Position numbers and translations under genes: made by a program
Notes under the pieces: generated by a model
The model's input: only the letters and a program-made list of their open reading frames with translations
Database searches by the model: none
Told to the model about the DNA's origin: nothing
Shown: positions 1 to 64,000 of the stretch, one piece after another
Numbering within the stretch: the stretch's first letter is position 1
Layout of the letters: each line of letters starts with the position of its first letter
Assembly (NCBI RefSeq): GCF_017916505.1
Contig: NZ_JAFMSZ010000003.1
Span: forward strand, 325,083 to 389,082
Origin: Naasia sp. SYSU D00057
GTDB lineage: Bacteria; Actinomycetota; Actinomycetes; Actinomycetales; Microbacteriaceae
Direction: 5' to 3'
Length of the DNA: 64,000 nucleotides

Positions 1-804
1 GGCCTCCTCCGGGAACAGGCGCTCGACGTCCTCCGCGCCGGTCCCGCGACCGCCCGTCAGCTCGGCCAGTCGGCCCACGGGAGTCGCGGACCGGTCGACC
101 GCGCGAAGCGCCACGTTCCGGTCGAGGCCGAGGAACGCGTCACGCTCGCCCAGACCGCGATAGCCCTGCCACTCGAGGAGGACGGACAGGTCGGTCGGCT
201 CCTGCAGCTCGACGAGCGTGATGCCGGGGCCGATCGCGTGCGCCATGCCCGCCGGCACTAGCAGCGTGGAGCCCGGGCGAAGCGGCACGCGGTGCATGGC
301 GGCGAGCATCGCCTCGGCACGCTGCCCGCTGACCCACGCGGCGACCTCGTCCGCGCCGACATCGCGCGTGAAGCCGAGGCAGGCGTAGCCCTCGCCCTCC
401 GGCCGGACCGCCACGACGATCCACGCCTCGGTCTTCCCGTGGCCTAGCGAGAGGTGCTCGCGCGCGAACCCGACGTCGGGGTGCACGTGCACGAACAGCC
501 GCTCGGCGGTGTCGAGCAGCTTGACGAGCAGCTCGGTGCTGGTGCCGAAGCGGGCGACGTGCTCGTCGCCCAGCCAGGTAGCCGGGTCCTCCTCGATGGC
601 CGTGCGGAGCAGCTCGCCCGAGGGGAGCGCGGAGAGGCCGATGCCGCCGCCCGCGAAGATCTCGGTCGCCGACCCGACGAAGTCCTCCGGCGAGAACTCG
701 CTCGGCTGCGGCGAACCGCGGAAGGCGGCGATGCCCGCGCCGCCGCGGTACGGACGGTCGGGCTGGTTCGGGGCCAGGCGGAGGGGAGAGGGGGCAGTCG
801 TCAT
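1..804 (-). CDS. manA: Mannose-6-phosphate isomerase, class I (C-terminus beyond the window)
   Basis: Cupin-fold zinc enzyme that interconverts mannose 6-phosphate and fructose 6-phosphate in the cytoplasm, supplying mannose for cell-surface glycans. The first 268 codons are present; the 3' end runs off the left edge. Visible family motifs, in order: the metal-binding HVHP pair near residue 114, the glutamate of GKTEAW about 15 residues later, and a third histidine in VPAGMAHAIG near residue 180. The ATG at 804 is chosen because translation there gives a typical ManA start (LAPNQPDRPYRGG). An overlapping frame from 834 encodes only low-complexity Arg-rich sequence. Divergent from the coiled-coil gene that begins about 50 bases away. 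Confidence 0.85.
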   Translation of the reverse strand, partial: MTTAPSPLRLAPNQPDRPYRGGAGIAAFRGSPQPSEFSPEDFVGSATEIFAGGGIGLSALPSGELLRTAIEEDPATWLGDEHVARFGTSTELLVKLLDTAERLFVHVHPDVGFAREHLSLGHGKTEAWIVVAVRPEGEGYACLGFTRDVGADEVAAWVSGQRAEAMLAAMHRVPLRPGSTLLVPAGMAHAIGPGITLVELQEPTDLSVLLEWQGYRGLGERDAFLGLDRNVALRAVDRSATPVGRLAELTGGRGTGAEDVERLFPEEA

Positions 805-852
805 CGTCGTCGTCCTCGGGGTCTGGTGCGGCCATCCGCAACGCTAGCGGCG

Positions 853-1869
853 ATGCGAGAGGATACGGACGTGGACGCCGGTCTCCAGGAGCTCGCCGAC
901 GAGCTGTACGGGCTCACGCCGTCCGACTTCACCGCGCAGCGGAACGCCCGCGCCAAGGAGGTCCGCGCTGCCGGGGACCGCGACCTGGCCGCACTCGTCG
1001 CCAAGCTGCCCAAGCCGTCCGTCGCCGCGTGGGGAGCCAACCTGCTCGTCCGGGAGCGCGCCGACCAGATCGGCGACGTCCTCTCGCTCGGCGCTCTGCT
1101 GCGGGAGGCCCAGGAGGACCTCGACCCTGAGGCGCTGCGCACGCTCACGCGGCAGCGTCGCCAGCTCGTGGCCGCCCTCGGTCGGGAGGCCGCACGCCTC
1201 GCATCCGGGCGCGGGCAGCAGCTGAGCAGCGCGGCGGTCGAGGAGCTCGAGCAGACCCTGCAAGCCGCGATGACCGACCCTGCGGCGGCGGACGCGCTGC
1301 GCACGGGCCGGCTCGTCCGCTCGCTCACCGGCACCGGCGTCGAGGCGGTCGACCTCACCGACGCGGTCGCCGCCCCCGACGGCGGCCCGGCCCCGACGCG
1401 GAAGGCCGAGCCTGCACCGGAGCCCGCGCCCGCGCCACGCGGAGCGGCCCGCGGCAAGCTGCGGGCGGTTCCGCGGCCCGAGGAGGACGAGGAGCGCGCC
1501 GAGCGCGAGCGCGAGCGGCAGCGGAAGGAGCAGGAGCGAGCCGAGCGGGAGCGTGCGGAGCAGGCGCTCGCGGAAGCCCGGCGGAGCGCGGAGGAGGCCG
1601 ACCGGGAGGCCGGGAGGGCGGACCGGCGGCTCCGCGACGTGGAGCGGCGCCGCGAGGAGGCGCGCGACGAGCGTGAGCGAGTGCGTGCGGAGGTGCGGCG
1701 GCTGAAGGCGGAGCTGGCCGAGCTCGAGGGGCGGCTCGGCGGAGTCGAGGACGAGCTGGAGTCGCTCGAGACGGACCGGGACGAGGCGGCTCGCGCGGCG
1801 GATCGGGCGCGGCTCAGCGCCGACCGGGCGCAGGAGGCCGTGGCTCGCGCGGAGGAGCGGCTCCGCTAG
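853..1869 (+). CDS. Conserved hypothetical protein with long C-terminal coiled coil
   Basis: 338 residues, unknown function. Residues 1-180 form a globular domain containing FTAQRNARAKEVRAAGD and LPKPSVAAWGANLL, a pattern I associate with a conserved actinobacterial hypothetical family. A Pro/Ala-rich linker follows (about 180-205), then roughly 130 residues of charged Glu/Arg heptads that should form a continuous coiled coil. No signal peptide or membrane segment is visible. The ATG at 853 excludes an in-frame upstream extension that would lie antisense to manA. An alternative leaderless start is the in-frame GTG at 871, six bases after a GAGGAT -10-like box. A structural or scaffolding role is only a guess. 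Confidence 0.7.
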   Translation: MREDTDVDAGLQELADELYGLTPSDFTAQRNARAKEVRAAGDRDLAALVAKLPKPSVAAWGANLLVRERADQIGDVLSLGALLREAQEDLDPEALRTLTRQRRQLVAALGREAARLASGRGQQLSSAAVEELEQTLQAAMTDPAAADALRTGRLVRSLTGTGVEAVDLTDAVAAPDGGPAPTRKAEPAPEPAPAPRGAARGKLRAVPRPEEDEERAERERERQRKEQERAERERAEQALAEARRSAEEADREAGRADRRLRDVERRREEARDERERVRAEVRRLKAELAELEGRLGGVEDELESLETDRDEAARAADRARLSADRAQEAVARAEERLR

Positions 1870-1879
1870 GACGGGCCGG

Positions 1880-1897
1880 AGCGCGGGGTGCCGCGCT
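1880..1897. terminator. Short hairpin between convergent genes
   Basis: AGCGCGG and CCGCGCT are perfectly complementary seven-base arms around a four-base loop, immediately after the coiled-coil gene and touching the stop codon of the lysozyme-like gene. The arrangement suits a bidirectional terminator, although neither strand has a clear U-run. Confidence 0.45.
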
Positions 1898-2711
1898 AGC
1901 GGCAGGACACGTTGTAGTCGAGGCCCTTGGCGATGAACTGCACCATGGCGACCGTGCCGTCCGCGGTGAGGGGTGCGGCGGTGGTGCACATCTTCCGAGC
2001 ATCCGCGGCGCTGTCCGCGCCGGCGAGCCAGCTCGGCAGGCCGTTGAGGTTGCTGTCCTCGTCGGGGCGGCCGGCGATCCACATCCACTGCAGGGCGGTC
2101 GAGTAGAGGCCCACCTCGGCTCCGATGCCGTGGAAGTGGTCGACCATCCCCTCGAGCACCGCGCGGTTGGCGCCGCGGTCCCACTGCCAGGTGTTCATCG
2201 TCTCGACGTCGAGCCACCACAGGTAGGAGGACGGGTCCTCGACGCCGCGGATGGTGGTGTCGTCGAGCGCGACGGACTGGCCGTACACATAGGCGCAGGC
2301 GGCGCCCTCGCCGCCGTCGCAGGTGCCGTAGGGATTCGCCACGGCGGTGCCCTGGCGGGTGCGGTCACTGTCGGGCCACCAGACCGCCGAGCGGCCGGGG
2401 TTCGCGGTGTTGACGTAGAGCGCGACCGACGGCTGCGCAGTGGCTCCGGTGGTGGCCTGCTCCGCCCAGTCGAGCTGGTCGGCGAAGCACGGGTTCGAGT
2501 CGACCGCGAGCCCCCCGGTGACGCCGATCACGGCGAACGCCGCGTTCTTCGGCAGCGGGGAGTCGCACTGGGGCCACGACACGTCGTTGCCGAGCGAGGT
2601 CGTCACCGGCTTCGGCTGCTCCGGCGCGGCGAGAGCGGGCGCGGCGCCGGCGAGGACCAGCGCCCCGGCGGTCACCGCTGCTGACAGTGCCTTCAGCAAG
2701 GGGTACCGCAT
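1896..2711 (-). CDS. Secreted glycoside-hydrolase-like (GH25-type barrel) protein
   Basis: 271 residues. A Sec signal peptide (RYPLLKALSAAVTAGALVLAG) ends at a likely AAPALAA cleavage site. The mature part opens with SLGNDVSWPQCDSPLP and contains FAVIGVTGG, YLWWLDVETMNTW and VGLYSTALQW, which fit the TIM-barrel strands of GH25/DUF1906-like secreted hydrolases. Probably cell-wall associated; the substrate is not shown. The start at 2711 is preferred over 2747 because a CATACT -10 box (minus strand, 2718-2723) lies exactly six bases upstream and a TTGCCG -35 fits at 18 bases, implying a leaderless mRNA. Confidence is good for secretion, moderate for enzyme class. Confidence 0.7.
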   Translation of the reverse strand: MRYPLLKALSAAVTAGALVLAGAAPALAAPEQPKPVTTSLGNDVSWPQCDSPLPKNAAFAVIGVTGGLAVDSNPCFADQLDWAEQATTGATAQPSVALYVNTANPGRSAVWWPDSDRTRQGTAVANPYGTCDGGEGAACAYVYGQSVALDDTTIRGVEDPSSYLWWLDVETMNTWQWDRGANRAVLEGMVDHFHGIGAEVGLYSTALQWMWIAGRPDEDSNLNGLPSWLAGADSAADARKMCTTAAPLTADGTVAMVQFIAKGLDYNVSCR

Positions 2712-3131
2712 CCGGCAAGTATGCGTTAGGCATCCGGTACGCGGCAATAAGGAGACGCGGCGGTGCAGAATTCCAGACCCGTGCCGGGAGAGGAAGAGCC
2801 TGGTTCTATTCCCGCCGGGCTATCCCTTCTGTCGGGCGTATGCGCCTTATCGTCACCCTTGCGGGGGACAATTACCCGCGACGTGTCCACCAGTCGGGGG
2901 ACATTCTCGTCCAGACATGCATTCGGGCGTTATTTTCTGTGCCAACGAGGTGCGGAGCGCGAAGCGAAGAGACCTCGACACAGCCGACACGAAAGCTACC
3001 CGATGTCCCGCAAGGGGCAGGCAGTCGAGTCGACCTCGTGGCAGGAACGCCGTTGCCGAACACCCATCGGCACCCGAGCGGGAGGCGTTCGCTGACTGGA
3101 TGCCGGTGGCGGGCGACCGCCACCGGCAGAG
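2712..3131. other. Intergenic region without a convincing gene
   Basis: 420 bases between the lysozyme-like gene and the MarR gene. The left end holds the lysozyme promoter (TTGCCG-18-CATACT on the minus strand) and the right end a strong hairpin at 3101-3128. Short open frames occur on both strands, but none has a ribosome site with plausible codon use, so I call no gene. Confidence 0.5.
3101..3128 (-). terminator. Terminator hairpin downstream of the MarR gene
   Basis: Perfect 12-base arms (TGCCGGTGGCGG and its complement) around a GCGA loop, directly after the stop codon of the minus-strand MarR gene, with a further flanking CTGACT/AGTCAG pairing. No strong U-run, as is common in high-GC actinobacteria. 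Confidence 0.65.
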
Positions 3132-3584
3132 TCAGTCCTCCCGCTGCCCTGTCGGTTCGCTGCCGAGACCAGCGCGCAGCGCGTCCGTCAGCCGGCGGAG
3201 CTCGGCGAGCTCCTCCTCCGGCAGCGCGGCGCCGACCGTGCGCTCGATGGAGCGGGAGTGCTCCCCGGCGATGCGGCGGAAGGTGCGGAAGCCCTCGTCC
3301 GTCACGTGCACGACGGTGCCGCGCCGGTCCGTGGGATCCGGAAGGCGCTCGAGGAGCCCGCGGGCGACCAGTCGATCGACCAGCCGGCTGATGCTCGGCT
3401 GGCTGAGCAGCACGACGCCGTTGAGGTCGCGCATCCGCGCCTGCCTGCCGGGAAGACGCGTGAGGTTGAAGAGCACGTCGTACTCGTTGAACGACATGCC
3501 GCGCGGGAAGTCGGCCACGAGCCGGCGCATGACAGCGACCTGGGCTCGGAACAGCGATTCCCAGGTGTCGACGGCAGTGCCCAC
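3132..3584 (-). CDS. MarR-family transcriptional regulator
   Basis: 150 residues with the MarR winged-helix layout: helical N-terminus (FRAQVAVMRRLVADFPRGMS), recognition helix region LSQPSISRLVDRLVARGLLERL (about 69-90), and the DPTDRRGTVVHVTDEG beta-wing, followed by dimerisation helices. Such proteins usually repress a neighbouring gene until a small aromatic or phenolic ligand binds. No flanking gene suggests the ligand: the upstream neighbour is a different regulator and the downstream one a secreted hydrolase. GTG start at 3584 with GGAGG four bases upstream. A hairpin lies in the upstream leader at 3661-3694. Confidence 0.85.
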   Translation of the reverse strand: MGTAVDTWESLFRAQVAVMRRLVADFPRGMSFNEYDVLFNLTRLPGRQARMRDLNGVVLLSQPSISRLVDRLVARGLLERLPDPTDRRGTVVHVTDEGFRTFRRIAGEHSRSIERTVGAALPEEELAELRRLTDALRAGLGSEPTGQRED

Positions 3585-3980
3585 GATTCCTCCGCCGCCA
3601 GCCTAGACGGCGGGAAATCAGGAGAAGGAATCCGAGCCCGAACGTGCGCCGGACAGGATTGAGGGCCGGTCGCAGAGGCTAGCGACCGGCCCTCTCCCTT
3701 GCACCAAGAGTGTCCTGCAATCACATTCCGCGGTAGCTGCCACAGCAAACAACTAACGCTCTAGAAATATATAACGGTTGGGTAACGGCCCGCCAGTGGG
3801 AGAGCGACCGATTTTTCTGAGAGTTTCCCCGGGCCGAGCCTCGCGGGGTCGGCCGACTACAGGCCGTGCCGGATTCTCTCGCGCCTGCGGCTCGACACGC
3901 CAGCAGGAGAGAAGTGGCGGGCGGCGCGGCGAGCGGATGGGCCCCGCCGGCGCTCGCGCGTGGAGGGGCCCGTCAGCCGA
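3585..3980. other. Intergenic region with an AT-rich stretch
   Basis: 396 bases between the MarR gene and the winged-helix gene, both on the minus strand. It carries a strong hairpin (3661-3694) and, about 60 bases further upstream of MarR, an unusually AT-rich stretch (3750-3785, including TCTAGAAATATATAAC) that could hold a minus-strand promoter. No coding region is convincing. Confidence 0.45.
3661..3694. promoter_or_regulatory. Strong hairpin in the MarR upstream leader
   Basis: GAGGGCCGGTCGC and its exact complement are separated by eight bases, starting 76 bases upstream of the MarR start codon. It is placed where a 5' leader attenuator of MarR, or the terminator of an unannotated small RNA, would be. 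There is no U-run on the minus strand and a weak TCCCTT follows on the plus strand. Confidence 0.4.
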
Positions 3981-4676
3981 TCACAGGTCGGGGCTGGGGC
4001 CGCGAAGGTCGTGGCGCACGACGACGTCCGCGTGCCGGTCGAAGCGGTATCCGGTGCCGCGAACAGTGCGCACGATGTCCTGGTAGTCGCCGAGCTTCGA
4101 CCGGAGGCGGCGCACGTGCACGTCGATGGTGCGCTCGTTCGGCGCATCGGCGTCCTGGTCGGGCCACAGGGCCGCGATGATCTCGGCCCTCGCCACGGTA
4201 CGGCCCTCGCGGAGCACGAGGTACTGCAGCAGCTCGAACTCCTTGTAGGTGAGGGGCGCGGTCTCCTCGTCGAGCAGGACGCGCTTCCGGGAGAGGTCGA
4301 TCACAACACCCTGCACGACGTCGGGGGACGGGGCGTCCGCCGTGCGGCTCGCGAGCGCCGACGGGTCCTGGAGGGCGAGGCGGACGACGTCGACGTCGCG
4401 TCCGCCGGCGCCGCGCGGGGCGAGGGCGACGGCGGCGTGGGTCTGGGCGCCGGGGACGAGCTCGGTGGTGAGGCTGCGGAGGGCCTCGACGAGAGCGGCG
4501 AGATCGGTGCCGGCCGCGGCGGTCTTCGCCTCGTCGACACCGACGTAGAGGACGAAGCCGCGGACCTCGGTGCCCTCGGGCACCGCGCGGAGGCGGGGGG
4601 CGGGAGCCTCGGCGCGAGGAGCGGCGGTGCGGGGAGCGGTCGGGCGGGAAGCGGTGGGGAGAGTGGCGAGAGACAT
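3981..4676 (-). CDS. Winged-helix (OmpR/PhoB-type) DNA-binding regulator without a receiver domain
   Basis: 231 residues. The C-terminal 100 residues are a classic Trans_reg_C domain: VVIDLSRKRVLLDEE, LTYKEFELLQYLVLREGRTVAR, RTIDVHVRRLRSKLG and VRTVRGTGYRF. The N-terminal 110 residues are not a response-regulator receiver: there is no conserved Asp/Lys set, only an Ala/Pro-rich segment and a small unclassified domain. It probably responds to something other than a histidine kinase. Start at 4676 is chosen because GAAGG lies upstream of that ATG; a GTG at 4775 would add a 33-residue low-complexity extension across leader hairpins. It lies downstream of a leaderless Cys-rich short ORF that may control it. 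Confidence 0.8.
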   Translation of the reverse strand: MSLATLPTASRPTAPRTAAPRAEAPAPRLRAVPEGTEVRGFVLYVGVDEAKTAAAGTDLAALVEALRSLTTELVPGAQTHAAVALAPRGAGGRDVDVVRLALQDPSALASRTADAPSPDVVQGVVIDLSRKRVLLDEETAPLTYKEFELLQYLVLREGRTVARAEIIAALWPDQDADAPNERTIDVHVRRLRSKLGDYQDIVRTVRGTGYRFDRHADVVVRHDLRGPSPDL

Positions 4677-4826
4677 GGACGGGAAACCTTCGATGATGAC
4701 CGGTCGCCGTGACCGGGAGCTGTGCTGCGGCGAGGACTCAGGAGAGTCCGGAGGATTCGCCTCGTCGTCCTGCACGGGGGAACGGCAGGGGGCTGAGGCG
4801 TGCGAACGGGCTGAGGGGGAGGAGCG
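4677..4826 (-). promoter_or_regulatory. Leader between the short ORF and the regulator, with two hairpins
   Basis: This 150-base stretch holds two perfect small hairpins: GGACTC/GAGTCC around AGGA (4734-4749) and CCGGTC/GACCGG (4700-4716), the second next to the regulator's ribosome site. A leader peptide followed by hairpins is the usual layout of translation-coupled attenuation. No alternative pairing has been computed. Confidence 0.4.
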
Positions 4827-4925
4827 TCAGCGGCACATTCGACAGCACATCGCGCGGCCGGCCATCATCATGCCGGCGTTCCCCAGGGCCTCGAAGGAGG
4901 TCGGGATGCGCGAGTTGTCAGACAT
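4827..4925 (-). CDS. Leaderless short ORF with Cys-rich C-terminus (32 residues), possible leader peptide
   Basis: ATG at 4925, TGA at 4827-4829. The product starts MSDNSRIPTSFEALGNAG and ends AMCCRMCR, with three Cys and several Met among the last residues. No ribosome site is present; the ATG is seven bases after a CAGGAT -10 box. In mycobacteria, leaderless short ORFs with Cys codons near their end act as cysteine-responsive attenuators of the operon behind them. This ORF has the same layout and sits 150 bases upstream of the winged-helix regulator. It could instead encode a functional small metal-binding protein. I recognise no named family. Confidence 0.6.
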   Translation of the reverse strand: MSDNSRIPTSFEALGNAGMMMAGRAMCCRMCR

Positions 4926-4932
4926 GGCGTCG

Positions 4933-4962
4933 ATCCTGGTCGACGCCGGAGCCGGGTGTCAA
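4933..4962 (-). promoter_or_regulatory. Consensus promoter of the leaderless short ORF
   Basis: On the minus strand, TTGACA (4957-4962) and CAGGAT (4933-4938) are separated by 18 bases. The expected transcription start coincides with the ATG at 4925. This is one of the best -35 boxes in the window, consistent with strong transcription of a regulatory leader. Confidence 0.7.
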
Positions 4963-4995
4963 GTGACCCGGGCGGACTTTCGGGGGGAAGGGGCG

Positions 4996-5631
4996 TCAGG
5001 AGACCGTGCCGTAGAGGCGGTCGCCGGCGTCGCCGAGCCCGGGAACGATGTAGCCGACCTCGTTCAGCCGCTCGTCGAGGGCGCCGAGCACGATGGTGAG
5101 GCTGCGGCCCTGGGTCGCCTCCTCGACGGCCTTCAGGCCCTCGGGTGCGGCGATGAGGCAGACGGCGGTCACGTCCACCGCTCCGCGCTCGAAGAGGTAC
5201 TCGATGGCGGCGAGCAGGGAGCCGCCCGTCGCGAGCATCGGGTCGAGGATGAAGCACTGCCGGTTCGACAGGTCGTCGGGGAGTCGCTCGGCGTAGATCG
5301 CCGGCTGCAGGGTCTCCTCGTTGCGGACCATGCCGAGGAAGCCGACCTCGGCGTTGGGCATGAGCTTCACCATGCCCTCGAGCATCCCGAGCCCTGCGCG
5401 CAGGATCGGCACCACGAGCGGCTTCGGGTCGCTGATGGCGAGGCCGGTGGTGCGCGACACCGGGGTGTCGATCTCGATCGGCTCGGTGCGCACGCCGCGG
5501 GTCGCCTCGTAGGCCAGCAGGGTCACGAGCTCCTCGGTGAGAGCGCGGAAGGTGGGCGAGGGGGTCGCCTTGTCGCGGAGCACCGTGAGCTTGTGCGTGA
5601 CGAGAGGGTGGTCGGCGACATGCACTCGCAT
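4996..5631 (-). CDS. upp: Uracil phosphoribosyltransferase
   Basis: 211 residues, normal length. Converts uracil and PRPP to UMP (pyrimidine salvage, cytoplasmic). The PRPP-binding loop DPMLATGGS is at 130-138, the substrate-contacting region [10 protein letters not shown] near 74-83, and the C-terminal [13 protein letters not shown] matches the uracil-binding end of the family. A TAGATT -10 box (5639-5644, minus strand) lies seven bases before the ATG, so the mRNA is probably leaderless. Divergent from tadA. Confidence 0.95.
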
Positions 5632-5678
5632 AAGCTCAAATCTAGCCGGGGTCGCGCCGCCTCCGGGGAGGAGGCCGG

Positions 5679-6134
5679 GTGCCGGACTACGCGGGCTGGA
5701 TGCGGGCCGCCCTGACGGAGGCGGAGGCCGCCCTCGCGACGGGGGACGTCCCCGTCGGCGCCGTGGTCGTCGATGCGGGCGGAGCGGTGCTCGGTCGCGG
5801 CCGCAACCGCCGGGAGGCGGACGGCGATCCGCTCGCGCACGCGGAGATCCTCGCCCTGCGCGAGGCGGCGGCGGTGCGGGGCGACTGGAACCTCGACGAC
5901 TGCACCCTCGTGGTGACGCTCGAGCCGTGCGTGATGTGCGCGGGCGCGGTCCTGCAGTCCCGCGTCGGGCGCCTCGTGTACGGCGCCTGGGACGAGAAGG
6001 CGGGCGCGGTGGGATCGGTCTACGACGTGGTCCGGGACCGCCGCCTTCCGCATCGCATCGAGGTCGTGACGGGCGTGGACGCCGAGGAGAGCGCCCGGCT
6101 GCTCACCGACTTCTTCCGCGCTCGGCGACTCTGA
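5679..6134 (+). CDS. tadA: tRNA-specific adenosine deaminase
   Basis: 151 residues. Deaminates the wobble adenosine A34 of tRNA-Arg(ACG) to inosine. Zinc site: HAE at 54-56 and PCVMC at 83-87, the family signature; [12 protein letters not shown] is also typical. GTG start at 5679 with GAGGAGG upstream. Ends six bases before the convergent small ORF. A general nucleoside deaminase is the only alternative, but length and the KAGAVGS region favour TadA. Confidence 0.92.
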
Positions 6135-6140
6135 CCGCGA

Positions 6141-6437
6141 TCAGTCGAGGGCGCGGATGACGATCGTCTCGGTCGGCGTGCCCGAGTCGGCGGCGATGTC
6201 CGGCTCGACGAAGACCGCGGCCACCCGCGAGTCCGTCGTCTTCACCTTGTGCTCGACGTCGGCGATGGCGAGCACCACGTCGGCGAGACGCAGGGTCGGC
6301 GAGAGGCCGACCCGCGTGACGATGACGAGCCCGTCGTCGCCGCGGTCCAGCGCGTGCAGTGCGGACACTCCCCGCACCTGCGGCACCTCGAGGATGGCCT
6401 GCTCGATCTCGGCCAGCTCGGCGGACACCTGAGCCAT
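6141..6437 (-). CDS. Small protein resembling a free-standing CDF-type dimerisation domain
   Basis: 98 residues, no membrane segment. The pattern is an initial helix with a paired-helix strand (AELAEIEQAILEVPQVRGVSAL), then strands with LVIVTRVGLSP, a helix LADVVLAIADVEHKVK and a strand ending AAVFVEPD. This resembles the ferredoxin-like cytoplasmic C-terminal domain of cation diffusion facilitators (VHVEP motif) but lacks the transporter. Start supported by AGGAGG at proper spacing. Divergent from proC, with only 45 bases between them. Function unknown; the CDF resemblance is by eye. Confidence 0.6.
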   Translation of the reverse strand: MAQVSAELAEIEQAILEVPQVRGVSALHALDRGDDGLVIVTRVGLSPTLRLADVVLAIADVEHKVKTTDSRVAAVFVEPDIAADSGTPTETIVIRALD

Positions 6438-6481
6438 GTGAACCTCCTGACCGTTCTTGCCGCGATTCTAGGATGGGCAGG

Positions 6482-7324
6482 GTGACCGACGCCGCTGAAA
6501 TCGCACTGCCGACCATCGCGATCCTCGGTGCAGGGTCGATGGGCGGTGCGATCCTGCAGGGTCTGCGCCAGCCGAGGGTCACCGTGGACGGCGGAATCCG
6601 CATCACCACCCGCCGCGCCGATCCGGGCCGCCATCCGGGCGTCACCGCCTACGCCCTCGAGGAGGACGAGTCAGCGAACCGCCGCGCCGTCGAGGGCGCC
6701 GCCATCGTGCTGCTCGGGGTGAAGCCGGTCGGCATCGCGGCGCTGGCGGAGGAGATCGCGGGCGACCTGGCGCCCGGCACGCTCGTCATCAGTGTCGCGG
6801 CCGGGGTCACGACCGCGGCGATCGAGCGGCGGCTCCCCGACACGGTGGCCGTCGTCCGCGCCATGCCGAACACGCCGTCCACCGTGGGACTGGGGGTCAC
6901 GGGGATCAGCGCGGGCAGCCGCGCCTCCGCCGAGCACCTGCAGCTTGCGCGGACGCTGTTCGAGACCGTCGGCTCGGTGCTCGACCTGTCCGAGGACCGC
7001 ATCGATGCCCTGAGCACGATCTCCGGCTCCGGACCCGCCTACGTCTTCTATCTGATCGAGCAGCTGCAGGCGGCCGCCCGCGCTCGCGGCTTCACGGACG
7101 ACGAGGCCGCCCTCCTCGTTCAGGGCACCTTCCGCGGCGCCGTCGAGCTGCTCGCCTCGAGCGGCGTCGCCCCGGAGGAGCTCCGTCGCCGGGTCACCAG
7201 CCCGAACGGCACGACCGAGCGCGCGATCGCCGTGCTCGAGCGCGCGGATCTGGCCGCCGTGTTCGACGAGGCGACCGCCGCCGCTCAGGCCCGCGCCGAG
7301 GAGCTGGCCCGCGACCTCGCGTGA
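6482..7324 (+). CDS. proC: Pyrroline-5-carboxylate reductase
   Basis: About 280 residues. Last step of proline synthesis: NAD(P)H reduction of pyrroline-5-carboxylate. N-terminal Rossmann motif ILGAGSMGGAIL, then VKP (LLGVKPVG), AMPNTPSTVGLGVTG, and the ISGSGPAYVFYLIEQLQAAA active-site segment typical of ProC. GTG at 6482 is preferred over ATG 6473 because a TAGGAT -10 box (6469-6474) would overlap the ATG and lies seven bases before the GTG. Monocistronic; converges with the KtrA gene. Confidence 0.93.
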   Translation: MTDAAEIALPTIAILGAGSMGGAILQGLRQPRVTVDGGIRITTRRADPGRHPGVTAYALEEDESANRRAVEGAAIVLLGVKPVGIAALAEEIAGDLAPGTLVISVAAGVTTAAIERRLPDTVAVVRAMPNTPSTVGLGVTGISAGSRASAEHLQLARTLFETVGSVLDLSEDRIDALSTISGSGPAYVFYLIEQLQAAARARGFTDDEAALLVQGTFRGAVELLASSGVAPEELRRRVTSPNGTTERAIAVLERADLAAVFDEATAAAQARAEELARDLA

Positions 7325-7332
7325 GGCCCTCG

Positions 7333-7350
7333 CCACCGGCCCACTGGTGG
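7333..7350. terminator. Hairpin between proC and ktrA
   Basis: CCACCGG and CTGGTGG pair with one G-T wobble around a four-base loop in the short gap between two convergent genes, as expected for a shared terminator. Confidence 0.45.
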
Positions 7351-7366
7351 ACTCGGAGCGCGCCCC

Positions 7367-8035
7367 TCAGGCGATGGCGGCGAAGCGCTCGATGTCGGTC
7401 GTGTGGCCGGAGACGATGACGAGGTCGTGCGTCGACACCACCGTCTCGGCGGTCGCGTAGGTGAACGGGCGACCCGGCGACTTCACGCCCACGACGGTGA
7501 CGTGGTACTTGCGGCGCACCTGGGATTCGCCGAGGGGCAGGTCCCGGATCGGCTTCGGCGGGTGCATCTTCACGATCGCGAAGTCGTCATCGAACTGGAT
7601 GTAGTCGAGCATGCGGCCCGAGACCAGGTGCGCGGTGCGCTCGCCGGCCTCCGCCTCCGGGTAGATGACGTGGTTGGCGCCGATCCGCTCCAGGATCTTG
7701 CCGTGTGAGCGGGAGATCGCCTTCGCCCAGATCTGCGGGACGCCGAGGTCGACGAGGTTGGCGGTGATGAGCACGCTCGCCTCGATCGACGAGCCGACGG
7801 CCACCACCGCGATCGAGAAGTCCCGAGCGCCCAGCTGGCGGAGGGCGTCGATGCTGCGCGCGTCCGCCTGCACGGCATGCGTCACGCGCTCCGACCACTT
7901 CTGGACGAGGCCCGCATCAGCGTCGACGGCGAGCACCTCTCGGTCGAGCCGGTCGAGCTGACCGGCTGTCGCCGCTCCGAATCGGCCCAGGCCGATCACC
8001 AGGACGGGGGCGTTGTGCGGGATGCGATCAACCAA
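7367..8035 (-). CDS. KtrA/TrkA-type potassium channel regulatory subunit
   Basis: 222 residues: RCK_N Rossmann domain with GLGRFG at 15-20 and the acidic end of strand two (AVDAD), then an RCK_C domain (DLPLGESQVRRKYHVTVVGVKSPG ... LVIVSGHTTDIERF). It forms a cytoplasmic ring that gates the KtrB channel by nucleotide (ADP/ATP, and in some species c-di-AMP) binding. It overlaps the 3' end of the channel gene by eight bases, implying translational coupling in the order ktrB-ktrA. Confidence 0.9.
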   Translation of the reverse strand: MVDRIPHNAPVLVIGLGRFGAATAGQLDRLDREVLAVDADAGLVQKWSERVTHAVQADARSIDALRQLGARDFSIAVVAVGSSIEASVLITANLVDLGVPQIWAKAISRSHGKILERIGANHVIYPEAEAGERTAHLVSGRMLDYIQFDDDFAIVKMHPPKPIRDLPLGESQVRRKYHVTVVGVKSPGRPFTYATAETVVSTHDLVIVSGHTTDIERFAAIA

Positions 8036-9443
8036 CGATCGGCCTCTCCTCGGCTCTGTTGAACAGCTGCCGCCGCTGGCTCGCGGCGAGGGCGGCGGCG
8101 AGCGTTACCGTGCCGATCCGGCCCATGAACATCGTCGCACTCATCACGTACTTCCCCGGATCGTCGAGGGTCGCGGTGAAGCCGGAGCTGAGCCCCGCGG
8201 TGCCGAAGGCGGAGATGACGTCGAAGAGGACGTAGTCGAGGGTCGCGTCGGAGAGCTGCAGCAGGATGATGGTGGCGACTGCCACCGTGGTCGCGCCCCA
8301 CAGCACGATGGCGACCGCCAGGCGCAGCACGTCGCCCGGGATCTTGCGCTCGAACGCCTCCATCGACTCGGCGCCGCGCGCCTCGGCGAACGCGGCGAGG
8401 AAGAGGACCGCGAGCGTCGTCACCTTGATGCCGCCCGCGGTCGAGGCGGAGCCGCCGCCGACGAACATGAGCATGTCGGTGACCAGCAGGCTCGACTCCC
8501 GCATGTCGGCGAGGTCGAACGTCGCGAAGCCGCCCGAGCGGGTCATCACCGAGAGGAAGAGGGACTGGAACGCGAGCTCCGCCGGGCCCTCGGTGCCGAA
8601 GGACTCCGAGTTGCCGGCCTCGAGGATCATGTAGACGATCGCCCCGCCGAACACGAGGAGCAGCGAGGTGACGATGGTCAGCTTGACGTGCACCGACCAG
8701 CGCCGCGGCTGTCGCAGGTTCGTCGTCAGCGCGTAGATCACCGGGAAGCCGATGGCGCCGAGCACGACGCCCACCATGAGCCAGGACAGGAACCAGTGGT
8801 CGTCGAGGAACGGCTCGAAGCCCGTGTTCGGCAGCACGAAGCCGGTGTTCGTGAACGCCATGGCCGAGAACGCCACCGCGTCACCGGCCGCGGTGAGCGG
8901 ATCGACTCCCTCGAGCAGGATCGTCGGGTACAGCATCACCGCGATCACGGCCTCGATCACCACGGTGCTGAGCGCGACCGTGCGGAGCAGGGTGCCGACC
9001 TCGCTGAGCCCGGTGCTGGCGCTGCCGCCCTTGCGCATCGCCATCGGGTTCACGTCGCCGGCGACGAGCAGGCGCTGGCGGAGGCCGAGCCGGCGGGTCA
9101 CGACGAGACCCATGACGGACGCCATGGTGAGCACGCCCACCGCGCCGAGCTGGGTGCCGATGACGATCACGATCTGGCCGAGCAGCGACCAGTGCGTCGA
9201 CATGTCGACCGTCGTGAGTCCGGTGACGCAGATCGTGGACGTGGCGGTGAACAGCGAGTCCGCCAATCCCGTCATCTCGCCGCGGCTCGACATGACGGGC
9301 AGCGAGAGCAGCACCGTCCAGAGGGTGATGAGCGCGACGAACACCACGATCGCGAAACGCGCGGGCGTCCCGGACACGAAATGGGCGAAGCCGTCCCTCA
9401 GCCGCTCACGCAGCGGCTCGCGCACCACGCGCGCCTCGCTCAT
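8028..9443 (-). CDS. TrkH/KtrB-type potassium uptake channel subunit
   Basis: 471 residues with about eight hydrophobic segments and four re-entrant pore regions, including TSTICVTGLTTVDM, SAMAFTNTGFVLPN, GGSASTAGGIK and FDVISAFGTAGLSSG, where glycines line the potassium filter. Sodium- or proton-coupled potassium entry at the membrane, used in osmotic adaptation. The ATG at 9443 has GAGGAG six bases upstream, so the six-residue longer frame is rejected. Overlaps the ktrA start. Divergent from the ArsR-type gene. Confidence 0.92.
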   Translation of the reverse strand: MSEARVVREPLRERLRDGFAHFVSGTPARFAIVVFVALITLWTVLLSLPVMSSRGEMTGLADSLFTATSTICVTGLTTVDMSTHWSLLGQIVIVIGTQLGAVGVLTMASVMGLVVTRRLGLRQRLLVAGDVNPMAMRKGGSASTGLSEVGTLLRTVALSTVVIEAVIAVMLYPTILLEGVDPLTAAGDAVAFSAMAFTNTGFVLPNTGFEPFLDDHWFLSWLMVGVVLGAIGFPVIYALTTNLRQPRRWSVHVKLTIVTSLLLVFGGAIVYMILEAGNSESFGTEGPAELAFQSLFLSVMTRSGGFATFDLADMRESSLLVTDMLMFVGGGSASTAGGIKVTTLAVLFLAAFAEARGAESMEAFERKIPGDVLRLAVAIVLWGATTVAVATIILLQLSDATLDYVLFDVISAFGTAGLSSGFTATLDDPGKYVMSATMFMGRIGTVTLAAALAASQRRQLFNRAEERPIVG

Positions 9444-9504
9444 GCCGACTCCTCTATCCACAAAGGCCCTGGGGCAATCCCATGCCGCCCCCTACCCTTG
9501 CACC

Positions 9505-9969
9505 ATGGCGGACATCTTCGACGTCGTGGCCGACCCGACCCGGCGCGATCTCCTGCAGATTCTCCTGCAGCGGTACGTCGAGGGCGCGGGCGCGCCCCAC
9601 GGCGGTGAGTCGAGCGTCGGTGAACTCGTGCAGCGGCTCGGCCTCAGTCAGCCGACCGTCTCGAAGCATCTCAAAGTCCTGCGCGACGCCGCGCTCGTGA
9701 CCGTTCGCGACCAGGGCCAGCACCGGTACTACAGGCTGGACCTCGGCCCGCTGCGCCAGCTGGAGGACTGGCTGGTGCCGTTCCTCACCGCGGACCTCCC
9801 GCAGGAGGACGTCGCGCTCCTCGAGCCGACCCCGGTGCTCGTCCTGCCGGAGCGCCTCCGGCGGCTCGCGCACGGCATCGGCGCCGGCGGCGCATCCGCT
9901 CTGCACCGGACGCGGGGCGCGCTGCGCCCGCTCTCCGGCCGGACTCGGGCGCTCCGGCGCATGCGGTAG
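9505..9969 (+). CDS. ArsR-family transcriptional regulator
   Basis: 154 residues. Starts FDVVADPTRRDLLQIL, then the winged helix SVGELVQRLGLSQPTVSKHLKVLRDAALV and wing RDQGQHRYYRL, the ArsR layout. The canonical metal-binding Cys pair is absent, so it probably senses something other than a thiophilic metal. The C-terminal tail (about 50 residues) is basic and unclassified. ATG at 9505 is six bases after a TACCCT -10 box, so leaderless. Divergent from ktrB; located before bldC, as is common in Microbacteriaceae. Confidence 0.85.
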   Translation: MADIFDVVADPTRRDLLQILLQRYVEGAGAPHGGESSVGELVQRLGLSQPTVSKHLKVLRDAALVTVRDQGQHRYYRLDLGPLRQLEDWLVPFLTADLPQEDVALLEPTPVLVLPERLRRLAHGIGAGGASALHRTRGALRPLSGRTRALRRMR

Positions 9970-10063
9970 ACGTTTTCCCCCAGGCGGCTCTCGCCCAGCC
10001 CTGACCCGACCGATGGGGCGCCGTTCGCACGGATTCAGCGCGGATACCACCCTTTCGGACGGC

Positions 10064-10093
10064 TTTACAGCGCTTCTCGGCCGCGCCTAGAGT
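10064..10093 (+). promoter_or_regulatory. Promoter of bldC
   Basis: TTTACA (10064-10069) and TAGAGT (10088-10093) with an 18-base spacer, about 35 bases upstream of the bldC start. Unlike many genes here, bldC has a true leader with GAGGAG as ribosome site. Confidence 0.65.
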
Positions 10094-10126
10094 TGCCCCA
10101 CCCTGCACCAGATCGAGGAGAGGCCC

Positions 10127-10315
10127 ATGTCCCTCGCCGACGCCCGCTTCCTGACCGTCGCCGAGGTCGCCGACATGATGCGGGTCTCCCGCATGACCGT
10201 CTACCGCCTCGTGCACTCCGGTGATCTGCCCGCCATCCGCTTCGGCCGGTCCTTCCGCGTGCCCGAGTCGGCCGTCGAGGAGGCCCTGCAGAACCTGGTG
10301 AACCGGGCCTCCTGA
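10127..10315 (+). CDS. bldC: BldC-like helix-turn-helix protein
   Basis: 62 residues, a single MerR-like (excisionase-type) domain: FLTVAEVADMMRVSRMTVYRLVHSGDLPAIRFGRSFRVPESAVEEAL. This is essentially the BldC family, which in Streptomyces binds DNA cooperatively as head-to-tail oligomers and delays sporulation; in non-sporulating actinobacteria its role is less clear. Preceded by GAGGAG seven bases before the ATG. Followed by the bS22 gene, an association seen in many actinobacteria. Confidence 0.88.
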   Translation: MSLADARFLTVAEVADMMRVSRMTVYRLVHSGDLPAIRFGRSFRVPESAVEEALQNLVNRAS

Positions 10316-10346
10316 TCTCGCCGGGGACGCTCCTGCGCACGTCGGA

Positions 10347-10421
10347 TACACTGGACCGTCACGTTTTCCCGGTTCTGTACGGAACCAGGGCTCTCCGTAC
10401 GTTCCGAAGAAGGTAGGCCTC
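10347..10421 (+). promoter_or_regulatory. Leader of the bS22 gene with mutually exclusive hairpins
   Basis: A TACACT -10 box (10347-10352) is followed by about 65 transcribed bases. GGTTC (10371-10375) can pair with GAACC (10382-10386), while the overlapping GTACGGA (10077 offset equivalent: 10377-10383) pairs with TCCGTAC (10394-10400) and GGAAC (10381-10385) with GTTCC (10401-10405). These foldings compete, which suits an autoregulated ribosomal-protein leader. Confidence 0.4.
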
Positions 10422-10520
10422 ATGGGCTCAGTCATCAAGAAGCGCCGCAAGCGCATGGCGAAGAAGAAGCACCGCAAGCTGCTTCGCAAGACCCGTCACC
10501 AGCGTCGCAACAAGAAGTAG
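10422..10520 (+). CDS. Small ribosomal subunit protein bS22 (AURKAIP1/COX24 domain)
   Basis: 32 residues beginning MGSVIKKRRKRMAKKKHRK, almost wholly basic. It is nearly identical in its first 20 residues to the short basic protein identified in mycobacterial 30S subunits as bS22 and often annotated as AURKAIP1/COX24 domain protein. In mycobacteria it sits in the 30S body near 16S rRNA. Ribosome site GAAGAAGG upstream of the ATG. Stop TAG at 10518-10520. Its size makes it easy to miss. Confidence 0.88.
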   Translation: MGSVIKKRRKRMAKKKHRKLLRKTRHQRRNKK

Positions 10521-10594
10521 ACGCGCTCTCGCACCGCGCCGGTTCCCCTCGGGAGCCGGCGTTCGTGCTTTCCGGGCCCGGTTAGGCTTTCGCC

Positions 10595-10849
10595 GTGGTT
10601 CCCGTCACGTTGCTCGGCAAGCCCGGCTGCCACCTCTGCGACGACGCGAGGACGGCGGTGCTGCGGGTCCTGGAGGAGTTCCCGGCGGACGCGGTCGAGT
10701 TCGAGGAGCGCAGCATCCTCGACGATCCCGGCCTGCTCGAGCGCTACGCCGACGACATCCCGGTCGTCCTCGTCGCGGGCCGCGTGCACACCTACTGGCG
10801 CGTCGACCCCGAGCGCCTCCGCCGCACGGTCGACGACGCCCTCCGCTAG
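10595..10849 (+). CDS. Glutaredoxin-family (DUF836-like) thiol protein
   Basis: 84 residues. Thioredoxin fold with strand TLLGKPGC, redox motif CHLC at 12-15, helix ARTAVLRVLEEF and the cis-proline strand DDIPVVLVAGR. Probably a small thiol-disulfide carrier, substrate unknown. GTG start at 10595, six bases after TAGGCT (10583-10588), hence leaderless. Convergent with aspS. Confidence 0.85.
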   Translation: MVPVTLLGKPGCHLCDDARTAVLRVLEEFPADAVEFEERSILDDPGLLERYADDIPVVLVAGRVHTYWRVDPERLRRTVDDALR

Positions 10850-10861
10850 CCGCTTCGAGGC

Positions 10862-10925
10862 GCCGCGGGTCCTGCGGACATCCGCCGCCCGTAGACCATC
10901 GTGACTTGTCCGTACGACCCGCGGC
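10862..10925. terminator. Inverted repeat between glutaredoxin gene and aspS
   Basis: GCCGCGGGTC (10862-10871) and GACCCGCGGC (10916-10925) are exact complements separated by 44 bases, in the gap between two convergent genes. The long loop makes it a weak hairpin, but the position fits a shared transcript end. Confidence 0.4.
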
Positions 10926-10936
10926 AGCGTCGCCCC

Positions 10937-12247
10937 TTACGGCAGGAGGCGGTTCGGTCCGCGGAACAGGTACGTCACCTCGCGGATGCTCGGCAGCCCG
11001 AGCAGCAGCATGATCACGCGGTTCAGGCCCATCCCGAAGCCGCCGTGCGGCGGGACGCCGTAGCGGAAGAAGTCGAGGTAGAAGCCGAGCTCCTCGGGGT
11101 CGAGGCCCTTCTCCCGCGCCTGCGCCTCGAGCACGTCGATCCGGTGCTCGCGCTGGGCTCCGGTCGAGATCTCGGTGCCGTTGAAGATGAGGTCGTAGCT
11201 GTTGGTGAGCGCCGCGTCGCCCTCGTGACGCATGTGGTAGAAGGGCCGGATGCTCGACGCGTAGTCGGTGAGGAACACGAACTCGTGCCCGTACGTCTCC
11301 TTGACGTAGGCCGCGATGCGGCGCTCGCCCTCCGGGTCCATGTCCTCGTCGTGGCGGGGCACCGTGTAGCCGTGCTCGGCGACGATGCGCTTCGCCTCGG
11401 CGAGAGGGATGCGCGGGAACGGCGTCGCCGGAACCGTGACCTGCACCCCGAACAGCGCCTCGATCTCCTCGCCGTGCTTCTCCTTCACCGCCGTGAGGCC
11501 GGCCACCAGGAGCTCCTCGTGCATGCGCATGACGTCCTCGTGGCTGTCGACCCAGCTGATCTCGGCGTCGATGCTCGTGAACTCGGTCGCGTGGCGGGAG
11601 GTGAACGACGGGTCGGCGCGGAAGGCGGGTCCGATCTCGAACACGCGGCCGAGCCCGGCGGGCTGCGCCATCTGCTTGAAGAACTGCGGGCTCTGCGCCA
11701 GGTAGGCGGTGCCGCCGAAGTAGCCGACCTCGAACAGCTCGGCTCGGGACTCGCTCGCGCTCGCCATCAGCTTCGGCGTGTGGATCTCGACGAAGTCGTT
11801 CTCCACCCACCAGGTGCGGAGGGCGTGCTCGAACGTGGTCTGCACGCGCAGGACGAGGTTCTGCTCGGGGCGGCGGAGGTCGAGAAAGCGCCAGTCGAGG
11901 CGCTTGTCGATGCTGCTGTCGTCGGCGATCGGGCTCTCGGGGAGCGAGGCGCCGACCACGTCGAGGCCCTCGATCCTCACCTCGATGCCGCCGAGCTTGA
12001 CGCGCTCGTCGTGCTTCAGAGCGCCGTCGACGCGGACGAAGCTGCCGAGTGCCAGGCCCGAGATGGCGCGCGAGATGTCGTCGTCGCCCTCGGGGCGGGG
12101 ACGGACGAGCTGCACGGCGCCCGACTCGTCGCGGAGCACGACGAACTGCACCTTCTTCTGGTCGCGGACTTTCTCCACCCAGCCGGCCACGCTGACGGGG
12201 CCGTCCTCGAGGGGGGCGAGGTTCTTGACAAGGGTGCGGGCGCTCAC
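10937..12247 (-). CDS. aspS: Aspartyl-tRNA synthetase, archaeal/short type
   Basis: 436 residues, much shorter than the roughly 590 of the usual bacterial AspRS because the GAD insertion domain is missing. N-terminal OB-fold anticodon domain (VSVAGWVEKVRDQKKVQFVVLRD), then class II catalytic core: FEIGPAFRADPS (motif 2) and GGFGMGLNRVIMLLLGL (motif 3). This type is often non-discriminating, charging tRNA-Asn as well and so needing GatCAB to make Asn-tRNA; discrimination cannot be read by eye. GTG start at 12247. Divergent from the phosphatase gene. Confidence 0.93.
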   Translation of the reverse strand: MSARTLVKNLAPLEDGPVSVAGWVEKVRDQKKVQFVVLRDESGAVQLVRPRPEGDDDISRAISGLALGSFVRVDGALKHDERVKLGGIEVRIEGLDVVGASLPESPIADDSSIDKRLDWRFLDLRRPEQNLVLRVQTTFEHALRTWWVENDFVEIHTPKLMASASESRAELFEVGYFGGTAYLAQSPQFFKQMAQPAGLGRVFEIGPAFRADPSFTSRHATEFTSIDAEISWVDSHEDVMRMHEELLVAGLTAVKEKHGEEIEALFGVQVTVPATPFPRIPLAEAKRIVAEHGYTVPRHDEDMDPEGERRIAAYVKETYGHEFVFLTDYASSIRPFYHMRHEGDAALTNSYDLIFNGTEISTGAQREHRIDVLEAQAREKGLDPEELGFYLDFFRYGVPPHGGFGMGLNRVIMLLLGLPSIREVTYLFRGPNRLLP

Positions 12248-12391
12248 GGCGGACAAGCCTAGCCGTCGCCGACCCGCCCGCTTCCGCCGCGGCCCGGCCG
12301 CAGGAACACGCGGCCCGACCGCAGGAACGTAGGGTTCGACGGGACGAGCCGCCCAGGATCGGCACAGCGTAGCGGTCCGTACACTTGCATC

Positions 12392-13030
12392 GTGGTCGCC
12401 AGCGCTCTCCATCTCGTGCGCCACGGCGAGGTGGACAACCCGGGACGGGTGCTCTACGGGCGTCTCCCCGGCTTCCGTCTCTCCGACCTGGGGCACCGGA
12501 TGGCGCAGAGCGCCGCCGACGCCCTTCAGGACCGCCCGGTGCGCCGCGTGATCGCCTCCCCGCTGCAGCGCACCCAGGAGTCGGCCGCTCCGATCGCCGC
12601 CGCCTTCGGCCTCCAGGTGGAGACCGACGAGCGCATCATCGAGCCGTTCAACCGCTTCGAGGGCAAGCGCTTCGAGTTCGGCCCCAGCCTGCTCTCGAAC
12701 CCGGAGGCGTGGCCCTGGGTCAGCAACCCGTTCCGGCCGAGCTGGGGCGAGCCGTACCTCAGCATCTCGGCGCGCATGCTGGCCGCGATCGCCGACGCGC
12801 ACGCCTCCGTCGACGACGGCGAGGTCGTGCTCGTCTCGCACCAGCTGCCGATCTGGATGGTGCACCGCGCCCTCACGGGCCAGCGGCTGTACCACGACCC
12901 GCGCCGCCGCCGCTGCGACCTCTCGAGCATCACGACGGTCGCGAAGCGCGGGGAGCGCTTCGTCGAGACCGGCTACCGCAACCCGGCCGGACCCCTGCTC
13001 CGCGCCGCCGTCGACGAGGGAGCCGTGTGA
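12392..13030 (+). CDS. Histidine phosphatase family protein
   Basis: 212 residues. Phosphoglycerate-mutase fold with the phospho-histidine motif LVRHGEVD (RHG near residue 10), IASPLQRTQESA, and the second catalytic His in VLVSHQLPIWM. Substrate unknown; such proteins start many actinobacterial cytochrome c maturation operons. GTG at 12392 lies six bases after a TACACT box (12380-12385), so leaderless. Its stop overlaps the GTG of the next gene (GTGA), implying coupling with the TlpA-like gene. Confidence 0.88.
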   Translation: MVASALHLVRHGEVDNPGRVLYGRLPGFRLSDLGHRMAQSAADALQDRPVRRVIASPLQRTQESAAPIAAAFGLQVETDERIIEPFNRFEGKRFEFGPSLLSNPEAWPWVSNPFRPSWGEPYLSISARMLAAIADAHASVDDGEVVLVSHQLPIWMVHRALTGQRLYHDPRRRRCDLSSITTVAKRGERFVETGYRNPAGPLLRAAVDEGAV

Positions 13031-13617
13031 GACGTCTGCTCGCGGCGGTCGCCGTCGTGCTCGCCGCGTCGACCCTCGCCGGCTGCGGCACCGATCCGCT
13101 GGCCGAGCAGTACCGGGCCGGCAGCGAGAAGGACTACATCGCCGGTGACGGCACGGTCGAGACGTATGTCGCCGACCAGCGGCGCTCGCCGGACGACTTC
13201 AGCGGTGAGACGGACCAGGGGGGCACCCTGTCCTCCGGCGAGCTGATCGGCGAGGTCACCGTCCTCAACTTCTGGTACGCCGGCTGCCCGCCCTGCCGCG
13301 CGGAGGCCCCGGACCTGCAGGCGCTCGCCGACGAGTTCGCCGACGACGGCGTGCAGTTCGTGGGCGTCAACACGCGCGACGAGGCCGGCACGGCGGCCGC
13401 GTTCGCCGACACGTTCGGCCTCACCTATCCGTCGCTCCTCGACTACAGGACGGCTGCGGTGCAGCTCGCCTTCAGCGCCGCGATCCCGCCGAACGCGGTG
13501 CCGACCACCCTCGTGCTCGACCGCGAGGGCCGCATCGCCGCGCGGATCCTCGGTCAGGTCACCGAGCCGAGCATCCTGCGGGCGATCATCACCGACACCG
13601 TCGCCGAGACGGACTGA
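13027..13617 (+). CDS. TlpA/ResA-like thiol-disulfide reductase, lipoprotein
   Basis: 196 residues. Lipobox LAGC with the lipidated Cys at residue 20, then an extracytoplasmic thioredoxin domain with CPPC at 87-90 (FWYAGCPPCRAEAP) and the cis-Pro region IPPNAVPTTLVLDREG. It reduces the haem-binding CXXCH cysteines of apocytochrome c before ligation, receiving electrons from CcdA encoded next. Coupled to the phosphatase upstream and separated by one base from ccdA. Confidence 0.9.
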   Translation: MRRLLAAVAVVLAASTLAGCGTDPLAEQYRAGSEKDYIAGDGTVETYVADQRRSPDDFSGETDQGGTLSSGELIGEVTVLNFWYAGCPPCRAEAPDLQALADEFADDGVQFVGVNTRDEAGTAAAFADTFGLTYPSLLDYRTAAVQLAFSAAIPPNAVPTTLVLDREGRIAARILGQVTEPSILRAIITDTVAETD

Positions 13618-13618
13618 C

Positions 13619-14368
13619 ATGGGCCCCGTCTCGGACGCGGTCACCGGGCCGCTGGTGCTCGCCCTGCCGGTCGCGCTGCTCGCCGGCCTCGTGTCCTTCG
13701 CATCGCCGTGCGTGCTGCCGCTGGTGCCCGGCTACCTGGCGTACATCGGCGGGTTCGCGGACGGCCGGTCGAGCGCCGCGGATCGGAAGGGCCGGCTGCG
13801 CCTCGCGTCGGGCGTCGGGCTCTTCGTGCTCGGGTTCGCGGTCGTGTTCGTGGCCTTCGGGATCGCGTTCGGCGCGGCCGGGTTCTGGCTCATCCAGTGG
13901 CGCGACCTGCTCACCCGCATCGCGGGGGTCGTGGTCATCGCTCTCGGTCTCGTCTTCGTCGGCCGGCTCGGCGTCTTCCAGCGCACGATCCGGCCGCGCT
14001 GGCAGCCGGTGGCGGGCATCGCGGGCGCCCCCATCCTCGGCGCGGTGTTCGCGATCGGGTGGACGCCGTGCATCGGCCCCACCCTCGCCGCCATCCTGGG
14101 CCTGAGCCTCGACGGCGGATCGCCCTGGCACGGCGCGGCCCTCGGCCTCGCGTACGCGCTCGGGCTCGGCCTGCCGTTCCTCGTGGTCGCGCTCGGCTTC
14201 GGCTGGGCCACGCGCTCCGTCGCATTCCTGCGCCGGCATATCCGCGCCATCAACGTCGCGGGCGGCGTGCTGCTCGTCGCGATCGGCGTGCTCATGCTCA
14301 CGGGCATCTGGAACACCTGGATGCTGCAGCTGGGGGCGGTGATCGGCGGCTATGTCACGGTCCTCTGA
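13619..14368 (+). CDS. ccdA: Cytochrome c biogenesis protein CcdA
   Basis: 249 residues with six predicted membrane segments. Redox cysteines in SPCVLPLVPGYL (C31) and GWTPCIGPTL (C151), the pair that carries electrons from cytoplasmic thioredoxin across the membrane. Passes reducing power to the TlpA-like lipoprotein encoded upstream. Its 3' end overlaps the start of resB by 17 bases. Confidence 0.93.
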   Translation: MGPVSDAVTGPLVLALPVALLAGLVSFASPCVLPLVPGYLAYIGGFADGRSSAADRKGRLRLASGVGLFVLGFAVVFVAFGIAFGAAGFWLIQWRDLLTRIAGVVVIALGLVFVGRLGVFQRTIRPRWQPVAGIAGAPILGAVFAIGWTPCIGPTLAAILGLSLDGGSPWHGAALGLAYALGLGLPFLVVALGFGWATRSVAFLRRHIRAINVAGGVLLVAIGVLMLTGIWNTWMLQLGAVIGGYVTVL

Positions 14369-15965
14369 CCTCGCCCGCCCCAGCGACCACATCGAGTCGG
14401 ACGACGCGGGAGAGCCGGTCGGCGGACCGAAGCTCGGCTTCGTCGGCTCGCTCCGCTTCTTCTGGCGGCAGCTCACGAGCATGCGGACGGCGCTGTTCCT
14501 GCTGCTGCTGCTCGCCATCGCCGCGGTGCCCGGCTCGCTCGTCCCGCAGCGCAGCTCCGACCCCAACGGCGTCGTGCAGTACCGGGTCGACCATCCGGAC
14601 CTGTATCCGATCGTCGACGCGCTGCAGGGCTTCGACGTCTACACGTCGGTGTGGTTCTCCTCCATCTACCTGCTGCTGTTCGTGTCGCTCATCGGATGCG
14701 TGCTGCCGCGCACGAAGCACCACTGGCAGGCGCTCCGCGCGAAGCCGCCGCGCACGCCGGCCCGGCTGACGCGGCTCGATGACGTGCAGGTGCGCTCCCT
14801 CGCCGACGACCCCGCCACCGCGCTCGACCGTGCCGAGCAGCTGCTTCGGCGCCGTCGCTACCGGACGGAGCGGTACGGCGCCTCGATCTCCGCCGAGCGC
14901 GGGTACCTCCGCGAGACCGGCAATCTCGTCTTCCACGCCTCGCTCGTCGGCATCCTCCTGGCGGTCGCGCTCGGGGGGAGCTTCGGCTACAGCGGGCAGA
15001 AGATCGTCGTCGAGGGTGAGCCCTTCGTCAATTACGTGGCCGGCTACGACTCGTTCACCCGCGGCCGGCTCGTCAGCGACGTCGCGCTCGACCCCTACCG
15101 GATCACCCTCGACAGCCTCGACGTCGTCTACGAGACCGAGAACGAGCACGCGGTCGGCCAGGCGCTCGACTACACGGCCAACGTGACGGTGCAGCAGCCG
15201 GGCGAGTCGGGGACGGCGACGTCGACGATCAAGGTCAACGAGCCCCTGCGCGTGGACGGGACCACCGTCTACTTGCTCGGCAACGGGTACGCGCCGCGTA
15301 TCACCGTGCGGAACGCCGACGGCGACGTCGCGTTCTCGGGCGCGGTGCCGTTCCTGCCGCAGGACACGAACCTCACCTCGATCGGCGTCGTCAAGGTGCC
15401 GGACGGCCTGCCGGAGCAGCTCGGCATGATCGGGTTCTTCTATCCGACCGTCGGCCAGCTCGACACCGGCGCTCTCACGTCCGCCTACCCGGACCTGACC
15501 GATCCGGTGCTGCAGCTGAACGTCTACGAGGGCGACCTCGGCCTCGACGAGGGTGTGCCGGTCTCCGTCTACACGCTCGAGACGGACGATCTGACCCAGA
15601 TCGCCGGCCGCGGCACCGACGTGCCCGCCGTCGACCTCGCGCCGGGTCAGACCGCGGACCTGCCGGACGGCCTCGGCAGCGTGACGTTCGACGGGGTGAG
15701 CCGGTATGCGTCCCTCGAGATCCACCATGACCCCAGCCAGGGCTGGGTGCTCCTGTTCGCGATCCTGGTGCTGGCGGGGCTGCTCACCTCCCTCTTCGTG
15801 CCCCGCCGCCGCATGTGGGTGAAGGTCCTGACGGAGGGGGATGGTCGCCTGCGGGTCGAGTACGCCGGCCTCGCGCGCGGCGACGACCCGGGCCTCTCCG
15901 CAGCGGTCGCCGAGCTGGCCGAGGAGCATGCGGGCGCGGATCCGGCCCTCAGCAGGACGACGTAG
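14352..15965 (+). CDS. resB: Cytochrome c maturation protein ResB (Ccs1)
   Basis: 537 residues. Three N-terminal membrane segments (MRTALFLLLLLAIAAVPGSLVPQR; VWFSSIYLLLFVSLIGCVLP; LVFHASLVGILLAVALGG), a large extracytoplasmic domain, and a fourth segment near residue 460 (WVLLFAILVLAGLLTSLFVP). With CcsB it forms the system II haem lyase that attaches haem to apocytochrome c. Overlaps ccdA and lies a few bases before ccsB. Confidence 0.93.
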   Translation: MSRSSDLARPSDHIESDDAGEPVGGPKLGFVGSLRFFWRQLTSMRTALFLLLLLAIAAVPGSLVPQRSSDPNGVVQYRVDHPDLYPIVDALQGFDVYTSVWFSSIYLLLFVSLIGCVLPRTKHHWQALRAKPPRTPARLTRLDDVQVRSLADDPATALDRAEQLLRRRRYRTERYGASISAERGYLRETGNLVFHASLVGILLAVALGGSFGYSGQKIVVEGEPFVNYVAGYDSFTRGRLVSDVALDPYRITLDSLDVVYETENEHAVGQALDYTANVTVQQPGESGTATSTIKVNEPLRVDGTTVYLLGNGYAPRITVRNADGDVAFSGAVPFLPQDTNLTSIGVVKVPDGLPEQLGMIGFFYPTVGQLDTGALTSAYPDLTDPVLQLNVYEGDLGLDEGVPVSVYTLETDDLTQIAGRGTDVPAVDLAPGQTADLPDGLGSVTFDGVSRYASLEIHHDPSQGWVLLFAILVLAGLLTSLFVPRRRMWVKVLTEGDGRLRVEYAGLARGDDPGLSAAVAELAEEHAGADPALSRTT

Positions 15966-15974
15966 GCTGTGGCC

Positions 15975-16940
15975 GTGACGCAGACCCTCGACGAGATCTC
16001 CGCGATCCTCCTCTTCTCGGGGATGGGCGTGTACGCGCTCGCGTTCATCGCCTTCACGCTCGATCTCGCCCGCCGCTCCGCCCGTGCGGACGTCGTCGCC
16101 GAGAGCGGAGCCGAGCGCATCGCGCGCGCCCGCGCCGGCGGAAGCACGGCGACGCTGGAGAGGCCGCCGGTCGCCGCGGCGCCCGCGGAGCGGGCATCCG
16201 CCAGCCTCCGGGTCGGCGTCACGCTCGCCGTCCTCGGCTGGCTGCTGCACCTCGGCGCCACCGTGCTCCGTGGCGTGGCCGCCGCTCGTGTGCCGTGGGC
16301 GAACATGTACGAGTTCGCGATGACGGGCACCCTGCTCATCATGGGCGTCTTCCTGGTGCTGCTCGTCCGCCGCGACCTGCGCTTCCTCGGCGCGATCATC
16401 ACCGGGCTCGTCGTGCTCCTGCTCGGCATTTCGACCGTCGGCTTCCGCGTCGAGGTCGTGCCGCTGCCTCCGGCGCTCCAGTCCTACTGGCTCGTCATCC
16501 ACGTGCTCGTCGCGATCCTCGCCACCGCGTTCTTCACGGTCGGCTTCGCCCTCTCCCTCGTGCAGCTCATGCAGGCACGGCGTGAGGCGGGGCGGCAGGT
16601 GAGGTTCCGGATGCCGGCCTCGATCCCCAGCTCGACCGCGCTCGAGAACAGCGCCTACCGCGTCGTCATCGTGGGCTTCATCTTCTGGACGTTCACGCTC
16701 ATCGCGGGCGCCATCTGGGCGGAGCACGCCTGGGGCCGCTACTGGGGCTGGGACACCAAGGAGGTGTGGACGTTCATCATCTGGACGATCTACGCCGGCT
16801 ACATCCACGCCCGCGCCACCCGCGGCTGGCGGGGCTCCCGCTCGGCGTGGCTCGCGATCGTGGGCTACTCGGCGGTCCTGTTCAACTTCGGCATCGTCAA
16901 CGTCTTCTTCAAGGGCCTGCACGCCTACTCGGGCCTCTGA
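15975..16940 (+). CDS. ccsB: Cytochrome c maturation haem-export protein CcsB (ResC)
   Basis: About 321 residues, eight membrane segments. The tryptophan-rich haem-handling WWD-type motif is clear near the C-terminus: WGRYWGWDTKEVWTFIIW, flanked by conserved histidines (EHAWG upstream, YIHAR downstream). Forms the system II synthetase with ResB. GTG at 15975 is chosen because TAGGCT (15963-15968) lies exactly six bases upstream, suggesting an internal leaderless promoter; GTG 15969 is the alternative. Last gene of the operon. Confidence 0.92.
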   Translation: MTQTLDEISAILLFSGMGVYALAFIAFTLDLARRSARADVVAESGAERIARARAGGSTATLERPPVAAAPAERASASLRVGVTLAVLGWLLHLGATVLRGVAAARVPWANMYEFAMTGTLLIMGVFLVLLVRRDLRFLGAIITGLVVLLLGISTVGFRVEVVPLPPALQSYWLVIHVLVAILATAFFTVGFALSLVQLMQARREAGRQVRFRMPASIPSSTALENSAYRVVIVGFIFWTFTLIAGAIWAEHAWGRYWGWDTKEVWTFIIWTIYAGYIHARATRGWRGSRSAWLAIVGYSAVLFNFGIVNVFFKGLHAYSGL

Positions 16941-16957
16941 TCCGATCTCACCGGATC
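16939..16957. terminator. Small hairpin between ccsB and menC
   Basis: GATCCG and CGGATC pair around a seven-base loop, starting in the ccsB stop codon and ending just before the convergent menC stop codon. Confidence 0.35.
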
Positions 16958-16960
16958 TGA

Positions 16961-17941
16961 CTACAGGAGCGCCGCGCAGCGGGTGATGCGGTCGCGCCAC
17001 CACGCGGCCCGCTCCGGCGGAGCCGCCCAGCGCTCGAGCAGCGCCGGGTCCGGCTCCACCCGGCCGACGCGGACGACGCCGTCGACCGGCACCAGGGGGT
17101 CCGTCGCCACGTCGGCCGCCAGCAGCGACCCCGTGCCGAGACCGCAGTCGTAGGGCAGCTCGGGCAGCGCGGCGGCCAGCGCGGCCCCCATCGCGAGGCC
17201 GACCGACGTGTCGAGCGCGCTCGAGACGACGGCCGGCAGTCCGGTCGCCGCCGCGACGGCGAGCGCCGGCCGGATGCCGCCGAGCGGTGCGGCCTTGAGG
17301 ATGACCACCCCGCCGGCGCCGGCGCGGGCCGCGGCGGCGGGGTCGTCGGCCTTGCGCACCGCCTCGTCGAGGGCCACGGGGACGTCGAGGTAGCGGATCC
17401 GCCGGTTCAGCTCGACGAGCTCCTCCACGCTCTCGCAGGGCTGCTCGAGGTACTCGAGGTCGAACTCGGCGAGCCGGTGGACGGCTCGTTCGGCCTCGTC
17501 GACGCTCCAGCGCCCGTTCGCGTCGAGGCGGATGCGCCCCTCCGGGCCGAGGGTCGCACGCACGGCGCGCACCCGGTCGACGTCGTCGTCGGCGGTGCCG
17601 CCCGGTTCCGCGACCTTCACCTTCGCGGTGCGGCATCCGGGGTACAGGGCGAGGACGGCGGCGACGTCGTCGGCGGGCACCGCGGGCACCGTGGCGTTGA
17701 CGGGGATGACGTCGCGCCGCGGAGTCGGGGGAGCGGACCACCCGAACTCGATCGCGGCCGCGAGCCAGCGCGCCGACTCGGCGTCGTCGTACTCGGGAAA
17801 GGGCGAGAACTCCGCCCAGCCCTCCGGGCCGCGCACGAGGGCGGCCTCCCGCCGGTCGAGGCCGCGGAACCGGCGGCGCATCGGCAGGTCGACGACGTGC
17901 AGGCTGTCGAGCAGATCGGCGGGCGCGGCCACGACACCCAT
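16961..17941 (-). CDS. menC: o-Succinylbenzoate synthase
   Basis: 326 residues, enolase superfamily. Dehydrates SHCHC to o-succinylbenzoate in menaquinone synthesis. Catalytic elements in order: KVKVAE (Lys pair), RLDANGRW (metal Asp), YLEQPC (metal Glu), ALDEAVR (metal Asp), LKAAPLGG (second catalytic Lys). Divergent from the MarR gene; the 54 bases between them hold a CTAGA-N3-TCTAG operator. The ATG is at 17941; an in-frame GTG three codons on lies seven bases after CAGAAT and might be a leaderless start. Confidence 0.93.
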   Translation of the reverse strand: MGVVAAPADLLDSLHVVDLPMRRRFRGLDRREAALVRGPEGWAEFSPFPEYDDAESARWLAAAIEFGWSAPPTPRRDVIPVNATVPAVPADDVAAVLALYPGCRTAKVKVAEPGGTADDDVDRVRAVRATLGPEGRIRLDANGRWSVDEAERAVHRLAEFDLEYLEQPCESVEELVELNRRIRYLDVPVALDEAVRKADDPAAAARAGAGGVVILKAAPLGGIRPALAVAAATGLPAVVSSALDTSVGLAMGAALAAALPELPYDCGLGTGSLLAADVATDPLVPVDGVVRVGRVEPDPALLERWAAPPERAAWWRDRITRCAALL

Positions 17942-17959
17942 TCTGGTGGCGGCGGCGAT

Positions 17960-17976
17960 CGCTAGACGCTCTAGCG
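17960..17976. promoter_or_regulatory. Palindromic operator between menC and the MarR gene
   Basis: CGCTAGA, three bases, TCTAGCG: perfect seven-base arms. It covers the -35 position of the MarR promoter, whose TAGAGT -10 box is at 17984-17989, six bases before the ATG. An extra CTAGA half-site overlaps that -10 box. This is the expected autoregulatory site of the adjacent MarR protein and would also block menC. Confidence 0.65.
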
Positions 17977-17995
17977 TTCCGACTAGAGTGGGCGG

Positions 17996-18538
17996 ATGGC
18001 CGCGGATCCCGTCGACGCACCGCACTACTGGTACGGGGCCGACGACCGCATGCCGAGCGCCGCGGTGCTCGAGTCGCTGCGGGCCTACCGGGCGGCCGAG
18101 ACGGCGATGCGCCGGCGGACCCGCGAGTCGATGCACATGGGGGAGAGCGATCTGCTCGCCCTGCGCTATCTGCTGCGGGCGGAGCGCGAGCACCGAGCGG
18201 TGACCCCGAAGGACCTCGCCGACTATCTGGCCATCTCCACCGCGTCGACGAGCGTCCTGCTCAACCGGCTGGAGAAGAGCGGGCACATCCGCCGCGCGCC
18301 GCATCCGACGGACCGGCGCGCCCTCGTGGTGACCTCGACGGGCGCCTCCGACGACGAGGTCCGCGCCACCCTCGGCCGGATGCACGCCCGGATGCTCGAG
18401 GTCGCGGCACAGCTGAGCGTGGACGAGGCCGCGGTCGTGATCCGGTTCCTGGACGGCATGCGGGAGGCGGTGGACGCGATCGACGTCCCCGACGGGGCCG
18501 CGTCCGAGAGTGCGCGGCCGGCCGACTCCGAGGCCTGA
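17996..18538 (+). CDS. MarR-family transcriptional regulator
   Basis: 180 residues. Winged helix in the middle: TPKDLADYLAISTASTSVLLNRLEKSGHIRRAPHPTDRRALVV, with the DRR wing of the MarR family. Leaderless (TAGAGT six bases before the ATG). Its own promoter carries a CTAGA palindrome, and a second copy lies upstream of the small membrane-protein gene downstream, so it probably represses itself, that gene and perhaps menC. Ligand unknown. The C-terminal 15 residues are acidic and unstructured. Confidence 0.88.
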   Translation: MAADPVDAPHYWYGADDRMPSAAVLESLRAYRAAETAMRRRTRESMHMGESDLLALRYLLRAEREHRAVTPKDLADYLAISTASTSVLLNRLEKSGHIRRAPHPTDRRALVVTSTGASDDEVRATLGRMHARMLEVAAQLSVDEAAVVIRFLDGMREAVDAIDVPDGAASESARPADSEA

Positions 18539-18605
18539 CCCGCCCGCGCACCCCTTCTCCGGACACGTCGACGCGGTTCCGGTCGGCGAGGGGGCCGGAC
18601 GCGAA

Positions 18606-18647
18606 CGACGCCTCCCACTCCGGATGGACCCGGCGTGGAAGGCGTCG
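18606..18647. terminator. Terminator-like hairpin between the MarR gene and the convergent small gene
   Basis: CGACGCCTCCCAC and GTGGAAGGCGTCG pair with one mismatch over 13 bases around a 16-base loop, in the gap between convergent genes. Confidence 0.55.
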
Positions 18648-18660
18648 CAGGAAGGAGCTT

Positions 18661-18981
18661 CTACGCTCCGGCGAGGGTGAGGAAGCCGGCCGCGGTGATC
18701 AGCGTGGCGCCGGCGGCGAACACCGCGGTGACGGAGGCGAGGATGCGCTCGCGGCGCTCCCGGGCGTTGTAGGAGGCGGTTAGTGCGGCGGGCTCGAAGG
18801 CGGCGCGGGCGTCCTGCTCGGTGTCGAAGCGGCCCACGAGGGCGCCGAAGGGGTCGCGCGCCTCCCACTTCTCGCCGACGCGCTCGATCATCCCCGCGTA
18901 GTTGCCGTCGAAGGCTCCGCTCGTGAGGTCGTCGCTGACCTTGGTCCAGCGGGGGGCGCGAGTGGCGAGCGTGGTCGTCAT
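18661..18981 (-). CDS. Small protein with one C-terminal membrane region, probable MarR target
   Basis: 106 residues. A polar N-terminal 75 residues (WTKVSDDLTSGAFDGNYAGMIERV ... ARDPFGALVGRFDTEQDARAAF) precede a hydrophobic segment ILASVTAVFAAGATLITAAG that could span the membrane once. No named family recognised. GGAAGGG ribosome site upstream of the ATG. A CTAGA-GCA-TCTAG palindrome lies 47 bases upstream of the start, matching the operator of the adjacent MarR gene, so regulation by that protein is likely. Confidence 0.65.
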   Translation of the reverse strand: MTTTLATRAPRWTKVSDDLTSGAFDGNYAGMIERVGEKWEARDPFGALVGRFDTEQDARAAFEPAALTASYNARERRERILASVTAVFAAGATLITAAGFLTLAGA

Positions 18982-19027
18982 GGTTCTTCCCTTCCGGGGG
19001 AGGTTGATCGGTACAGGAAGAACTTAC

Positions 19028-19040
19028 CTAGAGCATCTAG
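19028..19040. promoter_or_regulatory. Second CTAGA-N3-TCTAG palindrome
   Basis: CTAGA, GCA, TCTAG: same arms and same three-base spacing as the operator at 17960-17976. It lies upstream of the minus-strand small membrane gene (start 18981), beside a TTGCTA -35-like box, and about 90 bases upstream of menB. Confidence 0.6.
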
Positions 19041-19129
19041 CAAGGTCGCGGGGCTGGTGTTCCGGCGTCCGGTGGTGTAAGCCTCGACCAGCCGGCACGC
19101 GCTACGGCGCCGCGGCCTAGCATGAGGGC

Positions 19130-20014
19130 ATGTCCGTGTCCGAGCTCTTCGACGAAAGCGAGTGGGTCCCGGGTCCCGGATCCGAGGACTTCACGGACAT
19201 CACCTATCACCTGGACGTGCGCGGGCAGGTGGCGCGCGTGGCCTTCGACCGCCCGGAGGTGCGGAACGCGTTCCGGCCCCGCACCGTCGACGAGCTGTAC
19301 CGCGCGCTCGACGACGCCCGGCAGAACCCCCGCGTCGGCGTCGTGCTCCTCACCGGCAACGGCCCGAGCCCCAAGGACGGCGGCTGGGCGTTCTCGAGCG
19401 GTGGGGACCAGCGCATCCGCGGACGCGACGGCTACCAGTACGGCGACGACCCCGCCCGCACCGGACGCCTGCACATCCTCGAGGTGCAGCGGCTCATCCG
19501 CTTCATGCCGAAGGTCGTGATCGCCGTCGTGCCCGGTTGGGCCGCCGGCGGGGGGCACTCGCTGCACGTGGTCTGCGACCTCACCATCGCGAGCGCCGAG
19601 CACGCCCGTTTCAAGCAGACCGACGCCGACGTCGGCTCCTTCGACGCGGGCTACGGCAGCGCCTACTTCGCCCGGCAGGTCGGCCAGAAGTTCGCGCGGG
19701 AGGTCTTCTTCCTCGCCCGCGAGCACGACGCGCAGCGCTATCTCGAGGCGGGCGCGGTGAACGCCGTCGTCCCGCACGCCGAGCTCGAGCGGACCGCCCT
19801 CGAGTGGGCGCGCGAGATCATCCGCAAGTCGCCGACGGCGATCCGCATGCTCAAGTACGCGTTCAACGCGGTCGACGACGGCATGGTCGGCCAGCAGGTG
19901 TTCGCCGGCGAGGCGACCCGGCTCGCGTACGGGACCGACGAGGCGGTCGAGGGGCGCGACTCCTTCCTCGAGAAGCGCGCGCCCGACTGGTCCGCCTTCC
20001 CCTGGCACTACTGA
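19130..20014 (+). CDS. menB: 1,4-Dihydroxy-2-naphthoyl-CoA synthase
   Basis: 294 residues, crotonase fold. Ring-closing step from o-succinylbenzoyl-CoA. Family features: the long N-terminal extension with FTDITYHLD, RPEVRNAFRPRTVDEL, FSSGGDQRIRGRDGY, the oxyanion region VVPGWAAGGGHSLHVVCDLTIAS, and TDADVGSFDAGYGSAYFARQVG. ATG at 19130 lies six bases after a TAGCAT box, so leaderless. Followed five bases later by menE. Confidence 0.95.
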   Translation: MSVSELFDESEWVPGPGSEDFTDITYHLDVRGQVARVAFDRPEVRNAFRPRTVDELYRALDDARQNPRVGVVLLTGNGPSPKDGGWAFSSGGDQRIRGRDGYQYGDDPARTGRLHILEVQRLIRFMPKVVIAVVPGWAAGGGHSLHVVCDLTIASAEHARFKQTDADVGSFDAGYGSAYFARQVGQKFAREVFFLAREHDAQRYLEAGAVNAVVPHAELERTALEWAREIIRKSPTAIRMLKYAFNAVDDGMVGQQVFAGEATRLAYGTDEAVEGRDSFLEKRAPDWSAFPWHY

Positions 20015-20019
20015 CCGTC

Positions 20020-21159
20020 ATGCGCGACCTCGCCGTCCTCCCCGCCGATCCGGCCGAGGTGCTCGGCGCCCTCCGGCTCGCGCTGTCCGGCGACGGTCCG
20101 GCGATCCTGCCGCTCGCGCGGGGCGCGAGCGCGGAGGGCGTGCCGGACCAGGTGCCGAAGCGGATCGCCGTGGTCGTGCAGACCTCCGGCAGCTCCGGGC
20201 GGCCGAAGCGCGTGGCCCTCACCGCGAACGCACTGCTCTCCGCGGCGGGGGCCACCGAGGCGACGCTCGGCGGGCCCGGGCACTGGGTGCTCGCGCTGCC
20301 GGTGCACTACATCGCCGGACTCCAGGTGCTGGTGCGTGCGATCGCATCGGGGACGGACCCGATCCTCCTGCCCGGCGGACGGCTCGAGCCGACGGCCTTC
20401 GCGGACGCGGTGCTCGCCGTGCCGCGGGTGGAGCGGGCCTACACCGCGCTGGTCCCGGCGCAGCTCGGCGACCTCCTCGCGTCTCCCGACCACCGGGTGC
20501 GGGAGGCGCTGCGGCGGCTCGACGCGGTGCTCGTCGGGGGCCAGCGCCTGCCCGACCAGCTGCGGGAGGCGGCGCTCGACCACGGCGTCCGGGTGATCCG
20601 GACCTACGGCTCGACCGAGACGAGCGGCGGCTGCGTCTACGACGGACAGCCGGTCGGCCCCGCCCAGGTGCGCGTCGTCGACGGGGAGGTGCGGCTCGCC
20701 GGACCCATGCTGGCGGAGGAATACCTCGGCGATCCCGAGCGCACGGCAGCCGCGTTCGTCTATGAGGACGGCCTCCGCTGGTACCGCACGGGCGATGCCG
20801 GCCAGCTCCGCGAGGGCGTGCTGCGGGTGACCGGGCGACTCGACGACGTCCTCGTCTCCGGCGGCGAGAAGGTGTCGGTTGGCCGGGTGGAGGCCGTGGT
20901 GCGCGAGCTCCCCGGCCTCGCCGACGCGGTCGTGGTGCCCGCGCCGCACGCCCGCTGGGGGGAGGCGCCGGTCGTGGTCCTGCCGCGACCCGCCGATCCG
21001 GGGCTGCTCGAGGTGATCCGCGGCGCGGTCGGCGCCGTCCTCGGCCCCGCCGCCCGCCCTGACCGCATCGCGACGGTGTCGCCGCTGCCCCTGCTGCCGA
21101 GCGGAAAGCCCGACAGGGTGGCCCTCACCGCCCGCGTCACCGAGCGCTCCGGCGCCTGA
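20020..21159 (+). CDS. menE: o-Succinylbenzoate--CoA ligase
   Basis: 379 residues, ANL adenylating fold, in the shorter actinobacterial form with a reduced N-terminal half. ATP-binding P-loop QTSGSSGRPKRVALT near 50, RTYGSTETSGG in the middle, WYRTGDAG and VSGGEKVSVGRVE before the mobile C-terminal domain that holds LPSGKPDRVAL with the catalytic lysine. Activates o-succinylbenzoate for MenB, encoded just upstream. Confidence 0.9.
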   Translation: MRDLAVLPADPAEVLGALRLALSGDGPAILPLARGASAEGVPDQVPKRIAVVVQTSGSSGRPKRVALTANALLSAAGATEATLGGPGHWVLALPVHYIAGLQVLVRAIASGTDPILLPGGRLEPTAFADAVLAVPRVERAYTALVPAQLGDLLASPDHRVREALRRLDAVLVGGQRLPDQLREAALDHGVRVIRTYGSTETSGGCVYDGQPVGPAQVRVVDGEVRLAGPMLAEEYLGDPERTAAAFVYEDGLRWYRTGDAGQLREGVLRVTGRLDDVLVSGGEKVSVGRVEAVVRELPGLADAVVVPAPHARWGEAPVVVLPRPADPGLLEVIRGAVGAVLGPAARPDRIATVSPLPLLPSGKPDRVALTARVTERSGA

Positions 21160-21207
21160 TCCGACCGCGGCCCGTTCTCACGCCGGCGTGCCGCTCACGG
21201 ACGTGGT

Positions 21208-21295
21208 GGTGACGAATCAAGGAGATCCGGCCCCTCGGCACCCTGGTCATGCGGATGCAGGGGCGATTCCCGCCGAATCTCCTTGATTCGTCACC
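21208..21295. repeat. Intergenic inverted repeat (motif followed by its inverse), element A
   Basis: A perfect 19-base arm (21208-21226, core GACGAATCAAGGAGAT) is repeated inverted at 21277-21295, with a 50-base loop, between menE and menA. It resembles in architecture five other intergenic elements in this window. A terminator is possible, but the loop is long and the outer arms contain a non-GC-rich, sequence-specific core. Confidence 0.8.
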
Positions 21296-21364
21296 CCTTC
21301 GACGGCGCAACCCGGCGGCCCCCGGCTGACAGGAGGCGGAGCCCGCTCGCCCTAGGATTTCCCG

Positions 21365-22363
21365 GTGGCCCAGAGCAAGAAGCGTCCCCCGCAGCGACGA
21401 CCCCAGCCGGGCCCGCGCACCGCGGCTACCGTCGCGGGCAGGGGACGTTCCGGGCGTCCCGCCGCCGTCCGGGTCGCCCCGCCGCGCAAGGCGACCGCGG
21501 CCGACTGGATCGCCGCGGCCCGCTGGCGGACCCTGCCCCTCTCGGTCGCCCCGGTTCTCGCGGGCACGGGAGCCGCGTACGTCGCCGACGGCGGCGTGTT
21601 CCACGAGTACCGGATCCCGCTCTGCCTCGCGGTCGCCGTGCTGCTGCAGCTCGGCGTGAACTACGCGAACGACTACTCCGACGGCATCCGCGGCACGGAC
21701 GCCTACCGGGTGGGACCGGCCCGCCTCACCGGAGCGGGCGCCGCCCGCCCGCGCACCGTCCTGCTCGTCGCGCTCGCGTTCTTCGCGCTGGCCGCGCTCG
21801 CGGGTCTCGCGCTCGTCGTGCTCTCCCAGCAGTGGTGGCTGCTCGCCGTCGGGGCCGCCGCCATCGCCGCCGCCTGGTTCTACACCGGCGGCAAGCGCCC
21901 CTACGGCTACGCGGGCCTCGGCGAGGTCGGGGTCTTCGTGTTCTTCGGCCTGGTCGCGACCGCCGGCACCACCTACGTCCAGGCGGGCGAGGTCAACACC
22001 GAGTCCTGGCTGTCGGGCGTGGGCATCGGCCTCCTGGCCTGCGCCGTGCTCATCGCGAACAACATCCGCGACATCGACCAGGACCGGCAGGCGGGCAAGC
22101 GCACCCTCAGCGTGCTGATCGGGCGGACGGCGTCCCGCGTGCTGTTCGGCGTGCTGCTGCTGCTCGCGTTCGGCATCGTCGGCTTCTTCGCCGTCTTCTA
22201 CCCGTTCGCGTACCTCGTGTTCTTCGGGCTGCTCCTCGCGGGGCCGGCCGTGCTCATCGTCGCGACCGCGCGCACCGCGCGCGAGTACATCCTCGCCCTC
22301 GCCCTGACCAGCGCGCTCGCCCTCGTCTACGGCGCCGGACTGGCCGCGGCGTTCATCCTGTGA
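21365..22363 (+). CDS. menA: 1,4-Dihydroxy-2-naphthoate polyprenyltransferase
   Basis: 332 residues, UbiA family, about eight membrane segments. Attaches the polyprenyl chain to DHNA. Aspartate-rich prenyl-diphosphate site NYANDYSDGIRGTD near 100, and the second motif NNIRDIDQDRQAGKRTL near 235. A basic, low-complexity N-terminal tail of about 40 residues precedes the first membrane helix. GTG start six bases after TAGGAT (21353-21358), leaderless. Confidence 0.94.
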   Translation: MAQSKKRPPQRRPQPGPRTAATVAGRGRSGRPAAVRVAPPRKATAADWIAAARWRTLPLSVAPVLAGTGAAYVADGGVFHEYRIPLCLAVAVLLQLGVNYANDYSDGIRGTDAYRVGPARLTGAGAARPRTVLLVALAFFALAALAGLALVVLSQQWWLLAVGAAAIAAAWFYTGGKRPYGYAGLGEVGVFVFFGLVATAGTTYVQAGEVNTESWLSGVGIGLLACAVLIANNIRDIDQDRQAGKRTLSVLIGRTASRVLFGVLLLLAFGIVGFFAVFYPFAYLVFFGLLLAGPAVLIVATARTAREYILALALTSALALVYGAGLAAAFIL

Positions 22364-22371
22364 GCCTCAGC

Positions 22372-22659
22372 TCAGCGGGAACTGTCGGGAGCGTCGAAGG
22401 CGGCGTCCTCGGCCTCGTCGTCGCCGACCGGCTCCGCCTCCCCGCGGCGCGCGCGGTGCAGCTGCCCGGCGAGCTTCTCGCGGGGGCGGCTGAGGAAGAT
22501 GAACGAGATGCACAGCGCGATCAGCGCGGCCACGATCGTCGAGATCCAGGGCTCCACCGGCATCACGGCGAGGAGGATCGCCAGGACGACCGCGAAGATG
22601 CCGACCCGGAGCAGGGTGAACCACAGCCAGGCGAGGCCCGGCCGCTCCTGCTTCTCCAC
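22372..22659 (-). CDS. DUF4229 membrane protein
   Basis: 95 residues. Two hydrophobic segments (LAWLWFTLLRVGIFAVVLAILLAVM and PWISTIVAALIALCISFIFL) followed by a charged tail with RPREKLAGQLHRARRG. This matches the DUF4229 family, commonly encoded beside men genes in actinobacteria; function unknown. GTG start six bases after a TACACT box (22666-22671, minus strand), leaderless. Convergent with menA. Confidence 0.8.
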   Translation of the reverse strand: MEKQERPGLAWLWFTLLRVGIFAVVLAILLAVMPVEPWISTIVAALIALCISFIFLSRPREKLAGQLHRARRGEAEPVGDDEAEDAAFDAPDSSR

Positions 22660-22712
22660 CCCGACAGTGTAGGCACGGTCCGCGCACAGGCCGCTCGTCT
22701 ATCGTTGACACC

Positions 22713-23108
22713 ATGGCCCGGTTCTGGGTGATCGCGGCAGTCATCGCGGCCGCGTTCATGATCTACTCGCTCGTCGACTGCGCGATGACCGATCGCGCTC
22801 GCGTGCGCGGGCCGCGCAAGGGTCTCTGGTTCCTGATCATCCTGCTGCCGGTGATCGGCGGCGTGCTCTGGTTCCTGGTCGGCCGCGGTCGCGGACCCGC
22901 CCGCCCGGCGGCCCGCTCGGTCGCCCCGGACGACGATCCCGCGTTCCTCCGCCGCCTCGCGCACGACGCGGACCAGGAGGAGCGCATCCGTCGCCTCGAG
23001 CAGGAGCTCGCCGACCTCGACGCGGACGGGCCTCCTCCCGGGGAGCGTCTCCCGGAGCCCGACAAGGACACGGACGGCGGCGACAAGCCCGACCGGCGTG
23101 ATGCCTGA
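22713..23108 (+). CDS. PLDc_N-domain membrane protein
   Basis: 131 residues. Two membrane helices (FWVIAAVIAAAFMIYSLVDCAM and GLWFLIILLPVIGGVLWFLVGR) with the WFLIILLP...GGVLWFLVGRGR pattern of the phospholipase D N-terminal (PLDc_N) domain, but no catalytic HKD part. An acidic coiled-coil tail follows. Leaderless ATG seven bases after TATCGT. Overlaps the menD start by 11 bases; often found with menD. Function unknown. Confidence 0.8.
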   Translation: MARFWVIAAVIAAAFMIYSLVDCAMTDRARVRGPRKGLWFLIILLPVIGGVLWFLVGRGRGPARPAARSVAPDDDPAFLRRLAHDADQEERIRRLEQELADLDADGPPPGERLPEPDKDTDGGDKPDRRDA

Positions 23109-24753
23109 GGGCGCGAGCCCCGCGAGCAGCTTCGCCTCCGCCCTCCTCGGGCAGCTCGTCGCGGGTGGAGTCCGCCACGTCGTCGTGGCCCCCGGCTCCC
23201 GCTCCCAGGCGCTCGCGCTCGCCGCGGCGCGGCTCGAGCAGGACGAGCGCATCCGCCTGCACGTCCGCATCGACGAGCGGGACGCGGGCTTCCTCGCCCT
23301 CGGCATCGCCGCGGAGACCGGCGCGCCGGTCCCGGTGATCGTGACCTCCGGCACCGCCGTCGCGAACCTGCATCCGCCGATGCTCGAGGCCTGGCACTCC
23401 GGCGTGCCGCTCGTGGCCCTCACCGCCGACCGCCCCAACGAGCTGCGCGGGGTCGGCGCGAACCAGGCGACCCGCCAGCCCGGCATCTTCGGCCCCGCCG
23501 CCGTGTGGTCGGTGGACGAGCCGGCGCCCGAGGGGGTTGCAGCACCGCAGCGCGCATCCGCCCTCGCCCGGGAGGTGCTCGAGCACGCCCAGGACGGCCC
23601 GGTCCACGTCAACCTCGCCTTCCGCGACCCGCTGTCCGGGGCTGCGGAGGCGGGCGTCGGCGCCGAGGCCGTCGAGCTGCCCGAGCGGCCGGCTGCCGCC
23701 GCGGAGCGCATCGCCCTGCCGGAGCGCACGGTCGTGCTCGCGGGCGGCGGCGCGGGACCGGCCGCGGAGGCGTTCGCGCGGGCCGCCGGGCTGCCGTTGA
23801 TCGCCGAGGTCACGAGCGGCGCCCGCTTCGGACCGAACCTCGTGCCCGCCTACCGCGCGGTGCTCGCGGACCCCGACCTCGCCGCCGCCATCGAGCAGGT
23901 CGTCGTCTTCGGCAGGCCGACGCTCAGTCGCGAGCTGCCCGCCCTTGTCGCCCGTGTGCCGTCCGTGGTGGTGCGCCGTCCCGGCGCTGAGCAGTTCGAC
24001 CCGGGGCGATCCGCCCGCATCGTCGACGCGCTCGTCCTGCCGGACGCACCGCAGGACCCGGCGTGGCTCCGCGCGTGGATCCTCGCCGGCCGCCGGGCCG
24101 CGGTGCCCGAGGACGACGTCCCCTACCTCGGCGACCCGTCGGTCTCGTCGCCCTCCGCAGCCGGGAGGCTGGCGCGGTCCGAGATGGCCGCCCTGCGCTC
24201 GCCGGTCACCCGCCAGTCGCTCGTCGAAGCCGTGTGGCGCGCCACGTGGCCGCACGACCGCCTCGTCCTCGGCGCCTCCCGCCTCATCCGCGACGCGGAC
24301 CGGCACGTGCCGGGCAAGCGGATCCGGGTGCATGCGAATCGGGGCCTCTCCGGCATCGACGGCACCGTGGCGACCGCGCTCGGCGTCGCGGCGGGGGCGG
24401 GAGACGACCCGAAGTCGGCAGCGGGCACGACGCGGGTGCTCCTCGGCGACCTGACGCTGCTGCACGATGTGGGCGGCCTGCTCCTGCCCCCGGGGGAGAG
24501 GCGGCCCCGCGTGCAGCTCATCGTGGGCAACGACGGCGGCGGCACGATCTTCGACGGCCTCGAGGTCGCGGCGACCGCGGATCGGTCCGCCTTCGACCGC
24601 GTCCTGTTCACGCCGCAGGAGGTCGACCTCGCTCACCTCGCCGCCGCGTACGGCTGGCAGCACGCCCGCGCCACCTCGCGCGGCGACCTCGACAAGGCCC
24701 TGACCGCCCCGCCACCGGGGCTCAGCATCCTCGAGGTGCCGCTGCCTCGCTGA
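23098..24753 (+). CDS. menD: SEPHCHC synthase
   Basis: About 551 residues, thiamine-diphosphate enzyme. Joins isochorismate and 2-oxoglutarate. N-terminal ThDP pyrimidine domain with VVVAPGSRSQALALAAA and IDERDAGFLALGIA, then VIVTSGTAVANLHP; C-terminal domain with NRGLSGIDGTVATALG and the metal/ThDP motif GDLTLLHDVGGLL...NDGGGTIF. GTG at 23098 or the ATG directly after it. Overlaps the upstream membrane-protein gene, implying coupling. Confidence 0.93.
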   Translation: MMPEGASPASSFASALLGQLVAGGVRHVVVAPGSRSQALALAAARLEQDERIRLHVRIDERDAGFLALGIAAETGAPVPVIVTSGTAVANLHPPMLEAWHSGVPLVALTADRPNELRGVGANQATRQPGIFGPAAVWSVDEPAPEGVAAPQRASALAREVLEHAQDGPVHVNLAFRDPLSGAAEAGVGAEAVELPERPAAAAERIALPERTVVLAGGGAGPAAEAFARAAGLPLIAEVTSGARFGPNLVPAYRAVLADPDLAAAIEQVVVFGRPTLSRELPALVARVPSVVVRRPGAEQFDPGRSARIVDALVLPDAPQDPAWLRAWILAGRRAAVPEDDVPYLGDPSVSSPSAAGRLARSEMAALRSPVTRQSLVEAVWRATWPHDRLVLGASRLIRDADRHVPGKRIRVHANRGLSGIDGTVATALGVAAGAGDDPKSAAGTTRVLLGDLTLLHDVGGLLLPPGERRPRVQLIVGNDGGGTIFDGLEVAATADRSAFDRVLFTPQEVDLAHLAAAYGWQHARATSRGDLDKALTAPPPGLSILEVPLPR

Positions 24754-24832
24754 CGGCGCGTCTTCCTCAGGGCGGCGTGTCTGCCGGACGGCCCTCCGGC
24801 CCCCACGTACGGTGTGGCCGGAAGGGGGCACC

Positions 24833-24943
24833 ATGGCGACGGACGACATTCTCGGTTTCACGATCCTGCTCGTATCGGGCAGTGCGATGGTCATCGGCCT
24901 CGTACGCCAGTTCGCCCCCCAGCTCCGCCGCCGCCGGGACTAG
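24833..24943 (+). CDS. 36-residue single-span membrane protein
   Basis: ATG at 24833 with GAAGGGGG four bases upstream, TAG at 24941-24943. After MATDDILG comes an uncharged stretch of about 16 residues (FTILLVSGSAMVIGLV) and then a basic tail RQFAPQLRRRRD: a textbook small membrane protein with the positive end inside. No family recognised. A TACGGT -10-like box is at 24808-24813. Good ribosome site, composition and stop make it more likely real than not. Confidence 0.55.
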   Translation: MATDDILGFTILLVSGSAMVIGLVRQFAPQLRRRRD

Positions 24944-25090
24944 TCCTTCCGAGCGCCTTCCCGGCGCCTCGACGATCGCCTGACCTTCGCCTGCGGGCCG
25001 GCCGGTCGCTGCTCGCGTCCCGCGGGACCTCGTGCGATCTCGGGACGGGCGTGCCGCCCGGCCTCCATCAGGGTGCGGGGACGGCGGGCG

Positions 25091-26320
25091 CTAGCTGAAC
25101 GCCTCCAGCACGGGGCGCAGCTTGAGCGACGTCTCCGCGAGCTCGCGCTCCGGGTCCGAGCCGCCGACGATGCCGGCGCCCGCATACCCGGTGACCGTGC
25201 CGTCGGCGTCGACCTGGGCGCAGCGCAGCGCGACCGCCCACTCGCCGTCGCCCTTCGCGTCGACCCAGCCGACCGGACCGGCGTATCGGCCCCGGTCGAA
25301 CGGCTCCAGCGCCGCGATGCGGGACAGCGCCTCGTCGGTGGGGCTCCCGGCGACCGCCGCCGTGGGATGCAGGGCCTCGAGGAGGTCGAGCGTGCCGGTG
25401 CCGTTCGCGAGGCGGCCGTCGACGTCGCTCGCGAGGTGCCACACGTTGGGGAGCATCAGCGGGAAGGGCGCCGGGCTGGAGCGCAGCTCGCCGGCGTACG
25501 GGGCGAGCGAGGACAGGACGCTCACGACCGCGAAGTCGTGCTCGTCGAGGTCCTTCGCCGAGATGAGGAGCGCGTTCGCCTGGGCTGCGTCCGAGGCGGT
25601 GTCCGTTCCGCGGGCCGTGCTGCCGGCGAGGACCCGGGCGGCGACGCGGCCGCCTCGGGCGCGGACGAGCGTCTCGGGGCTGGCACCGACGAGCCCGTCG
25701 ACCGCGAAGGTCCAGCAGTCCGGGTAGCCGGTGGCGAGTCGGTCCAGCGCGGTGCGGAGATCGGCGCCCACCGGCAGTCGGCCCACCACGTCGCGGGAGA
25801 GCACCACCTTGCCGAGCTCGCCTCCGTCGATGTCCCCCAGCGCGGAGCGCACCGCTGCCCGGTACCCGTCCGGGGTCATGCGGCCCGCCGTGAAGCCGAC
25901 CCCGTAGCCCTCCGTCGTGAGCGGCGAGGGGGCGGCCACCTCGTCCCCGTCGTCGTCGATCCGGGTGATCCAGCCCACTCCGCCGCGGCGGCCGACGACG
26001 ACGCGGGGCACGATGAGGGCGCTGACGCTCTCGGACGACCCCGCGAACGCGAAGGCGCCGAAGGCGACGAGGCCCGTGCCGGGCAGGCCGACGGCGTCGT
26101 CGACCACCGCCCGGGCCGCGAGCTCCGTCCACGCCCGCCGGGCGTCTCGGAAGCGGTCGGGGCCGGAGAACTCGAGCCGCAGCGCCTCCCCCAGACCCAC
26201 GAAGCCGTCGCCGTCACGCAGCCAGAGCAGCGGGCGCCGGGGATCGGCGAGGGGGAGGAGGGCGTCCGGCGAGTAGGGGCTCGTCGTCACCGACAGGGTG
26301 GACGCCGGCGCGGGAAGCAC
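25091..26320 (-). CDS. menF: Isochorismate synthase
   Basis: 409 residues, chorismate-binding fold. Makes isochorismate, first step of menaquinone synthesis. Conserved regions: GELGKVVLSRDV, TFAVDGLVGASPETLV, VLAGSTARG, LISAKDLDEHDFAVVSV, ALHPTAAVAGSP and a C-terminal ALRCAQVDADGTVTGYAGAGIVGGSDPERELAET, typical of EntC/MenF. GTG start six bases after TAGGCT (26327-26332, minus strand), leaderless. Divergent from menG. No siderophore genes are nearby, so a menaquinone role is favoured. Confidence 0.9.
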   Translation of the reverse strand: MLPAPASTLSVTTSPYSPDALLPLADPRRPLLWLRDGDGFVGLGEALRLEFSGPDRFRDARRAWTELAARAVVDDAVGLPGTGLVAFGAFAFAGSSESVSALIVPRVVVGRRGGVGWITRIDDDGDEVAAPSPLTTEGYGVGFTAGRMTPDGYRAAVRSALGDIDGGELGKVVLSRDVVGRLPVGADLRTALDRLATGYPDCWTFAVDGLVGASPETLVRARGGRVAARVLAGSTARGTDTASDAAQANALLISAKDLDEHDFAVVSVLSSLAPYAGELRSSPAPFPLMLPNVWHLASDVDGRLANGTGTLDLLEALHPTAAVAGSPTDEALSRIAALEPFDRGRYAGPVGWVDAKGDGEWAVALRCAQVDADGTVTGYAGAGIVGGSDPERELAETSLKLRPVLEAFS

Positions 26321-26410
26321 CGGATCAGCCTACTGCCGCCCCCTTCTCGCCCCCCGGGAGGAGCCTGAAGGGGCAGGAGGGGGCGGAACCGCGCCCCCTA
26401 CAATTGACGC

Positions 26411-27127
26411 GTGAACCAGGCCGACCTCAGCAAGAGGGGCGCGGACGTCGCCGCGATGTTCGACAAGGTGTCGGCGCGGTACGACCGCACCAACACCGTC
26501 CTCTCGGTCGGCAACGATGTCATCTGGCGCGCGGCCACCACACGCGCCGTCGCGCCCCGCCGCGGGGAGCGCATCCTCGACCTCGCCGCGGGGACCGGCA
26601 CCTCCAGCGCCGCCCTGGCCCGGTCCGGCGCGACCGTGATCGCCGCCGACTTCTCCGAGGGCATGCTCGAGGTCGGCCGGCGACGGCAGGCGGGCGTGCG
26701 CAACCTCGAGTTCGTGCACGCGGACGCGCAGGCGCTGCCGTTCGCCGACCGCGAGTTCGACGCGGTCACCATGTCCTTCGGACTGCGCAACGTCCAGGAG
26801 CCGAAGAGGGCGCTCGCCGAGCTGTTCCGCGTCACCAAGCCGGGCGGCCGCGTCGTGATCTGCGAGTTCTCGACGCCGCCGAACGGGCTGATCCGTCGCG
26901 GCTACTCCCTCTATCTGAAGCGGGTGCTGCCGATGGTGTCCAAGGTCACCAGCTCGAACGCACCCGCCTACGACTACCTCGGCGACTCCATCCTCGACTG
27001 GCCGGACCAGCGCACGCTCAGCGGCTGGATCCGGGATGCCGGCTACGCGGACGTCACCTACCGCAACCTCACCGCCGGCATCGTCGCCCTGCACCGCGGC
27101 CGGCGGCCGGCCACGGCAGGCCGGTGA
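26411..27127 (+). CDS. menG: Demethylmenaquinone methyltransferase
   Basis: 238 residues, UbiE family. Last step of menaquinone synthesis, using SAM. Motifs: FDKVSARYDRTNTVLSVG, SAM loop ILDLAAGTGTSS, ADAQALPFADREFDAVTMSFGLRNV, and KPGGRVVICEFSTP. GTG start six bases after TACAAT (26399-26404), leaderless. Its stop overlaps the start of the polyprenyl synthase gene (GTGA), implying coupling of chain synthesis and final methylation. Confidence 0.95.
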   Translation: MNQADLSKRGADVAAMFDKVSARYDRTNTVLSVGNDVIWRAATTRAVAPRRGERILDLAAGTGTSSAALARSGATVIAADFSEGMLEVGRRRQAGVRNLEFVHADAQALPFADREFDAVTMSFGLRNVQEPKRALAELFRVTKPGGRVVICEFSTPPNGLIRRGYSLYLKRVLPMVSKVTSSNAPAYDYLGDSILDWPDQRTLSGWIRDAGYADVTYRNLTAGIVALHRGRRPATAGR

Positions 27128-28185
27128 GCCCCGCAGTGCCGGTCGCGCGGCGCAGCAAGGCGCTCTCCTCGCAGATCGGCTTGACCGAGCGCATCTTCAC
27201 CAACGCCGAGGACCGCGCCACCGCCGCCGCCATCGAGCGGGGTCTCGAGCAGGTCGAGGCGGGCATCCTCCGCGAGGTGTCCTTCGCCGACAGTGTCGCC
27301 GACGTCGCCACCCGCTACCTGCTGTCCGCGGGCGGCAAGCGGGTGCGGCCGATGCTCACCCTGCTCACCGCACAGCTCGGCGAGGGCATCATCCCCGACG
27401 TGCTGACCGCCGCGGAGGCCGTCGAGATCACGCACCTCGCCTCGCTGTACCACGACGACGTCATGGACGAGGCGGAGCAGCGACGCGGAGTGCCGACCGC
27501 GCAGGCCGTGTGGGGCAACTCCGTCGCGATCCTCACCGGTGACCTCCTCTTCGCCCGCGCGAGCAACCTCATCGCGGGTCTCGGCGACCGGGCCATCCGG
27601 CTGCAGGCGGGCACCTTCGAACGCCTCGTCCTCGGTCAGCTGCACGAGACCGTCGGTCCGCAGCCCGGCGACGACCCCGTCGAGCACTACCTGCAGGTGC
27701 TGTCCGACAAGACCGGCTCCCTCATCTCCGCAGCCGCCCAGCTCGGCGTCGTCTTCTCGAACGCCCCGCGCGAGTACGAGGAGCCCGTGATGCTCTTCGG
27801 CGAGCGGATCGGCGTCGCCTTCCAGCTGGTCGACGACGTGCTCGACCTCTCGCCCCGCTCCGAGGAGACCGGCAAGCTCGCCGGCACCGACCTGCGCGCC
27901 GGTGTGCCGACCCTGCCGCTGCTGCACCTGCGCCGCCAGGCCGAGCAGGACGGCGCGGCAGCCGCGCTGCTCGCGCGCATCGAGGCCGGCATCGCGACCC
28001 CCGGCTCTTCCGACCTGGCTGCGGCCATCGAGGAGCTCCGCAGGCACGAGGCGACGGCGATCACGCTCGCCGAGTCGCACCGCTGGGCCGAGAGCGCCGT
28101 GGCGGCGATCCAGCCGCTGCCGGAGGGCACTGTCAAGAAGGCGCTCACGCGCTTCGCGGACGTGATGGTCGAGCGGTCCAGCTGA
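27124..28185 (+). CDS. Polyprenyl diphosphate synthase (menaquinone side chain)
   Basis: 353 residues, trans-prenyltransferase. First Asp-rich motif SLYHDDVMDEA near 115, second QLVDDVLDLS near 240, plus GGKRVRPMLTLL near 62 and GDLLFARA. Elongates FPP/GGPP with isopentenyl diphosphate to give the quinone tail (hepta- to decaprenyl; chain length not readable). The operon with menG supports a quinone role. Confidence 0.92.
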   Translation: MSPAVPVARRSKALSSQIGLTERIFTNAEDRATAAAIERGLEQVEAGILREVSFADSVADVATRYLLSAGGKRVRPMLTLLTAQLGEGIIPDVLTAAEAVEITHLASLYHDDVMDEAEQRRGVPTAQAVWGNSVAILTGDLLFARASNLIAGLGDRAIRLQAGTFERLVLGQLHETVGPQPGDDPVEHYLQVLSDKTGSLISAAAQLGVVFSNAPREYEEPVMLFGERIGVAFQLVDDVLDLSPRSEETGKLAGTDLRAGVPTLPLLHLRRQAEQDGAAAALLARIEAGIATPGSSDLAAAIEELRRHEATAITLAESHRWAESAVAAIQPLPEGTVKKALTRFADVMVERSS

Positions 28186-28218
28186 CCCGGCCGCGACAAC
28201 ACAAGTGAGGAACAATCC

Positions 28219-29568
28219 ATGACCAAGCTTCGGCTGGCCATCATCGGCGCGGGTCCCGCAGGGATCTACGCCGCCGACCTCGTCCGGAAGGCCGAGCGCA
28301 GCTTCGACGTGTCGATCGACCTGTTCGAGCGTCTCCCCGCCCCCTACGGCCTCGTCCGCTACGGCGTGGCGCCCGACCACCCCCGCATCAAGGGCATCAT
28401 CTCGGCCCTGCGCGAGGTGCTCGACCGGGGCGACATCCGCTTCTTCGGCAACGTCGAGTACGGCGTCGACATCACGCTCGACGACCTCAAGCACCACTAC
28501 AACGCCGTCATCTTCGCGACCGGCTCGACGCGGGATGCGTCGCTCGACATCCCCGGCATCGACCTTCCCGGCTCCTACGGCGCCGCCGACTTCGTGTCCT
28601 GGTACGACGGGCACCCGGACGTGCCGCGCGAGTGGCCGCTCGAGGCGAAGGAGGTCGCCGTCATCGGCAACGGCAACGTCGCGCTCGACGTGGCCCGCAT
28701 CCTCGCGAAGCACCCCGACGACCTGCTGCCGACCGAGATCCCCGACAACGTGTACGACGGCCTCAAGGCGTCGCCGGTCACGGACGTGCACGTCTTCGGC
28801 CGCCGCGGACCCGCGCAGGTGAAGTTCACCCCGCTCGAGCTCCGCGAGCTGGGCGAGATCCGCGACGTCGACATGATCGTGCACGACGAGGACTTCGACT
28901 ACGACGAGGCGTCCAAGAACGCGATCGCCACCAACAAGCAGGTGCTCGTCATCGACCGCGTGCTGCAGCAGTGGCGCAAGCGCGAGGTCGGCAAGGCCAG
29001 CCGGCGGCTGCACCTGCACTGGTACGCGAAGCCGCTCGAGATCGTCGGGAACGGCCGCGTCGAGGCGTTCCGCTGGGAGCGCACCGAGCCGGACGGCGAG
29101 GGCGGCGTCCGCGGCACGGGGGAGATCCGCGAGGTGCCGGTGCAGGCCGTGTACCGTGCGGTCGGCTACTTCGGCTCCCCGCTGCCCGAGGTCCCGTTCG
29201 ACGAGCGCCGCGGCGTCATCCCGAACCGGGAGGGCCAGGTGCTCGACGACGCCGACGAGCCGGTGAACGGCGTCTACGCCACCGGGTGGATCAAGCGCGG
29301 GCCGGTGGGCCTCATCGGCCACACGAAGAGCGACGCCATGGAGACGCTGGGCCACGTGCTGTCGGACCAGGCGAACTGGTGGACGCCTGAGGACCCGGCC
29401 GAGGAGTCGGTGCCCGCGCTGCTCGAGGCCCGCGGCGTCCCGTACACCACCATCGACGGCTGGCACCGCCTGGACGCCCACGAGCTCTCGCTCGGCGAGG
29501 CGGTCGGCCGCACCCGCATCAAGGTCGTCCCGCGCGACGACATGACGCGGATCTCGCGCGCCTCCTGA
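28219..29568 (+). CDS. FAD-dependent ferredoxin/adrenodoxin-type NADP reductase (FprA-like)
   Basis: 449 residues. FAD-binding Rossmann motif IIGAGPAGIYAADLV at the N-terminus, the adrenodoxin-reductase signature PYGLVRYGVAPDHPRIKG, NADPH motif VIGNGNVALDVARIL near 150, FGRRGPAQVKFTPLELREL and the C-terminal YATGWIKRGPVGLIGHTKSDA. Moves electrons between NADPH and a ferredoxin, for example for cytochromes P450 or Fe-S assembly. GTGAGGAA ribosome site upstream. The repeat array begins 27 bases after its stop. Confidence 0.93.
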   Translation: MTKLRLAIIGAGPAGIYAADLVRKAERSFDVSIDLFERLPAPYGLVRYGVAPDHPRIKGIISALREVLDRGDIRFFGNVEYGVDITLDDLKHHYNAVIFATGSTRDASLDIPGIDLPGSYGAADFVSWYDGHPDVPREWPLEAKEVAVIGNGNVALDVARILAKHPDDLLPTEIPDNVYDGLKASPVTDVHVFGRRGPAQVKFTPLELRELGEIRDVDMIVHDEDFDYDEASKNAIATNKQVLVIDRVLQQWRKREVGKASRRLHLHWYAKPLEIVGNGRVEAFRWERTEPDGEGGVRGTGEIREVPVQAVYRAVGYFGSPLPEVPFDERRGVIPNREGQVLDDADEPVNGVYATGWIKRGPVGLIGHTKSDAMETLGHVLSDQANWWTPEDPAEESVPALLEARGVPYTTIDGWHRLDAHELSLGEAVGRTRIKVVPRDDMTRISRAS

Positions 29569-29594
29569 CGGCGGCCGCGGGTTCGGGCTTGGGG

Positions 29595-30164
29595 TTCAGC
29601 AGCAACTTCGGGCGGATTCAGCAGGAACGGCGGGCGGGTTCAGCAGGAGCCGGGGGCGGGTTCAGCAGGAACGGAAGGGCTCCAGCAGGCACGCCGCGAG
29701 GGTTCAGCAGGAACAGAGGGGCTCCAGCAGGCAAATCCGGGCCACTTCTGCCTGCTGAAGCGCCTGCCTGCCTGCTGAACGCCGGGCCGTTGCTGCTGCA
29801 GGACTGATGAGCGGCGGATCGGCCCGTTTCTTGCCGACCGCTGCCGATGCCGGCAGCTTCAGCAGGAACGGAGTGGCTTCAGCAGGCGAATCCGGGCCAC
29901 TTCTGCCTGCTGAAGCGCCTGCCTGCCTGCTGAACGCCGGGCCGTTGCCGCTGCAGGACTGATGAGCGGCGGATCGGCCCTGTCCTCGTGTCCTCGCCGA
30001 CCCCTGCCGATGCCGATAGCTTCAGCAGGAACGAAGCGGTACCAGCAGGCGAAACCGGCTGAGTTCTGCCTGCTGAAGCGCCTCCGTGCCTGCTGAGCCC
30101 CGCAGCGTGCCTGCTGAGCCCCACCGCGGCGTACCTGCTGAACCCGTGCGGCGTTCCTGCTGAA
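29595..30164. repeat. Dense TTCAGCAGG / CCTGCTGAA repeat array, element E
   Basis: Between convergent fprA-like and cardiolipin synthase genes. Exact TTCAGCAGG occurs seven times (29617, 29639, 29661, 29703, 29858, 29878, 30021) and its exact inverse CCTGCTGAA seven times (29751, 29771, 29906, 29926, 30069, 30134, 30156), plus about six one-mismatch copies. A 123-base unit (29703-29825) is duplicated at 29858-29980 with five differences; a degenerate third unit starts near 30021. No credible ORF fills the region. Spacing is irregular and no CRISPR-like unique spacers are present. Function unknown. Confidence 0.9.
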
Positions 30165-30208
30165 CCCGGCCCTGCCTCCTCCTGGGCGGAGGGAAGGACG
30201 CCCGCCGC

Positions 30209-31672
30209 CTACTGCAGCGCCGAGGTGAGCCGCGCGAGGTTGTCGACGACCGAGCCGACGGGGTGGCGCTCGTCCCACTCCTCGAGGGTGAGGCGGCGGC
30301 TGGCTCGGCGGTAGTCGTCCTCGAGCCGGCGGAGCTGCTGCACGAAGTCGCGGCCGCGCACCATGAGGGACAGCTCCACGTTGAGGCTGAACGAGCGGAT
30401 GTCCATGTTGCTCGAGCCGATCACCGCCACCTCCTCGTCGATCGTGAAGTGCTTGGCGTGCAGGATGGTGGGCCGCCGGTACATCCAGATGACGACGCCG
30501 GCCTCGAGCAGCGTCCGGTAGTACGAGCGCTGCGCGTGGTAGACGAGGAACTGGTCGCCGATCTCGGACACGAACAGCTCGACGTGGATGCCGCGCTGCA
30601 CGGCGGTCGTGATCGCGTAGAGCATCGACTCGTCGGGCACGAAGTACGGCGACGTGATGATGATGCGCTCCTGCGCGTAGTAGAGCAGGGCGTTGAAGAG
30701 GCGCAGGTTGTTCTCGCCCTCGAAGCCCGGCCCGCTCGGCACCACCTGGCAGTCGAGCATGTGCGCGGCGATCTGGTCGTCCATCGCCTCCGTCTCCCGC
30801 ACGAGCAGCTCGCCGGTCTCGCCGAACCAGTCGCTGATGAAGATCGCGTTGATGCCGGCCACGATGGGGCCGCGCAGGCGCGTCATCAGGTCCTTCCACT
30901 GCAGGTGCCGGCGCCGGTTGATCCACCGGTTGTAGCTGCGGTCGATCATGTTCTGCGAGCCCATGTAGGCGACCGTGCCGTCGACGACGAGGAGCTTGCG
31001 GTGGTTGCGCAGGTCGGGCCGCTGCCAGCGGCCCTTCAGCGGCTGCACCGGCAGCAGCAGGCGCCACTCGACGCCGGACCGCTTCAGGCGGCGGATCGTC
31101 TTCCGGTAGCCGGGGTACTGCAGCGACGCGACGTGATCGAGCAGCACGCGCACCGTGACGCCGCGCTTCACGGCCGCCTCGAGGGCCGCGAAGAACGGCT
31201 CGGTCGTCGGGTCCGAGGAGAGGATGTAGAACTGCGCGTGCACGTAGCGGCGCGCGCGGCCCACCTCGTCCGCCATCGCGCGGATCGACTCGTCGTAGTC
31301 GGGCAGCAGCGTGGCGCTGTTGCCGCCGACGAGCGGCATCGAGCCGAGCGTGCGGTTGAGCTCGGCCACCGACTCCAGCCACGGCGGCCAGGTGGGCGTC
31401 TTGTTGACGCGGTCCATGCCCTCGGTGGTGCCCCGGATGATCCGGTCGATCTCCTTCTGCCGCTCGCGCCGCTTCTGCGGCAGGTGCGGGCTGCCGATGA
31501 GCAGGAACAGGATGAGCCCGACGTAGGGCAGGAAGAGCACGAGGAGCAGCCACGCGGTGGCCGAGGTCGGCTTCCGGTTGCGCGGGATGATGATCACCGC
31601 CCCGATGCGGATGATCAGGTCGACGACGATCAGGAAGATGGTGACCGCCAGAGTGGCACTGGCGGTGTTCAT
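30209..31672 (-). CDS. cls: Cardiolipin synthase
   Basis: 487 residues. Two N-terminal membrane helices with a PLDc_N domain (NRKPTSATAWLLLVLFLPYVGLILFLLIGS), then two phospholipase D repeats with HKD motifs: HRKLLVVDGTVAYMGSQN near 222 and HAKHFTIDEEVAVIGSSN near 402. Condenses two phosphatidylglycerol molecules to cardiolipin at the membrane. Downstream of yajQ on the same strand. Ends next to the repeat array. Confidence 0.93.
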   Translation of the reverse strand: MNTASATLAVTIFLIVVDLIIRIGAVIIIPRNRKPTSATAWLLLVLFLPYVGLILFLLIGSPHLPQKRRERQKEIDRIIRGTTEGMDRVNKTPTWPPWLESVAELNRTLGSMPLVGGNSATLLPDYDESIRAMADEVGRARRYVHAQFYILSSDPTTEPFFAALEAAVKRGVTVRVLLDHVASLQYPGYRKTIRRLKRSGVEWRLLLPVQPLKGRWQRPDLRNHRKLLVVDGTVAYMGSQNMIDRSYNRWINRRRHLQWKDLMTRLRGPIVAGINAIFISDWFGETGELLVRETEAMDDQIAAHMLDCQVVPSGPGFEGENNLRLFNALLYYAQERIIITSPYFVPDESMLYAITTAVQRGIHVELFVSEIGDQFLVYHAQRSYYRTLLEAGVVIWMYRRPTILHAKHFTIDEEVAVIGSSNMDIRSFSLNVELSLMVRGRDFVQQLRRLEDDYRRASRRLTLEEWDERHPVGSVVDNLARLTSALQ

Positions 31673-31741
31673 GCCCGCGAGTCTATCCGCGCTGATGCGG
31701 CGGCACTTTCACGTCTTCGGGGGGTGCCAGGCGGCGACAAG

Positions 31742-31772
31742 GCGGGCTGATCCGGCGTTCCCGGACCCGCCG
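31742..31772 (-). terminator. Hairpin after yajQ
   Basis: GGCGGG/CCCGCC outer and TCCGG/CCGGA inner stems with a four-base bulge and CGTTC loop, between the yajQ stop and the cardiolipin synthase start on the minus strand. Confidence 0.4.
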
Positions 31773-31803
31773 AGGCGGCCTGGATGAGCAGATCCGGCCC
31801 GGT

Positions 31804-32292
31804 TCAGCGGAAGTTGACGAACTGCAGGTCGACGTCGAGGTCGGCGCCCTTGAGGAGCGCGATCGTCGACTGCAGGTCGTCGCGGCTCTTCGACTGCACG
31901 CGCAGCTCGTCGCCCTGGATCTGGCTCTTGACGCTCTTCGGCGCCTCGTCGCGGATGATCTTGCCGATCTTCTTCGCGTGCTCCTGGTCGATGCCCTGCT
32001 TGAGCTTCACGACGATCCGGTACTCGCGTCCGCTCGCCTGGGGCTCGCCGGCGTCGAGGCTCTTCAGGGAGATGCCGCGCTTGATGATCTTCGACTGGAG
32101 GACGTCGAGCACGGCCTTGGCCCGCTCCTCGCTGTTGGCCTTGATGAGGATGTCCTCGCCTGTCCACTCCACGGACGCGTCGGTGCCCTTGAAGTCGTAG
32201 CGCTGCTCGACCTCCTTGCGCGCCTGGTTGAGGGCGTTGTCGGCCTCCTGCCGGTCGACCTTGCTGACGATGTCGAACGAGGAATCTGCCAT
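31804..32292 (-). CDS. YajQ-family nucleotide-binding protein
   Basis: 162 residues, normal length. [21 protein letters not shown] at the N-terminus, then [13 protein letters not shown] and [32 protein letters not shown], which are diagnostic of YajQ (DUF520). Some homologues bind c-di-GMP or nucleotides and act as regulators or chaperones; the target here is unknown. Confidence 0.93.
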
Positions 32293-32400
32293 GCAGTCAT
32301 GGTAGCCAGCGGCCCGCGCCGAGGCGGACGGCCATTGTCCCGAGGCAGGCGCCGGGTGCATCATGGCCGCATTCGGCGGGGGGTGGAAGGACGCGCGACC

Positions 32401-33072
32401 ATGCCGGAACCCGACGACACCCCGCCGCCCTACCGCGCCCAGCTGCTCGCCACCGAGCACTGGAGCCTGCTCGCCTCCCGCAGCACCACGCAGAGCGAGG
32501 TGCTGGTGCGCATCAACATGTTCCTCACGCTGGTCTCCGCGGGACTCGTGAGTCTCGCCCTCGTGGGTCAGGCGATGGGGTTCAGCGACATGTTCCGGCT
32601 GTTCGCGATCATCGTGCTCGCGTTCATCTGCATCGTCGGGCTGCTGACCCAGATCCGCGTCCTCAACGTCGGCTCGGAGGACCTCATGTACGTCCTCGCC
32701 ATGAACCGGCTGCGCGGGGCGTACCTCGACCTCGACCCGGGCGTCGAGCCCTACCTGATGGCGTCGCCCTACGACGACTACGAGGGGATGGGCCGCACCT
32801 ACTTCTTCCTCGGCCCCAGGTCGTCGTTCAGCCAGCTGGCGGGCAGCAGCATGATGTTCATCATCGTGGTCGTCTCGATGCTGCTCGGGCTCCTCGGCAG
32901 CGTCCTCACCTCGGCCCTCGGCGCCCCGATGTGGCTGGCGATCACGATCGGGCTCGTGGTCGGGCTTCTCCACCTCCTCGCCGCGATGGCGACGGGCGGT
33001 CGCCAGTTCTTCTCGTTCTGGCGCACCTACCGCCCCCTCAGGTCGACACCCACCACCGAGGAGCAGCAGTGA
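32401..33072 (+). CDS. Four-helix membrane protein of unknown function
   Basis: 224 residues. A polar N-terminus ([25 protein letters not shown]) precedes two membrane helices (about 38-58 and 65-83), a 65-residue cytoplasmic segment ([25 protein letters not shown]...), and two more helices (150-170, 176-197). The layout, an amphipathic helix followed by two helix pairs, resembles uncharacterised actinobacterial membrane proteins. No enzymatic motif. GTG of the next gene overlaps its stop, so the two are cotranslated. Confidence 0.65.
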
Positions 33073-33443
33073 ACGCCGTCGCGCAGATCCTCGCCGTCGT
33101 CCTCGGGCTGATGCTGATCGCGGTCGGCATCCTCGAGTCGTTCTTCTACCGGAACCCGCGCCTGTTCCCGATCTTCCGGATCCGGCCCGACGACCAGCGG
33201 GCGGTGCGGCTGTGGGTCATCAACCAGGGCTTCTACAACATGACGTACGGCGTCGGGGCGCTCGTCGGCGTGATCCTCGCCAACACCGGACAGGAGGCCG
33301 TCGGGCGGGCACTCGTGCTGTTCGTCGCCGCCGCCCACGTGGTGCTCGGCATCGTTCTCGTGGTGAGCGAGCCGAAGCTGTGGCGAGGAGCGGTCGGGCA
33401 GGCGGGAGTGGCCGCGGCGACGCTGGTGGCGACGCTGCTGTAG
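33069..33443 (+). CDS. DUF1304 membrane protein
   Basis: 124 residues with four membrane helices. [32 protein letters not shown] and [26 protein letters not shown] are the DUF1304 signatures (YNxxLAxG-like and final GAxxQ). Function unknown. Coupled to the upstream membrane-protein gene; a bidirectional hairpin follows. Confidence 0.82.
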
Positions 33444-33474
33444 GCCCCCGAGGTGGACGGGCCCGGGAACGAAA

Positions 33475-33502
33475 GAGGACCGCCCCTCGCGGGACGGTCC
33501 TC
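33475..33502. terminator. Bidirectional hairpin between the DUF1304 gene and tRNA-Tyr
   Basis: GAGGACCG and CGGTCCTC pair around a 12-base loop with AAC/GTT-type flanks, and sits downstream of both the plus-strand DUF1304 gene and the minus-strand tRNA-Tyr. TCTTCG follows on one strand and TTTCGTT on the other. Confidence 0.65.
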
Positions 33503-33512
33503 TTCGTTGCGG

Positions 33513-33594
33513 TGGCGAGTGAGGGATTCGAACCCCCGAAGGCTATGCCGGCTGATTTACAGTCAGATCCCTTTGGCCGCTTGGGTAACTCGCC
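33513..33594 (-). tRNA. tRNA-Tyr (GTA)
   Basis: 82 bases on the minus strand. Acceptor GGCGAGT pairs with ACTCGCC, discriminator A, anticodon loop CTGTAAA with GTA anticodon, long variable arm, and GGTTCGAATCC T-loop. The CCA end is not encoded in full. Confidence 0.95.
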
Positions 33595-33730
33595 AGGCTG
33601 CTCCGGCCCGATCGTGCGAACTGACCGGAGGCGCTGGACAAGGATACAAGTCGCCGCGACCGTCGCGAAATCGCCGCCGTCGTCCGCCCCGGAACGCGCG
33701 CCGCCCCGCCGGGAGCGATTGGATGGACGC

Positions 33731-34546
33731 ATGACGCTCGCGCCGAACGGACTCGACGAACTGCTGCTCATCGCGCGGGACACCGCGCTCGCCGCGGGAG
33801 CCCTGGCCCTGCAGCGCCGGCAGGAGGGCGTGTCCGTCGCCGCCACCAAGAGCGCGCCCATCGACATCGTCACCCAGGCGGACCGGGACACGGAGCAGCT
33901 GATCCGCTCCCTCCTCTCCGACGCGCGGCCCGACGACGGCTTCCTGGGCGAGGAGTCGGGAGGCGGAGGCGGCACGAGCGGACTCACGTGGGTGGTCGAC
34001 CCGATCGACGGCACCGTCAACTACCTGTACGGGATCCCGGCGTGGGCGGTCAGCATCGCCGTGGTCGAGGGCGACCCCGATCCGGCCACCTGGCGGGCCC
34101 TCGCGGGTGCCGTGGTGAACCCGGTGACGCAGGAGGTGTACACCGCGCGAGCGGGCGGAGGGGCGCGGCTGGGGGAGCGGGAGCTGCAGGCCACGACCGG
34201 CGTCGCGCTCGACCGCGCGCTTGTCGCGACCGGCTTCGCCTACTCCATGAAGTCGCGGGAGCCGCAGATCGAGGTGGCGGCCGAGATGCTGCGCAGAACT
34301 CGGGACCTCCGCCGCATCGGCTCCGCCGCACTCGACCTCTGCGGCGTGGCCGATGGCCGGCTCGACGGCTTCTACGAGTGGGGGCTGCACCCCTGGGATC
34401 ACGCCGCAGGAGCGCTCATCGCCCGCGAGGCGGGCGCCGCCGTCGTCGGCCGGAACGGCGCCCCGGGCAGCCGAGAGCTGCTGGTCGCGGCCGCTCCTGC
34501 GCTGGCTGACCAAATCGTTACACTTATCACTGCGCTTCGCCCCTAG
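33731..34546 (+). CDS. Inositol monophosphatase-family phosphatase
   Basis: 271 residues. Metal and catalytic motifs in order: LGEES (Glu), VVDPIDGTVNYLYG (DPIDGT), and GLHPWDHAAGALIAREAGA (WDxAAG). Dephosphorylates inositol 1-phosphate or a related sugar phosphate such as histidinol phosphate; the exact substrate is not evident. ATG at 33731 is chosen by family alignment; ATG 33719-33725 in frame is possible. Starts next to tRNA-Tyr. Confidence 0.88.
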   Translation: MTLAPNGLDELLLIARDTALAAGALALQRRQEGVSVAATKSAPIDIVTQADRDTEQLIRSLLSDARPDDGFLGEESGGGGGTSGLTWVVDPIDGTVNYLYGIPAWAVSIAVVEGDPDPATWRALAGAVVNPVTQEVYTARAGGGARLGERELQATTGVALDRALVATGFAYSMKSREPQIEVAAEMLRRTRDLRRIGSAALDLCGVADGRLDGFYEWGLHPWDHAAGALIAREAGAAVVGRNGAPGSRELLVAAAPALADQIVTLITALRP

Positions 34547-34595
34547 CGCGGAAGCGAACCTGTGTGTTACATCCAAATCCCGATCATTCGATTGG

Positions 34596-34624
34596 GATTG
34601 ACACGATCCGCACCTACGGTTTAC
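34596..34624 (+). promoter_or_regulatory. Candidate promoter of the first M23 peptidase
   Basis: TTGACA (34596-34601) with TTACGA 17 bases downstream (34619-34624), preceded by an AATCCC/GGGATT inverted pair. The following leader to 34704 contains a small GCCCCC...GGGGG hairpin but I recognise no riboswitch. Confidence 0.45.
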
Positions 34625-34704
34625 GACGGCCCCCGAAAGGGGGGTAGCCCGAATCTTGCCGTCTCCGGCGGAACTTCCGCCGCGCCGATCCAGAACCGTA
34701 CTCA

Positions 34705-35574
34705 GTGCTGCCTTCTCCTCATCCGAACGTCCGTCTGCCCGAACTCGAGATCACTTCGGTCGCCCCTCCCGCGGGCGGCCCCGGCGCTCGTCAGAAGGGG
34801 CGCCGCACAACTTGGGTCGACGCGCCCCTCGACGTCCGCATCGCGAACGAGACCCGTCGTCCCCGCCGCTTCGCCCGCTTCGCGCGACCGGTCCTGACCG
34901 CCGGGACCATGCTCGCCGTCGTCTCGATGGCCGTGGTCACGTCGCTGCCGGCCAACGCCTTCTACTCGGAGACCGGCTCCTCCGCCGCCGTGCAGGCCGC
35001 CGCTCCGAGTGAGCCCGCCCAGACGCTGTCGGCCACCGAGGCCGAGGCCGCCGCCATCGAGCGCGACGGCTACACGGTGACCGAGCGCACGCCGGTCGAG
35101 AAGGCGGTCGCCGACGAGTTCGCCCAGGTCGAGAGCTTCGTCAACAACACCGAGACCGCGATCGTGTGGCCGTTCCAGGGTGCGCTCAAGCTCTCCGACG
35201 GGTTCGGCCCGCGCGTCTCCCCGTGCTCCGGCTGCTCCACCATGCACCTCGGCACCGACTTCCTCCCCGGCGAGGGCAACCCCGTCGTGGCGATGGCCGA
35301 CGGCGTCGTGACCGGCGTCGAGTCCACGGGCGGCCTCGGCTACCACGTGACCATCGACCACATCGTCGACGGCCAGCTCGTCACCACGACCTCCGCCCAC
35401 ATGCAGGCTGGCTCGATCGTCGTGTCGGTGGGCCAGGCAGTGCGTGCGGGCGACCAGATCGGCCGTGTCGGCAACACCGGCGCCTCCACCGGCCCGCACC
35501 TGCACTTCGAGCTGCGGCTCGGCGGCACGGAGCCGGTCGACGCGTACGCCTGGATCTCCTCCCGCATCGGCTAG
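34705..35574 (+). CDS. M23-family (LytM) peptidoglycan peptidase, membrane-anchored or secreted
   Basis: 289 residues. A long basic N-terminus, then one hydrophobic segment (PVLTAGTMLAVVSMAVVTSLPANAF) that serves as signal or anchor, a linker, and a C-terminal M23 domain: DGFGPRVSPC, zinc ligands in HLGTDF, an AHM motif, and GPHLHFELRLGG with the catalytic HxH. Cleaves or regulates cleavage of peptide cross-links in the cell wall. GTG start at 34705. Very similar in domain plan to the next gene. Confidence 0.9.
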   Translation: MLPSPHPNVRLPELEITSVAPPAGGPGARQKGRRTTWVDAPLDVRIANETRRPRRFARFARPVLTAGTMLAVVSMAVVTSLPANAFYSETGSSAAVQAAAPSEPAQTLSATEAEAAAIERDGYTVTERTPVEKAVADEFAQVESFVNNTETAIVWPFQGALKLSDGFGPRVSPCSGCSTMHLGTDFLPGEGNPVVAMADGVVTGVESTGGLGYHVTIDHIVDGQLVTTTSAHMQAGSIVVSVGQAVRAGDQIGRVGNTGASTGPHLHFELRLGGTEPVDAYAWISSRIG

Positions 35575-35745
35575 GCCTCGCGGAGGTCGGCTCTCGGATC
35601 CGGCGCCACGCCGGGGCCGAAAGCCGACCGCGTCGCGGAAATCGATGTCGCCGAGTTACGGTGGTCGAGGGGGCCCGCAAACGGGGGTGCTCCCAGCCCT
35701 GTCCGCCGCGGCTCCGCCGCCGTGCCCCTGTGAGCGCCGATACCG

Positions 35746-36618
35746 ATGCAGCCGTCCCTCTCCGCGCCTCCGGGTTCGCGCCCGCACGGCTCAGGAGACC
35801 CGGTGCTCTCGCGGCGCTCGCTGCGGCGGCTGGAGGAGGAGCAGCGGAGCCTCGTGCGCCGCTCGCGGGTCCGCCGCTCGGCCGCGCTTCCGCCGGCCCC
35901 GGTGCGCCGCTCGCCTGCGCGTCGAGCAGCGCGACCGCTGTTCACGGCCCTGACGATGCTCGCGGCGGCGTCGATGGCGTTCGTCACCTCGGTGCCCGCG
36001 AACGCGCTGCTGAGCGACGACGACCTCGTGAGCGTCCGCCTCGCCCAGTACGCGAACGGTGAGGCGCAGCAGCTCGAGTCGACGCTCGCCGAGACCGGTC
36101 CCATCGTCCGCGACGGCTACGCCGTCCGCACCGCGGCGGAGAACCGGATGGCTGCGCGCTTCGGCGGCGTCGAGAGCTTCAGGAACAACCGGCAGTCGGC
36201 CGTGCAGTGGCCCTTCGCGGTGACCGTGCCGGTCACGGACGGGTTCGGCTACCGCAGGTCGCCGTGCGCCGGCTGCTCCTCGATGCACCAGGGCACCGAC
36301 TTCACCCCCGGCAACGGCGCCCCGATCCAGGCGATCGCCGACGGCGTCGTCCGCACGGTCGTCGAGTCCGACTCGGGCCTCGGCGTGCACGTCGTGATCG
36401 AGCACCTCATCGACGGCGACCTCGTGACGAGCACCTACGCCCACATGCAGTTCGGCTCGGTGCCGCTCTCCGAGGGTCAGGCCGTCGGCGTGGGCGACCT
36501 GGTCGGACTCGTCGGCAATACCGGCGCTTCGACGGGGCCGCACCTGCACTTCGAGCTCCGCCTCGGTGGCACGAAGGCGGTCGACGCCTACGCCTGGCTC
36601 GAGCGCCACGCGGGCTGA
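35746..36618 (+). CDS. Second M23-family peptidoglycan peptidase (tandem paralogue)
   Basis: 290 residues. Same plan as the upstream gene: basic N-terminus (longer Arg/Glu segment), hydrophobic ALTMLAAASMAFVTSVPANAL, linker with RDGYAVRTAAENRMAARFGGVESF, then M23 domain with DGFGYRRSPCAGCSSMHQGTDF, AHMQF and GPHLHFELRLGG. Zinc ligands are all retained in both copies, so both can be active. Tandem duplication followed by divergence of the N-terminal half is evident. Confidence 0.9.
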   Translation: MQPSLSAPPGSRPHGSGDPVLSRRSLRRLEEEQRSLVRRSRVRRSAALPPAPVRRSPARRAARPLFTALTMLAAASMAFVTSVPANALLSDDDLVSVRLAQYANGEAQQLESTLAETGPIVRDGYAVRTAAENRMAARFGGVESFRNNRQSAVQWPFAVTVPVTDGFGYRRSPCAGCSSMHQGTDFTPGNGAPIQAIADGVVRTVVESDSGLGVHVVIEHLIDGDLVTSTYAHMQFGSVPLSEGQAVGVGDLVGLVGNTGASTGPHLHFELRLGGTKAVDAYAWLERHAG

Positions 36619-36634
36619 GCGCCCTCCCTCTCCC

Positions 36635-36706
36635 TCAACAGGCGGAGATCCCGTCAACAGGCGGGATCAGGCGACTCCCGCCTGTTGGAGGGATTTCCGC
36701 CTGTTG
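36635..36706. repeat. Intergenic CAACAGGC repeat with inverse copies, element C
   Basis: TCAACAGGC at 36635 and 36654 (19 bases apart) and the inverse GCCTGTTG at 36680 and 36699, between the convergent second M23 gene and the GH13 gene. The same core and the same 19-base spacing occur in element D at 62827-62920. Confidence 0.8.
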
Positions 36707-36755
36707 TGCGAGAGGAGCAGCCGGCCCCCGAGCCGGGAGCCGGAGCCGGGGCGGC

Positions 36756-38510
36756 TCAGTCCTGCAGGCGCAGCCAGATCGTTGTGTCCGGCGCGAGAGC
36801 GGCCTCGCCGACCGGCTCGCTGGAGAGCAGCAGCTCGCCCGCCGGAAGCTCGATCGGGGTCTCGCCGGTGTTCGCAATGACGGTCACGTCGCCGATCCGC
36901 ACCGCGACCACGTCGTCCGGGTAGCCGTCGAGCTCCTCGAGGCGGCCGATGCCGAGCCCGTGCTCGCGGCGCAGTCGCAGAGCGGCGCGGTACAGCTCGA
37001 GCGTCGAGCCGGGGGTGCCGGTCTGGACGTCCCGGGCGAGCTCCGCCCACTCCTCGGGCTGCGGCAGCCAGGACTCGCCGGTGTGGCTGAAGCCGTACGC
37101 CGGCGCGGCCGCCTCCCACGGGATCGGCACCCGGCAGCCGTCGCGGCCGTAGCGCTCGCCGCCGGTGCGGTACCAGGTGGGGTCCTGGCGCGCCTCGTCG
37201 GGCAGGTCGATGACCTCGGGCAGGCCGAGATCCTCGCCCTGGTACACGTACGCGCTGCCCGGGAGGGCGAGCATCAGCAGGGAGGCGGCCCGAGCGCGGC
37301 GGATCCCGACCTCGGGGATCGGCTTGCCTTCGCTGTTCGGGCCGATGCCGGCGCCCTGCGGGTTCTCGGCGGTGAGCGCGAGCCGGCTGGCGTGCCGCAC
37401 GACATCGTGGTTGGAGAGCACCCAGGTGCTCGGCGCGCCGACGCCGCCGAACGCGTCGAGCGAGTCGCGGATGACGCGGCGCAGCGCCGGACCCTCCCAC
37501 GGCGTCTCGAGGTAAACGAAGTTGAACGCCTGGTGCATCTCGTCGGGGCGCACCCAGTCGGCGAGCTTCGTCAGCGGGTCGACCCAGGCCTCGGCGACGA
37601 GGATGCGGTCGCCCTCGTACTCGTCGAGGACGCGCCGCCACTCGCGGTAGATCTCGTGCACGCCCTCCTGCGCCCAGTACGGCGTCGAGGGGAGCTCCGG
37701 CTCCGCGGCGCCCTCGATCTCGGGGGTCAGCGGCACCCCCGCGCCACCCATCGAGCCGCCGGTGAGCGGCTTCTCGAAGTCGGGCAGCCCGTCCGCCTTC
37801 ACGAGTCCGTGCGCGACATCGACCCGGAAACCGTCGACTCCGCGGTCGAGCCAGAAGCGCAGGATGCGGACGAACTCCGCGTGTACCTCGGGGTTGTTCC
37901 AATCGAGGTCGGGCTGGCTCGAGTCGAAGAGGTGCAGGTACCACTGGCCGGGGGTGCCGTCGGCGTTCACGGTCCGCGTCCATGCGGCGCCGCCGAACAC
38001 CGACTCCCAGTTGTTGGGCGGCACGTCGCCGTTCTTGCCCTTGCCGTCGCGGAAGATGTACCGCGCACGCTCGGGGCTGCCCTCCGGCGAGGCGAGCGCC
38101 TGCTGGAACCACTCGTGCTCGGAGGAGGTGTGATTGGGGACGAGGTCGACGATCACCTTGAGACCGAACCCGTGGGCGCGCTCGCGCATTCTGTCGAAGT
38201 CGCCGAGCGTCCCGAAGATCGGGTCGACGTCGCAGTAGTCCGCGACGTCGTAGCCGCCGTCGCGCTGGGGCGACCGGTAGAAGGGGGAGAGCCACACCGC
38301 GTCGACGCCGAGCTCGGCGAGGGCGTCGAGGCGCTCGGTGATGCCCGACATGTCGCCCATGCCGTCGCCGTTCCCGTCCGCGAAGGAGCGGGGGTAGATC
38401 TGGTAGATGACGGCGGAGCGCCACCACTCGTCGGCCGGTCGCGTAGCCGTCGGTTCGGCGGCCGGGAGGTCCGCAGGCGTCTTCGGGCGAGGGTTCTCGG
38501 CGATCGTCAC
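36756..38510 (-). CDS. GH13 alpha-glucosidase (oligo-1,6-glucosidase type)
   Basis: 584 residues. GH13 barrel conserved regions: VDLVPNHTSSEH (region I), GFRVDVAHG with nucleophile Asp (II), LVAEAWV with acid/base Glu (III), LSNHDVVRH with stabiliser Asp (IV). C-terminal beta domain VVAVRIGDVTVIANTGE. No signal peptide, so it acts on imported oligosaccharides such as maltose, isomaltose or trehalose-like glucosides. ABC transporter or regulator genes are not adjacent. Confidence 0.9.
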   Translation of the reverse strand: MTIAENPRPKTPADLPAAEPTATRPADEWWRSAVIYQIYPRSFADGNGDGMGDMSGITERLDALAELGVDAVWLSPFYRSPQRDGGYDVADYCDVDPIFGTLGDFDRMRERAHGFGLKVIVDLVPNHTSSEHEWFQQALASPEGSPERARYIFRDGKGKNGDVPPNNWESVFGGAAWTRTVNADGTPGQWYLHLFDSSQPDLDWNNPEVHAEFVRILRFWLDRGVDGFRVDVAHGLVKADGLPDFEKPLTGGSMGGAGVPLTPEIEGAAEPELPSTPYWAQEGVHEIYREWRRVLDEYEGDRILVAEAWVDPLTKLADWVRPDEMHQAFNFVYLETPWEGPALRRVIRDSLDAFGGVGAPSTWVLSNHDVVRHASRLALTAENPQGAGIGPNSEGKPIPEVGIRRARAASLLMLALPGSAYVYQGEDLGLPEVIDLPDEARQDPTWYRTGGERYGRDGCRVPIPWEAAAPAYGFSHTGESWLPQPEEWAELARDVQTGTPGSTLELYRAALRLRREHGLGIGRLEELDGYPDDVVAVRIGDVTVIANTGETPIELPAGELLLSSEPVGEAALAPDTTIWLRLQD

Positions 38511-38613
38511 CCCAGCACCCTAACGAGGCGTGGCTTGCGACAAGAGCGGGTCTCGGGAGGTGCTACCCTCGTACGGTGCCTGAGGCCGGGCTCGTCCTAC
38601 AGCCTCGGGTCAC

Positions 38614-38685
38614 GCCCCGATAGCTCAGTGGTAGAGCATCTCCATGGTAAGGAGAAGGTCAAGGGTTCAATCCCCTTTCGGGGCT
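38614..38685 (+). tRNA. tRNA-Thr (GGT)
   Basis: 72 bases. Acceptor GCCCCGA pairs with TCGGGGC, anticodon loop ATGGTAA with GGT anticodon, T-loop GGTTCAATCC. CCA not encoded. 36 bases upstream of tRNA-Met. Confidence 0.95.
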
Positions 38686-38720
38686 CGACCTCCACGCGCC
38701 GCCAGGTGCAGTGGAGACGC

Positions 38721-38797
38721 GGCGGGGTAGCTCAGGTGGTTAGAGCACACGGCTCATAATCGTGGTGTCGCGGGTTCAAGTCCCGCCCCCGCTACCA
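38721..38797 (+). tRNA. tRNA-Met (CAT), elongator
   Basis: 77 bases with encoded CCA. Acceptor GGCGGGG pairs with CCCCGCT (G-U at the first pair), anticodon loop CTCATAA, T-loop GGTTCAAGTCC. The paired first base excludes an initiator tRNA. tRNA-Ile2 with lysidine is less likely. Confidence 0.92.
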
Positions 38798-38805
38798 GAA
38801 ACGGC

Positions 38806-38827
38806 AAAGGCCCCGGCAGGGGCCTTT
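38806..38827 (+). terminator. Terminator of the tRNA-Thr/tRNA-Met operon
   Basis: Perfect nine-base arms AAAGGCCCC and GGGGCCTTT around GGCA, nine bases after tRNA-Met, followed by GGTGTTTC. Confidence 0.85.
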
Positions 38828-39036
38828 GGTGTTTCTGGAGGCAGGGCAGCCGCGCGAAACGCTTCCAGCGGTGGGCCCCCGCCCCCGCATCTCGTCCCCG
38901 AAGGGTCGGTTGGGTGCTCCTATCGGAGATCCCAGGGGGATTAATGTCCCCCGAACGGGGTGGATTTGCGGAGTTCCCCCCACTAGCTTGGCGGGGACGC
39001 TCCCTCTGGGTAGCCGGGGCGTTGCCTTCGGGAAAC

Positions 39037-39074
39037 CTGCGGACTGTCTGGGAGCGATCCTGGGCAGTCCGCAG
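39037..39074 (-). terminator. Hairpin downstream of the glycosyltransferase gene
   Basis: CTGCGGACTG and CAGTCCGCAG are perfect complements around an 18-base loop, immediately after the minus-strand glycosyltransferase stop codon. Confidence 0.55.
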
Positions 39075-39076
39075 TT

Positions 39077-40804
39077 CTAGGAGTTCCCACCTCCGAGCGG
39101 GGTCCGCCGGACAGCTCCGCCGATCCTCAACTCGAACTCGGCTTCGAGGGCGACGTCCTCGGGCAGCCAGGACGCCGCCTCGGCCGGGAAGCGGATTTCG
39201 GCGCGCCAGGTCCCATGGCGCAGCGTGCGGCGCACCGACCCGGTCGCGCGCAGCTCGATCGAGCGGGGCCCGTGCAGGGCGACCGCGGGCGTGACGTCCG
39301 CCGGTGGAACGTGCACCCCGCGCAGCGAGAAGTCGACGGTTGCGGCGAGGGAGGAGCGGCTGCGCCGTACCCGCGTGCGCTTCACCTCGACCCGGAAGTC
39401 GGGCGCGGGGCGGTCGTGCCGCTCCTTCGCCCGCGTCAGCACCTCACCCCAGCGGGCGGTGACCGCCTCGTCGGAGAAGCGGGCGGCCGCGGCGACTGCA
39501 TCCGGGCGCATCCTCTCGGCACCGCCGCTCGCGACGTCGGCGATCCGCGCGGCGAGGGCGGCGATGTCACCCGGCGGCACCAGGAATCCGCTGCGCCCGT
39601 CATCGATGATGTCGGCGGGCCCGTACGGGATGTCGTAGCTGATCGGGATGCAGCCTCGGGACATCCCCTCCGCGAGGACGAGCGGGAACCCCTCGGCGCG
39701 ACTGGTGAGCAGCAGGAACGACGCGGTGCCGAAGGATTCGACCGCGTCAGGCTGGTAGCCCCGGAAGCGCACGTGCTCGGCGACGCCGAGCTCGGTCGCG
39801 AGGCTCTCGAGCTCGCCGCGACGCGGTCCGTCGCCGTACACGTCGAGCCGGACCGGAGATCCTGCGGCGCGCGCGGCCGCGATCGCCCGCACGGCGTCAC
39901 CGATCCGCTTGCGGTCGTCGAGGCTCGCGAGCACGACCCCGAGGGCCGGGTCCCGGGGGCTGGTCGGAGGGGAGTCGGGGAGGGGCGCCGCATTGGGCAC
40001 GACTTCGAGGCCGGAGGTGCGGCCGAGGAGGAGCTCGATGTCCGCCCGCTGCCGCTCGGACAGCACCACGACGGCGTCGAAGTCCTCGAGACGGGTGAGC
40101 GTCTGTCGGCGACTCGAGCGCACGCGGCCCCAGGGGCGGGACTCGCCCGCCAGGTGCGAGTTGTGCAGGATGTGGACGCGCGTCGCGGAGGGCGAGCGAT
40201 AGCCGGCCACCACGCCCGCCGCGGTCTTGCTGTCGACGAGGAGGAAGGACTCCTCTCCGTCGATCACCGTGTCGAGCCACCAGGAGTAGAGGGCGTTCGC
40301 CCGGGGGAAGCCGAGCACCGGCTCGCCCTCGGCGTCGCAGAGGACGATCGAGCGTCCGCCCGGCTTTCCGGGGTCGTTCACGTCGCGCCGGTCGCTGACG
40401 GCGAGGGTCCCGTCGTCCCTCCGGCGATCGACCTGCAGGACGGCTCCCCGCGCCGAGAGACGCACGCTGGTGCGGCCCCCGGGCGGGAGCGGGTCGAAGC
40501 CGTCCAGAGCCGACCGGTTCGCGCCGGCGGCAGAGGCCGGCGCGGCCATCCGGGTGAGATCGTCCCAGAGGTTGCGGACGGTGAGCTCGGGCGAGAGGCG
40601 GCCGTCGCTGCGCAGGTCCGCCTCGATCTGCGGGTAGTCGTCCCGCGCGTCGAACGTGAGGACCTCGACGGGGGTGCCGGAGAATCGCGCGAAGCCGCGG
40701 GAGCGCCGCAGCATGGCGCTGGTCATGCCCCCGTACGTCCGCTCGAGCCCCCAGGTGAGGGCGAACTGGCGACCGCTGGGCAGAGGTCCTGATGGAATGC
40801 TCAA
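39077..40804 (-). CDS. GT4-type glycosyltransferase, teichoic-acid/glycopolymer type
   Basis: 575 residues. N-terminal region starts FALTWGLERTYGGMTSAMLRR, as in TagE-like polyol-phosphate glucosyltransferases. C-terminal GT-B domain has RVHILHNSH, VVPNAAPL, DVYGDGP, FRGYQPDAVESF and the EX7E motif SRAEGFPLVLAEGMSRGC that binds the nucleotide sugar. A final 100-residue beta-rich domain is unclassified. Probably glycosylates a wall polymer at the cytoplasmic face. TTG start at 40804 with GGAAGGGGG upstream. Divergent from the 25-residue peptide gene; a palindrome lies between them. Confidence 0.8.
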   Translation of the reverse strand: MSIPSGPLPSGRQFALTWGLERTYGGMTSAMLRRSRGFARFSGTPVEVLTFDARDDYPQIEADLRSDGRLSPELTVRNLWDDLTRMAAPASAAGANRSALDGFDPLPPGGRTSVRLSARGAVLQVDRRRDDGTLAVSDRRDVNDPGKPGGRSIVLCDAEGEPVLGFPRANALYSWWLDTVIDGEESFLLVDSKTAAGVVAGYRSPSATRVHILHNSHLAGESRPWGRVRSSRRQTLTRLEDFDAVVVLSERQRADIELLLGRTSGLEVVPNAAPLPDSPPTSPRDPALGVVLASLDDRKRIGDAVRAIAAARAAGSPVRLDVYGDGPRRGELESLATELGVAEHVRFRGYQPDAVESFGTASFLLLTSRAEGFPLVLAEGMSRGCIPISYDIPYGPADIIDDGRSGFLVPPGDIAALAARIADVASGGAERMRPDAVAAAARFSDEAVTARWGEVLTRAKERHDRPAPDFRVEVKRTRVRRSRSSLAATVDFSLRGVHVPPADVTPAVALHGPRSIELRATGSVRRTLRHGTWRAEIRFPAEAASWLPEDVALEAEFELRIGGAVRRTPLGGGNS

Positions 40805-40909
40805 TCGGCCCCCTTCCGAGCCCCGCGCAAGGGCCGCGGTCAGCCTACGCGGTCGAAATCAAGGCTCCCGAACTGGGGACACGCCCGGGACGCGAAACAC
40901 TACATCTAG

Positions 40910-40943
40910 GGGAATGACAGGACTGTCATTCCCGTTATATAGT
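40910..40943 (+). promoter_or_regulatory. Promoter with embedded 24-base palindromic operator
   Basis: GGGAATGACAG (40910-40920), two bases GA, and CTGTCATTCCC (40923-40933) form a perfect palindrome. ATGACA within the left arm (40914-40919) is a -35 box; TATAGT at 40938-40943 is a -10 box, 18 bases downstream. A bound dimer would cover the -35 box and spacer. Binding protein not identifiable in the window. Confidence 0.75.
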
Positions 40944-40997
40944 GGAGACCAGCCGACGAGGTGGACACACAGCAGCTCATCGAAGGGGAGATAGCTC

Positions 40998-41075
40998 ATG
41001 GATTTCGACAACGACCTGGGGTACGCGGTTCCCGTCGACCCGATGGACCTCCTGCAGTGCGACAGCTGCCAGTGA
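40998..41075 (+). CDS. 25-residue Cys-containing peptide of unknown family
   Basis: ATG at 40998, TGA at 41073-41075; AAGGGGAG lies seven bases upstream. The product begins MDFDNDLGYAVPVDPMD and ends LLQCDSCQ: acidic N-terminal part, two Pro, and a C-terminal CxxC pair. It is alone in a complete transcription unit with palindromic operator, promoter and terminator. The FDxD start followed by a Cys-bearing C-terminus loosely recalls leader/core layout of RiPP precursors, but no modification enzyme is nearby. A metal-binding or signalling peptide is an alternative. I recognise no family. Confidence 0.65.
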   Translation: MDFDNDLGYAVPVDPMDLLQCDSCQ

Positions 41076-41096
41076 GCAGCATCTGACCACTGCGGA

Positions 41097-41128
41097 AGAG
41101 CCCCCGAGCGCCTGGCGCCGGGGGCTCT
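41097..41128 (+). terminator. Terminator of the 25-residue peptide gene
   Basis: AGAGCCCCCG (41097-41106) and CGGGGGCTCT (41119-41128) are perfect complements with a partly self-paired 12-base loop, 21 bases after the peptide stop codon. Confidence 0.8.
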
Positions 41129-41247
41129 CGCATTTCCGGGCGCACACGCGCTGGGGGAGCGCGGCACGCAGCGCGGCCCGAGCGTGGAAAGGCTCCGCCG
41201 TCCACCCGCTGCCGGGCATCGGGGTACGTCGCAAATAGACTGACGAG

Positions 41248-41703
41248 GTGGCAGTCAATCCGGCGATCCAGGGCCGAAGCTATCCGCCCACCGAGTCCTA
41301 CCTCGTCGGCCGGGAGAAGGTGCGCGAGTTCGCTCGCGCTGTGTTCTCCGCCGACCCGGTGAGCCTCGACCCCGAGGCGGCCCGCGCGGCCGGCTTCGCC
41401 GACGTGGTGGCTCCCCCCACCTTCGCAGTGGTCGTCCAGGAGCACACCCTCGCGCAGCTCCTCGCCGACGACGACGCCGGGATCGACTTCAGCCGGGTCG
41501 TGCACGGCGACCAGCGCTTCAGCTTCACCCGCCCCATCGTCGCCGGGGACGAGCTCACCGCAACCCTCACCGTCACGGGCGTCAAGAGCCTCGGCGGCAA
41601 CTCGATGGTGACCGCCGAGTCCGCCATCCACGACGCCGCGGGCGCCCACGTGGTCACCGCCATCTCCACTCTCGTGGTTCGGGCCGAGGAGGAGGAGCGA
41701 TGA
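41248..41703 (+). CDS. MaoC-like dehydratase subunit (FAS1-type N-terminal domain)
   Basis: 151 residues, hot-dog fold. NPAIQGRSYPPTESYLVGREKVREFARAV and FADVVAPPTFAVVVQE match the HadA-like half of the two-subunit (3R)-hydroxyacyl dehydratase of actinobacteria; VVHGDQRFSFTRPIVAGDEL follows. It lacks the catalytic Asp-His pair, which the next gene supplies. GTG start six bases after TAGACT (41236-41241), leaderless. Stop overlaps the next start (ATGA). Role in fatty-acid elongation is inferred from the family. Confidence 0.85.
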   Translation: MAVNPAIQGRSYPPTESYLVGREKVREFARAVFSADPVSLDPEAARAAGFADVVAPPTFAVVVQEHTLAQLLADDDAGIDFSRVVHGDQRFSFTRPIVAGDELTATLTVTGVKSLGGNSMVTAESAIHDAAGAHVVTAISTLVVRAEEEER

Positions 41704-42113
41704 CCGAGCTCACCGTCGGGCAGGTCGTGGCCGAGCGGACGATCCCGCTCACCCGCGACTCCCTCGTCCGCTACGCCGGTGCCTCCGGCGACTTCAACCC
41801 GATCCACTACCGCGACGACGTGGCCGCGAGCGTCGGACTGCCCGGCGTCCTCGCCCACGGGATGCTCACCATGGGCGCGGCGGTGCAGGCCGTCGTCGAC
41901 TGGGCGGGCGGCGCCGCCCGCGTCCGCGACTACCAGGTGCGCTTCACGCGTCCCGTGGTCGTCGACCCGGAGACGGGTGCAGAGCTCGAGGTGACCGCGA
42001 AGGTCGGGGCGCTCGACGAGGAGGCGGGGACCGCGCGCATCGACCTCACCGTGCGCTCCGCGGGCCAGACCGTGCTGGGCAAGGCGCAGGTCGTCGTCGT
42101 CACCGCCGCATGA
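41700..42113 (+). CDS. MaoC-like dehydratase, catalytic subunit (HadB-like)
   Basis: 137 residues. Hydratase motif YAGASGDFNPIHYRDDVA with catalytic Asp and His, then LPGVLAHGMLTMG, typical of R-specific hydratase 2 / HadB. Forms a heterodimer with the upstream subunit and dehydrates 3-hydroxyacyl-ACP. Overlaps both neighbours by four bases, so translation is coupled through to murB. Confidence 0.88.
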   Translation: MTELTVGQVVAERTIPLTRDSLVRYAGASGDFNPIHYRDDVAASVGLPGVLAHGMLTMGAAVQAVVDWAGGAARVRDYQVRFTRPVVVDPETGAELEVTAKVGALDEEAGTARIDLTVRSAGQTVLGKAQVVVVTAA

Positions 42114-43249
42114 GCCTCTCCTCCGCCAGCTCCGAGGAGACGGACGTCCCGCTCTCCGCCCTCACGACCCTCCGGGTCGGCGGCCCCGCGCGCCGTCTCG
42201 TCCGCGCCGGCACCACCGACGACCTCGTCGAGACCGCCCTCGCCCTCTGGGGCGAGGGGGAGGACGTGCTCGTCGTGGGCGGCGGCTCGAATCTGGTGGC
42301 GGGCGACGACGGGGTGGATGCCACCGTCCTCGTGCCGAGCGCGCGCGGCATCGAGGACCTGTCCGGAGCTCCCGCGGGACGCGTCCGCCTCCGCGTCGAG
42401 GCGGGGGAGCCCTGGGACGACCTCGTCGCCTACTGCGTCGAGCGCGGCCTCGCGGGCATCGAGGCGCTGTCGGGCATCCCCGGGTCGACGGGAGCGGCGC
42501 CGATCCAGAACATCGGCGCCTACGGCCAGGAGGTCGGCACGAGCGTCGTCGCCGTCCACTTCCTCGACTACCTCACCGGCGACCTGATGCGGCTGCCGGT
42601 CGCCGAGCTCGGGCTCGGCTACCGCACCTCCATCTTCAAGCGCGGCCGCCAGGGCATCGTCACCGCGGTCGAGTTCGAGCTCGACGCGCCCACCGCGGGC
42701 GGCGCTCCGCTCAGCTCGCCGATCGCCTACGCGCAGCTCGCGTCCGCGCTCGGAGTGCCCCTCGGCGATCGGGTGCCGCTCGCCGAGCTGCGCGAGGCGG
42801 TGCTCGCACTGCGGCGCAGCAAGGGGATGGTGCTCGATCCGGCCGACGCCGACTCCGTGAGCGCCGGCTCGTTCTTCACCAACCCGGTGGTGACCGAGCG
42901 GTTCGCGCGAACCCTTCCCGAGGCGGCCCCGCGCTGGCCCACGAGCGGGGAGGACGCCGACACGATCGCGTCGCTCGGCGAGCCGATCCCCGCTCCGGCC
43001 GAGCACGAGCACCGCGTGAAGCTGTCCGCCGCGTGGCTCATCGAGCACGCCGGCATCCCCCGCGGCTACACGCTGCCCGGCTCGAAGGCGAGCATCTCGA
43101 CCAAGCACTCTCTCGCGATCGTCAACCGCGGCGGGGCGACCGCCGAGGAGATCGCCGAGCTCGCGCGCTTCGTCCGGGCCCTCGTGCAGACCGAGTACGG
43201 GGTCCTCCTCCAGCCGGAGCCGGTCCTGGTGGGCGGCGTGCGCATCTAG
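42110..43249 (+). CDS. murB: UDP-N-acetylmuramate dehydrogenase
   Basis: 379 residues. Reduces UDP-GlcNAc enolpyruvate to UDP-MurNAc. N-terminal LTTLRVGGPARRLV, FAD loop VVGGGSNLVAGDDG, IEALSGIPGSTGAAPIQNIGAYGQE, the catalytic Ser in SAGSFFTNPVV, and the Glu in LLQPEPVLVG. Coupled to the dehydratase gene pair, an order common in Microbacteriaceae and Mycobacteriaceae. The extra middle segment is typical of type I MurB. Confidence 0.94.
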   Translation: MSLSSASSEETDVPLSALTTLRVGGPARRLVRAGTTDDLVETALALWGEGEDVLVVGGGSNLVAGDDGVDATVLVPSARGIEDLSGAPAGRVRLRVEAGEPWDDLVAYCVERGLAGIEALSGIPGSTGAAPIQNIGAYGQEVGTSVVAVHFLDYLTGDLMRLPVAELGLGYRTSIFKRGRQGIVTAVEFELDAPTAGGAPLSSPIAYAQLASALGVPLGDRVPLAELREAVLALRRSKGMVLDPADADSVSAGSFFTNPVVTERFARTLPEAAPRWPTSGEDADTIASLGEPIPAPAEHEHRVKLSAAWLIEHAGIPRGYTLPGSKASISTKHSLAIVNRGGATAEEIAELARFVRALVQTEYGVLLQPEPVLVGGVRI

Positions 43250-43263
43250 GCGCTGCCCTTTCG

Positions 43264-43364
43264 GCGCGGATCAGGAGATCCCTCCGCCGCGCCGGCGTGT
43301 CGTCCTGAACCACGCGCGAAACCGGGCGCCGAGCCTGATCCGCGCGAAATCTCCTGATCCGCGC
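43264..43364. repeat. Intergenic inverted repeat, element B
   Basis: GCGCGGATCAGGAGAT (43264-43279) has its exact inverse at 43349-43364, and an additional copy of CCTGATCCGCGC lies at 43334. It fills the gap between convergent murB and the aminotransferase gene. Confidence 0.8.
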
Positions 43365-43383
43365 AAGTGGCGGACGAGGGGCG

Positions 43384-44607
43384 TCAGGCGAAGAGGCGCT
43401 GGAGGCGCTGGATCCCCTCGAGGAGCGCGTCGTCGCCGAGGGCGTAGGAGAAGCGGAGGTAGCCGCTCGGGCCGAAGGCCTCGCCGGGCACCGCCGCGAC
43501 CTCGGCCTTGTCGAGGATGAGGTCGGCCAGCTCGAGCGAGGTGGTGGGCGTGATCCCGTCCCGGGCGCGGCCGAGGAGCCCGGTCACGTCCGGATAGACG
43601 TAGAAGGCGCCCTCGGGAGTGGGCGTGACGACGCCCTCGATCTTGTTGAGCTCGTCGACGATCGTGCGTCGGCGACGGTCGAAGGCGCGGCGCATCGCCT
43701 CCACCTCGTCCTGCGGACCGGTGAGCGCCGCGATGGCCGCGCGCTGGGAGATGTTGGAGACGTTGGAGCTGAGGTGGGACTGCAGGTTGCCCGCCGCCTT
43801 GATGGCGTCGGCGGGGCCGACCATCCAGCCGAGCCGCCAGCCCGTCATCGCGTAGGACTTGGCGACGCCGTTGACGAGGATCGTCCGGTCGGCGAGGGAG
43901 GGGACGGCCCGCACGATCGACACCGCCGCCTCCGGGCTCTCGCCCTCAGCGAGGCCCTCCGGGTAGACGAGGTTCTGGTAGATCTCGTCCGCGATGATCC
44001 AGAGGCCGTGCTCGTCGGCCCACTCGCCGATGGCCTTCGCCTGGTCGGCGCTGTAGACGGCGCCCGTCGGGTTCGAGGGCGAGACGAACAGCAGCACCTT
44101 GGTGCGCTCCGTCCGGGCCGCCTCGAGCTGCTCGACCGTCACCAGGTAGTCCTGGTCTGCGCCCGCGAACACCTCGACGGGCACCCCGCCCGCGAGCTTC
44201 ACGACCTCGGGATAGGTGGTCCAGTACGGCGCGGGCAGCAGCACCTCGTCGCCCTCGCCGACGATCGTCGCGAACGCCTGGTAGACGCCCTGCTTGCCGC
44301 CGTTCGTCACGATCACCTGCGACGGCGACACCTCGAGCCCGCTGTCACGCAGCGTCTTCGCGGCGATCGCCTCCCGCAGATCGGGCAGTCCGGCTGCAGC
44401 CGTGTAGCGATGGTTCCTGGGGTCGCGAACGGCGCGCTCCGCCGCCTCGACGATGAACCCGGGGGTCGGGAAGTCGGGCTCGCCGGCGGCGAAGCTGATC
44501 ACCGGGCGGCCCTCGGCCTGCAGCGCCTTCGCCTTCGAGTCCACCTTGAGGGTGGCGGACTCGCTGATCGCGGCGATTCGGGGGGAGATGCGGGTGCGCT
44601 CGGCCAT
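43384..44607 (-). CDS. Pyridoxal-phosphate aminotransferase, aspartate-type
   Basis: 407 residues, fold type I class [41 protein letters not shown], the DEIYQNLVY aspartate, and the PLP lysine in [21 protein letters not shown], with a C-terminal LRFSYAL arginine. Transfers amino groups between aspartate and 2-oxoglutarate; a LL-DAP or prephenate role cannot be excluded. Divergent from tRNA-Trp. Confidence 0.9.
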
Positions 44608-44756
44608 GTCTGCAAGACTATCGAGGCGCCGATTCGCACGGCGGTCGGGCGCAACCCGGCCTCTGTTAGACTTGTCGGCACTGGTCGGAAGCAGCCAGCC
44701 TTTGCCGTGCCCAGCGGGCGCAGTCCCTCCGGGGCAGGCGAGGTGTCTTCCCTCCT

Positions 44757-44829
44757 AGGGCGGTGGCTCAATTGGTAGAGCAGCGGTCTCCAAAACCGCA
44801 GGTTGCAGGTTCGAGTCCTGTCCGCCCTG
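44757..44829 (+). tRNA. tRNA-Trp (CCA)
   Basis: 73 bases. Acceptor AGGGCGG pairs with CCGCCCT, discriminator G, anticodon loop CTCCAAA with CCA anticodon, T-loop GGTTCGAGTCC. Directly upstream of secE, the usual actinobacterial order. Confidence 0.96.
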
Positions 44830-44923
44830 CAGCCGTCCGCGCAACCGCGCGGATGGATCCGCGATCGAGCGGATCCGGGTCCGGTCCATTCGAACCGGCC
44901 GAGGTGGAACACAAGGAGTTGTC

Positions 44924-45205
44924 GTGGCGCGGAAGGTCGTCGACGAGCCCAGCGAGGACGTCGTAGCCATTGCGAGGCAGGAGCGGCAGGCCAGACGGTC
45001 GCCGTTCGCCCGCATCGCGCTCTTCATCCGCCAGGTGTTCGGCGAGCTGAAGAAGGTCGTCACCCCGACGCGGCGCGAGCTGTTCGGGTTCACGGCGGTC
45101 GTGCTGGTGTTCGTCATCATCATGATGGCGATCGTCGGCGGCCTCGACTTCGTCTTCAGCTGGCTGGTCGTGTTCGTCTTCGGCGATCCGGCCGCCGCCG
45201 GCTGA
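44924..45205 (+). CDS. secE: Preprotein translocase subunit SecE
   Basis: 93 residues. Cytoplasmic N-terminus, conserved amphipathic region [20 protein letters not shown], then one membrane helix [26 protein letters not shown]. Clamps the SecY channel. GTG start with AAGGAG upstream. Followed by nusG. Confidence 0.94.
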
Positions 45206-45249
45206 TTCCTCCCCGCCCTACCCAGGCGGCAGCAGAGAAAGAGCAACAA

Positions 45250-46182
45250 GTGTCGAACGAGTATCGCGACCACCGCGGCGACCTCGACGTCGTCCCCGCC
45301 GAGGAGCAGGACTCCGAGGTCGGCGAGGTGCAGGAGGGCGACCTCCAGGGCGTCGGCGAGGTCGGGCGTTCCCCCGAAGGCCCCGGTGACATCCACATCG
45401 TGACCGACGACGAGGAGAACCTCGAGGAGGTCCTCGACGCCGTCGAGCAGGCCGCCGACCCCGAGGCCGACGCCGTCATCGACGAGGCTCTCGAGATCGA
45501 CTCCCTCGACGAGGCCGACGCCGCCGTGGCCGCCACCGACGACGAGGCGGAGGAGGCGGCGCTCGACCCCTACGAGGAGTTCCGCCGCGAGCTGCGCGGG
45601 AAGCTCGGCAAGTGGTACGTCATCCACTCGTACGCGGGCTTCGAGAAGCGCGTCAAGCAGAACATCGAGCAGCGCAAGGGCAGCCTCGGCCAGGAGGACT
45701 CGGTCTTCGAGGTCCAGGTGCCGATGGAGGACGTCGTCGAGATCAAGAACGGTCAGCGCAAGCTGGTGAACCGCGTGCGGATCCCCGGCTACGTGCTCGT
45801 CCGCATGGACCTCAACGAGGAGTCGTGGTCGGTCGTCCGCCACACCCCGGGCGTCACCGGCTTCGTCGGCAACTCGCACAACCCGACCCCGCTGCGCTTC
45901 GAAGAGGCGTTCAACATGCTGAAGAGCACCGTGCAGGTCGCCGAGGCCCCGGCCAAGGGCGCCACCGGCACCAAGGGCTCGGCCACTCAGGCCCGCGCTC
46001 TGCCCGCCGAGGTCGACTTCGAGATCGGTGAGACCATCACCATCAAGGAGGGGTCGTTCGCGGGCCTGCCCGGAACGATCAGCGAGATCAAGCCGGAGAG
46101 CGGCAAGCTCACCGTCCTCGTCTCCCTGTTCGAGCGCGAGACGCCGGTCGAGCTCAGCTTCGACCAGGTCACGAAACTCTAA
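45250..46182 (+). CDS. nusG: Transcription termination/antitermination protein NusG
   Basis: 310 residues, well above the 180 of E. coli NusG because of an acidic N-terminal extension of about 110 residues (rich in Asp/Glu). NGN domain begins [24 protein letters not shown] and includes [33 protein letters not shown] domain [24 protein letters not shown] at the end. Binds RNA polymerase and links to ribosome or Rho. GTG start. Confidence 0.95.
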
Positions 46183-46296
46183 GCAGGGGAATACTTCCGG
46201 CGCCTCGGGCGCTGCACCTCCAGACCACCGCACCCCGGATCCGCCGGGGACGCGGGAGAGCGGCTCCGGCCGCTCGATGAAAGGGAAAACACACAC

Positions 46297-46728
46297 ATGG
46301 CACGTCAGAAGAAGGTCACGGGGCTGATCAAGCTCCAGATCAAGGCTGGCGCCGCGAACCCCGCCCCGCCCATCGGGCCGGCGCTGGGTCAGCACGGCGT
46401 CAACATCATGGAGTTCTGCAAGGCGTACAACGCGGCCACCGAGGCGCAGCGCGGCAACGTCATCCCCGTCGAGATCACCGTCTACGAGGACCGCACCTTC
46501 ACGTTCGTCCTCAAGACCCCGCCCGCCGCGGAGCTCATCAAGAAGGCAGCCGGCGTCGCGAAGGGCTCGGCCACCCCGCACACCGCCAAGGTCGCGAAGC
46601 TGACCGCCGCGCAGGTGCGCGAGATCGCGGAGCAGAAGCAGCCCGACCTCAACGCGAACGACATCGATGCCGCGGCGAAGATCATCGCCGGCACCGCTCG
46701 TTCCATGGGCATCACGGTCGAAGGCTGA
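46297..46728 (+). CDS. rplK: 50S ribosomal protein L11
   Basis: 143 residues. [40 protein letters not shown], and the C-terminal rRNA-binding domain ending ARSMGI. Forms the GTPase-associated centre. Preceded by GAAAGGGAAAA. Operon with rplA; L1 usually represses its own mRNA. Confidence 0.98.
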
Positions 46729-46739
46729 GGACGAGGAAC

Positions 46740-47429
46740 ATGGCACAGAAGAGCAAGGCTTACCGCGCCGCCGCCGAGAAGATCGAGGACGGCAAGTTCT
46801 ACAGCCCCAACGAGGCCGTCGGCCTCGCCAAGGTCACCGGGTCGAAGAAGTTCGACTCCACCGTCGAGGTCGCGCTGAAGCTCGGCGTCGACCCCCGCAA
46901 GGCGGACCAGATGGTGCGCGGCACCGTCATCCTCCCGCACGGCACGGGCAAGACCGCCCGCGTCATCGTCTTCGCGACCGGTGCCGCGGCTGAGGCCGCC
47001 ATCGCCGCGGGCGCCGACGAGGTCGGCGGCGACGAGCTCATCGAGCGCGTCGCCGGCGGCTGGACCGACTTCGACGCGGCTGTCGCCACGCCGGAGATGA
47101 TGGGGAAGGTCGGCCGCCTCGGCCGCGTCCTCGGTCCCCGCGGTCTCATGCCGAACCCGAAGACCGGCACGGTCACGCCGAACGCGGCGGGCGCGGTGTC
47201 CGACATCAAGGGCGGCAAGATCGAGTTCCGCACCGACAAGCACGCCAACGTCCACTTCGTGGTCGGCAAGGCCGGCTTCTCGGAGGAGCAGCTCGGCGAG
47301 AACCTGAAGGCGGCACTCGAGGAGGTCGTGCGGCTCAAGCCGTCGGCCGCCAAGGGCCGCTACATCCAGAAGGGCTCGGTGTCGACCACGTTCGGCCCCG
47401 GCATTCCCCTGGACGTCAACGCGCTGTAA
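46740..47429 (+). CDS. rplA: 50S ribosomal protein L1
   Basis: 229 residues. [38 protein letters not shown], the signature [18 protein letters not shown], and a GPGIPLDV end. Forms the L1 stalk. A strong hairpin follows. Confidence 0.98.
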
Positions 47430-47443
47430 GCAGCATGCATCGG

Positions 47444-47477
47444 GAAGCGCCCGGTCCCTCACGGGGCCGGGCGCTTC
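47444..47477 (+). terminator. Terminator after rplA
   Basis: GAAGCGCCCGG and CCGGGCGCTTC are perfect 11-base arms around a 12-base loop, 15 bases after the rplA stop, followed by TTCCGTATTC. It separates the ribosomal protein operon from the acetyltransferase gene. Confidence 0.8.
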
Positions 47478-47498
47478 TTCCGTATTCGGAGGACGCAG

Positions 47499-48026
47499 AT
47501 GACTCGCATCCGCATCGCGGGGCCCGGCGACGCCGCGGCGCTGGCCGAGCTGGCCGCCGCGACGTTCCCGCTCGCCTGCCCGCCGGAGGCGACGGCCGAG
47601 TCCATCGCCGCGCACATCGCGGCCCATCTGAGCGCGGACGCCTTCACCCGCTACCTGGCGGATCCGGCGACGACGGTGCTGGTCGTCGACGACGGCGGCG
47701 AGCTGATCGGCTACACCATGCTCGTGGCGTGCGACCCGCCGGACCCGGACGTGGCGGCCGCCGTCGAGGCGCGGCCCACCGTCGAGCTCAGCAAGGTGTA
47801 CCTGCTCGCCGACCGCTACGGCGGGGGAGTGGCGGCTCAGCTGATGGCGGCGACCCTCGCCCGGGCGGCCGGGGACGGTGCCGCATCCGTGTGGCTCGGA
47901 GTGAACCAGGGGAACGCGCGCGCCATCCGCTTCTACTCGAAGAGCGGGTTCGGCATCGCGGGTGTCCGCACCTACCGGGTGGGACCGCAGCTGATGCACG
48001 ACCACGTCATGGTCGCTCGGCCCTAG
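47499..48026 (+). CDS. GNAT-family N-acetyltransferase
   Basis: 175 residues. GNAT fold with acetyl-CoA motif A region LADRYGGGVAAQLMAATLARA and motif B ASVWLGVNQGNARAIRFYSKSGFGIAG. Substrate unknown; small-molecule or spermidine-like acetyltransferases have this pattern. GGAGG ribosome site upstream. Confidence 0.88.
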   Translation: MTRIRIAGPGDAAALAELAAATFPLACPPEATAESIAAHIAAHLSADAFTRYLADPATTVLVVDDGGELIGYTMLVACDPPDPDVAAAVEARPTVELSKVYLLADRYGGGVAAQLMAATLARAAGDGAASVWLGVNQGNARAIRFYSKSGFGIAGVRTYRVGPQLMHDHVMVARP

Positions 48027-48045
48027 CTCCAGGCATGATGGCGGA

Positions 48046-48825
48046 ATGACCGCGTTCCGGCCCGAGGGCGAACTCGTGCTCGACGAGGACTTCCAGGATC
48101 CGGCGGCGTTCGAGGAGCGGTGGATCCCGCACTACCTGCCGCAGTGGTCGAGCAGGGAGCGTTCGCGCGCCCGCTATCGGCTCGACTGCGGCGGCCTGCG
48201 GCTGCTCATCGAGGCCGACCAGCAGCCGTGGGCCCCGGAGTGGGATGGCCCGCTCCGGGTCTCGAACCTGCAGACGGGCGTCCGGTCGGGTCCCATCGGG
48301 TCGTCGGACGGGCAGCACCGGTTCCGGCCCGACCTCGTCGTCCGCGAGGAGCAGGCGGAGCGCTGGACCTTCACGCCGAGCGGCGGAGCGGTGGCGATCA
48401 CGTGCCGGGCGAATCCGGATCCGCGGACGATGACCGCGCTGTGGCTGATCGGCGTCGAGCGCATCCCCGAGGAGAGCGCCGAGCTCTGCGTGATGGAGGT
48501 CTTCGGGAGGGAGGTCGGCCCGGCCCGCGGACTCGTGGGGATGGGCTTCCACCCCTTCGGCGACGGCCGGATCGCCGACGACTTCGAGAAGGTGCCGGTC
48601 ACCGACGACCTGACGGCGGTGCACGAGTACGCGGTGGAGTGGGGCTGGAACCGGGCGCGCTGGTACGTCGACGGAGTGCTCGTCAAGGAGAGCCGGCAGG
48701 CGCCGGACTACCCGCTGCAGCTGATGCTCGACGTGTTCGAGTTCGAGCCGGACCCTGCGGCCGAGTATCCGAAGGAGTTCGCGGTCGAGCGTGTGCGGGC
48801 GTGGGCGCCGGTCAGTAGTCGCTGA
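48046..48825 (+). CDS. GH16-like beta-jelly-roll protein with altered catalytic motif
   Basis: 259 residues, no signal peptide. ConA-like lectin/glucanase features: LVLDEDFQD start, catalytic strand region ELCVMEVFG near 146-154, and VHEYAVEWGWNRARWYVDGVLV, typical of GH16. In active GH16 the strand reads ExDxxE or ExDxE; here the middle Asp is Cys148 while both Glu (146, 151) remain. Activity may be reduced or changed. Overlaps the convergent oxidoreductase gene by 14 bases. ATG six bases after CATGAT, possibly leaderless. Confidence 0.7.
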   Translation: MTAFRPEGELVLDEDFQDPAAFEERWIPHYLPQWSSRERSRARYRLDCGGLRLLIEADQQPWAPEWDGPLRVSNLQTGVRSGPIGSSDGQHRFRPDLVVREEQAERWTFTPSGGAVAITCRANPDPRTMTALWLIGVERIPEESAELCVMEVFGREVGPARGLVGMGFHPFGDGRIADDFEKVPVTDDLTAVHEYAVEWGWNRARWYVDGVLVKESRQAPDYPLQLMLDVFEFEPDPAAEYPKEFAVERVRAWAPVSSR

Positions 48826-49822
48826 CCTGGAGCACGACCTTGCCGCGCACATGCCCCTCCTCGAGCAGTCGGTGCGCATCCGCCGCCCGCTCGAGGGGGA
48901 ACACCGCGTCCGCGGTGACCTTCACGTCGCCGGAGGTGATCAGCCGCGCGATCACGGACAGCGTGCCGCCGTCCGGCACCACCCAGAAGTCCGTCGCCCG
49001 CACCCCGGCAGTCTTCGCGTCCTCGCGCCAGCTCGCCCAGCTGCCCGACGGCAGGGTGACGATCGAGCCCCCGGGCCGCAGCACGTCGAGCGAACGCCGC
49101 CCGGTGTCGCCGCCGATGGCGTCGATGACGACGTCGAGGGAATCGAGCGCCTCGTCGAATCGCTCGTTCCGGTAGTCGATGACCGTCGTCGCGCCGAGCG
49201 AGGCGAGCCAGGCCGCGTTCCGTGCGGACGCGGTGGTCGCCACCTCGGCTCCGAAGTAGGCGGCGAACTGCACGGCGAAGTGGCCGACCCCGCCGGCTCC
49301 GGCGTGCACGAGCACACGCTGTCCCTCGTGCGCCTTCGTCAGCTCCACGACGGCGCCCCACGCGGTGAGCGCCGCGAGCGGCACGGCGGCCGCCTCCGCA
49401 TGGGAGAGCACGCTCGGCTTCCGGGTGAGATTGAGGGCCGGGACCGAGACGTACTCCGCGTAGCTGCCGGTGCCGCGGGGGAAGGCCGTCATCCCGAACA
49501 CCTCGTCGCCGGGCTTCAGCGGGAACGCGTCGTACGGGGATTCCGCGACGACTCCGCTGAAGTCGAAGCCGGGCACGACCGGCGCGGTGGCAGCCCTCGA
49601 GACGCCGCGGCCTGCGCGGGTCTTGGCGTCCACCGGGTTCACGCCGGCGGCGACGACGCGGACGAGCACCTCGCTGCCGACTCGCACGGGAGTCGGCACG
49701 TCGGCCGCCGCCAGCACGTCGGGTCCGCCCGGCTCCGCGATCGTCATCGCGCGCATGGTGCCCGGCACCTCGACGACGGTGGTCACCGGTGCGATCCTCG
49801 GAACGCTGCCTCCGGTCAGCAT
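48812..49822 (-). CDS. NADPH-dependent quinone-type oxidoreductase (MDR family)
   Basis: 336 residues. MDR layout without zinc ligands: VLVRVVAAGVNPVDAKTRAG, VPGFDFSGVV, PGDEVFGM, LTAWGAVVELTKAHEGQRVLVHAGAGGVGHFAVQFA (NADPH motif AxGGVG), and a C-terminal LERAADAHRLLEEGHVRGKVVL. Likely reduces quinones or alpha,beta-unsaturated carbonyls. ATG at 49822 has AAGGAGG six bases upstream, so the 22-residue N-terminal extension before RAMTIAEPG is kept. Confidence 0.88.
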   Translation of the reverse strand: MLTGGSVPRIAPVTTVVEVPGTMRAMTIAEPGGPDVLAAADVPTPVRVGSEVLVRVVAAGVNPVDAKTRAGRGVSRAATAPVVPGFDFSGVVAESPYDAFPLKPGDEVFGMTAFPRGTGSYAEYVSVPALNLTRKPSVLSHAEAAAVPLAALTAWGAVVELTKAHEGQRVLVHAGAGGVGHFAVQFAAYFGAEVATTASARNAAWLASLGATTVIDYRNERFDEALDSLDVVIDAIGGDTGRRSLDVLRPGGSIVTLPSGSWASWREDAKTAGVRATDFWVVPDGGTLSVIARLITSGDVKVTADAVFPLERAADAHRLLEEGHVRGKVVLQVSDY

Positions 49823-50030
49823 GGGCGTCCTCCTTCCCGGGGCGTGGCGTCCCGTGGCTCCCAGTCAAGCCCGGCGATGCGTCGCCGGTGTTACGGGGAT
49901 GTTCCCGTACCGCGACATTCGCCGATCGGCGAGGCCGCGCCGCACCGGGCAGGACGGCCCTTCCGCTTCTCACCGACGGACCAAAGGAGCGCCACAGGGT
50001 CCTCATAGACTTCTCCGGATACTGAGAGAC

Positions 50031-50780
50031 ATGGCCTCTTCCGACATCGCACCCCGCGTCGCCCGCACCCCCATGCGCCGAGCCGACGGCTCGCCCATCC
50101 GCGTGCTCGTCGTCGACGACGAGGCGACGCTCACCGACCTCCTCTCGATGGCCCTCCGGTACGAGGGGTGGGAGGTCAAGACGGCGGGCGACGGGCGCCA
50201 GGCGCTCGCGCTGGCCCGCGAGTTCAAGCCCGACGCGATCGTGCTCGACATCATGCTCCCGGACATCGACGGCCTGCAGGTGCTGCAGCGGGTGCGAGCG
50301 GACGGCACCGACACCCCGGTGCTGTTCCTCACCGCGAAGGACTCCCTCGACGACCGCATCACCGGCCTCACGGCGGGAGGGGACGACTACGTCACCAAGC
50401 CGTTCAGCCTCGAGGAGCTCGTGGCGCGCCTCCGCGGGCTCATCCGCCGCTCCCTCGTCGCCGTCGTCGACGAGACCGATCCCATCATCACGGTCGGCGA
50501 CCTGTCGCTCGACGAGGACAGCCACGAGGTGTTCCGTGCCGGCGAGCCGATCGAGCTGACCGCGACCGAGTTCGAGCTGCTCCGGTACCTCATGCGCAAC
50601 CCCCGCCGCGTGCTCAGCAAGGCGCAGATCCTCGACCGGGTCTGGAGCTACGACTTCGGCGGGAAGTCGAGCGTCGTCGAGATCTACATCTCCTATCTGC
50701 GCCGCAAGATCGACGCCGGCCGAACGCCGATGATCCACACGGTCCGGGGCGCCGGCTACATGATCAAGCCGGCGCCGTGA
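50031..50780 (+). CDS. OmpR-family response regulator
   Basis: 249 residues. Receiver: VLVVDDEATLTDLL (acid pair), phospho-Asp in VLDIMLPDIDGLQVL, FLTAKD (Thr), VTKPF (Lys). Winged helix: LTATEFELLRYLMRNPRRVLSK and VEIYISYLRRKIDAG, VRGAGYMIKP. Coupled by GTGA overlap with the histidine kinase downstream. Resembles MprA/TcrA-type envelope stress regulators of actinobacteria; target genes not evident. Confidence 0.93.
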   Translation: MASSDIAPRVARTPMRRADGSPIRVLVVDDEATLTDLLSMALRYEGWEVKTAGDGRQALALAREFKPDAIVLDIMLPDIDGLQVLQRVRADGTDTPVLFLTAKDSLDDRITGLTAGGDDYVTKPFSLEELVARLRGLIRRSLVAVVDETDPIITVGDLSLDEDSHEVFRAGEPIELTATEFELLRYLMRNPRRVLSKAQILDRVWSYDFGGKSSVVEIYISYLRRKIDAGRTPMIHTVRGAGYMIKPAP

Positions 50781-52255
50781 GCCCGGCCCGATCGCTCCGG
50801 CTCCGGCTGGTGCTGATCGTGGCCGCGCTGCTCGCCGCCGTGGCCGCGATCATCGGCCTCGTGTCGGTCGCCGTCCTGCAGAGCTACCTCGTCGGTCAGG
50901 TCGACGACAGCGTCTCCGCCGCGGCGGAGCGCGCGAGCCGCGGCCCCGGCGGACCCGACGGCCCCGGCGGCGGCTTCGTCCTCGGTCAGGGCGAGGGCAC
51001 CGTGATCGCCTTCGTGCAGAACGGGGAGGTGGTCGAGGCCGGCTACCTCGACGAGTACGGCGACACGAACCCCCTTTCCGAGGCGGCCCAGGAGGAGATC
51101 CTCGGGCTCGTCGCCGACGGGAGGCCGCACACCGTCGAACTCGGCGCCGACCTCGGCGAGTATCGGATGGTCGCGGTGGTCAACGAGTCGCGGACGCTCG
51201 CCCTCGTCACCGGGCTGCCGCTCGCCGGGGTGCAGGACACCGTGCGCCAGCTCGGGCTCGTCGTCCTCATCGTCACGGTCGTCGGGCTGCTGCTCGCCTG
51301 CGCCGCCGCGTGGGTCACGGTCGGCGCCGCCCTCCGGCCCCTGCGGCGGGTGGCCCAGACGGCCGCGAGCGTCGCCGAGCTCCCCCTCGACCGGGACGCC
51401 GACATCAGCATCCGTGTCCCGGAGAAGGACACCGACCCCTCCACCGAGGTGGGCCGCGTCGGCGCCGCGCTCAACCGGCTGCTCGGCCACGTCGGCACCG
51501 CGCTCGCGGTGCGCAAGGCGAGCGAGGACCGGATGCGCCAGTTCGTCGGCGACGCGAGCCACGAGCTGCGCACACCGCTCGCCTCCATCCGCGGCTACTC
51601 CGAGCTCACCCGGCGCACCCAGCCCGACCTCCCCGACGAGGTGCGGCACAGCCTGTCGCGCATCGAGTCGGAGGCGATCCGCATGACCTCGCTCGTCGAG
51701 GACCTGCTGCTCCTCGCCCGCCTCGACTCCCGGCGCGAGCTCGAGCGCCGGGAGGTGGACCTCTCGCGCGTGGTGCTGGAGGCGGTCGGCGACGCCCACG
51801 CCGCCGGACCCGACCACCACTGGGTGCTCGACCTCCCCGACGAGCCCGTCGTCGCCCAGGGCGACGAGGCGCGGCTGCGGCAGGTGGTCGTCAACCTCCT
51901 CGCGAACGCCCGGGTGCACACCCCCGCGGGCACGACCGTCACCGCGGGGCTGGCGACGGCTCCGGACGGGTCGGTCACGATCCGGATCGCGGACGACGGA
52001 CCGGGCATCGATCCCGGCGTGATGTCCACCCTGTTCGAGAGGTTCTCGCGCGGCGACGCCTCCCGCCAGCGGGCGACGGGCACCACCGGCCTCGGCCTGT
52101 CGATCGTCCGCGGCGTGGTGGAGGCGCACGACGGCACCGTGCGCGTCGAGAGCGAGCCGGGCTCGACGGTGTTCACGGTCACCCTGCCGCCCGCCCCGGC
52201 CGCGGCCGCAACGGATACCGCGAGCGAGACGGCGCCGGCGACCGCCTCCCGGTGA
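50777..52255 (+). CDS. Sensor histidine kinase
   Basis: 492 residues. Two membrane helices (LRLVLIVAALLAAVAAIIGLVSVAVL and LVVLIVTVVGLLLACAAAWVTV) flank an extracytoplasmic sensor domain with a Gly/Pro-rich stretch. HAMP follows, then the H-box DASHELRTPLASIRGYSEL (phospho-His), N-box NLLANARVH, G1 DDGPGID and G2 GTGLGLSIV-type motif. Phosphorylates the upstream response regulator. Signal unknown. Confidence 0.93.
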   Translation: MSPARSLRLRLVLIVAALLAAVAAIIGLVSVAVLQSYLVGQVDDSVSAAAERASRGPGGPDGPGGGFVLGQGEGTVIAFVQNGEVVEAGYLDEYGDTNPLSEAAQEEILGLVADGRPHTVELGADLGEYRMVAVVNESRTLALVTGLPLAGVQDTVRQLGLVVLIVTVVGLLLACAAAWVTVGAALRPLRRVAQTAASVAELPLDRDADISIRVPEKDTDPSTEVGRVGAALNRLLGHVGTALAVRKASEDRMRQFVGDASHELRTPLASIRGYSELTRRTQPDLPDEVRHSLSRIESEAIRMTSLVEDLLLLARLDSRRELERREVDLSRVVLEAVGDAHAAGPDHHWVLDLPDEPVVAQGDEARLRQVVVNLLANARVHTPAGTTVTAGLATAPDGSVTIRIADDGPGIDPGVMSTLFERFSRGDASRQRATGTTGLGLSIVRGVVEAHDGTVRVESEPGSTVFTVTLPPAPAAAATDTASETAPATASR

Positions 52256-52335
52256 CGGGAGCGGGCAGTCGGGCCCGGGATTCGAGCGGGCGAACGGCCG
52301 TACCGCCCGTGCACCGCCGGGGGTACGGTGCCCGC

Positions 52336-52926
52336 ATGGCGGAGGTGATCGCGACCGCAACGATGTCCCTCGACGGCTTCGTCGCCCGGCAGAACGACTC
52401 GGTCGGGCCGCTGTTCGAGTGGTACAGCAGCGGGGATGTCGAATCGGCGCCGGGGGACGACCAGCGGCCCTTCCGGCTCTCGAGGGCGAGCGCCGACTAC
52501 GTGGAGGCGTGGTGGCCGACGGTCGCCGTGGCGGTGGTGGGACGCCGGCTCTTCGACCTGACGAACGGGTGGGACGGCCGCCCGCCCTCCGGCGAGCAGG
52601 TGATCGTGGTGACCCACACCGTGCCGCACGAGTGGGAGCACCTCGGGCGCGCGCCCTTCCGCTTCGTCGGCGACCTCGCCCAGGCGATCGGAGAGGCCCG
52701 GAAGCTCGCGGGCGACCGGGACGTCTCCCTGACCGGCGGCAATCTGGCGGGTCAGGCGCTCGCGCTCGGCCTCGTCGACCAACTCCGCGTCGAGCTCGCG
52801 CCGGTGCTGCTCGGCCGCGGCATCCGCTTCTTCGGCGACTTCGCGGGTCCGGAGACGCTCCTCGAGGATCCCGAGATCGTGGCGGGCGAGCGCGTCACCC
52901 ACCTGCACTACCGGGTCCGCCGGTAG
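52336..52926 (+). CDS. Dihydrofolate reductase-family (RibD C-terminal type) protein
   Basis: 196 residues. VIATATMSLDGFVARQND start, VGRRLFDLTNGW, IVVTHTVPHEW and VSLTGGNLAGQALALGLVDQLRVELAPVLLGRG match the RibD_C/DHFR-like family of small reductases. Substrate unknown, and it should not be taken as the folate enzyme FolA. ATG six bases after TACGGT (52324-52329), leaderless. Converges with the PfkB gene. Confidence 0.87.
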   Translation: MAEVIATATMSLDGFVARQNDSVGPLFEWYSSGDVESAPGDDQRPFRLSRASADYVEAWWPTVAVAVVGRRLFDLTNGWDGRPPSGEQVIVVTHTVPHEWEHLGRAPFRFVGDLAQAIGEARKLAGDRDVSLTGGNLAGQALALGLVDQLRVELAPVLLGRGIRFFGDFAGPETLLEDPEIVAGERVTHLHYRVRR

Positions 52927-52944
52927 CGCCGGCTCCCGGCGGGC

Positions 52945-52992
52945 GAAACGTCGTCCCCGCGTGTGTCGTATCGGGCGCGGCGAGGACGTTTC
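52945..52992. repeat. Intergenic inverted repeat, element F (weak)
   Basis: GAAACGTC (52945-52952) and GACGTTTC (52985-52992), with imperfect extensions, between the convergent reductase and PfkB genes. It has the same motif-then-inverse layout as elements A-E but shorter arms. Confidence 0.45.
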
Positions 52993-53020
52993 CGCCGCGG
53001 CGGGGACGGCGGCCGGCGCG

Positions 53021-54025
53021 TCAGCCGTTGAGGTGGGTGGGCTCCCGGAGCGGACGGTCGGGCTCCGGAGCCGAGACCTCGGGCCGCGGCGCGGTGTCGA
53101 AGCTCGTGATGAGCGTCGTCGGCAGCGAGACGGCGAGCGCGCCCCAGGAGCAGGCGTAGCCGAGTGCCTCGGGCAGCGTCAGCTCGGCGGGCTCGCCGGG
53201 TGCGCGGCGGCCATCGACGATCGAATGGGCGAGGAAGCCGGCCAGGGTGGCATCGCCCGCGCCCGTCGTGTTGACGACCTCGGTCGCCACGGCGCGACCC
53301 CAGTGCGCCTCGTCTGCGGTGATCGCCAGGGCCCCGTCGACGCCGAGGCTCACGAGGGCCACCTCCACGCCGAGGTCGTTGAGCTCACGGCCCGCCTCGA
53401 GCGCCTCGCCCACGGTGTGCAGGTTGCGGCCGACGAGGTTCGCGAGCTCGTCGGCGTTCGGCTTGATGAGGTTGACGAGCCCGCTGCGCACCCAGCGGTC
53501 GAGGGGCGGCCCGCTCGTGTCCAGCGCCACGCGCGTGCCGCGGGCGCGGACCGCCTCGAACAGGTCGCCCATCTCGACGTACCCGCCGGTCTCGGCCACG
53601 GACGGATGCACTCCGGAGACGACCAGCCAGTCGGCGTCGGTCTCCTCGACCTGCTCCTTCGCGAGCTCGCACACGCGAGCCCAATCGGCGGCGCTCATCG
53701 GGATCGCCGTCTGGTTGATGTTCGTGGTGTGCCCGCCGTCGTCGACGACGGTGGTGTTGACGCGGACGCGGCCGGCGATGGGCACGATCCGCAGGATGTG
53801 CGGGTACGGGGTGCGGAAGAGGAGGTGCTCGTCCTCGCGGCCGATGGGCAGGATCCCCGCGACCGGCACCCTCGCGAGGTGCAGCGTGCGGGCCACGTTG
53901 AGCCCCTTGCCGCTCATGTACTCGTGCACCTCGAACGCCCGGTTCACCTTGCCCTCGGCGAAGGAGTGGACGAGGTAGGTGCGGTCGAGGACGGGCGCAG
54001 GCGTCAGAGTGACTACGGCGGTCAA
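53021..54025 (-). CDS. PfkB-family sugar kinase (1-phosphofructokinase/hexose type)
   Basis: 334 residues. VVTLTPAPVLDRTYLV and GKGLNVARTLHLA are typical of the FruK/LacC branch; the catalytic NTTGAGDATLAGF is near residue 255. Phosphorylates a sugar or sugar phosphate with ATP. No PTS or sugar transporter lies next to it, so the substrate is open. TTG start at 54025 with GAAGGGA upstream. Probably follows the DUF1275 gene on the minus strand. Confidence 0.85.
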   Translation of the reverse strand: MTAVVTLTPAPVLDRTYLVHSFAEGKVNRAFEVHEYMSGKGLNVARTLHLARVPVAGILPIGREDEHLLFRTPYPHILRIVPIAGRVRVNTTVVDDGGHTTNINQTAIPMSAADWARVCELAKEQVEETDADWLVVSGVHPSVAETGGYVEMGDLFEAVRARGTRVALDTSGPPLDRWVRSGLVNLIKPNADELANLVGRNLHTVGEALEAGRELNDLGVEVALVSLGVDGALAITADEAHWGRAVATEVVNTTGAGDATLAGFLAHSIVDGRRAPGEPAELTLPEALGYACSWGALAVSLPTTLITSFDTAPRPEVSAPEPDRPLREPTHLNG

Positions 54026-54082
54026 CGGGGTCCCTTCACATGGAGCGGAGCTCGTGGGCCGGCTCCCGCCGACTCCGACACT

Positions 54083-54793
54083 CTATCGAGCGCCTTCGAG
54101 GGCCTCCGCGCGCTCCCGGGCAGGGGCGCCGACCTGGCCGAAGGCCGCGACCACGAGCGTGATGACGGCGGCGACCGCGATCCCCACGGCCAGGTGGACC
54201 TGCAGCAGCGCCGCGCCGGCGAGGGCGCCCAGAGCGATGAGCACGACGGCGAGCAGACGCCGCACCCACTTCTGGCCGACCCGGCGCCCGAGCCAGGAGT
54301 CGAAGGCGAGCCCGGCGAGCGTCGAGGTGATGACCACCGTGGTGACGTCGGCGGTCGCGATGTGCCGCGCGGCGCCGGCCTGAAGGCCCATCGCGAGCCC
54401 GAGGACCCCGGTGGTGATGAGCAGAGCCCACTCCGGCGCCTCCTCCCCGCCGACGACCACCGGGAGGAGGGCGCCGACGAGCAGGACGCCGACCAGGCCG
54501 AGGAGGGCGGTGACCCGGCGGTGCCACCCCTTCGGAGCGCCGCGGAGCAGGAGCCCCGCGAGCATCGCGCCGAGCACGAAGCCCACGAGGGCGACGACCG
54601 GTCCGACGACGGGGAGGTCGTCGGCGCCCGTGAGCGCCATCCCCAGGATGACGACGTTGCCGGTCATGTTCGCCGTGAAGACGCGGTCGAGGCCGAGGTA
54701 GCCGACGGCGTCGACGATGCCGGTCGAGAACGTGAGCACGAGCATCAGCACGAGGTGCAGACGGTCCTGGTCCTGACGCAGCCGAGCGCGCAC
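54083..54793 (-). CDS. DUF1275 (YoaK-type) membrane protein
   Basis: 236 residues, six to seven membrane helices. FSTGIVDAVGYLGLDRVFTANMTGNVVILG is the DUF1275 signature, with VLGLAMGLQAGAARHIATADVTTVVITSTLAGL in the second half. Function unknown. GTG start at 54793 with GAAGGGAG upstream. Divergent from the formamidase gene; the GlnR-like box between them could act on both. Confidence 0.85.
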   Translation of the reverse strand: MRARLRQDQDRLHLVLMLVLTFSTGIVDAVGYLGLDRVFTANMTGNVVILGMALTGADDLPVVGPVVALVGFVLGAMLAGLLLRGAPKGWHRRVTALLGLVGVLLVGALLPVVVGGEEAPEWALLITTGVLGLAMGLQAGAARHIATADVTTVVITSTLAGLAFDSWLGRRVGQKWVRRLLAVVLIALGALAGAALLQVHLAVGIAVAAVITLVVAAFGQVGAPARERAEALEGAR

Positions 54794-54848
54794 GGCTCTC
54801 CCTTCGATCCGCCCCGCGAGGAGGCCCGGGCCATCCAAGCCGAGCCAT

Positions 54849-54864
54849 GTTTCCTGCCCGTAAC
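54849..54864. promoter_or_regulatory. GlnR-like nitrogen-control box
   Basis: Read on the minus strand it is GTTAC, six bases, GAAAC, an exact fit to the GlnR consensus GTnAC-N6-GAAAC of actinobacteria. It covers the -35 position of the formamidase promoter, whose TAGGGT -10 box is at 54875-54880, six bases before the GTG. The gene content (purine and amide nitrogen) fits. Confidence 0.6.
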
Positions 54865-54886
54865 ACCGGCGGCCTAGGGTGACCGC

Positions 54887-55993
54887 GTGACCGACGGACT
54901 CCTTCCCGCGACCGCCTTCGAGGTGCTCCAGCCCGGCGAGGGGGATCGTCCCGGCGACCTGTACCTCCCCGCGCGAGCCGACCAGGTGCTGTGGGGACGG
55001 CTGCCGTGCGCGGCCGATGAGCCGGTGCTGACCGTCCGCCCCGGGCAGACGGTCACGGTCGACACCCTCAGCCACGAGGGGCTGCTCGAGGACCAGGGCC
55101 GGGATCCCCTCGCCTTCTTCGCGCGGCACGGCGTTCCCCGCTGCCACGTGCTGGATGACGCCGTCGCGCTCGCCGCGTCGGCACATCCCCGCGACCCCGC
55201 TACCGACGGCCCCCATGTCGTCACCGGCCCCATCGCGGTCGTGGGCGCCGAGCCGGGCGACCTGCTGACGATCGAGGTGCTGCGGCTGACCCCGCGCGTG
55301 CCCTACGGGGTCATCTCGAACCGGCACGGCCGCGGCGCCCTTCCCGGCGAGTACCCCGTGGGGGACGCCAACGTCAGCGTCTTCGCGCCCCTCGTCGAGG
55401 CGGCGGACGGGCTCGCCGGCAGCATCCCGTTCTTCCCCGGCGCCGAGCGGTCCGCCCGGTTCCCGATCGCGCCCTTCCTCGGCGTGATGGGCGTCGCGGT
55501 GGCGGGCGGCGAGCGACCGCACTCGGTGCCGCCCGGCGCCTTCGGCGGGAACATCGACGTCAAGCTGCTCACCGAGGGCGCCCGGCTCCACCTGCCCGTG
55601 CAGGTGCCCGGAGCTCTCGCCTACGTCGGCGACCCGCACTTCGCGCAGGGCGACGGCGAGGTCGCGCTCACCGCGATGGAGGCGTCGCTGCGCGCGACCC
55701 TCCGCTTCACCGTGATCCCCGCCGAGCGGGCGGCCGTCGAGTTCGGTACCGTGGCCGGCCCGCTGATCGAGACGGACGAGTACCTCGTGCCGACCGGGCT
55801 CAGCGCCGACCTCGACGAGGCCGTCGCGAACTGCGTCCGGGCCGCGATCGAGCTCCTCACGGCGCGGTGGGGGATGGACCGCAGCCACGCGCTCGCCTAC
55901 CTCTCGGCGGCCACCGATTTCGACATCTCCCAGGTCGTCGACCTCGTGAAGGGCGTGCACGCGCGCATCCGGAAGGCGGATCTCGATGGCTGA
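54887..55993 (+). CDS. Acetamidase/formamidase family hydrolase
   Basis: 368 residues. VTVDTLSHEGL, PIAVVGAEPGDLLTIEV, VMGVAVAGGERPHSVPPGAFGGNIDVKLLTEGARLHLPV, AQGDGEVALTAMEA, and SHALAYLSAATDFDISQVVDLVKGVHARI are the formamidase-family landmarks. Hydrolyses a small amide, releasing ammonia. GTG start, leaderless. Overlaps the amidase gene by eight bases, so it heads an operon with it. Exact amide substrate unknown; in a purine cluster it may act on formamide or a ureido product. Confidence 0.9.
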   Translation: MTDGLLPATAFEVLQPGEGDRPGDLYLPARADQVLWGRLPCAADEPVLTVRPGQTVTVDTLSHEGLLEDQGRDPLAFFARHGVPRCHVLDDAVALAASAHPRDPATDGPHVVTGPIAVVGAEPGDLLTIEVLRLTPRVPYGVISNRHGRGALPGEYPVGDANVSVFAPLVEAADGLAGSIPFFPGAERSARFPIAPFLGVMGVAVAGGERPHSVPPGAFGGNIDVKLLTEGARLHLPVQVPGALAYVGDPHFAQGDGEVALTAMEASLRATLRFTVIPAERAAVEFGTVAGPLIETDEYLVPTGLSADLDEAVANCVRAAIELLTARWGMDRSHALAYLSAATDFDISQVVDLVKGVHARIRKADLDG

Positions 55994-57536
55994 CGTGGAC
56001 CGCTCCGCCGAGGTCGTCGGCGACGGCCCGCTGCCCACGGGGCTCGTCGAGGCGTTCTGGCGCTACGAGCAGGCGCTGATGGACGACGACGTCGCCGGGC
56101 TCGACGCGCTCTTCGCACCCGGTCCGCTCACGCTGCGCGGCGACGCGGCCGGCCTGCTCGTCGGGCACGACGCGATCTCGGCCTTCCGGAAGGGCCGCGG
56201 CGGTGCGCCCGCCCGGCGCATCGCGGCCGTGCACGTGCGCTCCGCCGGCGACGACGCCGCCTTCGTCGTCGCAGTCCTCGAGCCGAGGACGGGCGGCCGC
56301 GGCCAGCAGACCCAGTTCTGGCGGCGCGACGACGCCGGCTGGCGCATCGCGGGCGCCCACGTCAGCGCACCGGCGCCCGCGGTGGACGGCCGGATCTGGC
56401 GGATCGTCGGCACCCCGCTCGTCCCGGGTCGGGGCGAGGGCCCCCTCCGCGGCGAGCGGATGGCGGTGAAGGACCTCTTCGCCGTCCGCGGGCAGGCGAT
56501 CGGCGCCGGGGTGCCCGCCTACCTGGCCGAGGCGCCGACCGAGCAGCGGACGGCCCCCGCCGTGCAGCAGCTGCTCGACGCCGGGGCCGACCTCGTCGGG
56601 ATCGCGCGCACCGACCAGTTCGCCTACAGCATCGCGGGCGCGAACGAGGCCTACGGCACCCCGCCCAACGCGGCCGTGCCGGGCGCGCTGCCGGGCGGCT
56701 CGTCGAGCGGTCCCGCCTCGGCCGTCGCGCTCGGTCAGGCCACCGTCGGACTCGCCACCGACACCGCCGGCTCCATCCGGGTCCCCGCCTCCTATCAGGG
56801 GCTGTGGGGGCTCCGAACGACGCACGGCGCGGTGCCGACCGCGGGCCTGCTCCCGCTCGCCCCCTCCTTCGACACCGTCGGCTGGCTGACCCGGGACCGC
56901 GCGACCCTCGAGCGGGTCGCGAAGGCCGCGCTCCCCGGTGGCTCGGACCTGCAGGCGCCGGTGATCGTCGCGCCCCGGCTGCTGGCCGGCCTGGAGCCCG
57001 CCGTCGTCGACGCATTCCATGCCGCCGTCGGCATGCTCGTCGCCGAGGGCCGGATCGAGCCGCCCGAGGAGGTCGGACTGGCAGACCCCGTCGGCACCCT
57101 CGCCGCCTTTCGCGCCGTGCAGGCAGCCGAGGCGTGGCGCGCGCACGGGCCCTGGCTGACCGCGCATCCCGGTGCGGTCGGGGGAGCGGTCGCGGAGCGC
57201 TTCCGGGCTGCGGCCGCCGTCACCGAGGACGGGGAGCGGGCGGCCCGGGACGTGCTCGCGGAGCGCGGCGCCGAACTTCGGGAGCTGCTCGCGGGAGCGC
57301 TGCTCCTGCTGCCCGCCGCGGCGTCCCCGGCGCCGTCCGCGACGGCGAGCGGTGTCGCGATCGACCGGATCCGCACCGCCACGCTGACGCTCACCTGTCT
57401 CGCCGGCGCCGCAGGCGCGCCCTCCCTGTCGGCCCCGATCGCCTCCGTCGACGGAGCGCCGCTCGGACTCGCGGTCGTCTCGGCGCCGGGCACCGACGTC
57501 GCGCTGCTGCGCTGGGCCCTGCGCCTGCGCGAGTAA
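55986..57536 (+). CDS. AtzH-like (DUF3225) domain fused to amidase-signature enzyme
   Basis: 516 residues. Residues 20-135 are a NTF2-like AtzH/DUF3225 domain (FWRYEQALMDDDVAGLDALF, HDAISAFRKGR, QTQFWRR). Residues 145-516 are an amidase-signature domain: catalytic Lys in AVKDLFAV, cis-Ser region PGGSSSGPASAVALG, and nucleophile Ser in TDTAGSIRVPASYQG. Hydrolyses amides in ureide or cyanuric-acid-type degradation by analogy with AtzE partners. The two domains are separate proteins in many organisms. A GlnR-like box overlaps its stop codon. Confidence 0.85.
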   Translation: MADVDRSAEVVGDGPLPTGLVEAFWRYEQALMDDDVAGLDALFAPGPLTLRGDAAGLLVGHDAISAFRKGRGGAPARRIAAVHVRSAGDDAAFVVAVLEPRTGGRGQQTQFWRRDDAGWRIAGAHVSAPAPAVDGRIWRIVGTPLVPGRGEGPLRGERMAVKDLFAVRGQAIGAGVPAYLAEAPTEQRTAPAVQQLLDAGADLVGIARTDQFAYSIAGANEAYGTPPNAAVPGALPGGSSSGPASAVALGQATVGLATDTAGSIRVPASYQGLWGLRTTHGAVPTAGLLPLAPSFDTVGWLTRDRATLERVAKAALPGGSDLQAPVIVAPRLLAGLEPAVVDAFHAAVGMLVAEGRIEPPEEVGLADPVGTLAAFRAVQAAEAWRAHGPWLTAHPGAVGGAVAERFRAAAAVTEDGERAARDVLAERGAELRELLAGALLLLPAAASPAPSATASGVAIDRIRTATLTLTCLAGAAGAPSLSAPIASVDGAPLGLAVVSAPGTDVALLRWALRLRE

Positions 57537-57559
57537 CACGCACGAAACGTCCGTTTCGT
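57533..57559. promoter_or_regulatory. GlnR-like box overlapping an 18-base palindrome upstream of pucG
   Basis: GTAAC-ACGCAC-GAAAC (57533-57548) matches GTnAC-N6-GAAAC on the plus strand and overlaps the stop of the amidase gene. ACGAAACG-TC-CGTTTCGT (57542-57559) is a perfect palindrome sharing the GAAAC. The second could be a site for the RpiR regulator encoded downstream. Start of pucG follows at 57605 with GAAGGAG. Confidence 0.6.
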
Positions 57560-57604
57560 ACACTGGCCGGACCGGAACATGCGTTGCGCCGAAGAAGGAG
57601 ACCC

Positions 57605-58828
57605 GTGACCGCGCTGCCGATCGCCCCGCCGCCCCGCCTCCTGATGGGCCCCGGCCCGATCAACGCCGACCCGCGCGTCCTCCGGGCGATGTCCGCACAG
57701 CTGGTGGGCCAGTACGACCCGGCGATGACGGCGTACATGGCCGAGACCCAGGAGCTCTACCGCCGCGTGTTCCGTACCGCGAACGACGCCACCCTCCTCG
57801 TCGACGGCACGAGCCGGGCCGGCATCGAGGCCGCCCTCGTGTCCCTGCTGCGACCGGGCGACCGCGTCCTCGTCCCCGTCTTCGGGCGCTTCGGCCACCT
57901 CCTCGTCGAGATCGCACAGCGCGCCGGAGCCGAGGTGCACACTCTCGAGACCGAGTGGGGCACCGTCTTCGCCCCCGAGCAGATCGAGGAGGCGATCCGC
58001 CGGGTGCGTCCCGCGATGCTCGCCGTCGTGCACGGCGACACGTCGACGACCCTCGCCCAGCCGCTCGACGCGCTCGCGGCGATCTGCCGCGAGTACGGCG
58101 TCCTCTTCTACACGGACGTCACCGCCAGCCTCGGCGGCAACCCGTTCGACGCGGACGGGTGGGGACTCGACGCGGTCAGCGCCGGCCTGCAGAAGTGCCT
58201 CGGCGGCCCGTCCGGCAGCGCCCCGGTCACCCTGTCGCCCCGCGCCGTCGAAGTGATCGACGGCCGCCGGAGCATCGAGGCCGGCATCCGCGACGCCGAC
58301 TCCGAGGTGCGGGCCGACCCGATCCGCAGCAACTACTTCGACCTGGCGATGATCCTCGACTACTGGGGGCCGAAGCGGCTCAACCACCACACCGAGGCGA
58401 CGACGATGCTCTACGGCGCCCGCGAGTGCGCCCGCCTGCTGCTCGAGGAGGGCCTGGACGCGGCCATCGAGCGGCACCGGCTGCACGGCGCCGCGATGCT
58501 GGCGGGCGTCCGCGGCCTCGGCCTGCGCCCCTTCGGCGACCTGGCCCACAAGATGAACAACGTCGTCGGCGTCGAGATCCCCGAGGGCGTGAACGGCGAC
58601 GCGGTGCGCGGCGAGCTGCTCGGCGACTACGGCATCGAGATCGGGACGTCGTTCGGGCCGCTGCACGGCCGCATCTGGCGCATCGGGACGATGGGCTACA
58701 ACGCCCGCCGGGACGCGGTGCTCACCACCCTCGCGGCGCTCGAGCAGGTGCTCCGTCGCGCGGGCGCGCCCGTCGTCGCGGGCGGCGGAACGGGTGCCGC
58801 CCTCGAGGCGTACGAGGGGGGCGCGTGA
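57605..58828 (+). CDS. pucG: (S)-Ureidoglycine--glyoxylate aminotransferase-like
   Basis: 407 residues, fold type I class V. PRLLMGPGPINADPRVLRAMS start, HGDTSTTLAQPL, YTDVTASLGGNPFD, and PLP lysine in SAGLQKCLGGPSGSAPVTLS. The SGSAPV and YFDLAMILDYWG segments are typical of PucG/alanine-glyoxylate transaminases. In purine catabolism it moves the amino group from ureidoglycine to glyoxylate, giving glycine. GTG start with GAAGGAG. Coupled to the next gene. Confidence 0.87.
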   Translation: MTALPIAPPPRLLMGPGPINADPRVLRAMSAQLVGQYDPAMTAYMAETQELYRRVFRTANDATLLVDGTSRAGIEAALVSLLRPGDRVLVPVFGRFGHLLVEIAQRAGAEVHTLETEWGTVFAPEQIEEAIRRVRPAMLAVVHGDTSTTLAQPLDALAAICREYGVLFYTDVTASLGGNPFDADGWGLDAVSAGLQKCLGGPSGSAPVTLSPRAVEVIDGRRSIEAGIRDADSEVRADPIRSNYFDLAMILDYWGPKRLNHHTEATTMLYGARECARLLLEEGLDAAIERHRLHGAAMLAGVRGLGLRPFGDLAHKMNNVVGVEIPEGVNGDAVRGELLGDYGIEIGTSFGPLHGRIWRIGTMGYNARRDAVLTTLAALEQVLRRAGAPVVAGGGTGAALEAYEGGA

Positions 58829-60078
58829 AGCCGGCCGTCGTCGCCGCGGGAGTCGACAGGGCACTCGCGCACTGCGCCGAGCTCGCCCGCATCAGCTCGC
58901 TGCAGGACGGCATCGAGCGCCTGCACCTCTCACCGGAGCACAAGCTCGCGAACGCGCTCGTCGCCGGCTGGATGCGCGAGGCCGGCATGGAGACGTGGCA
59001 GGACGCAGCCGGCAACCAGTGCGGCCGCCTCGAGGGGCGCACGCCCGATCTGCCCGCCCTCGTGCTCGGCAGCCACCTCGACACGGTCACCGACGCGGGG
59101 GCCTACGACGGGATGCTCGGGGTCATGCTCGCGATCGAGGTCGTCGACCGCGTCCGCCGGAGCGGCCGCGACCTGCCGTTCGCGCTCGAGGTGATCGGCT
59201 TCAGCGATGAGGAGGGCACCCGTTTCGGCACCGCGCTGCTCGGCTCGCGCGCCTTCGCCGGAACCTGGGATGACGCTCTGCTCACGCTCACCGACCGGAA
59301 GGGCACCACCTTGGCGGACGCCGCCCGGGCGTTCGGCCTCGATCCCGCACGGATCGGGGACGCCGCCCGCCGCCCGGAGGAGCTGATCGGCTACCTCGAG
59401 ACCCACATCGAGCAGGGGCCGCACCTCGAGGACGCCGATCGCGCCCTCGCCGCCGTCTCGTCGATCGCGGGCGCCCGCCGCTTCGCGCTCACCGTGACCG
59501 GTCGCGCGGGTCACGCCGGCGGCACACCGTACGACCGCCGCCGCGACGCGCTCGTCGGCGCCGCGGAGGTGATCGTCGAGATCGAGCGCATCGCGAAGGA
59601 GACCGGCACGATCGGCACCGTCGGCCGCGTGCGCGCCTTCCCCGGCGGAATCAACGTCGTGCCCGGCGTCGCGCGCCTCTCGCTCGACCTCCGCGGCGAG
59701 TTCGACGAGCAGCGCGACGGGGCGTGGGACCGCATCGACGCCTTCGCCCGCACGGTGTGCGAGCGCCGCGGACTCGGCTGGCAGGTCGAGGAGTTCTACC
59801 GCGCCGACGCCGTCCCCTGCGACGGGAGGCTCCGCGCCGCCGTCGAGGACGGCATCCGCGCCACCGGGGACGCCGAGCCCACCGTGCTGTGGAGCAGGGC
59901 GGGTCACGACGGGATGGCGGTCGCCGCGGTGACCGACATCGCGATGCTCTTCCTGCGCTGCGGCAACGGCGGCATCAGCCACCACCCGGACGAGACCGTC
60001 ACCGCCGCCGACGTCGCCGCCGCGCTCGACGCGTTCGAGGCCGCCGTGCTCGCGGTCGCCGACCAGCGCTCGCGATGA
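58825..60078 (+). CDS. allC: Allantoate amidohydrolase, M20 family
   Basis: 417 residues. Two-metal ligands: GSHLDTVTDAGAYDG, SDEEGTRFG, ETHIEQGPHL; dimerisation domain with GRAGHAGGTPYDRRRDA; final ligand in ISHHPDETV. Cleaves allantoate to ureidoglycine, ammonia and CO2. Close to N-carbamoyl-amino acid hydrolases, but the neighbours strongly favour allantoate. GTGA overlap with pucG. Confidence 0.9.
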   Translation: MKPAVVAAGVDRALAHCAELARISSLQDGIERLHLSPEHKLANALVAGWMREAGMETWQDAAGNQCGRLEGRTPDLPALVLGSHLDTVTDAGAYDGMLGVMLAIEVVDRVRRSGRDLPFALEVIGFSDEEGTRFGTALLGSRAFAGTWDDALLTLTDRKGTTLADAARAFGLDPARIGDAARRPEELIGYLETHIEQGPHLEDADRALAAVSSIAGARRFALTVTGRAGHAGGTPYDRRRDALVGAAEVIVEIERIAKETGTIGTVGRVRAFPGGINVVPGVARLSLDLRGEFDEQRDGAWDRIDAFARTVCERRGLGWQVEEFYRADAVPCDGRLRAAVEDGIRATGDAEPTVLWSRAGHDGMAVAAVTDIAMLFLRCGNGGISHHPDETVTAADVAAALDAFEAAVLAVADQRSR

Positions 60079-60911
60079 GCCGGCTGCTCGACGCGGTCGA
60101 CGCCTCCTACGCCGACCTCGCTCCGCAGGAGCAGCGGGTGGCCGACCTCATCCGCTCCCGGCCCGGCGAGATCGCCCTCTACAGCTCCGCGGAGCTCGCC
60201 CGCCTCTCCGGCGTCTCGAAGGCCACCGTCTCGCGGCTCTTCCGGCGCCTCGGCTTCACCGGCTCCCAGGAGGTGCGCGACGTCCTCCGCGCCCAGCGCG
60301 GCGCGGGGGTCCCCGTCGACCTGTCGCCGCGGATCGGGGCCGACGAGCGGCTCAGCACGCAGTACCGTGCCGACGTGGAGAACCTCACCCGGCTCTACGA
60401 ATCCCTCGACCCCGAGGTGCTGACCCGCGTCGCCGAGCTGATCGCGCGGGCGCGGCGCGTCCTCGTCCTCGGCCGGCGGAGCGGATACCCCGTCGCGCTG
60501 CACCTGCGGCAGCAGCTCGCCCAAGCCCGCGACGACGTGCGGCTCGCCCCCGCTCCTGGACAGTCGATCGGCGAGGAGCTCGAGGGTCTCGAGGCGGGCG
60601 ACGTGGTGCTGCTGGCCGGCTTCCAGCGGCGTGTCTCCGGCTTCCCCGAGCTGGTCGGCCAGGTCGCGGCGTCGCCGGCCGCCGGTATCCTGCTCGGCGA
60701 CCCCTCCGCTCGGCGCCACGCGGGCGGCATGGACGCGTTCCTCGAGTGCCCCACCGCGACGCCCGGGGCCTTCGACAGCTACGCGGCGGCCACGAGTCTC
60801 GTCGGGCTCCTCGCCGGGGCGGTGCTGGCCGCGCTCGGCACGGAGGGCGCGGCGCGCGTGGCGGCGATCCGGGACCGCTATGCGGCGCTCGGAGAGCTGG
60901 AGGGCGGATGA
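60075..60911 (+). CDS. MurR/RpiR-family regulator
   Basis: 278 residues. N-terminal HTH: LAPQEQRVADLIRSRPGEIALYSSAELARLSGVSKATVSRLFRRLGFTG. C-terminal SIS domain (RRVLVLGRRSGYPVALHLRQQLAQ; GDVVLLAGFQRR) that binds a phosphosugar or a pathway intermediate. Translationally coupled to allC, so it is part of the operon it probably controls. RpiR factors often bind GAAA-TTTC palindromes, as seen upstream of pucG. Repressor or activator unknown. Confidence 0.88.
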   Translation: MSRLLDAVDASYADLAPQEQRVADLIRSRPGEIALYSSAELARLSGVSKATVSRLFRRLGFTGSQEVRDVLRAQRGAGVPVDLSPRIGADERLSTQYRADVENLTRLYESLDPEVLTRVAELIARARRVLVLGRRSGYPVALHLRQQLAQARDDVRLAPAPGQSIGEELEGLEAGDVVLLAGFQRRVSGFPELVGQVAASPAAGILLGDPSARRHAGGMDAFLECPTATPGAFDSYAAATSLVGLLAGAVLAALGTEGAARVAAIRDRYAALGELEGG

Positions 60912-61336
60912 CCCCCGATCTGCGACGCGAGGTGCTCGCCGACCACGCCCGCCGGCGCACCGGATTCGCCGACCCGCCGAGCGCGGGGGAGTGGCGGGAG
61001 GCCCGCCTCCGGTCGGCCACCTGTGGTGACGACCTCACCGTGCGGGTGCTCGTGGAGGGCGGAGTCGTCGCCGGAGTCGAGTGGCACGGCCTCGGCTGCG
61101 AGGTGTCGCAGGCCAGCGCGTCGATGCTCGCCGAACTGGTGCCCGGCAGGGCGGTCGCGGACGTCGAGGACCTCGTCGCCCGGGTCGCGGCGCTCGTCCG
61201 GGGACCGGAGGGCGTCGAGGACCCCGCACTCGCGGATGCGGAGGCGCTCGCCGGAGTGGGCCGCCTGCCGCTCCGAGGGCGGTGCGCGCTCCTGTCCTGG
61301 AACGCCCTGCGCGCCGCCGCCGTCGACGCCGCCTGA
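60908..61336 (+). CDS. SufU-like iron-sulfur scaffold/sulfurtransferase
   Basis: 142 residues. Family ligands C39-x-D41 (ATCGDD), C64 in GLGCEVSQAS and C126 in RCALLSW correspond to the zinc-binding Cys/Asp set of SufU. Receives sulfur from a cysteine desulfurase; no suf genes are adjacent here. In a purine cluster it could serve an Fe-S/molybdenum enzyme such as xanthine dehydrogenase. Coupled to the RpiR gene by a four-base overlap. Converges with the MocA-like gene. Confidence 0.82.
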   Translation: MTPDLRREVLADHARRRTGFADPPSAGEWREARLRSATCGDDLTVRVLVEGGVVAGVEWHGLGCEVSQASASMLAELVPGRAVADVEDLVARVAALVRGPEGVEDPALADAEALAGVGRLPLRGRCALLSWNALRAAAVDAA

Positions 61337-61906
61337 TCAGCGCCGGTCGACGTCCTCGCCCGGCCAGAGGTCGCCGCACTCCACTTCGGTGACGCCATTC
61401 GCCACGAGGTACTGCCGCGCCCCGGCGTCGCCCGTCAGGGCCGCCCGCAGCGGCGCCCAGTGCGCGCGGCCGAGCAGCACCGGATGCCCGGGCCGTCCCT
61501 CGTAGACCGCCTGGCGCAGGACCGACGGGGAGAGGGCGCCCGCCGCCACGCGGCGCACGGCCGCTGGCGGGAGCCCCGGCAGGTCGACGAGGGTCACGAC
61601 CGCGGCCGCGGCATCCTCGTGGTCGGCTTCGAGGGCGGCGAGTCCGGCGGCCAGGGATGCGCCGATCCCGTCCGCCCAGTCCTGCGCGACCACCGCGGAC
61701 ACCCCGCCGGGCAGCAGCGCGCGCGCCTCCTCGGCGGACGCGCCGAGCACCGCGAGCACCGGCTGCGCGCCGCCCGCGCTCAGAGCGTCGGCCGCCCGGT
61801 GCAGCCACGGCTCGCCCGCTGCGGTGCGGGCGAGCGCCTTCGGGCCGCCGTACCGGAGCCCGCCCCCGGCGGCGAGGATCAGGCCAGGAAGCGGTCGCTC
61901 AGCCAT
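61337..61906 (-). CDS. MobA/MocA-type nucleotidyltransferase
   Basis: 189 residues. Signature LILAAGGGLRYGGPKAL at the N-terminus, VVTLVDLPGLPP (metal Asp), and RPGHPVLLGRAHW. MocA adds CMP to the molybdopterin of xanthine-oxidase-type enzymes; MobA adds GMP. The purine context favours MocA-like function for xanthine dehydrogenase, which is not in the window. ATG at 61906 is six bases after TTAACT (minus strand, 61913-61918), leaderless. Divergent from the OHCU decarboxylase gene. Confidence 0.82.
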   Translation of the reverse strand: MAERPLPGLILAAGGGLRYGGPKALARTAAGEPWLHRAADALSAGGAQPVLAVLGASAEEARALLPGGVSAVVAQDWADGIGASLAAGLAALEADHEDAAAAVVTLVDLPGLPPAAVRRVAAGALSPSVLRQAVYEGRPGHPVLLGRAHWAPLRAALTGDAGARQYLVANGVTEVECGDLWPGEDVDRR

Positions 61907-61960
61907 GGATACAGTTAACGGCACTGCCAGTCACGGCACTGGGACGAGGACGGAGACCGC

Positions 61961-62452
61961 GTGCGAGAGGTTCCCGAGAGCGAGCTGCGTGAGCGGCTCT
62001 CCGCCGCGCTGGGTGTGCGCCGATGGGTGGACGAGGTGGCGGCACAGGCCCCCTTCCGCGACGTCGAGGAGCTGAGCCGGGCGGGGCGGGAGGCGGCGAC
62101 CCCACTGTCCGACGCGGAGCTCGACGAGGCCGTCGCCCACCATCCCCGCATCGGCGAGCAGGCCGCCGGGACCGGCACCGCTCAGCGGCTGTCGGCCGGT
62201 GAGCAGGGCGGCCTCGGCGCCGCCGACGAGGGCCTCGACGCCGCCATCGCCCGCGGCAACCGCGTCTACGAGGAGCGGTTCGGGCGGGTGTTCCTCATCC
62301 GGGCCGCCGGCCGCAGCCGCGAGGAGGTCGCCGACGAGCTGCAGCGGCGCCTCACCAACGCGCCCGACGAGGAGGCCGAGGAGGCGAAGGAGCAGCTGCG
62401 CCAGATCATGGAGATCCGCCTGCGGGCCCTGTTCGCGGAGGAGCCCGCATGA
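61961..62452 (+). CDS. OHCU decarboxylase (2-oxo-4-hydroxy-4-carboxy-5-ureidoimidazoline)
   Basis: 163 residues. LRERLSAALGVRRWVDEVAAQAPFRDVEEL, catalytic-region HHPRIG (HPRIGE), EQGGLGAADE and FGRVFLIRAAGRSREE are the OHCU decarboxylase landmarks. Gives S-allantoin. Coupled by four-base overlap to the HIU hydrolase gene. GTG start. Confidence 0.93.
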   Translation: MREVPESELRERLSAALGVRRWVDEVAAQAPFRDVEELSRAGREAATPLSDAELDEAVAHHPRIGEQAAGTGTAQRLSAGEQGGLGAADEGLDAAIARGNRVYEERFGRVFLIRAAGRSREEVADELQRRLTNAPDEEAEEAKEQLRQIMEIRLRALFAEEPA

Positions 62453-62781
62453 GCCAGATCACCACCCACGTGCTCGACGCCGCGCTCGGCAGGCCGGCGG
62501 TCGGCGTGACCGTCGCGCTGCAGGCGCGCACGCCCGAGGGCTGGGCGGCCGTCGGCAAGGGCGAGACGAACGAGGACGGGCGCATCCCCGAGCTCGGACC
62601 CGCGCAGGTCGAGCCCGGCATCTACCGGCTCATCTTCGCGACCGGCGACTGGTTCGAGTCGAGCGGCCGCGAGACGTTCTATCCGGAGATCGTCATCGCC
62701 TTCCAGGTCGACGGCCCGGACCACTACCACGTGCCGATCCTGCTGAGCCCGTACGCGTACTCCACCTACCGGGGGTCCTGA
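62449..62781 (+). CDS. 5-Hydroxyisourate hydrolase (transthyretin-like)
   Basis: 110 residues. THVLDAALGRPAVGV start, active-site residues in DHYHVPILLSPYAYSTYRGS with the YRGS tail diagnostic of the enzyme rather than transthyretin. Hydrolyses 5-hydroxyisourate from urate oxidase to OHCU. The order OHCU decarboxylase then HIU hydrolase, with the uricase gene convergent, is common. Confidence 0.95.
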   Translation: MSQITTHVLDAALGRPAVGVTVALQARTPEGWAAVGKGETNEDGRIPELGPAQVEPGIYRLIFATGDWFESSGRETFYPEIVIAFQVDGPDHYHVPILLSPYAYSTYRGS

Positions 62782-62826
62782 GGCCGCGCTGCCCTGCTGC
62801 CGTCCCGCGACGGCGAGTCCCTTCGC

Positions 62827-62920
62827 TCAACAGGCAGAATCTCCGTCAACAGGCGGAAACGGCCCGATTCCGCCTGTTGGCGGGAGAAGTGCCTGTTGAG
62901 GGAGAGTGAGGGCCTGCTGA
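62827..62920. repeat. Intergenic CAACAGGC repeat with inverse copies, element D
   Basis: TCAACAGGC at 62827 and 62846 (19 bases apart), inverse GCCTGTTG at 62872 and 62891 and a one-base variant GCCTGCTGA at 62912, between the convergent HIU hydrolase and deaminase genes. Shares core, order and direct-repeat spacing with element C, 26 kb away. Confidence 0.8.
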
Positions 62921-62933
62921 CGGAGGGGCCGGG

Positions 62934-63431
62934 TCAGTAATCGGTGCGGGACTCGAGCGCGAGCCAGGCGTCGAACGGCGTCGGCGCGGCGTCGACCCGC
63001 AAGCCGTCGATCCTCACGTGCCACTCGGAGCGGTCGCGGCCGAACAGCTCGTAGAACTCGCGGTCGTCGAAGCCGCCGCGGGCCGCATCGTCCCGGTCGG
63101 CCGCGAAGACGATGCGGTCGACGCGGGCCCACAGCGCCGCCGAGAGGCAGAGCGGGCAGGGCTCGCAGGACGTGTAGAGGGTGGCACCCGGCAGGGCGAA
63201 GTCGCCGGCCGCCTTGCACGCGGCACGGATCGCCTGCACCTCGGCGTGCGCGGTCGGGTCGAGGTCGCGCGTCACCCGGTTCTGGCCCTCGGCGAGCACC
63301 TCTCCGTCCCGCACGACGAGCGCGCCGAACGGACCCCCGCCCGCCGCGACGTTGTCGACCGCCAGCTCGATGGCCCGCGCCAGCCACCTCGCGTCCGCCG
63401 CCGCCGCGTCCGCCGCGTCTCGCGCGGTCAT
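62934..63431 (-). CDS. Nucleoside/guanine deaminase, cytidine-deaminase-like
   Basis: 165 residues. Zinc ligands: HAEVQAI (HAE) and TSCEPCPLCLSA (PCxxC). NVAAGGGPFGALVVRDGEV and a C-terminal FYELFGRDRSEW resemble bacterial guanine deaminases (GuaD). Would convert guanine to xanthine, entry to the pathway. ATG at 63431 overlaps the uricase stop (ATGA), so they are co-translated. A general nucleoside deaminase is possible. Confidence 0.85.
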   Translation of the reverse strand: MTARDAADAAAADARWLARAIELAVDNVAAGGGPFGALVVRDGEVLAEGQNRVTRDLDPTAHAEVQAIRAACKAAGDFALPGATLYTSCEPCPLCLSAALWARVDRIVFAADRDDAARGGFDDREFYELFGRDRSEWHVRIDGLRVDAAPTPFDAWLALESRTDY

Positions 63432-64000
63432 GCGAGGCCCGCCGAGAAGCGCCACGCGTCGCCGGCAGCCGGAGCGTCGTCGCGCGTCACCGTCGCCTCG
63501 ATGAGGCCATAGGGGCGGTCATCCGCATGGAAGACCTCGCCCGCGTTGTCGACGCCGAATCGCGAGAAGTCCACGACGAAATGATGCTTGTTCGGAGCGG
63601 TCAGGCGCATCTCCGCGATCTGCGGGTACGCCTCGAGCGCCGCGCGGGCCATGTGCCAGAGCGTCTGCTGCAGCGCGAGGGAGTGCAGGTTCGCGAACCG
63701 CTCGATCATCACGCGCTTCACTCCCTCGTACATGCCGTTCCAGTCGACGCCGCCGAGGTCGCCGCTGACCCGCCACCGCGCGACGAGAGAGGTCGCCATG
63801 ACGCGGTCGTCGGTCGGCGCGAGCGTCGTGTACTCGTCGGTGAGGAAGTCCTTGAACGCCGACCCCGTCGACTTGAGGATCACGAGGTCCTTGAGGCCCT
63901 GGACGACGTGCTCGCCCGTGGCGTCCACGGTGATCGCGGCCGTGCGCACCCCCTGCCCGCTGCGCACCCAGGTGTGGTCGTGCTCGTCGCCGTCGACCTC
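63428..64000 (-). CDS. Urate oxidase (N-terminus beyond the window)
   Basis: The last 191 codons only; the 5' part runs off the right edge. HDHTWVRSGQGVRTAAIT, GLKDLVILKSTGSAFKDFLTDEYTTL, LQQTLWHMARAALEAYPQIAEMRLTAPNKHHFVVDFSRFG and GLIEATVTRDD are uricase landmarks. Cofactor-free oxidation of urate to 5-hydroxyisourate. Operon with the deaminase. Confidence 0.95.
   Translation of the reverse strand, partial: EVDGDEHDHTWVRSGQGVRTAAITVDATGEHVVQGLKDLVILKSTGSAFKDFLTDEYTTLAPTDDRVMATSLVARWRVSGDLGGVDWNGMYEGVKRVMIERFANLHSLALQQTLWHMARAALEAYPQIAEMRLTAPNKHHFVVDFSRFGVDNAGEVFHADDRPYGLIEATVTRDDAPAAGDAWRFSAGLA

What the first reader, a model, noticed from the sequence alone, without database searches (positions are those of the whole stretch)
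29595..30164. Array of seven TTCAGCAGG and seven CCTGCTGAA copies between convergent genes
A 570-base non-coding region carries 14 exact and about six near copies of one nine-base motif in both orientations. The motif is intergenic, irregularly spaced and enclosed by convergent genes. It could be a protein-binding array, a hairpin-rich transcript end, a chromosome-organising site or an expanding repeat. I know of no named element that matches.
Basis: seen in the sequence. Interest (0 to 1): 0.75.

Follow-up and report, generated by a model that had tools for sequence, protein, structure and literature searches.

The report
Nuclease-linked palindromic repeats between genes
The repeat cluster belongs to a family of four-part DNA palindromes found at gene ends in some actinobacteria, where each version is paired with its own nuclease-like gene that sits between two copies of it, an arrangement that resembles known REP repeats but uses an unrelated enzyme.

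Summary
Confirmed, and larger than reported. The 14 exact 9-mers (0.18 expected per window) are half-sites of a 75-bp palindrome, TCAGCAGG-12-TCAGCAGG-19-CCTGCTGA-12-CCTGCTGA; the window holds three full copies plus extra half-sites. The genome (genus Naasia, Microbacteriaceae) has 114 matches to the four-site skeleton. Arrays lie in 18 of 58 convergent, 16 of 143 tandem and 0 of 77 divergent gaps examined. Pooled, arms do not covary within copies, so duplex half-sites rather than a hairpin seem conserved.

A 278-aa protein with a Vsr/EDxHD-type nuclease domain, related to the homing enzyme I-Bth0305I, and an AbiEi-like N-terminus is encoded elsewhere in this genome between copies of the same palindrome. 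Its homologs are flanked on both sides by palindromes in 37 of 49 loci, against 15 of 197 control genes; left and right match each other but differ between paralogs. A written prediction from one homolog's dialect held in the three predicted genomes. The genome lacks the REP enzyme RAYT.

Best reading: a nuclease-palindrome system organised like REP-RAYT with an unrelated enzyme. Binding, cutting and mobility are inferred, not shown.

The parts
29595..30168 (.). whole array: three complete four-site palindromes plus outward half-sites
29704..29778 (.). four-site element 1 (TCAGCAGG-12-CCAGCAGG-19-CCTGCTGA-12-CCTGCTGA)
   Evidence: 123-bp repeat unit 29703-29825
29859..29933 (.). four-site element 2; its 123-bp unit 29858-29980 is 96% identical to that of element 1 (local duplication)
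30022..30096 (.). four-site element 3 (67% identity over the 123-bp unit)
29595..29691 (+). left outward half-sites, forward orientation, mostly 22 bp apart; the first is a near copy (TTCAGCAGC)
   Evidence: (family D2)
30097..30168 (-). right outward half-sites, reverse orientation, 21-24 bp apart
   Evidence: (family D3)
28219..29568 (+). left neighbour: ferredoxin-NADP reductase-like gene (name by reading the sequence, no family search); its stop is 27 bp before the first half-site
30209..31672 (-). right neighbour: cardiolipin synthase / phospholipase D-like gene (name by reading the sequence), convergent

Best explanation
The array is a locally amplified cluster of a dispersed, non-coding, four-half-site palindrome. 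The palindrome is the cognate DNA site of a chromosomal Vsr/EDxHD-type endonuclease encoded elsewhere in the same genome (contig C11, 21784-22620) between copies of the same palindrome. Shown: the recurring geometry; intergenic 3'-end location; a nuclease-type gene between two matching palindromes; a different palindrome dialect for different paralogs; joint divergence; local duplication inside arrays. Inferred: the AbiEi-like N-terminus reads the half-sites and a protein dimer spans the palindrome, as I-Bth0305I is reported to dimerise on a target of nearly 60 bp. The nuclease domain then nicks or cuts at or near the palindrome. Repair with a neighbouring or sister copy duplicates units, so arrays grow. 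Repair with the gene-carrying copy can turn 'palindrome' into 'palindrome-gene-palindrome', a homing-like spread. Sitting at gene 3' ends keeps the cost to the host low.
For: Fifty-nine copies fit the four-site frame exactly, 32 of them under 80% identical (the search fixed the spacing, so the frame itself rests). Skeleton CAGG-N15/16-CAGG-N19-CCTG-N15/16-CCTG in 39 of 398 family genomes, reversed control in 1. Own gene has three copies on each side. Both-flank palindrome score >=13 in 37 of 49 homolog loci (19 of 28 among the top hits not picked for elements) against 15 of 197 control genes, Fisher 1.4e-21 for 37/49; the threshold was set, and a rank test without threshold gives 7e-19. Left-right match 30.5 against 11.1 between loci; Mantel r 0.46, none of 2000 permutations as high, not corrected for species relatedness. 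Sequence-blind scan: outer spacing 15 in up to 28 of 156 flanks, at most 3 at any other spacing. Prediction for the TAGG dialect held in G016, G254 and G292; reversed control 0 of 398. Second own paralog has its own dialect: 13 half-sites, 4 beside it, 9 elsewhere, control 0. Profile and fold links to I-Bth0305I, DUF559, Vsr and AbiEi. In G068, G299, G301 and G232 the closest homolog of the own C11 gene lies between sdhB-like and YihY-like genes; in this genome that place holds the other paralog, and the C11 gene lies beside a der-like gene (gene names by reading).
Against: No binding, cutting or movement was tested. Copies at different loci share no spacer similarity above a shuffled null, so there is no sign of recent dispersal in this genome; half-sites kept in old copies could mean a host function. 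No empty site or target duplication was found. Of five fetched element pairs about 1 kb apart in other genomes, three enclose the nuclease gene (G016, G159, G142) and two enclose other genes (G097, G200); two wider pairs (G346, G209) also enclose other genes. Genus g32 has TAGG copies without a close homolog in the same genomes; the divergent homologs there had no strict TAGG element within 1.5 kb, and a TAGG-like palindrome on one side in a few. Twelve of 49 loci fail the two-sided threshold. By the cruder measure of the longest shared left-right word, only 11 of 49 loci beat every mismatched pairing in their row and column. Homologs are in 281 of 398 genomes but the CAGG skeleton in 39, so presence alone does not correlate. 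Outside the family, 1 of 7 loci (L274) and 0 of 4 plasmid loci had palindromes over threshold with matching sides.
Confidence: 0.7

Rival explanations
1. A host-functional site: the AbiEi/Vsr-type protein (or another protein) binds the palindromes at gene 3' ends for transcription termination, convergent-transcription conflict control or nucleoid organisation; nuclease activity is secondary or lost.
For: Half-sites are conserved although spacers are saturated; 0 of 77 divergent gaps against 18 of 58 convergent, p 4e-8.
Against: Dialect differs between species and between paralogs in one genome; 359 of 398 family genomes lack the CAGG skeleton; acidic and histidine residues of the nuclease domain are invariant in 43 homologs, so a dead nuclease is not indicated.
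Confidence: 0.2
2. RNA hairpin: bidirectional intrinsic terminator or mRNA-stabilising stem between convergent genes.
For: Location at 3' ends; the 640-nt region folds with z -8.35. One of nine sets of copies from other genomes, G097, which mixes subtypes, does show more pairing within copies (0.68 against 0.52).
Against: Own copies: spacers pair in 0.435 within and 0.458 between copies, p 0.85. Nine other sets pooled: 0.692 against 0.681, p 0.22. No Rfam family near its gathering score. Does not explain the link to the gene.
Confidence: 0.05
3. Ordinary REP/BIME elements moved by a RAYT (HUH, Y1 transposase).
For: Same organisation: gene flanked by two palindromes, many extragenic copies, joint divergence (PMC2817692 abstract and passages; PMC3116915 passages).
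Against: No PF01797 match in this genome at E 1e-3, while 5 of 14 control genomes ring. The flanked gene has a Vsr-type nuclease domain. No pooled covariation.
Confidence: 0.02
4. Chance clustering of a codon-rich 9-mer or an assembly artefact.
For: The 9-mer occurs in all 299 family genomes sampled, usually above its reversed control.
Against: 291 against 35 control copies; paired geometry on five contigs with 0 controls; recurs in other assemblies.
Confidence: 0.01

Closest known systems
REP / REPIN elements with RAYT (REP-associated tyrosine transposase)
   Same: Enzyme gene between two copies of a palindrome, many dispersed extragenic copies, one variant per enzyme, joint divergence (PMC2817692 abstract and passages; PMC3116915 passages).
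   Different: Gene product has a Vsr/EDxHD nuclease domain and AbiEi-like N-terminus, not HUH; element has four half-sites over about 75 bp, no GTAG head seen, no compensatory pairing in pooled tests.
EDxHD homing endonucleases (I-Bth0305I) and Vsr endonuclease
   Same: Nuclease domain: 3r3p profile E 3e-4 over profile positions 193-269; Foldseek 3r3p E 2.2e-3, target TM 0.81, Vsr 1cw0 E 0.016. I-Bth0305I is described as dimerising on a target of nearly 60 bp (PMC3943268 passages). A DUF559 gene in an intein context is assigned to EDxHD in PMC9403480 (one passage).
   Different: Not seen in an intron, intein or phage gene here; lies between two complete palindromes; about a hundred further target-like copies in the genome.
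AbiEi antitoxin (type IV toxin-antitoxin AbiE)
   Same: N-terminal match: AbiEi_4 in 18 and AbiEi_3_N in 6 of 43 members, own residues 10-69, PADLOC AbiEi models. Best Foldseek hit 6y8q, E 9.7e-5 but rmsd 12 and query TM 0.28. That AbiEi binds inverted repeats is recalled, not seen here.
   Different: No toxin-like neighbour seen by reading the predicted genes beside six loci; carries a nuclease domain.
MTES_1575 REase / DUF559 (Pfam PF18741, PF04480)
   Same: C-terminal domain: 41 and 39 of 43 members at E 0.01; the own protein is over the DUF559 cut-off but under the MTES_1575 one. MTES_1575 is described as a Vsr-family REase in a large HEPN fusion protein (PMC3710099 passages).
   Different: No palindrome association found in the listings searched. 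DUF559-transposase segments are reported as recombination hotspots in Legionella (PMC12308824 passages).
DNA uptake sequences (recalled, from no call)
   Same: Short species-specific dialects, inverted pairs at gene ends.
   Different: Here copies are about a hundred, four-site and gene-flanking.

Membership tests
REP-RAYT | Y1/HUH transposase (PF01797) in the genome | tested here: not met
   0 matches at E 1e-3 in own genome
REP-RAYT | enzyme gene flanked on both sides by the repeat | tested here: met
   (with an unrelated enzyme)
REP-RAYT | palindrome kept by complementary changes | tested here: not met
   (pooled; one of nine sets, G097, shows an excess)
REP-RAYT | GT(A/G)G head beside the palindrome | tested here: not met
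   by eye on the copies and the base frequencies
EDxHD/Vsr homing endonuclease | EDxHD/Vsr-type nuclease domain with conserved acidic and histidine residues | tested here: met
   (invariant E185, D212, D224, H229, D238)
EDxHD/Vsr homing endonuclease | cuts a long cognate site | not testable with these tools
   needs purified protein
EDxHD/Vsr homing endonuclease | gene inserted in, and spreading to, its own target | tested here: inconclusive
   gene lies between two matched palindromes; place and paralog differ within Naasia; no empty site seen
AbiE type IV toxin-antitoxin | adjacent AbiEii toxin gene | tested here: inconclusive
   none among predicted neighbours of six loci by reading; no family search was run
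Intrinsic terminator / RNA element | base-pair covariation in the stem | tested here: not met
ParB/parS or other chromosome-organising site | binding by a partition or nucleoid protein | not tested
   no tool for binding; no sequence lead

The most novel reading that the evidence does not exclude
An undescribed class of selfish or domesticated system: homing-type endonucleases that, without a transposase, own and propagate a dispersed four-site palindrome at gene ends. Each enzyme has its own dialect, and enzyme and dialect are swapped at fixed genomic places, having evolved convergently with REP-RAYT. Many actinobacterial proteins annotated as orphan 'AbiEi family antitoxin' would be such enzymes.
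Probability: 0.5. Interest if true: 0.92.

Novelty: categorically new. Interest (0 to 1): 0.87.

Why it matters
The REP palindromes of the papers read here have one kind of partner enzyme, the RAYT. A second, unrelated enzyme with the same genomic organisation would show that enzyme-owned palindromes evolved more than once. It gives a large natural set of candidate protein-DNA specificity pairs (one enzyme, one dialect) and a testable idea for how short repeats grow into arrays. It also suggests that some 'orphan antitoxins' and 'DUF559 proteins' need a new name.

Tried and rejected
RAYT/HUH enzyme: none in own genome. RNA structure: folds strongly but no pooled covariation; Rfam gave only sub-threshold microRNA look-alikes. 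Recent transposition in own genome: no cross-locus spacer similarity above a shuffled null. Presence/absence correlation of gene and element: uninformative, homologs are in 281 of 398 genomes. Synteny of the own C11 gene with relatives: the four neighbours gave no hit in 8 loci, which led. Extension outside the family: of 376 phylum genomes 10 had matches at E 1e-10, 4 of them outside the family; 1 of their 7 loci has matched palindromes over threshold; of all 30 loci, 14 have palindromes over threshold on both sides (own genome included). Plasmid and phage collections: 4 and 1 homologs under 35% identity; the phage record was not opened. A first structure model from three sequences was poor (pLDDT 58.5) and not used. 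Literature: ten searches showed, in their listings, no paper joining DUF559/MTES_1575/AbiEi-nuclease genes to palindromes; I looked at passages of nine papers and read none whole. Only open PubMed Central papers are held, so absence from print is not shown.

Errors and weak points of my own: I translated the wrong frame and for a while took the G142 gene as broken; one search shows it open. One search counted one overlapping stretch twice; one search is the corrected count (L101 dropped, L088 trimmed). One search fixed the spacing, so it cannot itself show that spacing is invariant; one search shows rare others (29, 47). The 114 and the 46 are pattern matches; overlapping choices of half-sites can count one element twice. 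Of the 49 loci (L202, L203, L180) were found through their elements and 18 were paralogs picked from the hit list; L242 and L244 (duplicates) and L221 and L231 (short flanks) were dropped. Controls come partly from stretches chosen for arrays, which works against my reading, 5 of the 22 control genes over the line are themselves enzyme or element-selected loci; the controls (28 left and 25 right flanks of 262 genes, 2 genes both sides) come largely from array stretches and are not used. One search used 59 of the 66 distinct copies listed for ten genomes (seven left out by eye: other subtype, near-duplicate or other length); other listed genomes were not used. In one search part B, 5 of 42 loci fell out because the element was not at the expected place. 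L180 (G326) matches the enzyme in two pieces with an internal part missing; it is only described. Genes were called by a codon-usage script trained on this genome; neighbour names are mostly by reading.

Full report
Observation. The window carries 14 exact copies of the 9-mer, 7 in each orientation, all between 29617 and 30164; 100 shuffles gave a mean of 0.18 and at most 2. The region lies between two convergent genes. The genome has 291 copies against 35 of the reversed control, and 46 matches to TTCAGCAGG-N10..40-CCTGCTGAA against 0 controls. The 9-mer alone is found in all 299 family genomes sampled, usually above its reversed control, so the paired geometry, not the 9-mer, is the discriminating feature.

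Anatomy. A search that fixed the spacing recovered 59 copies: 8-12-8-19-8-12-8 bp. One search, which did not fix it, shows 20, 28 and 48 as the common distances between neighbouring half-sites, 20-24 for outward repeats, and rare others such as 29 and 47. The motif positions carry up to 2 bits of information each while the spacers carry little (32 copies under 80% identity). In the window there are three full elements (29704-29778, 29859-29933, 30022-30096) with extra half-sites on both outer sides. Elements 1 and 2 lie in 123-bp units that are 96% identical, so one arose by local duplication.

Not a hairpin constraint. Left and right spacers pair in 43.5% of positions within a copy and 45.8% between copies (p 0.85). 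In nine sets of copies from ten other genomes (59 of 66 listed copies used) the pooled figures are 69.2% and 68.1% for the outer part and 55.6% and 54.2% for the inner part (p 0.22 and 0.25). One set, G097, which mixes subtypes, does show an excess (0.68 against 0.52 and 0.60 against 0.44). The strong fold of the RNA (z -8.35) can follow from inverted half-sites alone. This favours recognition on duplex DNA.

Location. In 40 overlap-free stretches of this genome (about 455 kb, chosen for carrying the motif, genes called by a script of mine), arrays of three or more half-sites lie in 18 of 58 convergent gaps, 16 of 143 tandem gaps and 0 of 77 divergent gaps; exact 9-mers are 205 intergenic and 15 genic. 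Of 42 element loci (41 in other genomes, L196 is own), 37 could be placed: 17 convergent, 16 tandem, 3 divergent and 1 at an edge.

Distribution and dialects. The skeleton CAGG-N15/16-CAGG-N19-CCTG-N15/16-CCTG occurs in 39 of 398 family genomes (9 of 85 genera); the reversed pattern occurs in 1. Own genome has 114 matches, the other eight genomes of the genus 0 to 32. A contig-length match identifies G068 as Naasia sp. SYSU D00948, so the genus is Naasia. Bases around the skeleton differ between genomes in a consistent way, which I call dialects. At the orthologous gap G068 has a single four-site element 27 bp after the same stop codon, then two other genes before the cardiolipin synthase-like gene; the stretches of the other seven relatives show no such element at the level of the CAGCAG/CTGCTG scan.

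The gene. In several genomes two elements lie about 1 kb apart. Of five such pairs fetched, G016, G159 and G142 enclose the same kind of gene as the own pair of arrays on C11, while G097 and G200 enclose other genes, as do the wider pairs in G346 and G209. The gene product matches DUF559 over its cut-off and MTES_1575 under its cut-off. A 43-member alignment has invariant A54, H107, E185, D212, D224, H229 and D238; its profile matches the solved structures 3hrl (E 1.8e-8) and the homing endonuclease I-Bth0305I, 3r3p (E 3e-4), in the C-terminal part. The predicted fold is confident (pLDDT 93.3, pTM 0.90). Its best Foldseek hits are an AbiEi antitoxin (E 9.7e-5, but rmsd 12 and query TM 0.28), I-Bth0305I (E 2.2e-3, target TM 0.81), Vsr (E 0.016) and 3hrl (E 0.018); only the first is under 1e-3. 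The N-terminal AbiEi assignment rests on Pfam and PADLOC: AbiEi_4 in 18 and AbiEi_3_N in 6 of 43 members.

Gene and palindrome belong together. For 49 homolog loci with both flanks held, both flanks carry a palindrome of score 13 or more in 37, against 15 of 197 control genes (Fisher 1.4e-21; rank test 7e-19; the threshold was set); among top hits not picked for elements it is 19 of 28. The left and right palindromes of one gene match each other (mean local score 30.5) far better than palindromes of different loci (11.1); similarity of proteins and of palindromes correlates (Mantel r 0.46, 0 of 2000 permutations as high), though species relatedness was not corrected for. Longest shared left-right words of 13 or more: 36 of 49 loci against 22 of 205 controls, five of which are themselves enzyme or element-selected loci; but by this measure only 11 of 49 beat all mismatched pairings. 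A scan that assumes no sequence, only W-N(o)-W-N(i)-W'-N(o)-W', gives up to 28 of 156 flanks at o=15 and at most 3 at any other o; W is CAGG, TAGG, CTCG, CGGA, GAGG or CACG, among others overlapping these, depending on the gene.

A prediction made beforehand. The enzyme L219 of G016 and its relatives in G292 and G254 are flanked by a TAGG dialect. I wrote down that dispersed TAGG copies would be found in these three genomes and few others. The search found 11, 5 and 4 there, 0 reversed controls in 398 genomes, and six further genomes: G379 with 17, G214 with 5, and one each in G329, G099, G159 and G177. Among the listed places two in G016, two in G292 and one in G254 are the copies beside the gene, so the rest are dispersed. 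In genus g32, which was not predicted, only divergent homologs were found except one close one in G295. Several of the divergent ones have matched palindromes of yet other dialects on both sides; none had a strict TAGG element within 1.5 kb, and a few have a TAGG-like palindrome on one side. The second own paralog on C17 also has its own dialect: 13 half-sites, 4 beside it and 9 elsewhere, control 0.

Evolution. Within one array spacer identity averages 0.70 (15 of 52 pairs above 0.8); between loci it is 0.53, equal to a column-shuffled null, with 2 of 1659 pairs above 0.8. Arrays grow locally, and copies at different loci are old while their half-sites are kept. In G068, G299, G301 and G232 the homolog closest to the own C11 gene (62-67% identity) sits between sdhB-like and YihY-like genes. 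In own genome that place carries the other paralog, and the C11 gene sits beside a der-like gene (names by reading). So a place can change its enzyme and an enzyme can change its place, or both were once present and were lost differently; the direction is not known.

Mechanism. My best reading is given in the best explanation, with shown and inferred steps separated. The argument for a dimer on four sites is by analogy: I-Bth0305I is described as dimerising on a target of nearly 60 bp (PMC3943268, passages).

Comparison with the known. [quoted passage not shown] The organisation here is the same; the enzyme, the element geometry and the lack of compensatory pairing differ, and no PF01797 protein was found in the genome. 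It works like REP-RAYT but is not a member. I call it categorically new because the enzyme is unrelated and the element type is different; a reader who files by organisation would call it a new variant. Ten paper searches listed no description, within open-access papers only.

Noticed in passing
L339 1863-2726; L340 1890-2855 (Tsukamurella plasmids): Homologs are annotated as 'type IV toxin-antitoxin system AbiEi family antitoxin domain-containing protein'; the match covers 85-87% of the own protein, so the name may hide a nuclease domain.
   Followed up: partly
G209 (L179, L207; named records L124, L169): Contigs of G209, placed in genus g17 with Amnibacterium kyonggiense (G097), have the lengths (76079, 21924) of records titled 'Acidobacteria bacterium isolate G2_29'; the record title looks wrong.
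   Followed up: partly
L055 2275-3700 (G068): At the orthologous gap of Naasia sp. SYSU D00948 a hydrolase-like gene and a TetR-like gene (names by reading) stand between the single element and the cardiolipin synthase-like gene.
   Followed up: partly
L313, L328, L337 (genus g32): Another dialect (about AAACGCAAC..GTTGCGTTT) of long palindromes flanks divergent homologs on both sides; the four-site geometry was not checked there.
   Followed up: no
L180 925-1491 (G326): Homolog matching in two pieces with a central part missing, still between two elements; looks like a decayed copy.
   Followed up: no
window 34909-35574 and 35956-36618: Two neighbouring, similar M23-peptidase-like genes (by reading the translations), probably a tandem duplication.
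   Followed up: no
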